Shown: one piece after another, positions 1 through 24,338 of the stretch | Layout of the letters: the number at the start of each line of letters is the position of its first letter | Position numbering within the stretch: position 1 is the stretch's first letter | IMG/VR virus record: IMGVR_UViG_3300037258_000213 | Location: 1 to 24,338 of that record | Length of the DNA stretch: 24,338 bases | Strand: one strand, 5' to 3' | Source of the DNA: a virus | Translations under genes and position numbers: made by a program | The notes under the pieces: model-generated | What the model was told of the DNA's origin: nothing | Seen by the model: the letters and a program-made list of their open reading frames with translations, nothing else | Database searches by the model: none

Positions 1-43
1 TCGCAGGGTCTGGCTCCCAGTAGCAAAGACAGATGATCAGCTC

Positions 44-622
44 GTGGTCCTTGGGACCGCCGCTGCCCTTGCGTCGTTCTTCCTGGTGGCCGTGGCTGGC
101 GTAGTGGCGTTGCTCGCCTACTGGGCAGCGAGCGGAGCCCCAGATTTGGATCTCCGTGTTGCCTTCGGACACGCGCAGCCAAGGATGCCGATCCTCCTCG
201 CGGCAGACCAGACGGATCCAGCTGCGCAGCTGACGGTCCGGCGTGATCCCGAGTCGATGGCGCACGTCACAATCGTCAACCGCAGTAAGTATTCGGCCAA
301 GAATCCGGGCGTCAAGATCGAACTATCTGGCACCGACTCCGGATTCCCAGACCCTCGCACGTGGAACCAGATTGAAACCGCCACAAACGGGGCGTGCATC
401 GCAATTCAATGGGACGGCGGGGTGGACTACATCATCCACGGAAGCTGGGAGAGGTTACTCCCGGCCTTCGGCATGGGTGGTGCTCTGGTCACCGCAAATA
501 TGACGCCCGAATTGACCATCACCGTGGTCGCGGACGGCATAGCGCCCCTCGTACGGAAGTATCGGATTGAAGTGCTAGGCACGCAGGAGTACGAGCAGCG
601 CACGAACATGGGAGCGGCATGA
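44..622 (+). CDS. Membrane-anchored protein of unknown function, probably 5'-truncated by the window
   Basis: I do not recognise this family. The frame is open back to base 2 with no stop and no other start. The GTG at 44 has no ribosome site before it, so the true start is probably upstream of the window. The first about 28 residues form one strong hydrophobic segment (AALASFFLVAVAGVVALLAY), followed by a soluble part whose alternating pattern (AHVTIVNRSKYSAKNPGV..., LTITVVADGIAPLVRKYRIEVL) suggests a beta-sandwich. I infer an N-terminal anchor with one globular domain; its orientation is not determined. A TTA leucine codon lies at 455-457. In Streptomyces TTA is rare and depends on the bldA tRNA. 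Codon third positions look less GC-rich than in the structural genes, consistent with acquired cargo. The stop overlaps the next gene's start (ATGA), so the two are translationally coupled. Confidence 0.6.
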   Translation: MVLGTAAALASFFLVAVAGVVALLAYWAASGAPDLDLRVAFGHAQPRMPILLAADQTDPAAQLTVRRDPESMAHVTIVNRSKYSAKNPGVKIELSGTDSGFPDPRTWNQIETATNGACIAIQWDGGVDYIIHGSWERLLPAFGMGGALVTANMTPELTITVVADGIAPLVRKYRIEVLGTQEYEQRTNMGAA

Positions 623-1260
623 ATCAGGTCGACGACTTCCTCACCATCGGCAAGATCCTCCTCCCTGCCGCTTTCGGTTCCGCCGTCACCTGGACCACCA
701 CCAGGGCCACCCAGCGCCGAGCCGACACCAAGGCAGCCCGCGCATCGTTGACCGCGGCCTACCAGCAACTCGTACGAGAACTCATTGCGTTCACGGTTGC
801 GCGCGACGCGCACGACAACGTGCGCATCGGGAAATCCGGACGCAACACGATCCTCCAGATCGCGGCGGTTCAGGGCATCGCGGCCTTCATCGCATCGGAG
901 CGAGCGACGACAACGGCCCGGGTCTTCAGCGCCGCGCCCGCTACAGCACGTGCGATCACCGACTGGCGCTTGAAAGTAGACGAAGCCTCACTCACTGCCC
1001 TCGCGCCGGCCTTCATCAACGTGTCCAACGCTGCTGTCCCTCTGGTGACGGGCAAGGATGCTCGCGTCTCGGGGGCCGCCGCCAAGCTCATGGCGGTGGT
1101 TCGGGAGCGCCCCACAGACGATGAGGCGTTGAATGCCGCCTTGGCCGTCGTACGTGACGCGGTGCTGGCCGCCACGGCCACGCCTCCATCGCGATGGAGG
1201 CGAGCGCTTCCATCTGGGGGCCGAGCGGCGATTGAAGCGCCGCACAACCGGACGCCGTGA
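619..1260 (+). CDS. Putative membrane-associated helical protein, partner of the upstream gene
   Basis: Unrecognised 213-residue protein. The ATG at 619 overlaps the upstream TGA by the ATGA arrangement. Residues about 8-27 (TIGKILLPAAFGSAVTWTTT) are moderately hydrophobic and could be a short membrane anchor. The rest is predicted helical, with Ala/Arg-rich stretches (TTRATQRRADTKAARASL; an AATARAITDWRLKVDEASL-like segment) and a basic tail. Together with the upstream gene it makes a two-gene unit that ends at a terminator-like hairpin (1274-1310). Phage genes of this kind, outside the structural operon, are often lysogenic-conversion or exclusion cargo. That role is inference only; no catalytic motif is visible. 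Confidence 0.6.
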   Translation: MNQVDDFLTIGKILLPAAFGSAVTWTTTRATQRRADTKAARASLTAAYQQLVRELIAFTVARDAHDNVRIGKSGRNTILQIAAVQGIAAFIASERATTTARVFSAAPATARAITDWRLKVDEASLTALAPAFINVSNAAVPLVTGKDARVSGAAAKLMAVVRERPTDDEALNAALAVVRDAVLAATATPPSRWRRALPSGGRAAIEAPHNRTP

Positions 1261-1273
1261 TCGCCTTCGGTGG

Positions 1274-1310
1274 CGGAACGCCCTGGCCGGCCCCCCAGCA
1301 GGGCGTTCCG
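1274..1310. terminator. Perfect 12-bp hairpin between convergent genes (bidirectional terminator candidate)
   Basis: CGGAACGCCCTG at 1274-1285 is the exact reverse complement of CAGGGCGTTCCG at 1299-1310, with a 13-nt loop. It lies between the stop of the plus-strand pair (1260) and the stop of the reverse-strand gene (1322). This is the expected place for a shared terminator. There is no run of T on either side, so termination strength is uncertain, but U-poor hairpin terminators are common in Streptomyces. Confidence 0.65.
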
Positions 1311-1321
1311 TGTGTGACCGC

Positions 1322-1573
1322 CTACAGGGAGGACACCTTGAGGCCCGGCGCCCGTGCGACGAACGCGTCCGGCTTCGTATCGCCAGGGATGCTGGCCAGC
1401 CGCTTGAACTCGGCCAGGGTGGCCACCGGCTCTCCGTGCGCCCAGAAGCTCCATGCTTCCGGGTCGGGGTTGGCCGCGAGCGCGGTCTCCAGCGAGATCC
1501 GTGCTTCCAGGCCGACATTCCCTGACGGTGCCGGGTCTTGGTGCCTTTCGAGGTTCCACCGTTGAACTGTCAT
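1322..1573 (-). CDS. Small reverse-strand protein of unknown function (83 aa)
   Basis: The ATG complement is at 1571-1573 and the TAG complement at 1322-1324. The 83-residue product (starts MTVQRWNLERHQDPAP, ends FVARAPGLKVSSL) has clean codons with G/C-rich third positions. It contains a Trp-containing motif, DPEAWSFWAHGEPVATLAEF. The reading frame extends upstream to 2269, but that part is antisense to a better gene, so I take only this 3' part. There is no good Shine-Dalgarno, although GAGG sits one base from the ATG. A hexamer TACCGT ends exactly six bases before the ATG, the layout of a leaderless actinobacterial transcript. A GTG eight codons upstream is an alternative start. Function unknown; it lies divergent to the next gene and convergent with the preceding pair. 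Confidence 0.6.
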   Translation of the reverse strand: MTVQRWNLERHQDPAPSGNVGLEARISLETALAANPDPEAWSFWAHGEPVATLAEFKRLASIPGDTKPDAFVARAPGLKVSSL

Positions 1574-1579
1574 GCCTCG

Positions 1580-1585
1580 ACGGTA
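1580..1585 (-). promoter_or_regulatory. Candidate -10 hexamer of a leaderless reverse-strand gene
   Basis: TACCGT on the minus strand, separated by six bases (CGAGGC) from the ATG at 1573. It fits the TANNNT pattern of Streptomyces housekeeping promoters, and a start site about 7 nt downstream would coincide with the A of ATG. No convincing -35 element is seen. Confidence 0.35.
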
Positions 1586-1677
1586 GACCGCCACGGCCGC
1601 CGGGATTCCCCGAACGCCGCATCGCCGCGCATCACCTGGCGCATCATGAGATTGGCCGCTCCCCCGTGCGGCTGTGG

Positions 1678-1712
1678 CCGGCTCCGCCACGTCCCCCCGA
1701 TGGCGGAGCCGG
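1678..1712. terminator. Perfect 12-bp hairpin in the 225-bp divergent gap
   Basis: CCGGCTCCGCCA at 1678-1689 pairs exactly with TGGCGGAGCCGG at 1701-1712 around an 11-nt C-rich loop. It lies between divergent genes (starts at 1573 and 1799), so it is not at the end of any gene I can see. It may terminate leftward or rightward readthrough, or act as an RNA or protein-binding element in the leader of the gene at 1799. I see no clear promoter in the rest of this gap. Confidence 0.4.
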
Positions 1713-1798
1713 TGCTCGTTCACATCAGGCCAATCCTTGATCACTCGGCGCATACTGGGCGCAGCCCCTGCCCCTCCTGCCACACCGGGAGCTGCGCC

Positions 1799-2578
1799 AT
1801 GCCCACGCCCTGCCCAGGCCCTTGCAACACCGCCTACCGCCGCGCCGCCGAGAACGAAGCCACCCTCGGCATCACCTACGACATCAGCCCCAACTGGGGA
1901 GATCCCACCCAGTGCTGGGCCTGCGTCGACCGCACCGCCGGCTACCTCGCGAAGCTCCCGCAGCTCCTGCAGGACGTCCTGGCTGAAGCCGTCGACGGCA
2001 CACAGGTCAAGCTCACCGGCACCATCGGCCGGGCGCCCGAGGCGACTTGGCCCGGTCAGGCCTCCCGCATCCTGGTCGACCGGATCGTCAGCGAGATGAC
2101 CGAGCTCGGCGCCGACATCCTCAAGGCACGCCGCCCCTGGGCCCAGGCACTCACCCCGGGCCCAGGGACAGCAGCGAACGAAGAGAAGCGCATCGCGGAC
2201 ATCGCCGCCGCGCTGCTCGCACACTGGGACTGGGCGATGCAGAACCACCCCGCAGCTGACGAGCCCCATAGCCGCGGCAACGCCAACCCCGGTGCGCAGG
2301 CCACCGCCTGGTACTTCGCGGCGCTGTACTTCACCAAGCAGGACGAGATCCGGGAGGAGCCGCAGCGGCTCGCCCCGTGCCCGCGTTGCAAGGGGCCGTG
2401 GCTGTTCGAGGCCCGCAACGGACAGCTCGTCAAAGGCGAGGCGTACATCGAGTGCAGCAACCGGGACTGCCGCAAGCTCCTGACGCAGGCCGAGTACGCC
2501 GACTACATCGCCGATCTCGACCGCGACGCGAAGGCCCGACGAGAGCAGGCGGCCGGGAACCGCATCGTTGCAGCTTGA
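1799..2578 (+). CDS. Cysteine-rich zinc-type phage protein (259 aa)
   Basis: The start was chosen at ATG 1799 because GGGAG (1787-1791) lies seven bases before it; the frame is open further upstream to 1538. The protein begins with CPGPC (residues about 5-9) and continues to a CWAC pair near residue 40. This CPGPCN...W(x)nCxxC arrangement is one I associate with proteins found repeatedly in Streptomyces phages and prophages. The middle is helical. The C-terminus has a second cysteine cluster, CPRCKGPW...CSNRDC, typical of a zinc ribbon, then a charged tail rich in Asp/Arg/Glu. It is likely a nucleic-acid-binding regulator, but only zinc binding is supported by the sequence. It stands alone between a divergent gap and a control region. 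Confidence 0.72.
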   Translation: MPTPCPGPCNTAYRRAAENEATLGITYDISPNWGDPTQCWACVDRTAGYLAKLPQLLQDVLAEAVDGTQVKLTGTIGRAPEATWPGQASRILVDRIVSEMTELGADILKARRPWAQALTPGPGTAANEEKRIADIAAALLAHWDWAMQNHPAADEPHSRGNANPGAQATAWYFAALYFTKQDEIREEPQRLAPCPRCKGPWLFEARNGQLVKGEAYIECSNRDCRKLLTQAEYADYIADLDRDAKARREQAAGNRIVAA

Positions 2579-2601
2579 CGGCCTCGGCCATCATGCATGA
2601 T
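2575..2601 (+). promoter_or_regulatory. Candidate sigma-70-type promoter overlapping the stop of the zinc protein
   Basis: TTGACG (2575-2580) is a good -35 match. CATGAT (2596-2601) matches four of six -10 positions, but the spacer is only 15 bp, shorter than usual. If used, it would start transcription near 2608, ahead of a leader ORF, a hairpin and the HTH gene. Tentative. Confidence 0.3.
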
Positions 2602-2602
2602 G
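2589..2602. promoter_or_regulatory. 14-bp perfect palindrome, candidate operator
   Basis: CATCATGCATGATG is its own reverse complement. It is AT-rich compared with the surrounding sequence and covers the candidate -10 element. It lies about 90 bp before a small HTH protein that could bind it. No protein-DNA pairing can be shown from sequence alone. Confidence 0.4.
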
Positions 2603-2619
2603 CTTTCCAGCGGAGCACC

Positions 2620-2652
2620 ATGCCCACCAGACGTTGCTCAAGGCCCCGCTGA
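2620..2652 (+). CDS. Candidate 10-residue leader peptide MPTRRCSRPR
   Basis: GGAG at 2612-2615 lies four bases before ATG 2620. The ORF reads ten codons, four of them arginine including AGA and AGG, which are rare in high-GC actinobacteria. It stops with TGA at 2650-2652. The stop begins at the first base of the loop of the hairpin 2640-2668, so a translating ribosome would melt the 5' arm. That is the geometry of a translation-controlled attenuator. A chance short ORF is quite possible. Confidence 0.28.
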   Translation: MPTRRCSRPR

Positions 2653-2668
2653 CCACACGCGGGGCCTT
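2640..2668 (+). terminator. GC-rich hairpin, terminator or attenuator before the HTH gene
   Basis: AAGGCCCCGC (2640-2649) pairs perfectly with GCGGGGCCTT (2659-2668) around a 9-nt loop, and TTCCGCATTT follows. It may end transcription arriving from the zinc-protein gene. Because it sits only 10 bp before the ribosome site of the next gene, it may also control readthrough into the tail-spike region. Confidence 0.65.
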
Positions 2669-2690
2669 CCGCATTTCCAGGAGGTGCCGA

Positions 2691-2915
2691 GTGGTTGACC
2701 TTTCCGTGGACCTCACCGCCACCTACTGGACCGCCCCCGAAGCCGCCGAGGCCGCTGGCGTCGATCCGAACGTCGTAAGGAACTGGGCGTACCGCGGAAT
2801 CATCACCTCCGACCGCAAGAACTGGCGCAGCCAGCCGCTGTACCTCGCCATGGACGTCATCCGGGCCGAGCGAGCCACCCGCGCGCGGGCCCGCCGCACC
2901 TACGCCGCAGCCTGA
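2691..2915 (+). CDS. Small MerR/excisionase-like helix-turn-helix DNA-binding protein
   Basis: The start is GTG 2691 because a perfect AGGAGG (2679-2684) lies six bases upstream. The 74-residue product has a winged-helix pattern: TAPEAAEAAGVDPNVVRNWA (residues about 14-33) is helix-turn-helix, followed by YRGIIT and a short wing (NWRSQPLYLAMDVIRAER), ending in an Arg-rich tail. This matches the MerR-type HTH_17/excisionase group. Such proteins bind DNA directly as excisionases or small regulators. There is no integrase in view. Its position after a palindrome and hairpin, and before the tail-spike genes, favours a regulator of this segment. That role is inference. Confidence 0.75.
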   Translation: MVDLSVDLTATYWTAPEAAEAAGVDPNVVRNWAYRGIITSDRKNWRSQPLYLAMDVIRAERATRARARRTYAAA

Positions 2916-2950
2916 ACCACCCGGCCCGACCAGCGAGGGGTGGTGAGGCG

Positions 2951-3322
2951 ATGCCGCTCCCCAGCACCGCGCAGATCACCGTGCCCGTCGGCGGCCAGTG
3001 GAAAGCGTCGTACACCTTCACCGACGACGACGGCCGACGCATCGACATCAGCACCTACGCGTGGCGCTTCTCGATCAGGCCCTCCACCGCGGACCTCAGC
3101 AGCCCAGCCCTCGTCACCGTCAGCTCGGCGAGCGCGACCGGCCAGGGCTACATCACCGTCACCACCGACACCTCCACAGCGCTGGTCGTCCTCGCCCCGG
3201 CCGCGACCGCGCTGCTCACCGGCACCGCCTACGTCTACGCCCTGTGGATGGACCCAGGCCTGACCGATGCCGAGCCGTGGGTCACCGGCCCCTGCTACCC
3301 CGAGCCCGTCGCAGCACCCTGA
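2951..3322 (+). CDS. Beta-rich tail-associated protein upstream of the tail spike
   Basis: A 123-residue protein starting at ATG 2951, with GAGG nearby (2945-2948) and GAGGGG at 2935-2940. The pattern is that of a beta-sandwich: ITVPVGGQWKASYTFTDDDG near the N-terminus, then DISTYAWRFSIRP, and a C-terminal YALWMDPGLTDAEPWVTG motif. Short proteins of this form accompany tail fibre or baseplate genes in many siphophages (BppU N-terminal-like). It lies 17 bp upstream of the tail spike and so is probably co-expressed and assembled with it. I do not claim a specific family; the assignment rests mainly on fold pattern and context. Confidence 0.6.
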   Translation: MPLPSTAQITVPVGGQWKASYTFTDDDGRRIDISTYAWRFSIRPSTADLSSPALVTVSSASATGQGYITVTTDTSTALVVLAPAATALLTGTAYVYALWMDPGLTDAEPWVTGPCYPEPVAAP

Positions 3323-3339
3323 GCTGAGCGGAGGTGGCC

Positions 3340-5511
3340 ATGCCGAACGTCATCATCTCCGCCGCCGGGGTCCAGGGCCCGCGCGGCAACGGCTGGCTCG
3401 TCAGCGATGGCTCACCAGCCGACACGCTGGGCGTCGACGGCGACTTCTGCCTGGACATGGCGAACCCCGACGCCCCCACCTACTACGGGCCGAAGGCGAA
3501 CGGCACCTGGACCGGGGCCGGGCCCTACACCCTCGGCGGCGGCAGCGTCGGCGCGCTGCTCGCGGCCAACAACCTCGACGACGTCGACAACGTGGCCGCG
3601 GCCCGGACCAGCCTCGGACTCGGCAGCGCAGCCACCCAGGCCGCGAGCGCGTTCGACGCCGCCGGCGCGGCCGCCACCGCGCAGGCCAACGCCGAGACCT
3701 ACACCGTCAGCCAGATCGCCGCCGAGGTCACCAGGGCCAACGGTGCCTACGACGCAGCAGGAGCAGCCAGCGCCGCCCAGGGCGCGGCCGAGACGTACAC
3801 CGGCACGCAGCTGGCCGCCGAGGTGACCCGCGCAAACGCCGCCTACGACGCGGCCGGCGCCGCAGCAGCCGCCCAGGCCGCCGCCGAATCAGCAGCTGCG
3901 GCCGCCTACCTGCCGTTGCAGCCATGGGTGTTCGACGTGACCGCACCGGCGTACGGCGCGAGGGGCAACGGCCAGCTCGTCATCGACGGCGCCATGGGCA
4001 TCGGCTCGGCGGTACTCACCTCCGTCAGCGCCCTGTTCACGAGCAACGACGTCGGCAAGCCAATCCAGGTCAAGGGGGCGGCCGCAACCGGGGTCACCAC
4101 CCTGGTGACGACTGTCGCCTCCTATCAGTCACCAACTCAGGTCACGCTGAACGCTGCCAACGCCACCGGTTCTGCGCTCACCGGCCTGACGGTGCTGTGG
4201 GCATCCGACGACACCTCGGCGATCCAGTCCGCGATCAACGCCGCCATCACCTACGCGCAGGCCCACGGCGGGGCTGCGACCGTCCTGATCCCGGCCGCGG
4301 CCAAGCGGTTCTACGGCATCGCCGGAGCCCTGCAGACGACCGCAGCTGGCAACGCCCAGCTCACCCTCCCCGTCGTCGCCACCACCGGCAACAAGCTGGT
4401 GATCACTTTCCAGGGCGCGGGTGACGGTGCGGCTCAGCAGCACTGGCAGGAAGCCCCGCCGCAGATGTCCGGCAGCACGCTGGTGTCCTTCGGTGTGTTC
4501 GCAAACCCCTCGGCGCAGACCGCGAGCATCAACGCCCACGGCAACCCGTCGCTGCTCGGCGGCCCATCCGAGCCCGGCGGCTACGGCGTCAGCCCCGGTA
4601 CCTTCACCAACGTCCACGTGATCTTGCGTGGACTGAGCCTGCGCACCGTCCACACCGCATGGGGCCTGGGTTACAACGCCTTCGACTTCGATGGCTGCGC
4701 CAACGCCGCACTCCACGACGTCGGTCTGGGCTCGCTCGGCACCGTCGCGAACGGGGACTTCGGCAACCCGTCGCTGTTCGGCACCGGCCTGGTCATCGGC
4801 GGCATCATGCCGATGTCCGGCAACAACGACCTCAGCATCATCGACAACGTCACTGTGTTCGGCGGTTTCACCTACGGCCTGTTCGTCACCGAGCACACTG
4901 ACGTCTACGGCCTGCGGATCCTCTACAGCTGGGCTGGTCTGTGCCCTGTCGGAACGTACGACGGCAGCGTTGGCAGCACCCACGCGATCCGGGGCTTCGT
5001 CAGCGTCGAGGCCTGCCACTACACGATGTACCTCATCGGTGCCGGGTCCGGCGGCGTCGGCCCGTTCCTCCATCTGCTGCTCGACTCCGAAGGCACCGTA
5101 TTGTTCGGTGACAACGACTCCGGCACCGCATCGGCATCCGCGAAGGGCCAGGTAGTGCTGACCGGCGAGGTCTCACTGCCGGTCAACTTCGACTGGCCGC
5201 CGGGCTACGACGTCGTCAACGACCAGGTGTCATTCGCGAGTACGGCCGTGAGCAGCGCCTATACGGTCACGCCACTGGACGAGGTCATCGAGGCCAACGC
5301 CACCAGCGCGCCCTTCACAGTCACGCTCCCGACCGCGGTCGGCCGGTCAAGGCGCGTCGTCGTGATCAAGACGGACTCCGGCGGCAACGCTGTCACGGTG
5401 GCCACGACCGGTGGCCAGACGATCAATGGCGCATCGACGAAGTCCCTGGCTTCGCAGTGGTCGGCCATCGAGGTCACCCCGTCCGCTGCCGGCAACTGGC
5501 TCGACCTCTGA
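3340..5511 (+). CDS. Tail spike / tail fibre with pectate-lyase-like beta-helix
   Basis: The start is ATG 3340, five bases after GGAGG (3330-3334); an in-frame GTG at 3334 overlaps that ribosome site. The 723-residue protein has four parts. First is a short collagen-like head (GVQGPRGNGW, residues about 11-20) with a YYGPKANGTW...PYTLGGG module. Second is an Ala-rich stalk of 32-residue repeats (102-188). Third, from about residue 198, is a tailspike beta-helix of the Pectate_lyase_3 type (VTAPAYGARGNG near 200, DDTSAIQSAINAA near 290, then many short beta turns). Last is a C-terminal beta module (about 637-723; FTVTLPTAVGRS, GGQTINGASTKSL, NWLDL) common at fibre ends. It likely binds or degrades host surface glycan. 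No catalytic residues can be assigned. Its place upstream of the terminase is unusual. Confidence 0.85.
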   Translation: MPNVIISAAGVQGPRGNGWLVSDGSPADTLGVDGDFCLDMANPDAPTYYGPKANGTWTGAGPYTLGGGSVGALLAANNLDDVDNVAAARTSLGLGSAATQAASAFDAAGAAATAQANAETYTVSQIAAEVTRANGAYDAAGAASAAQGAAETYTGTQLAAEVTRANAAYDAAGAAAAAQAAAESAAAAAYLPLQPWVFDVTAPAYGARGNGQLVIDGAMGIGSAVLTSVSALFTSNDVGKPIQVKGAAATGVTTLVTTVASYQSPTQVTLNAANATGSALTGLTVLWASDDTSAIQSAINAAITYAQAHGGAATVLIPAAAKRFYGIAGALQTTAAGNAQLTLPVVATTGNKLVITFQGAGDGAAQQHWQEAPPQMSGSTLVSFGVFANPSAQTASINAHGNPSLLGGPSEPGGYGVSPGTFTNVHVILRGLSLRTVHTAWGLGYNAFDFDGCANAALHDVGLGSLGTVANGDFGNPSLFGTGLVIGGIMPMSGNNDLSIIDNVTVFGGFTYGLFVTEHTDVYGLRILYSWAGLCPVGTYDGSVGSTHAIRGFVSVEACHYTMYLIGAGSGGVGPFLHLLLDSEGTVLFGDNDSGTASASAKGQVVLTGEVSLPVNFDWPPGYDVVNDQVSFASTAVSSAYTVTPLDEVIEANATSAPFTVTLPTAVGRSRRVVVIKTDSGGNAVTVATTGGQTINGASTKSLASQWSAIEVTPSAAGNWLDL
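3643..3900 (+). repeat. 32-residue Ala-rich repeats in the tail-spike stalk (two full copies and one partial)
   Basis: Units at 3643-3738, 3739-3834 and a partial one from 3835 encode residues 102-133, 134-165 and 166-188. Each begins with a Y/F-DAAGAA core (AFDAAGAAATAQ, AYDAAGAASAAQ, AYDAAGAAAAAQ), and the first two end in an AAEVTRA motif. A trimeric coiled-coil stalk linking head and beta-helix is the likely structure. Confidence 0.75.
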
Positions 5512-5524
5512 GCCATCATCAACT

Positions 5525-5555
5525 CCTCACCGGGCCGGGCAGCTCGGTGGGGTTT
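5525..5555 (+). terminator. Hairpin with short T run after the tail spike
   Basis: CCTCACCG (5525-5532) pairs with CGGTGGGG (5545-5552), with one G-T wobble, and is followed by TTT. It lies 14 bp after the tail-spike stop at 5511. This is a moderately good intrinsic terminator for the spike transcript. A second small inverted repeat, CCCGCG/CGCGGG, follows at about 5556-5581. Confidence 0.5.
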
Positions 5556-5563
5556 CCCGCGCC

Positions 5564-5599
5564 ATGGGGATGGGTCGCGGGACGCTCGCGGTCCGGTAG
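5564..5599 (+). CDS. Candidate 11-residue leader peptide MGMGRGTLAVR
   Basis: ATG 5564 to TAG 5597-5599. A GGTGGGG sequence (5546-5552) lies 11 bases before the ATG, so the ribosome site is poor. As in the 2620 leader, the stop codon starts exactly at the first base of the loop of the next hairpin (5584-5623). The repeated geometry is the only reason to list it. Confidence 0.18.
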   Translation: MGMGRGTLAVR

Positions 5600-5623
5600 A
5601 GCCCCCGCTCCCGGACCGCGAGC
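5584..5623 (+). terminator. Perfect 13-bp hairpin before the next gene
   Basis: GCTCGCGGTCCGG (5584-5596) is the exact reverse complement of CCGGACCGCGAGC (5611-5623), with a 14-nt loop. There is no T run after it. It separates the tail-spike unit from the gene at 5644 and is a terminator or attenuator candidate. Confidence 0.6.
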
Positions 5624-5643
5624 CCAAACGGAAGGCGGTGACC

Positions 5644-5925
5644 GTGGACGAGCAGAAAGCCGACGCCTACAAGCGCCTCGACGAAGCCCTCCGCGAAGTC
5701 TGCCGCCTCGACGGCTGGGAAGGGCTGCTCACCGACTGGGTCGTCGTGGCTGCCTGCCAGTCCTTCGACGCGAACGGCCACTCCATCACCGATGTCGGCC
5801 AGGTCCTCCCCGGCGGCGGTGGTGACATCCCCAACTACCGCATCCAGGGACTACTCGACTACGCGCTCACCGGCTACCGCGCACAGGTCGGCTACTTGCC
5901 AGTTCCGGGCGAGGACGAGCCGTGA
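5644..5925 (+). CDS. Small conserved-looking actinophage protein of unknown function
   Basis: The start is GTG 5644, eight bases after GGAAGG (5630-5635); a GTG at 5638 is too close to that site. The 93-residue acidic protein (starts MDEQKADAYKRLDEALREV) has a helical N-terminal half containing LLTDWVVVAACQS. A central Gly-rich turn (VLPGGGGDIPNYR) and a helix, IQGLLDYALTGYRAQVGYL, follow. I have the impression of a recurrent small Streptomyces-phage protein with this GLLDYALT motif, but assign no function. Its TGA overlaps the GTG of the Tad2-domain gene (GTGA), so the two are translationally coupled. Confidence 0.65.
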   Translation: MDEQKADAYKRLDEALREVCRLDGWEGLLTDWVVVAACQSFDANGHSITDVGQVLPGGGGDIPNYRIQGLLDYALTGYRAQVGYLPVPGEDEP

Positions 5926-6398
5926 CGATGACGCCTTCGCTGTCCGGCCGCTGTTCGCGGTGCGGCCAGCCCGTGCTGCTCACCGAAGACCGCTGGACCC
6001 ACCCCGGCGACCGCTGCCCGGCCGCCGACTTCCTCCCCTCACGAAGGACGCCCATGTCCCGCCACCCGCACCCCCATCCCCACGCCGAGCCCGCATCCAC
6101 GCCCCATGCGCCGGAGCAGCCGCTGGACTTCGGCGCAGCACTCACCGCCCTCAAGGCTGGCCACAAGGTCGCCCGCACCGGCTGGAACGGCAAGGGCATG
6201 TTCGTCGTGCACCAGGCCGGATACCCCGACGGCATCCCGATCAACGCCAACACTGCCCGGGCCACCGGGATCGCCGAGGGCACCGTCTGCAAGTTCCGGC
6301 CGTACCTGATGATGCTCACCGCCGACGGCGAGTTCGTGCCGTGGGTCATCTCGCAGACCGACGCGCTGGCCGACGACTGGCAGATCGTCGCGGCGTAG
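5922..6398 (+). CDS. Tad2-like (DUF2829) anti-Thoeris domain protein with N-terminal zinc-knuckle extension
   Basis: Residues about 68-157 match the DUF2829/Tad2 family: LDFGAALTALKAGHKVARTGWNGKGMF at the start, then CKFRPYLMMLTADGEFVPWV, and the end motif SQTDALADDWQIV. Tad2 proteins are phage sponges that sequester the TIR-made signal (gcADPR) of the Thoeris defence system; some members also bind cyclic nucleotides. The full ORF starts at GTG 5922, overlapping the previous stop. It carries an extra 44-residue segment with CSRC (11-14) and HPGDRC (27-32), which looks like a small zinc knuckle, then a His/Pro-rich linker. ATG 6054 (residue 45) has its own AAGGA five bases upstream, giving a 114-residue Tad2-only product. 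The domain call is made from motif memory and is strong; target specificity is inference. Confidence 0.85.
   Translation: MTMTPSLSGRCSRCGQPVLLTEDRWTHPGDRCPAADFLPSRRTPMSRHPHPHPHAEPASTPHAPEQPLDFGAALTALKAGHKVARTGWNGKGMFVVHQAGYPDGIPINANTARATGIAEGTVCKFRPYLMMLTADGEFVPWVISQTDALADDWQIVAA
6044..6056 (+). promoter_or_regulatory. Internal ribosome binding site giving a Tad2-only start
   Basis: AAGGA (6044-6048), then five bases, then ATG (6054-6056), in frame inside the Tad2-domain gene. This spacing is as good as that of neighbouring genes. A short product without the zinc knuckle may be made as well as, or instead of, the long one. Confidence 0.5.
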
Positions 6399-6424
6399 CG
6401 GCACCAGCACGACGTCCCATCAGC

Positions 6425-6441
6425 GCGGGCCAGGAGCCCGC
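6425..6441 (+). other. Small hairpin in the 63-bp gap before the small terminase gene
   Basis: GCGGGC (6425-6430) and GCCCGC (6436-6441) form a 6-bp stem around a 5-nt loop. No T run follows, and the ribosome site of the next gene (6451) starts soon after. It is weak as a terminator and may simply be local RNA structure. Confidence 0.3.
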
Positions 6442-6461
6442 CAGCCCCACAAGGACCGCCC

Positions 6462-6950
6462 ATGCACCCCAGAGCGATCACCCCGGAGAAGCGCGCGGCA
6501 ATCCTCAAGGACATCAAAGCCGTCCCCAAGACCGGCAAGAGCCGCAACCAGATCGCGCGCGACCGCGGCGTCAGCATGAGCACCGTCACCAAAATCGCGG
6601 GCAAATCAGGCCACGGCGACGCCTTCGACCGGACCCGCACCGCAGCCGCCACCCGCGCAGTCGTCATCGACTCCCGCGCCCGCCGCGAGCAGCTCCGCAA
6701 CGACCTACTCGACGACGCCCAACGCCTCCGTGAGCGCGCCTGGTCATCACACGAGGCGTACATCAGCACCCCCCAAGGCGCCGAAAGAGTCGTCCTGGAA
6801 CTGCCGCCGCTGCAGGACACCCGGGCCGCGTTCAACGCCATCGGGATCTGCATCGACAAGAGCCTGCGCCTCGAGCAGTTCGACACCGACGACTCCGGGG
6901 CGAGCGCAGTCGACGAGTGGGTGCGGAGCCTCATCGGAGAGAGCCGGTAG
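6462..6950 (+). CDS. terS: Terminase small subunit-like protein
   Basis: ATG 6462 follows AAGGA (6451-6455) by six bases. The 162-residue protein has an N-terminal helix-turn-helix (SRNQIARDRGVSMSTVTKIA, residues about 28-47), the DNA-recognition fold of small terminase subunits. A charged helical middle (RARREQLRNDLLDDAQRLRERAW) and a C-terminal helical part suited to ring assembly follow. The call rests on the HTH, the size and its position three bases before the large terminase gene. It would recognise the packaging site and feed DNA to the motor. A general DNA-binding regulator with the same HTH is the main alternative. Confidence 0.8.
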   Translation: MHPRAITPEKRAAILKDIKAVPKTGKSRNQIARDRGVSMSTVTKIAGKSGHGDAFDRTRTAAATRAVVIDSRARREQLRNDLLDDAQRLRERAWSSHEAYISTPQGAERVVLELPPLQDTRAAFNAIGICIDKSLRLEQFDTDDSGASAVDEWVRSLIGESR

Positions 6951-6953
6951 CGC

Positions 6954-8273
6954 GTGCGCGTCGAACCGCTCACCGGTAAGGGCCTGGAGTCGGTTCGTCA
7001 GGCCGAAGCGCGACTCAACCTGTGGGAGGGCTCGGTCCGGTCGTCCAAGACGGTCTCCAGCCTGATCGCCTGGCTGAAGTTCGTCCGGGCGTCGCCGCCC
7101 GGGAACTTGCTCATGGTGGGCAAGACCGAGCGCACCTTGAAACGCAACGTCATCGACCCGCTGATCGAATGGCTCGGTGCGAGCCGCTGCAAACTCATCA
7201 CCGGCAGCGGTGAACTGTGGCTGCTCGGCCGCCGAATCTACCTGGCCGGCGCGAACGACGAGCGAGCGCAGGAGAAGATCCGGGGTCTGACCCTGATCGG
7301 CACGTACGTCGACGAGGTGTCGACGATGCCCGAATCGTTCTTCACCATGCTGCTGTCCCGGCTTTCCCTCGAGGGCGCCCGCCTGTACGGCACGACCAAC
7401 CCCGACAGTCCTGCGCACTGGCTGCTGCGGGACTACCTGCAGCGCTCCAGCGTGTGGCTCGACCACGCCGGGAACCTCCTGCGGTTCGAGGGCGAAGACC
7501 GGCTCGACCTGGCCCGGTTCTCGTTCCGGCTCGCGGACAATCCGTACCTGTCCCGCTCCTACATCGAGGCCCTGTCCCGCGAGTTCACCGGCCTGTGGCG
7601 GAAACGCTTCATCGAAGGCCTGTGGGTCGCCGCCGAGGGCGCGATCTACGACATGTGGGATGAGCAGCGGCACGTCATCGACATCGTGCCGCCCATCACC
7701 CAGTGGCTCTGCGCCTCCGTCGACTACGGCACCACGAACCCGTTCCACGCGATCCTCCTCGGACTCGGTGGCGAGAACGACGAGCACGGCATGCGCCGCG
7801 ACACCCTCTACGCCGTCTCGGAATGGCGCTGGGACTCCCGGCAGAGGCACCGGCAGCTCACGGACCTGGAGTACGCGCAGGGCCTGCGGGAATGGCTCAA
7901 CGGCGTGCGGTTCCCCGGCGGCCACCTGCGCGGCCCGACACCCCAGTACCTGGTCATCGACCCGTCGGCGGCCAGCTTCAAAGTCCAGGCGCACCAGGGT
8001 GGCTGGAACGTCGTCGACGGCGACAATGCGGTCCTCGACGGCATCCGCCTGGTCTCCAGCCTGCTGTCCGCGGGGCGCCTGAAGTTCTCGCGGTCCGGCT
8101 GCCCAGCGGTCATCGACGAGTTCCCGTCGTACTCCTGGGATGAGCGGGCCGCGCGCCTGGGCGAGGACAAGCCCATCAAGATCAACGACCATGGGTTGGA
8201 CGCCTCCCGCTACGGCGTCACCACGACCCGCGGCCTGTGGCATTCCCGGCTCCAACTCGCCGCCGCCGCCTGA
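6954..8273 (+). CDS. terL: Terminase large subunit (packaging ATPase and nuclease)
   Basis: A 439-residue protein of the PBSX/XtmB (Terminase_3/6) type. The ATPase domain has a Walker A-like GSVRSSKT (residues 26-33), Walker B with acidic pair TYVDEVS (D120, E121) and the coupling motif GTTNP (146-150). The C-terminal RNase H-like nuclease has three expected acidic positions: VDYGTTNPF (D257), LVIDPSAASF (D336) and NDHGLDASRY (D412/D415). It translocates DNA into the prohead through the portal and cuts genome ends. The GTG at 6954 follows the small-subunit stop by three bases with only a loose GGAGAGAG upstream, so coupled translation is likely. Length is usual for the family. Confidence 0.95.
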   Translation: MRVEPLTGKGLESVRQAEARLNLWEGSVRSSKTVSSLIAWLKFVRASPPGNLLMVGKTERTLKRNVIDPLIEWLGASRCKLITGSGELWLLGRRIYLAGANDERAQEKIRGLTLIGTYVDEVSTMPESFFTMLLSRLSLEGARLYGTTNPDSPAHWLLRDYLQRSSVWLDHAGNLLRFEGEDRLDLARFSFRLADNPYLSRSYIEALSREFTGLWRKRFIEGLWVAAEGAIYDMWDEQRHVIDIVPPITQWLCASVDYGTTNPFHAILLGLGGENDEHGMRRDTLYAVSEWRWDSRQRHRQLTDLEYAQGLREWLNGVRFPGGHLRGPTPQYLVIDPSAASFKVQAHQGGWNVVDGDNAVLDGIRLVSSLLSAGRLKFSRSGCPAVIDEFPSYSWDERAARLGEDKPIKINDHGLDASRYGVTTTRGLWHSRLQLAAAA

Positions 8274-8285
8274 CGGGAGACCTCG

Positions 8286-8717
8286 ATGCGCCAACCGGCC
8301 GTCGTCGTCGCAGGCGAACCGGAACTGCACGGCTGGTGCGCGACGTGCCGACTGCCGTCGCGGGTCCGCGTGCCACTGCACATCGGCAGCACCACCGCAC
8401 CGGTCTCCGCGGTCCTGGAGATCTGCCCGGGCTGCGGCACCGGCCACGACCGGCCATTGGTCGCAGCCATCAGCCCGGGCCCGCGGCCGCCCGTGCGGTT
8501 CAACCCGTTCGTCCGGGCCGCGCACGCCCTGCACCGACTCGCCTGCCGGCGCAGCGGGCTTCGGTCGCTGGGCTGCGCACACCGCGACTGCCCCTGGCCG
8601 GGCCAGTACCGGCACGAGCACCAAATGGCCGGCGAAGACGGTACCTGGCGCTACTACTTCTGCACCCGGCGCCACCGCCGTACCTGGGCCGCTGAGCACC
8701 GCATCCGACTGACCTGA
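8286..8717 (+). CDS. Zinc-ribbon-type protein between terminase and portal
   Basis: ATG 8286 lies six to seven bases after GGGAG. The 143-residue product has two cysteine/histidine groups. CATC (residues about 18-21) with CPGCGTGH (about 47-54) forms a typical zinc ribbon. The C-terminal part has C-HRDCPWPGQYRHEH and YFCTRRHRRTW, a second possible metal site in a very basic region. Nucleic-acid binding is plausible. The function is unknown; a packaging accessory or a cargo gene are both possible. It is co-oriented and tightly spaced (12 bp after terL), so it belongs to the late operon. Confidence 0.7.
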   Translation: MRQPAVVVAGEPELHGWCATCRLPSRVRVPLHIGSTTAPVSAVLEICPGCGTGHDRPLVAAISPGPRPPVRFNPFVRAAHALHRLACRRSGLRSLGCAHRDCPWPGQYRHEHQMAGEDGTWRYYFCTRRHRRTWAAEHRIRLT

Positions 8718-8756
8718 TCCACCGCGTGAGCGGCTACCTGAAGTGGGGGTGGCCGC

Positions 8757-10487
8757 GTGGCCGTTGTCGATGACCGCATGCGGATGCTGATCCCGACGGG
8801 CGACTGCGCTTGGCCGCCGCCGCAGTACAACCCGATCACGCTGCAGATGCGGACCTGGGACGCCTGGTGGTCCGGCGACCCCGACAAGCTCCAGTGGGTC
8901 TACTACAACCTCGGCGACAACTCCCCGGTCGGGCGCAGCTTCTTCGCGACGACCGGTGAGAAGAACCTGCCGATGCCGCGCCCGGGCCAGTTCCGGGGCG
9001 GCCTGCTCGGATCGATCACCTACACGTTCTGGGGGGCGCCGGTCCCGCCCGGTGAGAAGCGCAGCAAACTCCACGTCCCGATCGCGTCCGACATCGCCGC
9101 GACCAGCGCCGACATGCTGTTCTCGAAGGCGCCAGTGGTGACCGCGTCGAACCCGGCGAACCAGTCTGCGCTCGACGCCCTCATGGACGACGGCATGCAC
9201 GCCACCCTGCTGGAGGGCGCCGAGAACGCCTCCGCGCTGGGCGGCGCGTACCTGCGGGTGGCCTGGGACACCGACGTCTCCGACGAGCCGATGATCGACG
9301 TCGTGCCGGCGGACGCCGCGGTGCCGCTGTTCTCTCACGGCAAGCTCCTGGGTGTCACGTTCTGGCGGATCGTCTCTGACGACGGCTCAGAGGTCGTCCG
9401 GCACCTGGAGACCCACGTCCCCGGCCAGAACGCGATCTTCCACAACGTGTACGTCGGTGACCAGACCGACCTCGGCCGCGTCACCCCGCTCACGGACATC
9501 CCCGCGACGGCGCAGTTCGCGCAGTACCTGTCCGAGGGCAACGCGATCACGTTCCCAGACATGCCGAAGGACGCCAGCACCGTCGTCTACATCCCCAACA
9601 TGCGCCCCAACAAGATCTGGCGGGACCTCGGGCCGACGGTCGCGCCGCTGGGCCGGTCGGACTACTCCGGTGTCGAGATCCTCATGGACGCCCTCGACGA
9701 GGTCTACAGCTCCTGGCAGCGCGACATCCGCTTGGCCAAGGCCCGGCTGATCGTCCCTCAGCAGTACCTGGACAACCTCGGCCGCGGGAAGGGGGCCGTG
9801 TTCGACCCGGACCGCCAGGTGTACAGCCCCGTCTCCGCGATGACCAGCGGCGGCGGCAGCGTCAGCAACGACATCATGGCCAACCAGTTCCAGATCCGCG
9901 TCGAAGAGCACCAAGCCACGGCAGCCGACTACATGAACCGGATCATCCAGGGAGCGGGCTACTCGGGGCAGTCCTTCGGCGAGTACGACGGGGCCGGCGG
10001 CACGATGACCGCGACGGAGATCCGGGCCCGGGAACGCAAGTCCCTGATCACGTCGTCGAAGAAGCGCCTCTACATGCGGCCCGGGCTGCGGGACATCTTC
10101 TACGGCTGGCTCGCCGTGAAGCAGAAGATCTTCAACGACAGCACGGTCACCCCGGAGCGCCCCGAAGTGGAGCTGCCGGACACGGTCGTGCCGGAGGTCC
10201 TGGAGCTCGCCCAGGCAGCATCTGCGCTCGCCCAGGCCGACGCGGCGTCGAAGGAGACGCTGGTGCGGATGGTGCATCCGGACTGGTCCGAGGCCGAGGT
10301 GCAGCGCGAGGTCCGCATGATCTACGCCGAGACCGGACTCGACCTGGCGGGCCGCGCGAAGATCACGATCGCGCCGCCGATGAACAGCGACGAGACGATC
10401 TCTCAGGAAGTCCAGGAACTCGCGGACGCCTCCCAAGCCCCGGCGGTCGCCGAGCTTCCCGAGACCGGCGACACCGACGAGGAGTGA
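8757..10487 (+). CDS. Portal protein (SPP1 gp6-like)
   Basis: GTG 8757 follows a G-rich site (8745-8752). The 576-residue length is normal for a portal. Features seen are the aromatic N-terminus (TWDAWWSGDPDKLQWVYYN), the early segment KLHVPIASDIAATSADMLF with its membrane-distal wing pattern, and LDEVYSSWQRDIRLAKARLIV. TATEIRARERKS (residues about 415-426) is the conserved Thr/Glu-rich region seen in SPP1-family portals. The dodecameric portal is the DNA channel at the special vertex and the docking site for terminase and connectors. Its place after terL and before the minor capsid gene supports the call. Confidence 0.92.
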   Translation: MAVVDDRMRMLIPTGDCAWPPPQYNPITLQMRTWDAWWSGDPDKLQWVYYNLGDNSPVGRSFFATTGEKNLPMPRPGQFRGGLLGSITYTFWGAPVPPGEKRSKLHVPIASDIAATSADMLFSKAPVVTASNPANQSALDALMDDGMHATLLEGAENASALGGAYLRVAWDTDVSDEPMIDVVPADAAVPLFSHGKLLGVTFWRIVSDDGSEVVRHLETHVPGQNAIFHNVYVGDQTDLGRVTPLTDIPATAQFAQYLSEGNAITFPDMPKDASTVVYIPNMRPNKIWRDLGPTVAPLGRSDYSGVEILMDALDEVYSSWQRDIRLAKARLIVPQQYLDNLGRGKGAVFDPDRQVYSPVSAMTSGGGSVSNDIMANQFQIRVEEHQATAADYMNRIIQGAGYSGQSFGEYDGAGGTMTATEIRARERKSLITSSKKRLYMRPGLRDIFYGWLAVKQKIFNDSTVTPERPEVELPDTVVPEVLELAQAASALAQADAASKETLVRMVHPDWSEAEVQREVRMIYAETGLDLAGRAKITIAPPMNSDETISQEVQELADASQAPAVAELPETGDTDEE

Positions 10488-10488
10488 C

Positions 10489-10716
10489 ATGGCCGACAAG
10501 AAACGAACGATCAAAGCCGCCGGGAAGCCGTCGATCACCTTCAAGCCGGGTGGCCTCCACGAGTCCCTCGGGGTGCCGAAGGACAAGCCGATCCCGCCGG
10601 CGGCCATGAAGGCGGCCGTCGACGGCAAGAAGGGCCCGAAGGCACAGAAGCAGGCCCTGTTCGCGAAGAACGTCCTCGGCAAAGGCCGGGGCGGCAAGAC
10701 GACGAAGGGGAAGTGA
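10489..10716 (+). CDS. Small basic structural-cluster protein (75 aa)
   Basis: ATG 10489 follows GAGGAG in the end of the portal gene. The product is Lys-rich (KKGPKAQKQ, GKGRGGKTTKGK tail). It carries GGLHESLGVPKDKPIPPAAM, a GxLHxxLGVPxxxxIP motif that I associate with small phage proteins near head genes. The net positive charge suggests binding to DNA or to acidic scaffold, as inference. It overlaps the next gene through GTGA if the upstream GTG is used there. Confidence 0.7.
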   Translation: MADKKRTIKAAGKPSITFKPGGLHESLGVPKDKPIPPAAMKAAVDGKKGPKAQKQALFAKNVLGKGRGGKTTKGK

Positions 10717-10721
10717 CCATC

Positions 10722-10913
10722 ATGGCGATCGGTGACAGCGGCAAGGCAGTTCCGTCGAAGGTGCCCGGCCAGGGCCCGTCGGCCGCGGCCGACCAGGTCG
10801 GCAAGCACGTGCGCGGATCGGGCGCGATGCCCGGCACCGGCGACACTGCCGGGCCCTCCGCCCAGGGCAACCAGCGCGCGAGTGCGGGCGACGCTGACAA
10901 CGACGGGATGTGA
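10722..10913 (+). CDS. Small Gly/Ala/Ser-rich protein of unknown function (63 aa)
   Basis: The start is either ATG 10722 (GGAAG eight bases upstream) or GTG 10713, which overlaps the previous stop; I prefer ATG. The product is low-complexity and probably disordered (KVPGQGPSAAADQVGKHVRG, then GTGDTAGPSAQGNQRAS). No family is recognised. It is one of four small proteins between portal and minor capsid gene that are spaced like a single operon. Confidence 0.6.
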   Translation: MAIGDSGKAVPSKVPGQGPSAAADQVGKHVRGSGAMPGTGDTAGPSAQGNQRASAGDADNDGM

Positions 10914-10914
10914 C

Positions 10915-11322
10915 GTGGCCGCCCCCACCGGGAAGGCCGTCACGTCGAGCGCCCCGGGTGGGGGCCCGCGTGACCTCTCGCAGGACCTGCAGCGGCACCG
11001 CGAGCAGTCCGACGCGACGGTGACGTGCCCGCCCGGCGGCTATCCGACGACCGTCGGCGGGAACCCCAACGCCCCGGACGTGCGACAGACCTCGGACGAC
11101 GACAGCGGTGGCCCGGTCCTCGCGCCGGGCCCCTACTCGCAGGCCACGCAGTGGGCGGGCGGCCTACTGATGACCACCGAATCACCTACTGCGGCCGCTG
11201 CCGCCGGCGAGATCATCCCGCCCAAGGCAGCGCGCGAATTCGTGTGCAACCGCTGCGGGATCGGCCAGTGCGCACGCTGCCGCGACCGGGCCTGCACCTG
11301 CTGCTACGGAAACGAGGATTGA
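10915..11322 (+). CDS. Disordered protein with C-terminal cysteine cluster (135 aa)
   Basis: GTG 10915 starts one base after the previous TGA (10911-10913); the frame is open upstream but overlaps the preceding gene. The N-terminal two thirds are Gly/Pro/Asp-rich and probably unstructured. The last 25 residues hold seven cysteines (CNRCGIGQCARCRDRACTCC), enough for one or two zinc sites. An internal ATG at 11169 would make a 50-residue protein consisting mainly of this cluster, so the region may really be two genes. Function unknown. Confidence 0.55.
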   Translation: MAAPTGKAVTSSAPGGGPRDLSQDLQRHREQSDATVTCPPGGYPTTVGGNPNAPDVRQTSDDDSGGPVLAPGPYSQATQWAGGLLMTTESPTAAAAAGEIIPPKAAREFVCNRCGIGQCARCRDRACTCCYGNED

Positions 11323-11661
11323 ATGGCTGCGACCGATATCGCCGCGAAGGTGCGTTCTGCCGCACTGTCCACCATCGAACGCTCCTGCTTCGGGGAGGAC
11401 TTCGGCGTCGATGCCTCGGCGTCCCTGGCGCAGTCAGCCACGGGTCCGGTGGTCGTTTACACGCTGATCGTCACCACCCGCTCGCCGCTGCTCGGGCAGG
11501 GGTCGCTGGTCCACGTCACCCAGATCCAGTCGCCCGACCCGTCGGCCGAGCAGATTGACCAGGCGGTCACGCAGGCCATGGCCGAGCTGCGCCGGGCGTC
11601 CTCGAAGATCCTCGCGGACCGGGAGAATGCTCCGGCGCTGGGCGGCACATTTCGCCCGTGA
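11323..11661 (+). CDS. Small head-region protein of unknown function (112 aa)
   Basis: ATG 11323 directly follows the previous TGA, with GAGG about five bases before it. The product starts with a helix (IAAKVRSAALSTIERSCF). A beta-strand pair (GPVVVYTLIVTTRSPLLGQG, LVHVTQIQSPDPS) and an amphipathic helix (IDQAVTQAMAELRRASSKIL) follow. No family is recognised. It is compact and soluble, co-directional with its neighbours, and 24 bp before the minor capsid gene. Confidence 0.65.
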   Translation: MAATDIAAKVRSAALSTIERSCFGEDFGVDASASLAQSATGPVVVYTLIVTTRSPLLGQGSLVHVTQIQSPDPSAEQIDQAVTQAMAELRRASSKILADRENAPALGGTFRP

Positions 11662-11685
11662 GCCCGAACGGCGGCGAGGTGACCG

Positions 11686-12807
11686 ATGACCTCGTTGCCG
11701 AAGACCCCAGGTGATCAACGCGAGGACTATGCCCAGGCCGTGGCCGACACGGTCGCCGCGGTGTACGAGCAAGCCGAACTGGTCCTGATCGCCACGGTGG
11801 CCGGGCTCGCCCGCAGAGTCGCTGCTGGCGTCCTCACCGCGCCGCTGGCCAGCCGCCAGCTGGCCCGGGCCACCAGTGCCGCGCTCGACACCGTGGCCGT
11901 ACGGATCCGCGCCGTCCTTGACACGGCCGCCGCAGCCACCCGCCGAGAGGCCGGCAGCGCGTTCCCCGGTGCGGCGCACGTGGCCGCACCGGATTGGACG
12001 GCGCTCGCCGAGTCCCTGGACGCGGCGGGCGACACGGCCGCCGCGTCCGCCCGGGACGCCCTCCTGTCGGCTGTCGCGGCCGCCGGACAGGGCACGGGCA
12101 ACGTCTTCACGCCCTACCAGCAAGCCGTCGACCAGGCCATCGCCACCACGCGCGGCGGCCTGCCCGGCAGTTCGCTGTCCCTGTCCCGGATCCAAGCCGC
12201 GCAGAAAGCCCTGGACGAACTCGGCGAGCAGGGCATCACAGGCTTCACCGACCGCACGGGGCGCCACTGGAACCTGACCAGCTACGTCGAGATGGCGACC
12301 CGAACCGCGGTGTCCCGGGCCTGGGACGATCTGCAGGCCGCCGCACTGGTGCGGTCCGGCCTGGATCTGGTGCTGGTCTACACGCACTCGCTGGAGGGCA
12401 GTTGCCCGCAGTGCCTGCCGTGGCTTGGGCAGACCCTGTCGCTCACTGGCGCAACCCCAGACCGTCCGACGCTGGCGCAGGCCAAGGCCGCGGGCTTCCG
12501 CCATCCCAACTGCCGCTGCTCCTGGGCGGCGTTGGGCGCTGGTGTCGCAGCCGAGGTCACCAACCCTGTGGCCCTGGACCGGGCCGCGGCGGTGTACCGG
12601 GCCTCGCAGCATCAGCGGGCGCTGGAGCGCCGGGTGCGGGCTGCGGGGCGGCGGTCGCATGCGGCGATCACTCCGCAGGCCCGGGCCAAGGCGCGGCGCG
12701 ACCTGGCCAGCGCGCGGTCAGTGTCCGAGGCGCACCGGCGCAGCAGCGGCCTGCGGATGACCCAAGTCGGCGTCAAGCGCCGGGAGCATCCGTTCCGGGC
12801 TCACTAG
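11686..12807 (+). CDS. Minor capsid protein (Phage_min_cap2 / MuF-like)
   Basis: ATG 11686 has GAGG shortly upstream. The 373-residue protein is helical through about residue 190. The conserved core follows: EMATRTAVSRAWDD (about 202-215), VYTHSLEGSCPQC (about 230-242), TLAQAKAAGFRHPNCRCSW (about 261-279). The SCPxC...HPNCRC arrangement marks the Phage_min_cap2 branch of MuF-like proteins, which sit with the portal in the prohead and may be ejected. The C-terminal tail is strongly basic (RALERRVRAAGRRS). No toxin domain is fused behind the core. The last 35 bp overlap the reverse-strand gene at 12773-13051. Confidence 0.88.
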   Translation: MTSLPKTPGDQREDYAQAVADTVAAVYEQAELVLIATVAGLARRVAAGVLTAPLASRQLARATSAALDTVAVRIRAVLDTAAAATRREAGSAFPGAAHVAAPDWTALAESLDAAGDTAAASARDALLSAVAAAGQGTGNVFTPYQQAVDQAIATTRGGLPGSSLSLSRIQAAQKALDELGEQGITGFTDRTGRHWNLTSYVEMATRTAVSRAWDDLQAAALVRSGLDLVLVYTHSLEGSCPQCLPWLGQTLSLTGATPDRPTLAQAKAAGFRHPNCRCSWAALGAGVAAEVTNPVALDRAAAVYRASQHQRALERRVRAAGRRSHAAITPQARAKARRDLASARSVSEAHRRSSGLRMTQVGVKRREHPFRAH

Positions 12808-13051
12808 CCGCCGTCCGTGCCTGCACATGGGCTCTCTTCGTCGTGCACGGCCAAGTCTGTCCACAGAGGCAGCAGTCGAGCAGCGCGTTCGTCCCCCAGA
12901 GCCCGCACTCGGAGTCGTCGCACCCGCCGCACTCGTAGCGGTGCGGGTGGTGCTGGCCGACCTGGCACGTCGCCTGCCTGTTCACCGGCACGAGGGTTCC
13001 CGCCAGGCCGATGAACGTAGCTGGCCGCTCGGCGTGATCGATCCGTGTCAT
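12773..13051 (-). CDS. Reverse-strand Cys/His-rich small protein, possible zinc finger (92 aa)
   Basis: ATG complement at 13049-13051, TGA complement at 12773-12775. The product (MTRIDHAERPATFIGLAG...) has a Cys/His-dense centre: C29, the HHPHRYECGGCDDSEC block (34-49) and CCLCGQTWPC (60-69), likely one or two zinc sites. It starts without a Shine-Dalgarno. TATCGT ends six bases before the ATG, as for the reverse gene at 1573. It lies convergent to the minor capsid gene, overlapping it by 35 bp, and divergent from the scaffold gene. This is typical of an independently transcribed cargo gene ('moron'). Function unknown. Confidence 0.65.
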   Translation of the reverse strand: MTRIDHAERPATFIGLAGTLVPVNRQATCQVGQHHPHRYECGGCDDSECGLWGTNALLDCCLCGQTWPCTTKRAHVQARTAASEPGTDAPGA

Positions 13052-13057
13052 GGACCG

Positions 13058-13063
13058 ACGATA
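13058..13063 (-). promoter_or_regulatory. Candidate -10 hexamer of the Cys/His-rich reverse gene
   Basis: TATCGT on the minus strand, six bases before ATG. Together with the following bases it matches the start region of the 1573 gene at 14 of 18 positions (TAYCGTCG...CATGACA). A leaderless transcript is predicted. No good -35 is visible. Confidence 0.4.
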
Positions 13064-13169
13064 CGCGCGCCTCGGCGGCAAGCTCCGCCCACTCAGACCA
13101 CCCGTCCCAGCGGCAGGTTTCACCATCCCGGCCAGGTGCCGGGCACACCACGCCCCAGGAGGGCCACGC

Positions 13170-14045
13170 ATGCGCAACACTCCGCTGACACCGCCTGGTG
13201 CGGTCCTCGGCTACCGCAGGGACGGCCGCCCGATCCACCCCATCGCGGGCGGATCCGAAACGGCCACCGAACCACCCGCCATCCCGGCGGCACCCGCAAC
13301 GCCGCCGGCTCCGCCGGTGCCCGCGCCCCCGCAGCCGCCGGCCCCGCCAGCTCCTACGGACCCTGCGGCCGGCCAGCCGCCGACGGCAGCAGCTGTCGAC
13401 GAACTCCCGCCGTGGGCACAGAAGAGCATCACCGAGCTGCGCGCCGAAGCTGCGGCGAACCGCGTCAAGGCCAAGGAGACGGCCGACGCGCTCGCGGCCT
13501 TCAAGGCGGATCAGGACAAGAAGCAGGCCGCGCAGCGTGAGGCGTTCGCCAAGGCCATGGGCCTCGCGCCTGCGGAGCCGCCGACCGCCGAGCAGCTCGC
13601 CGAGCAGCTCGCCGCCGAGAAGACCGCGCGCGATACGGACCGTCAGCTGGCTCAGCAGGCAGCGGTCCAGCTGGCCGTGTTCCGCGCGGCCGCCGAGGCG
13701 CAGGTCGACGGCAACGCGCTGCTCGACTCGCACGCGTTCACCAGCACCCTCAGCGGCCTGGACCCTGCTGCGCCGGACTTCCAGCAGCAGGTCGCCGCAG
13801 CCATCACCAAGGCAGCCGAGAACCCGCGCTACCAGGTCGCGCCCGCGGTTCCCGCGCCGCCTGCTCCCCCTGCGCCGCCGACGGTCCCGGCCTCCGGGGC
13901 CGAGTTCAGTGCGCCCCCCGGCGGCCCACGCCAGTGGACCGACGCGGACGTGCAGGCGGCTACTCCGGCGCAGCTGCAGAAGGCCATCAACGACGGCCTC
14001 TGTCTGCAGTTGGGCTTCGGTCCGAAGCGCGGCTCCCGCCGCTAG
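13170..14045 (+). CDS. Scaffolding protein
   Basis: ATG 13170 lies seven bases after AGGAGG (13157-13162), a strong site expected for an abundant protein. The 291-residue protein has a Pro/Ala-rich disordered N-terminal third, then a long charged coiled-coil-like segment (WAQKSITELRAEAAANRVKA through LAEQLAAEKTARDTDRQLAQ). A short helical C-terminal segment (WTDADVQAATPAQLQKAIND) and a basic end (GPKRGSRR) follow, typical of capsid-binding tails of scaffolds. It precedes the major capsid gene, as in most siphophages, but here an HNH gene intervenes. Its TAG shares the palindrome CTAG with the HNH stop. Confidence 0.85.
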   Translation: MRNTPLTPPGAVLGYRRDGRPIHPIAGGSETATEPPAIPAAPATPPAPPVPAPPQPPAPPAPTDPAAGQPPTAAAVDELPPWAQKSITELRAEAAANRVKAKETADALAAFKADQDKKQAAQREAFAKAMGLAPAEPPTAEQLAEQLAAEKTARDTDRQLAQQAAVQLAVFRAAAEAQVDGNALLDSHAFTSTLSGLDPAAPDFQQQVAAAITKAAENPRYQVAPAVPAPPAPPAPPTVPASGAEFSAPPGGPRQWTDADVQAATPAQLQKAINDGLCLQLGFGPKRGSRR

Positions 14046-14764
14046 TCGGAGTCCTCCAAAGACTTGCCCCGGCTGATCCACGTACGAATCGCGTGGCAGT
14101 TGGCGCAAACAATGTCGCACTTCTCGATCTCAGCCTGGACGGTCTTGATCGAGTAGTCGCCGGAGCCGAGATTGAACAGCTTCGGGCCACGGCCGGGCAC
14201 ATGGTCGAAATGCATGCAGCAAGGAGGGAACTTCCCTCCGCAGTCCGCACACGCGGCGTCCCGCTTCGCGTCGGCTATATAGGTTCGAGCCGTGCGGCGA
14301 AATTTCGAATCGGTGTCTTTTGCGTACGTGCGCATGTAGCACGTGGCACAGAGCGGCGGCTCCTGCCCCTTATAACGGGTGGTGGCGTCCGCTCCGCAGG
14401 GGCACGGAGCCTCGATTGGCTTCGCTGGAATTCGGGCCCGTGGCGCAAGCAGTCCGTCGTCTGTTAGCCAGCGCCGGATCGCGGTGCCGGTCACCTGGTA
14501 TTGCGCTGCCAACTTGCTGACGGCCGCCCTTGGGCCGCCCTCCTCAACTGCCTTGGCGTACGCCAAGGCCAGCTCTGCGGGCGCGATGCGCGCACGCGGG
14601 GCGCGGGTAGAGCGCACGCCAGCTTGCACGAGCCGCCGGTACACAGTCCGCGTAGGCACGTCGTAGATGCGGGCCATCTCGGCGACGGCCTTGTGATTCC
14701 CATGCCGGGAAACAAGGCCGTGAAAAACGTCAGCGATTTCGGCCGCCGTGGGCCAGGTATCCAT
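14042..14764 (-). CDS. HNH endonuclease with duplicated HTH, probable free-standing homing endonuclease
   Basis: A 240-residue protein on the reverse strand. Two similar helix-turn-helix segments occur (about 24-50, HKAVAEMARIYDVPTRTVYR; about 79-105, RAAVSKLAAQYQVTGTAIRR). A zinc ribbon follows (CPC at 121-123, CATC at 139-142), then the HNH nuclease: CADC (172-175), HFDHVPG (185-191) and CANCH (220-224), with D187, H188, N222 and H224 as likely active-site or structural residues. Such enzymes cut intron-less or gene-less alleles and spread by repair. The gene sits between scaffold and major capsid, antisense to the late operon, and its base composition is lower in GC than its neighbours. 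TAAACT ends six bases before ATG and there is no ribosome site, so leaderless translation is likely. Confidence 0.9.
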   Translation of the reverse strand: MDTWPTAAEIADVFHGLVSRHGNHKAVAEMARIYDVPTRTVYRRLVQAGVRSTRAPRARIAPAELALAYAKAVEEGGPRAAVSKLAAQYQVTGTAIRRWLTDDGLLAPRARIPAKPIEAPCPCGADATTRYKGQEPPLCATCYMRTYAKDTDSKFRRTARTYIADAKRDAACADCGGKFPPCCMHFDHVPGRGPKLFNLGSGDYSIKTVQAEIEKCDIVCANCHAIRTWISRGKSLEDSD

Positions 14765-14770
14765 GGCAAT

Positions 14771-14776
14771 AGTTTA
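14771..14776 (-). promoter_or_regulatory. Candidate -10 hexamer of the HNH gene
   Basis: TAAACT on the minus strand, six bases (ATTGCC) before the ATG at 14764. It is the best TANNNT match of the three reverse-strand genes. TTTAAA lies 15 bp further upstream, a weak -35 candidate. Confidence 0.5.
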
Positions 14777-14892
14777 CCGGAAATCGCTCGGTTTAAAGAG
14801 AACTTTTCTCATCGGCATGCACCGCCAGGCGTGGTGGCCGGATTCATTCCCGTCCATTCACCAATCCCACTCGCATGGGACAGATCTAGGCG

Positions 14893-15786
14893 GTGATTTC
14901 CATTTCGGTACTAGCGTTCAAGCCCGAAATTTGGAGCAAGGTCATCCTCGCGGCCCTCCAGAAGAACCTCGTCTTCGGCGGCAGCGGGATCGTCAACAAC
15001 GACTACGAGGGCGAGATCAGCGGCCCCGGCAACGTCGTCCACATCACCCAGTTCGGCGACCCCGTCATCACGCCGTACACGCCGAACTCGACCCTCGTCT
15101 ACCAGGCCCTGAACGACGCCGGCCTCGACCTCAACGTCGACCAGTCGTTCAGCTTCTCCTTCAGCGTCGACGACGTCGACCGGCGCCAGGCCGCCGGCGA
15201 CATGCAGACGTACCTGGAAGAGCGCGCCAGCTACAAGATGGCGGACACCGCCGACCAGTACATCGCTGGCCTGTACACCGGCGTTGCCTCGGGCAACACC
15301 GTCGGCACCTCCGGTGCCCCGATCACCCCGGCGCTGTACGCCAGCGCCACCCCGGCGGATCTCTACCAGAAGGTCCTGCTGCCGCTGAAGGTCCAGCTCT
15401 CCGAGGCCAACATCCCGATGGCCGGCCGGTACGTCGTGGTCCCGCCGTGGGCCGAGGGCCTCCTGGAGCAGACCCAGGCCTTCATCGCGATCACCGACAT
15501 GCAGGGCGAGCCCTCGAAGGTCTTCCAGAACGGCATGATCGGCCGCGTCGCCGGCTTCGACGTCTACGTCAGCAACAACGCGATCAACTACTCGGGGTCG
15601 AACTGGATCGTGCAGGCCGGTCACCCGATGGCGATCACCTACGCCGAGCAGATCGTCCAGACCGAGGCGCTGCGCCTGCAGACGACCTTCGCCGACGGCG
15701 TCCGCGGCCTGCACGTCTTCGGCGCGAAGCTGATCCGCCCGGACGCCATCGCCGTGGCGTACGTCACCCGTCCCGCCGGCATCTGA
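14893..15786 (+). CDS. Major capsid protein
   Basis: A 297-residue protein starting MISISVLAFKPEIWSKVIL. This is the form of HK97-fold coat proteins of actinophages in which SVLAF.PE.WS is followed by VFGG...NNDYEGEI. Other expected elements are DVDRRQAAGDMQTYLEERASYKMADTAD-type spine helix residues (seen in 15174-15260), GRYVVVPPWAEGLL, and a C-terminal RPDAIAVAYVTRP strand. It forms the icosahedral shell. The GTG at 14893 is the only usable start because TAG lies two codons upstream in frame. Its ribosome site is poor (CTAGGCG) for the most abundant virion protein. The 128-bp gap to the HNH gene is also unusually AT-rich, which suggests the insertion changed this leader. Confidence 0.92.
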   Translation: MISISVLAFKPEIWSKVILAALQKNLVFGGSGIVNNDYEGEISGPGNVVHITQFGDPVITPYTPNSTLVYQALNDAGLDLNVDQSFSFSFSVDDVDRRQAAGDMQTYLEERASYKMADTADQYIAGLYTGVASGNTVGTSGAPITPALYASATPADLYQKVLLPLKVQLSEANIPMAGRYVVVPPWAEGLLEQTQAFIAITDMQGEPSKVFQNGMIGRVAGFDVYVSNNAINYSGSNWIVQAGHPMAITYAEQIVQTEALRLQTTFADGVRGLHVFGAKLIRPDAIAVAYVTRPAGI

Positions 15787-15805
15787 CCCGAGAGGAGATC
15801 CGACC

Positions 15806-16258
15806 ATGACCGCACGTACCCAGCTCACCCCGGTCCAGCTCGTCCGGGACAGCATGTCCGTCACCGAAGCGGCGGCGACCGCTGCTGCGGCGACCATGTA
15901 CATCCAGGGCGTCAACGCGTCCTCGCCGGGCTCGACGATCGACCTGCGGAAGCTCCTTCTGCGGTTCATCATCGGCACGACCGCGACGGTCGTCACGATC
16001 CGCGCGACCGGCAACGGCAACAATGTCGCCGGGGCCGCGCAGACCAGCCCGTACCCGAGCAACGCCGTCTTCACCCAGGGCAGCGTCGGGGACCTGGTGT
16101 CGGCGTCGACCACGTCGAACACCCTGGACGTCGGCCCGCTCACCAGCGACCGGTTCATCCAGACCGACAGCTCGGGCAACACCTACCTATTCATCGACTT
16201 CTCGCAGGTCACCGGCGTCACGGTGCTGGCCTACGAGCTGCCGTTCAACCTGGTGTGA
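15806..16258 (+). CDS. Putative capsid decoration protein
   Basis: ATG 15806 follows AGGAGA (15792-15797) by about eight bases. The 150-residue product is beta-rich (KLLLRFIIGTTATVVTIRAT, NTYLFIDFSQVTGVTVLAY). It lies directly after the major capsid gene, the usual position of decoration or head-stabilising proteins. A C-terminal pattern (NTLDVGPLTSDRF...FIDF...VTVLAYEL) resembles the end of the protein at 18844-19209, suggesting two related beta proteins. The exact family is not identified. Confidence 0.65.
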   Translation: MTARTQLTPVQLVRDSMSVTEAAATAAAATMYIQGVNASSPGSTIDLRKLLLRFIIGTTATVVTIRATGNGNNVAGAAQTSPYPSNAVFTQGSVGDLVSASTTSNTLDVGPLTSDRFIQTDSSGNTYLFIDFSQVTGVTVLAYELPFNLV

Positions 16259-16260
16259 CC

Positions 16261-16578
16261 GTGGCCGACCAGATGTGGATCCGGGGCGAGAACGGCGCGT
16301 TGCACCTGTTCGACGTGCCGCTCCCGTTCGGGATCGAATCCCGGCTCGTGCGCGGTGACCTGGTCCGCGTCCACGAGGACGGCAGCCCATGGGTGGAACC
16401 GTCCGAGGAGCCCGACGTCATCGACGCCGGGCCGCCGGACGCCCCGCCCCTTCCCAGGCGCACCGACAACCGCGCCGCCTGGACCGAGTTCGCCGTCGGC
16501 CAGGGCATGGACCGCGCCGCAGCCGTGGCGCTGACCAAGGCCGAACTGATCGCGCTGCTCACCCAGCCCGACGCGTAG
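16261..16578 (+). CDS. Head-tail junction-region protein with C-terminal HeH/LEM-like helix motif
   Basis: The start is GTG 16261 or GTG 16255; the latter overlaps the previous stop (GTGA). The N-terminal part is a small beta domain (MWIRGENGALHLFDVPLPFG, LVRGDLVRVHEDGSPWVEP). After a Pro/Asp linker comes TDNRAAWTEFAVGQGMDRAA plus LTKAELIALL. This helix-extended-helix motif ends many phage head-completion proteins and is thought to bind DNA or partner proteins. About 105 residues. The role is assigned from position, between decoration and connector genes. Confidence 0.65.
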   Translation: MADQMWIRGENGALHLFDVPLPFGIESRLVRGDLVRVHEDGSPWVEPSEEPDVIDAGPPDAPPLPRRTDNRAAWTEFAVGQGMDRAAAVALTKAELIALLTQPDA

Positions 16579-16590
16579 GGGGTGGTCTGT

Positions 16591-17343
16591 GTGCCGTTCA
16601 CGATCCTGGGCTCCCAGCAGTCAGATGTGCTGCAGGGCGCACAGATCACCCTCACCACTCTCTTCGAGACGTTCCCGGGCTCCGGGCAGGGCGCACCGGC
16701 GTCGGACGCCACGATCGGGATCACCGCGGCGTCGACTCCCGGTGGCGGAAGCGGCACACCGGTCGCGCCGACGTCGGCGGGGCTGATCGCGCTGAGCGCG
16801 GACGGCCTGTACCAGTACACGTGGGCGTGCCCGGCCGGCCAGGCTGTCGGGGACTACCTCGTCACCTGGACCGCCACCGTCGGCGGCCAGTCGACGTCGT
16901 ACATCCAGACGGTGACGGTCGCCGCGGTCAGCAGCGGTTCACCGGCGCCGGGGGTGTACGCGACGCTGGCCGCCTACCGGGCTTGGTCCGGTGACCAGTA
17001 CACGCCTGAGGCGACGGTCCTGGTGACCTTGCAGCGGGCGTCCGAGGCGCTGGACCACTACCTGATCGGCGCGGTGTATGCGACGGACGCCAACGGCATG
17101 CCGATGGATCCGATGCTGATCAACGTGCTGTCGCGGGCGGTGTCTGCCCAGTGCCAGTTCATGATCGCCGACAACGATCCGACCGGCGTGAAGCGGCAGT
17201 ACAGCTCCACGTCGATGGGCGGCGTGACGACGTCGAGGGTGGCCGCGATGACTGCGCTGACGTTCCCTCCGCTGGCTCCTCAGGCCGCGGCGATCCTGCA
17301 CACTGCGGGCGTCCTCGGCTCCGCCGCACTGATTGCCTGGTAG
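16591..17343 (+). CDS. Head-tail connector (gp6-like) with N-terminal Ig-like domain
   Basis: GTG 16591 lies five bases after GGGGGTGG; GTG 16582 is within that site. The protein has 250 residues, longer than simple connectors. Residues about 1-115 have an immunoglobulin/BppU-like beta pattern (LQGAQITLTTLFETFPGSG, GLYQYTWACPAGQAVGDYLV, QTVTVA). Residues about 125-250 are helical (YATLAAYRAWSGDQYTPEAT, VTLQRASEALDHYLIG, and a LPLA-like end FPPLAPQAAAILHTAG). The second half fits the HK97 gp6/SPP1 gp15 adaptor ring that attaches to the portal. I regard it as a domain fusion or an extended connector. Confidence 0.72.
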   Translation: MPFTILGSQQSDVLQGAQITLTTLFETFPGSGQGAPASDATIGITAASTPGGGSGTPVAPTSAGLIALSADGLYQYTWACPAGQAVGDYLVTWTATVGGQSTSYIQTVTVAAVSSGSPAPGVYATLAAYRAWSGDQYTPEATVLVTLQRASEALDHYLIGAVYATDANGMPMDPMLINVLSRAVSAQCQFMIADNDPTGVKRQYSSTSMGGVTTSRVAAMTALTFPPLAPQAAAILHTAGVLGSAALIAW

Positions 17344-17349
17344 GCGCTG

Positions 17350-17706
17350 ATGATGGAACTCGCGAACACCACGTTCACGATCATGAGGGGTGTCGAGGCC
17401 AACCCCTACGGCGACCTCAGTGACGTGGGATCCCCGATGTACACCGGCGTCCCGGCCGCCCTGAACGAGTCCAGCAAGCAGACCTGGGACCCGGCAACAC
17501 AGCAGCCCCGCACGGTCCGCACCTCGAAAGCGGTGCTGCCCGGCTGGGCCGACGTCCTGATCTCCGACACGATCCGCGACGAGACGACCGGCAACGCGTA
17601 CACGATCAACGACATCGAGACGCAGCCCACCGGCGGCACCGGCATCAAACCGGACCTGCTGCTCACCCTGCGGTCGCGGTCCGGCGTCGGCACCGGCACC
17701 GATTGA
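17350..17706 (+). CDS. Head closure / stopper protein
   Basis: 118 residues; tandem ATGs at 17350 and 17353 follow the connector TAG by a few bases with only a weak ribosome site. The pattern is FTIMRGVEANPYGDLSDVG near the N-terminus, a middle WDPATQQPRTVRTSKAVLPG, and a beta-rich end (INDIETQ, KPDLLLTLR). Small beta-barrel head closure proteins (SPP1 gp16 / HK97 gp9 type) have this size and position between the connector and the gp10-like protein. The assignment depends mostly on order. Confidence 0.68.
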   Translation: MMELANTTFTIMRGVEANPYGDLSDVGSPMYTGVPAALNESSKQTWDPATQQPRTVRTSKAVLPGWADVLISDTIRDETTGNAYTINDIETQPTGGTGIKPDLLLTLRSRSGVGTGTD

Positions 17707-17721
17707 CGAAAAGAGGTGCTG

Positions 17722-18129
17722 ATGGGCAGCAGAGTCGAGATCGACGACAGTTGGCGACCCCACGTCGAGGCGGGCATGCAGCAGCTCTTCGAGGACCGCC
17801 TGGGCCCGGACATCGCCGGGGACGCGGCCCGGTACGCGCCGCGGCGCACCGGAGCGCTCGCGGCCAGCGTCGAGCACCACATCGAGGGCGGCGACCTGAT
17901 CGTGTCCGCCAGCGGCGGCGGCGTCGACGAGGACGGCAACCTGTACGTCTCGCGGCGCCCGGGCCACGGCGTCCACCACCACGTCGAGGAAGAGGGCCGC
18001 ACCTACGCCGCCTACGTCGAGCTCGGGCACCGCGTCTACCACCCCTCGACCGGCAAGACCGGCCCCGACACCGTCGCTCCGCAGCCGTTCTTGCGCCCCG
18101 CCCTCTACAAGGACCGCGACAGCAAGTAG
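17722..18129 (+). CDS. HK97 gp10-like tail completion protein
   Basis: ATG 17722 lies five bases after AAGAGG (17711-17716). The 135-residue product has the classic features of the HK97-gp10_like family. Early there is a helix (MQQLFEDRLGPDIAGDAARYAP), then RRTGALAASVEHHI, a beta hairpin (GGDLIVSASGGG), YAAYVELGHRVYHP, and PQPFLRPALYK near the end. These proteins join the head completion complex to the tail tube. Order and length fit. Confidence 0.88.
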   Translation: MGSRVEIDDSWRPHVEAGMQQLFEDRLGPDIAGDAARYAPRRTGALAASVEHHIEGGDLIVSASGGGVDEDGNLYVSRRPGHGVHHHVEEEGRTYAAYVELGHRVYHPSTGKTGPDTVAPQPFLRPALYKDRDSK

Positions 18130-18139
18130 GGGGTGGCCG

Positions 18140-18634
18140 GTGTCGACTCCATTGCCGCTAGCCCCCACTGACGAGCTGGTGGCAATCGCCTGGATCGGCA
18201 GCATCCCGGGCCTGTCGACCGACATGGTCGGAACGCAGCTGCCGCCGTCCGTCGCCGACGACGGCACGATCGCCGCGTGGCTCAGCACGGGCTTCGTGAC
18301 CGTGTCCGTCGTCGGGACGCCCGGCGACATGCTGCCCGTCAACCGGCCGGTGCTGCAGGTGGATTGCTGGACGACGAAGCCCGGCAGCAGCAAACCGCCG
18401 TGGCTGATGGCGGACGCCATCTGCCGCGCGATTCAGCGGGCCACCTGGGACCGCTACCGGATCTCGCGGCCGCTGACGCCTGCCCTCAACGGCGTGACCT
18501 ATCCGATGGCGGTCGTCCAGTCCGCCTACATGGCCACCTCATTCCGGCGCGCGTACGACGACGCCGGCGACTACGCCCGCTACCAGGGCGATCTAGCCCT
18601 GTCGTGGGTGACCGTGAACGACCATCTCGACTGA
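18140..18634 (+). CDS. Tail terminator protein
   Basis: GTG 18140 follows GGGGGTGG with good spacing. 164 residues with an alpha/beta pattern: DELVAIAWIGSIPGL helix, LSTGFVTVSVVGTP and RPVLQVDCWTTKPGSSKPPW strands, then MADAICRAIQRATW helix, and a final strand GDLALSWVTVND. This is the fold order of tail terminator (SPP1 gp17 / lambda gpU-like) proteins, which cap the tail tube and receive the head. It is placed directly before the tail genes. Confidence 0.78.
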   Translation: MSTPLPLAPTDELVAIAWIGSIPGLSTDMVGTQLPPSVADDGTIAAWLSTGFVTVSVVGTPGDMLPVNRPVLQVDCWTTKPGSSKPPWLMADAICRAIQRATWDRYRISRPLTPALNGVTYPMAVVQSAYMATSFRRAYDDAGDYARYQGDLALSWVTVNDHLD

Positions 18635-18649
18635 ATCGAGGATCGAGCA

Positions 18650-18847
18650 ATGCCCGAGCAGAAGTCCCAGCCTACGGTCATGGCCGCCGTGACCCTGTTC
18701 CAGGAGCCGATCGAGGTCCCTGTCGATGAGGTGGCGGTGCTGCGGTCTCAGGGCCTGCTGCGCTCCGAACCGGTCATGCCCGGCGAGCAGCCCGCCACTG
18801 GCGCCAAGTCCGCGCCTGCCGCCAGGAAGGACACCACCGCGTCATGA
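18650..18847 (+). CDS. Small protein of unknown function in the tail operon (65 aa)
   Basis: ATG 18650 with GAGG upstream (CGAGGATCGAGCA). Residues 10-40 hold VTLFQEPIEVPVDEVAVLRSQGLL, a strand followed by an amphipathic helix of the kind found in small phage head-tail proteins. The rest is a disordered Ala/Pro tail. It overlaps the next gene by ATGA. No family assigned. Confidence 0.6.
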   Translation: MPEQKSQPTVMAAVTLFQEPIEVPVDEVAVLRSQGLLRSEPVMPGEQPATGAKSAPAARKDTTAS

Positions 18848-19209
18848 GCATCCTGACTCTGACCCCCAGCCAGTTCCCGAAGGTCGGCGCTGGTGCGCCG
18901 CTGAACCTGACGACCCTCATCGCCGCCGGCGTCGTGGGCAGCAACACCGGCGTGCAGTGGACCAACACCGGGAAGGAGGTGCTGATCTGCGCGGTCGCGT
19001 CGGGTGGGTCTACGTGCTCGATCGCGATCGGCACGACGATCGAGGGGCAGGCTGTGTCGCCGCTGACGCCCACGCTGGTGTCGTCCGCAACGAACGTCCT
19101 CGGACCGTTCCCCACCGATCTTGAGGCGGCCGGGGGCCTGATCACGATCACGTTCGGGACGCCCGCGAGCATCACCGCCGCCCTGCTGCAGTTCGTCGGC
19201 GTCCTCTGA
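18844..19209 (+). CDS. Beta-rich small structural protein, possibly related to the decoration protein
   Basis: ATG 18844 overlaps the previous TGA. 121 residues, neutral, rich in Thr/Ala/Gly with repeated beta strands (EVLICAVASGGSTCSIAIGT, LITITFGTPASITAALLQF). The C-terminal half resembles that of the protein at 15806-16258 (NVLGPFPTD...ITITF...ALLQF against LDVGPLTSD...FIDF...VLAYEL). It could be a minor tail or head-surface protein. It is the last gene before the intrinsic terminator at 19232-19254. Confidence 0.6.
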   Translation: MSILTLTPSQFPKVGAGAPLNLTTLIAAGVVGSNTGVQWTNTGKEVLICAVASGGSTCSIAIGTTIEGQAVSPLTPTLVSSATNVLGPFPTDLEAAGGLITITFGTPASITAALLQFVGVL

Positions 19210-19231
19210 CCTGCGCGTTCCTCTAAGCCTC

Positions 19232-19254
19232 GGCCCGCCCAGTGCGGGCCTTTT
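19232..19254 (+). terminator. Intrinsic terminator before the tail tube gene
   Basis: GGCCCGC (19232-19238) and GCGGGCC (19244-19250) form a perfect 7-bp stem with a 5-nt loop, followed directly by TTTT (19251-19254). It is the best textbook rho-independent terminator in the window, 23 bp after the stop at 19209 and before the tail tube gene. Confidence 0.8.
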
Positions 19255-19295
19255 GCATGCCCGCGCCCGGACGTGGCGCCCGATCCTCTGAGGGA

Positions 19296-19895
19296 GTGGT
19301 TCCCATTTCTGTGAACGCGGCAAATCTGGTGCTGGGTCCGGCGAGGCTGTACGTCGCACCCTTCGGCGCGACGGAGCCCGCCGACTCCGCGGTGACCCCG
19401 AACGGCCCGAGCAACCCCCCGTCCGCGCCGTGGACCGACGTCGGCGGTACCGACGGCGGCACAACCTTCGAGTCCGACTCGACGTACACCGCCCTGGTCG
19501 TCGACCAGATCATCATGGACGTCGGCGCAAGGCTGACCGAGATGAAGATGACGGTCACCACGAAGCTGTCCGAGATGACTTACGCCAACCTTCAGAACGC
19601 GCTGAACCAGATCGCGGTCACGAGCTCGGGTTCGGGCTACCAGACGGCGGAGATCCCCGTCGGCACCAGTGCGACGCAGCCCTCGTACGCGGCGCTGCTG
19701 ATCGACGGCTGGGGGCCGATGCTCAACAGCGGCGCCCCGGCGCTACGTCGGGTCATCGTCCGCAAGGTGCTGTCGCAGGCCAAGGCGACGTTCGCGTTCG
19801 ACAAGAAAACCCAGCAGTCACTCGACTGCACGTTCCAGGCATATTACGTGTCAAGCAGTATCAATCCGGTGCACATCGTCGACCAGACGGCGTGA
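19296..19895 (+). CDS. Major tail (tube) protein
   Basis: About 200 residues. The body is typical of siphophage tail tube subunits: NAANLVLGPARLYVAPFGAT at the start, PWTDVGGTDGGTTFESDST, then MKMTVTTKLSEMTYANLQNA and a basic LRRVIVRKVLSQAKATF strand with a C-terminal DCTFQAYYV. The start is uncertain. GTG 19296 lies within its own AGGGAG site, GTG 19311 is 14 bases from it, and ATT 19305 has ideal spacing. ATG 19257 is in frame without a site. I report 19296. It is flanked by a terminator upstream and a hairpin downstream, so its expression may be set separately from the operon. Confidence 0.88.
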   Translation: MVPISVNAANLVLGPARLYVAPFGATEPADSAVTPNGPSNPPSAPWTDVGGTDGGTTFESDSTYTALVVDQIIMDVGARLTEMKMTVTTKLSEMTYANLQNALNQIAVTSSGSGYQTAEIPVGTSATQPSYAALLIDGWGPMLNSGAPALRRVIVRKVLSQAKATFAFDKKTQQSLDCTFQAYYVSSSINPVHIVDQTA

Positions 19896-19899
19896 CGCG

Positions 19900-19917
19900 G
19901 TGCGCCTTCGGGCGCAC
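19900..19917 (+). other. UUCG-capped hairpin after the tail tube gene
   Basis: GTGCGCC (19900-19906), TTCG loop, GGCGCAC (19911-19917). C(UUCG)G tetraloops are exceptionally stable. There is no T run, so it may be a partial terminator or may protect the 3' end of the abundant tail tube mRNA. It begins five bases after the stop. Confidence 0.55.
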
Positions 19918-19954
19918 TGCCACCCCGCACTCCCGCAACCCCTAGAGAGACGGC

Positions 19955-20368
19955 ATGACAGCGAAAGCAAGCGGCACCAAGAAGGCGGCCTCGACCCCCA
20001 AGCGGCCGCCGGCGCGGCGCCCGAAGGCGCCTGCGGCGCCGGTGGTCTCTCCGGCGACCGGGTTCGAGGTGCTGCGCCTGGTCACCACGCCGGGCACGCA
20101 GGCGGAGACGGTGCCGCTGTTCAGCATCGACGGCGTCGAGTACTCCATCGTGCGCAAGCCCAAGGTCAACATCGGCCTCAAGTACCTGCACCTCGCGGCG
20201 ACGCAAGGCGAGGCCATGGCCATCGCCTACCTGCTGCCGAAGCTGCTCGGCGAGGAGGGGTTCCTCGCGCTGTGCGAGTACGACGACCTCGAAGAGGCGC
20301 ACCTGCAGTTCGTCATGAAGACGGCGTCGGACATCGCGATGGGGGTCGCTGAGGTCCCAAAAGCGTAG
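19955..20368 (+). CDS. Tail assembly chaperone, upstream frame (lambda gpG-like)
   Basis: ATG 19955; 137 residues. The N-terminus is Lys/Ala/Pro-rich and disordered (TKKAASTPKRPPARRPKAPAA shortened here). The core is LFSIDGVEYSIVRKPKVNIG followed by an all-helical part (MAIAYLLPKLLGEEGFLALC, HLQFVMKTASDIAMGV). This is the usual form of the first tail assembly chaperone between tail tube and tape measure genes. It binds the tape measure during tail assembly. Near the 3' end, GTC CCA AAA GCG TAG contains the heptamer CCCAAAA, so a fraction of ribosomes is predicted to shift -1 into the next frame. Confidence 0.85.
   Translation: MTAKASGTKKAASTPKRPPARRPKAPAAPVVSPATGFEVLRLVTTPGTQAETVPLFSIDGVEYSIVRKPKVNIGLKYLHLAATQGEAMAIAYLLPKLLGEEGFLALCEYDDLEEAHLQFVMKTASDIAMGVAEVPKA
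20356..20362 (+). promoter_or_regulatory. -1 programmed frameshift site CCCAAAA
   Basis: C CCA AAA follows the X XXY YYZ rule in the frame of the upstream chaperone, two codons before its TAG (20366-20368). A -1 shift continues as AGC GTA GGC GAG and enters the frame that stays open to 20664. This is the classic G-GT arrangement of siphophage tail chaperones. I did not assess the downstream stimulatory RNA structure. Confidence 0.85.
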
Positions 20369-20664
20369 GCGAGCGCGTCCGCGAGCTGGCGTGGTTCTTG
20401 GACCACCTCGACGACATCGCCTCCGACCTCTCGGCCTTCCACCGCATCGACGACATCGGGGCGCTGGACGGGCCGACGTTTTGGCGGCTGGCGTGGCGGC
20501 TCCCTGCCTACAGCGGTGTGATGCGCGCCATCATCACCGCCGAGCAGCAGGAAGCCACGGCCGACGAGCCCACCTCACGGGCGAGGCAGCAGGACATCAA
20601 TCCGGGCACGCAGCTCACGCTCGCATCTGACCCGGCGTTCGCGGGGATCTTCAGCTTCGGATAG
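20362..20664 (+). CDS. Tail assembly chaperone, downstream frame (lambda gpT-like, expressed by -1 frameshift)
   Basis: This frame has no good start or ribosome site of its own: the first start-like codon is TTG 20398, without a Shine-Dalgarno. It is read after the slip as SVGERVRELAWFLDHLDDIA, about 100 residues, giving a 236-residue fusion with the 136 preceding residues. It includes LSAFHRIDDIGALDGPTFWRLAWRLPAYSG, which matches the T-frame pattern of actinophage chaperones. The tape measure starts 20 bp after its TAG. Minor fusion product and major short product together chaperone the tape measure. Confidence 0.82.
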   Translation, partial: SVGERVRELAWFLDHLDDIASDLSAFHRIDDIGALDGPTFWRLAWRLPAYSGVMRAIITAEQQEATADEPTSRARQQDINPGTQLTLASDPAFAGIFSFG

Positions 20665-20684
20665 CAGGGCGGGGGTGACCCGCC

Positions 20685-23600
20685 ATGCCTGAGGGCTTCA
20701 AGGTCGCCTCTGCCTGGGTGTCCGTCAGCCCGGACACCGAGGGCTTCAAGGAGGAACTGCAGGGCGCGCTGGACGAGGCCGCAGCCGGTGTCTCGGCCGA
20801 GGTTCGGGTCGGCCTGGACATCTCGGAGCTGGACGAGAAGGCGGATCAGGCCCGGGCGACGGTCGACGCGCTCGATGAGGCGGTGGCCGAGCCGCGAGTC
20901 GACTTGGACTCCGCGGACCTGGACGCGAAGGCCGACGACGCCCGCGCGAAGCTCGACGAACTCGACGCGAAGTCCGCGCGGCCCGAGGTCACGCTGGAAT
21001 CGGCGGACCTCGACGCCAAGACCGACGACGCCAAGGCCAAGCTCGACGCCCTGGACGCCAGGCGCGCTGACCCGCGCCTGAGCCTGGACACCACCGAGTT
21101 CGATGAGCGCTACGCCGCCGCGGTCGCGAAGCTGCAGGCCCTGGGTGGTCTGTCGTCCTCTCCTCGGCTCAGCGCCTCCAGCGGGGGCGGCGGCACGGGT
21201 GGTGGTGAGGGGGGTGGCAGTGCCGAGGTCGGGCTGGCGGGCCCGCTGCTGCTGGGCCTTGGTGCCTCGATGCCGGGCCTCGGCGGCACGGCCACCGGTC
21301 TGGGCCTGCTCGGGCTGACGGGCGGCATGGCCCTCGGGCCAGTCGCCTCGGCTCTGTCGGCGGCTCACCAGGCCAGCCTCAACGTCGGGTTGACGCCCGC
21401 CGAGTTGGCGTCGACGGCGGAGTCCAATGCGGTCCAGAACCAGCAGGCGCAGCTCGGCGTCACCCAGGCCCGGGAGCAGCAATCGCAGGACGCGGTCACC
21501 AGCGCGGCGGCGATCGAGTCCGCGGAGACGAACCTGGCGTCGGTGACGCGCAATGCGGCGGCGGCGCAGGTGCAGGCGCTGCAGTCGGTGGTGCAGGCGG
21601 AGCAGGGCGTCGAGCAGGCCAACTACGGCCTCAGCGAAGCCCAGTACAACCTGACGCAGGCGTGGGTGCAGGCGCGTGAGCAGATCGTTCAACTCAACGA
21701 CCAGCTCGCCGATTCCAAACTGTCGGTGCAGGCGGCGCAGTTGGCGGTGTCGCAGGCCGAGTACCAGCAGCGCCTGACCGACCAGAACGCCTACTCCACC
21801 CTGCTGGAACGCGAGCAGGCGTCGCTGGCCGTCAAGCAGGCGCAGCAGCAGCTCAAGGACGCCACCGACCAGCAGACCGACGCCACCTACGCGGCGAACC
21901 TCGCGAACAAGCAGGGCGTCGACGGCTCGCAGACCGTCATCCAGGCCAAGCAGGGCGTCGTCGCCGCCACCCAGGCGCAGGCCGACGCGCAGAAGCAGTT
22001 GGCGATCGCTCAGCAGCAGTTGACGGTCACGGAGGAGAACAACGCCGCGCAGGTCAAGCAGGCGCAGCTGCAGCTGAGGGAAGCCGAGGAACAGGCCGCG
22101 TTCCAGAGGATGATGGACGCGCAGGCCGTGGCGGTGGCCGAGCGGAACGTCACCAACACCCTCAAGGAGCAGCAGCTCCAGATGGCGGCGACGAAGTCGA
22201 CGTCGAACGAGGCCGCGAACCAGTTCCTCAAGGACATGTCCCGGTTGTCTCCGGCCGGGCGGGCGTTCGTCAACCAGATCCTGGGGATGAAGGGCGCGTT
22301 CAAGGGCCTGGAGACCACCGCGCAGAACACGGTGCTGCCCGGGTTCTCGATCTGGGCTGCGGGGATCGCGAAACTGCTGCCGAACCTAACCAGCGGCGTC
22401 GGCAGCATGGGGCGCGCGATCAGTGCGTCGTTCGGCCAGTTCGGCAAGACCATGCAGACGCCGGCGGCCGCGCATGTCCTGGACGGGCTGCTGGCCAACG
22501 GTGTCCGCTTCGCGAAGCTCGTGCTTCCTCCTTTCGCGCAGTTCGTGCAGGAGTTGGGGCTGATCGGCTCCAAGAAGGGTGCCGTCGACGGCATCGCCGG
22601 GGTCCTGGCTGGCTTCGGTCACGGGCTGACGGGGCTGGCCGCATCGGTGGGGCACTTCACTCCGGTGATCAACCAGTTCCTGATGGCGGCGGGTCACATC
22701 ATCGCGGCCGTCGGCCCTGGCCTGGGTGTGATCATCGGCGTGGTGGCGACGGCTCTGGGGCCGCTGTCGCGGTACCTGAACGCGCATCCGAACGGCACCG
22801 TCGTCAAGGTCCTCGGTGACATCATCGCCGCCCTGCTGACGATGAAACTGCTGGTCAAGTGGGGCAAGGCCCCGTTTGAGGCGATCAACTCTGGATACAA
22901 GATGATCACCGGGCTGCCGGGGAAGGTCAGCGGCATCGCCCAGAAGATCTCCGGTGCCTGGACGTCGGGCCTTGGCCGCGCGAAGGGCGCGTGGGCGATG
23001 CTGTTCGGGCGCGCCGAGATCACGGACGCCGAGGGCAACGTCATCCCCGCCATCGAGGGCCTGGGCCCGAGGATCGCACGGGTCGTCGGCGGCTGGGGCG
23101 GCCGAATCGGCTCCGCTCTCAAGGGCGCTATGCCGACCAGCTTCGACGCCAAGCTCCTGCTGCAGTCCGCGAAGGACTTCGGGTCGAAGATCGGCGGCTA
23201 CTTCGCGTCCGCCGGGTCCTGGTTCGCGAATGACCTGCCCGCGTTGACGAGCAGGGGTGCCAGCGCGCTGAAGGGCTTCGCCTCGGACGGCATGCAGGCC
23301 ATCGGGGCGTGGGGCGGCAAGGTCGGCTCGATGATGTCCGGCGCCGGTAGCGCAGTGGCGTCGTTCGTCAGCGGCTTCGGCGCCAAGCTCGCCACCGCGG
23401 CGACCGCGACAGTGACGTGGATCGCCGAGCAGACCGTGGCTGCGGCGACGTTCATTGCCGAGAACGTCGCCGAGGCCGCCGCGGCCACGGTCGCGTTCGT
23501 GGCGGAGAACTTGGCGACGTTGGGGATCATCGCCGGGATCGCGCTGCTCGTGACCGCGATCATCTACCTGGCGACGCACTGGAAGCAGGTCTGGGCCGAT

Positions 23601-24338
23601 ATCGAAGCGGGCGCCCTGTGGCTGTGGCACAAGGTCCTCGACCCGATGTGGCAGGGCATCAGCGCCGGAGCGCACTGGCTGTACGAAGAAGCGATCCAGC
23701 CGGTGTTCTCGGCGATCTCGCTGCAGTTCCGGCAGTTGGAGGGCGACGCGTCGTGGCTGTGGCACAACGTGTTCGACCCGATGTGGCAGGGCATCGAGGC
23801 TGGGGCCCGCGGCTTCGTCGCGGGGTTCAAGGCGGTCTGGGGGATGCTGGAGTCGGTCTTCAAGACACCGGTGAACTTCTTGATCGAGACGGTGTACGAC
23901 AAGGGCATCGCCAAGCTGTGGGACGAGGTGGTCCAGAGCATCGGCCTGGGTGCCCTGAAGCTGCCGACGATCACCCCGCTGGCGAAGGGCGGTGTACTGC
24001 CCGGCTATGCGCCGGGTCACGACAGCGTCCACGCGGTTCTGTCGCCAGGCGAGGGTGTTCTAGTGCCGGAGGCCGTGCGCGCGATCGGCCCGGGCACCGT
24101 GGACTCGCTCAACGCCACCTACGGCGGCGGCCGGGTCTCCAGCGGCAACCACTTCGCCGGGGGCGGCATCATCGGGTCGATCGGGCACGCCATCACTGGT
24201 GGCCTGTCGAAGGCCTACGACGTCGCGAAGATCGTCGCTGCGGTCGCGACCGGCAACGGCACCGCGCTGAGCAACGCCCTCGACGCGCTGATCAGCACTC
24301 ATGCCGCCGGGAACCTGGGCAAGATGATGACCGGCCTG
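20685..24338 (+). CDS. Tape measure protein (3'-truncated by the window)
   Basis: ATG 20685 follows GGGGGTG. At least 1218 residues are visible without a stop. N-terminal: EGFKVASAWVSVSPDTEGFK, then four 30-residue repeats (41-160) and a Gly-rich linker with a hydrophobic segment (183-224). The middle, about residues 235-520, is a long Gln/Ala-rich coiled coil (QAREQQSQDAV..., LAVKQAQQQLKDATDQQ). Hydrophobic helices follow at about 665-690 and 943-967 (GIIAGIALLVTAIIYLATHW). A duplicated WLWH...DPMWQGI unit and SPGEGVLVPEAVRAIGPGTV occur near the right edge, the latter a common tape-measure motif. The protein sets tail length and reaches the cell membrane on infection. No lytic peptidase domain is visible in the part present. 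Confidence 0.93.
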   Translation, partial: MPEGFKVASAWVSVSPDTEGFKEELQGALDEAAAGVSAEVRVGLDISELDEKADQARATVDALDEAVAEPRVDLDSADLDAKADDARAKLDELDAKSARPEVTLESADLDAKTDDAKAKLDALDARRADPRLSLDTTEFDERYAAAVAKLQALGGLSSSPRLSASSGGGGTGGGEGGGSAEVGLAGPLLLGLGASMPGLGGTATGLGLLGLTGGMALGPVASALSAAHQASLNVGLTPAELASTAESNAVQNQQAQLGVTQAREQQSQDAVTSAAAIESAETNLASVTRNAAAAQVQALQSVVQAEQGVEQANYGLSEAQYNLTQAWVQAREQIVQLNDQLADSKLSVQAAQLAVSQAEYQQRLTDQNAYSTLLEREQASLAVKQAQQQLKDATDQQTDATYAANLANKQGVDGSQTVIQAKQGVVAATQAQADAQKQLAIAQQQLTVTEENNAAQVKQAQLQLREAEEQAAFQRMMDAQAVAVAERNVTNTLKEQQLQMAATKSTSNEAANQFLKDMSRLSPAGRAFVNQILGMKGAFKGLETTAQNTVLPGFSIWAAGIAKLLPNLTSGVGSMGRAISASFGQFGKTMQTPAAAHVLDGLLANGVRFAKLVLPPFAQFVQELGLIGSKKGAVDGIAGVLAGFGHGLTGLAASVGHFTPVINQFLMAAGHIIAAVGPGLGVIIGVVATALGPLSRYLNAHPNGTVVKVLGDIIAALLTMKLLVKWGKAPFEAINSGYKMITGLPGKVSGIAQKISGAWTSGLGRAKGAWAMLFGRAEITDAEGNVIPAIEGLGPRIARVVGGWGGRIGSALKGAMPTSFDAKLLLQSAKDFGSKIGGYFASAGSWFANDLPALTSRGASALKGFASDGMQAIGAWGGKVGSMMSGAGSAVASFVSGFGAKLATAATATVTWIAEQTVAAATFIAENVAEAAAATVAFVAENLATLGIIAGIALLVTAIIYLATHWKQVWADIEAGALWLWHKVLDPMWQGISAGAHWLYEEAIQPVFSAISLQFRQLEGDASWLWHNVFDPMWQGIEAGARGFVAGFKAVWGMLESVFKTPVNFLIETVYDKGIAKLWDEVVQSIGLGALKLPTITPLAKGGVLPGYAPGHDSVHAVLSPGEGVLVPEAVRAIGPGTVDSLNATYGGGRVSSGNHFAGGGIIGSIGHAITGGLSKAYDVAKIVAAVATGNGTALSNALDALISTHAAGNLGKMMTGL
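20805..21164 (+). repeat. Four tandem 30-residue repeats in the tape measure N-terminus
   Basis: Four units of exactly 90 bp encode residues 41-70, 71-100, 101-130 and 131-160. The consensus is a strand (VxLDS), an acidic helix (ADLDAKADDARAKLDELDA) and a terminal proline. Units 2 and 3 are the most similar and unit 4 is degenerate (DTTEFDERYAAAVAKLQAL). An exact unit length with a fixed proline suggests recent duplication of a strand-helix module. Confidence 0.85.
23619..23795 (+). repeat. Duplicated WLWH...DPMWQGI motif in the tape measure
   Basis: The 42-bp segments 23619-23660 and 23754-23795 differ at only three bases and encode WLWHKVLDPMWQGI and WLWHNVFDPMWQGI, 45 residues apart. Aromatic residues at regular spacing in tape measures are thought to contact the tail tube. 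Confidence 0.8.

What the first reader, a model, noticed from the sequence alone, without database searches (positions are those of the whole stretch)
5922..6398. Predicted Thoeris anti-defence protein (Tad2/DUF2829) just before the packaging genes
The C-terminal 90 residues carry the family pattern (FGxALxxLKxGxKVARxGWNGKGMF; RPYLMMLTADGEFVPWV; SQTDxLAxDWxIV). Tad2 proteins neutralise Thoeris by sequestering its TIR-derived nucleotide signal, and some bind CBASS-type cyclic molecules. The sequence shows the domain; activity and ligand are inferred. It is placed with late structural genes rather than an early region, which is unexpected for an anti-defence protein that must act soon after infection.
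Basis: partly seen in the sequence, partly recalled or inferred. Interest (0 to 1): 0.75.

Follow-up and report, generated by a model that had tools for sequence, protein, structure and literature searches.

The report
Phage signal-sponge protein (Tad2 family)
A fragment of a virus that probably infects Streptomyces-like soil bacteria carries a gene for a known type of small protein (Tad2) that soaks up the alarm molecule of a bacterial immune system; it sits beside the genes for filling and building the virus head, which is a usual place for this gene rather than an odd one.

Summary
ORF 5922-6398 (+) carries a complete Tad2-like domain at residues 68-157 (PF11195, E=3.6e-25). The AlphaFold model scores pLDDT above 90 over most of the domain and matches every solved Tad2 (SptTad2, HgmTad2, SPO1, ModTad2; VIA-align Z 11-12.5). 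The residues invariant across relatives lie mainly in the loops reported to line the ligand pocket, and all are present here. The most likely function is a signal-sequestering anti-Thoeris sponge; ligand and activity are inferred.

Two corrections. First, the location is not unexpected. In relatives, tad2 lies near terL far more often than chance (17 of 25 within 5.5 kb, 7.2 expected). Staphylococcal and streptococcal Thoeris sensors are triggered by major capsid proteins (PMC12578639), so expression with head genes fits the timing. Second, the 65-residue N-terminus is doubtful; a start at ATG 6054 is as plausible as 5922.

No solved Tad2 has this motif, so its ligand preference is open. A new member of a known kind.

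The parts
5922..6398 (+). Open reading frame carrying the Tad2-like domain (158 aa from GTG 5922; 114 aa if started at ATG 6054)
   Evidence: PF11195 E=3.6e-25; PHROG 1048 E=1.4e-31
6123..6392 (+). Tad2-like domain, residues 68-157
   Evidence: profile match 69-156; PDB matches 67-156; pLDDT mostly above 90; Z 11-12.5 to solved Tad2 over residues 65-158
6177..6203 (+). Pocket loop between strands beta1 and beta2, residues 86-94 TGWNGKGMF (W88, N89, G92 invariant)
   Evidence: invariant or nearly invariant in 43 relatives; pocket elements as described in PMC12043709; secondary structure
6318..6371 (+). Pocket elements beta3-beta4 loop, beta4, beta4-alpha3 loop and alpha3, residues 133-150 (W141, S144, D147, L149, A150 conserved)
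   Evidence: PMC12043709
6213..6281 (+). Subfamily insert, residues 98-120 QAGYPDGIPINANTARATGIAEG, at about the place where HgmTad2/SptTad2 carry their cyclic-dinucleotide-binding insertion
   Evidence: conserved in 45 non-redundant sequences; absent from the SPO1, ModTad2, HgmTad2 and SptTad2 sequences
6043..6056 (+). GAAGGA ribosome-site match and in-frame ATG (6054) - likely alternative or true start
   Evidence: sequence; no other in-frame start before the domain; N-terminal segment without relatives
5922..6053 (+). Doubtful N-terminal segment with CxxC...H...C pattern, followed by a His/Pro-rich linker
   Evidence: pLDDT about 50-75; no relatives
5638..5925 (+). Upstream gene, DUF7213-like (PHROG 4307), overlaps the GTG start by 4 bases; its relatives lie directly before the terminase gene in Streptomyces phages
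5525..5552 (+). 11-bp hairpin between the tail-spike-like gene and DUF7213, possible end of the preceding transcript (weak)
   Evidence: z -1.8; not flagged as a T-run terminator
6462..6950 (+). Helix-turn-helix protein of PHROG 5536, probable small terminase subunit
   Evidence: the same family directly precedes TerL in L083
6954..8273 (+). Terminase large subunit
8757..10487 (+). Portal protein
14893..15786 (+). Major capsid protein (the kind of protein reported to trigger Thoeris)
   Evidence: PMC12578639

Best explanation
The gene encodes a Tad2-family sponge. By analogy with solved members it should assemble as a tetramer (not tested here) and trap a nucleotide immune signal, most likely a TIR-made ADP-ribose derivative of a Thoeris system (a gcADPR isomer or His-ADPR), in pockets formed between subunits by the GWNGKGMF loop, the VPW strand and the SQTDxLAxDW helix. 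The signal then cannot switch on the Thoeris effector. It is probably transcribed with the packaging and head genes; because Thoeris can be triggered by the major capsid protein, this makes the sponge available when the trigger appears. Shown here: sequence, fold, pocket-element conservation and recurrent gene neighbourhood. Inferred: tetramer, ligand, anti-Thoeris activity and expression time.
For: PF11195 E=3.6e-25. PDB sequence matches to ModTad2, HgmTad2, SptTad2 and SPO1 Tad2. Confident model matching all solved Tad2 with Z 11-12.5, clearly separated from the next row at Z 6.2. Nine invariant and nine nearly invariant columns, most in pocket elements, all kept. Thoeris-type TIR proteins occur in 35 of 395 sampled actinomycete-class genomes, some in ThsB-like tandem pairs. 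Neighbourhood with head and packaging genes. Capsid triggering of Thoeris (PMC12578639).
Against: No binding or infection data. The host, and whether it has Thoeris, are unknown because the window is an uncultured fragment. Among actinobacterial genomes with close Tad2 relatives, only Paractinoplanes (G052) also has ThsB_TIR matches; the two Actinomadura genomes have none. All four Tad2 proteins with solved structures lack the conserved insert found here, so ligand transfer is uncertain.
Confidence: 0.72

Rival explanations
1. It is mainly a cyclic-dinucleotide sponge against CBASS (or binds both classes), like HgmTad2 and SptTad2, using the insert between beta2 and beta5 as a second binding site.
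For: HgmTad2 and SptTad2 bind cGG and other cyclic dinucleotides through an insertion between beta2 and beta5 (PMC12043709). The window protein has a strongly conserved insert in that stretch, and its best structural Z is to SptTad2 with cGG, though tied with the others.
Against: Its insert differs in length and sequence from HgmTad2/SptTad2 (46 residues between GMF and the conserved W, 53 in SptTad2). The tree does not place it with them, although support there is weak.
Confidence: 0.25
2. The insert-bearing subfamily sequesters a different, so far unassigned immune signal.
For: QxGYPxGIPxNxxTAxAxGxxEG is conserved across 45 non-redundant sequences, including positions that were not used to select them (Q98, T111, A112, G116, G120, Y128). 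No solved Tad2 carries it.
Against: The main Tad2 pocket is fully kept, so a known ligand is the simpler reading. The insert may only be structural. Family members tested without a solved structure could not be checked.
Confidence: 0.15
3. It is an anti-CRISPR of the AcrIIA7 type, acting on a type II CRISPR-Cas system.
For: AcrIIA7 carries the same DUF2829/Tad2 domain (PMC6739104), and PDB entries name one protein both AcrIIA7 and HgmTad2.
Against: The AcrIIA7-named protein is crystallised with 1',2'-cADPR and cGG, which points to signal binding. PMC6739104 reports that only one AcrIIA7 homolog occurs in a genome with II-A self-targeting spacers.
Confidence: 0.05
4. It is a virion or head-assembly accessory protein that happens to use the Tad2 fold.
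For: Recurrent position among terminase, portal, minor head and scaffold genes. A weak structural likeness to a phage neck protein (8qkh, Z 6.2, 13% identity).
Against: Position is not fixed: before TerS, after TerL, before scaffold, next to endolysin or replication genes. Pocket elements are the most conserved part. Z 6.2 is in the range the tool calls common.
Confidence: 0.07

Closest known systems
ModTad2 (Myroides odoratus prophage, PDB 9eib/8v3e), which binds His-ADPR and inhibits type II Thoeris (PMC13299392)
   Same: Same fold (Z 12.0, rmsd 3.3, 85 residues, 46% identity in the structural alignment), best sequence match in the PDB (E=4.4e-17), same conserved pocket motifs
   Different: ModTad2 lacks the GYPxGIPxN insert, is shorter (41 against 46 residues between GMF and the conserved W), and has TPSVSD where this protein has VISQTD
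SPO1 Tad2 (gp34.65, PDB 8smf), which binds gcADPR and inhibits type I Thoeris
   Same: Same fold (Z 11-12), same GWNGK.MF and SQTDxLAEDW motifs
   Different: 37-43% identity in the aligned part, no GYP insert; SPO1 tad2 lies at 127 kb of a 132 kb genome
HgmTad2/AcrIIA7 (PDB 8kbi-8kbm) and SptTad2 (PDB 8wjd), which bind cADPR or cyclic dinucleotides
   Same: Same fold (Z 12.1 and 12.5), same GWNGKGMF and WLASQTDMxAxDW motifs
   Different: Longer, different insertion; this protein has the GYPxGIPxNxxTA insert instead
DUF2829 proteins of Brevibacillus phages (Osiris, Jimmer and others)
   Same: 73% identity over residues 82-156, same insert; in Osiris the gene is followed by two ORFs at the end of the linear record, whose other end starts with terS-terL
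   Different: Different host phylum, no His-rich N-terminus, unannotated function
Prophage homolog in Paractinoplanes pyxinae (L083)
   Same: 74% identity; terS-terL-tad2-portal order with the same terminase and portal families
   Different: Gene placed after TerL instead of before TerS; starts directly at the domain

Membership tests
Tad2 / DUF2829 (PF11195) | Profile match above the curated cut-off over the whole domain | tested here: met
   88.7 bits against a cut-off of 25; profile positions 2-73 of 73
Tad2 / DUF2829 (PF11195) | Tad2 fold | tested here: met
   Z 11-12.5 to all solved Tad2 entries, Foldseek E down to 1e-8, next unrelated row Z 6.2
Tad2 / DUF2829 (PF11195) | Conserved residues of the signal-binding pocket elements (beta1-beta2 loop, beta3-beta4 loop, beta4, beta4-alpha3 loop, alpha3) | tested here: met
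   W88, N89, G92, W141, D147 invariant, K91, M93, F94, S144, L149, A150 nearly so; all kept, elements from PMC12043709. Individual ligand contacts could not be read from coordinates.
Tad2 / DUF2829 (PF11195) | Homotetramer | not testable with these tools
   Only monomer prediction was available
Tad2 / DUF2829 (PF11195) | Binds gcADPR, His-ADPR or cyclic dinucleotides without degrading them; restores phage growth on Thoeris or CBASS hosts | not testable with these tools
   Needs binding and infection assays
CDN-binding Tad2 (HgmTad2/SptTad2 type) | Long insertion between beta2 and beta5 forming the CDN site | tested here: inconclusive
   An insert is present in that stretch, but with a different conserved sequence (QxGYPxGIPxNxxTA) and a different length
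AcrIIA7 anti-CRISPR | Inhibits type II-A Cas9 | not testable with these tools
   Shares the domain; activity unknown

The most novel reading that the evidence does not exclude
The protein represents a widespread Tad2 subfamily, marked by a conserved QxGYPxGIPxNxxTAxAxGxxEG insert, that binds a signal other than those known for solved Tad2 proteins, and whose gene is placed in the head and packaging operon so that the sponge is made together with the capsid protein that sets off the defence.
Probability: 0.15. Interest if true: 0.6.

Novelty: new member of a known kind. Interest (0 to 1): 0.36.

Why it matters
It adds a Tad2 sponge in a probable actinomycete phage, a group where the family is rare (5 of 395 sampled host-class genomes). 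It also shows that placement near head and packaging genes recurs in this part of the family, which fits capsid sensing by Thoeris and makes 'sponge made with trigger' directly testable. The conserved insert marks a large subfamily without a solved structure; finding its ligand could point to an unassigned immune signal.

Tried and rejected
Relatives of the N-terminal 68 residues: none in annotated phages at E up to 1 or in viral contigs, so a 'zinc-ribbon fused to Tad2' story was not pursued.

Relatives of the small terminase and DUF7213 in viral contigs, to compare the same backbone with and without tad2: none found with single-sequence queries.

A T-run terminator or sigma-70-like promoter around the gene: none found; a hairpin after the spike gene is only weakly unusual.

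The tree could not place the window with any characterised Tad2 (fork support 66/38), so no ligand was inferred from it.

PADLOC and NCBIfam have no model hitting the gene.

The key Tad2 structure papers were not held, so residue-level ligand contacts rest on a review's description of pocket elements.

The GYP subfamily was picked with a pattern containing Y101, P102, G104, I105, P106 and N108. Their conservation is therefore partly by construction; only the other conserved positions count as evidence.

Full report
What is there. The ORF 5922-6398 (+) is real and encodes 158 aa from GTG 5922. Its residues 69-156 match Pfam PF11195 'Thoeris anti-defense 2-like' over the full profile (88.7 bits, cut-off 25), and PHROG 1048 and 872. 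phmmer against the PDB finds only Tad2 or AcrIIA7 chains: ModTad2 (E=4.4e-17), HgmTad2/AcrIIA7, SptTad2 and SPO1 gp34.65. An AlphaFold2 model made from an alignment of 43 sequences has pLDDT mostly above 90 over the domain. It matches every solved Tad2 with VIA-align Z 11-12.5, with the next row at Z 6.2.

Gene model. The domain begins at about residue 68. The only in-frame start close to it is ATG 6054, five bases behind GAAGGA. The upstream part (5922-6053) holds a CxxC...H...C pattern and leads into a His/Pro-rich linker. It has no relatives, medium to low model confidence, and codon usage that does not decide. The GTG at 5922 overlaps the stop of the upstream gene, as in translational coupling. 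Both starts remain possible; several close relatives have a methionine directly at the start of the domain.

Pocket. A review of sponge proteins describes the Tad2 gcADPR pocket as built from the beta1-beta2 loop, beta3-beta4 loop, beta4, beta4-alpha3 loop and alpha3 of neighbouring protomers (PMC12043709). On the model these are residues 86-93, 133-137, 138-141, 142-144 and 145-149. The invariant columns of the 43-row alignment are G80, R85, W88, N89, G92, W141, D147, D152 and W153, with K91, M93, F94, S144, L149, A150 and others nearly so. Most fall in or beside those elements, and all are kept here.

A subfamily insert. 64 of 95 relatives examined carry the insert seen here; after removing sequences over 85% identical, 45 remain (window included). 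In these, Q98, T111, A112, A114, G116, G120, P127 and Y128, none of which was used to pick them, are 96-100% conserved, besides the selecting residues Y101, P102, G104, I105, P106 and N108. This lies between beta2 and the last strands, the stretch where HgmTad2/SptTad2 have the insertion that binds cyclic dinucleotides (PMC12043709). None of the Tad2/AcrIIA7 sequences in the PDB has this motif (SPO1 sequence). A maximum-likelihood tree separates the window's group from all characterised members, but with weak support (66/38). Ligand preference therefore cannot be read off by homology.

Neighbourhood. The order is tail-spike-like gene, DUF7213, tad2, probable small terminase (PHROG 5536), TerL, portal, minor capsid protein, major capsid protein, tail genes. 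DUF7213 relatives lie directly before the terminase in 69-kb Streptomyces phages. The best TerL matches are Streptomyces phages at 46%, and GC is 69%, so an actinomycete host is likely. The record is an uncultured linear fragment.

Is the location odd? No. In 28 viral contigs of relatives where TerL was found, 12 tad2 genes lie within 3 kb of it (4.3 expected from uniform placement, simulated P=4e-4), 24 of 28 on the same strand. After removing near-identical tad2 genes, 11 of 25 lie within 3 kb (3.9 expected) and 17 of 25 within 5.5 kb (7.2 expected, P=2.5e-5). The uniform null is simple, contigs are fragments, and the rows share ancestry, so the P values are indicative. Among classified immediate neighbours, terminase, portal and head scaffolding are the most frequent families, with some endolysin and replication genes. 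Examples: terS-terL-tad2-portal in Paractinoplanes (L083); protease/VG15-like head protein-tad2-scaffold-SU10 major capsid in an unnamed actinomycete-class genome (L176); the Brevibacillus phage Osiris, with tad2 followed by two ORFs at the end of a record that starts with terS-terL. Staphylococcal and streptococcal Thoeris sensors are activated by the phage major capsid protein (PMC12578639). A sponge co-expressed with head genes would therefore be present when the trigger is made. Expression time is inferred; no transcript data exist.

Targets. ThsB_TIR proteins occur in 35 of 395 sampled genomes of the actinomycete class, and several flank each other or lie beside a ThsC-like HIT protein. 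Thoeris-type targets thus exist in the presumed host group. Tad2 itself is rare there (5 of 395 including the centre genome). Of the named actinobacterial genomes with close tad2, only Paractinoplanes also has ThsB_TIR matches.

Verdict. A bona fide Tad2-family protein, most likely a signal sponge against Thoeris. CBASS signals or an unassigned signal are open alternatives because of the insert. It is a new member of a known kind; the 'unexpected late placement' is not unusual for its relatives.

Noticed in passing
L178:2089-5249 and L179:1733-5780: In two unnamed actinomycete-class genomes, two ThsB_TIR genes flank a gene for an approximately 647-aa protein with a TPR-S domain that no PADLOC model matches: possibly an undescribed Thoeris-like arrangement.
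   Followed up: partly
L181:2560-3905: ThsB-like TIR gene overlapping a gene for a HIT-domain protein (PADLOC ThsC2 and PDC-M50A matches) in another unnamed actinomycete-class genome.
   Followed up: no
window 3334-5511: A tail-spike-like protein (weak pectin-lyase/tail-fibre PHROG matches) lies upstream of the terminase genes instead of after the tail genes.
   Followed up: no
window 20685-24338: The tape-measure protein (cut by the window end) carries a stretch matching endolysin PHROG 971 near residues 1047-1189.
   Followed up: no
L084:11390-12450: About 1 kb of tandem repeat, open in several frames, between tad2 and terS in an Actinomadura prophage.
   Followed up: no
L007:8001-8279: tad2 copy with a duplicated GWN (RAGWNGWNGKGMF) at the pocket loop.
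   Followed up: no
window 5638-5925: DUF7213-like gene whose relatives sit directly before the terminase in about 69-kb Streptomyces phages; function unknown.
   Followed up: partly
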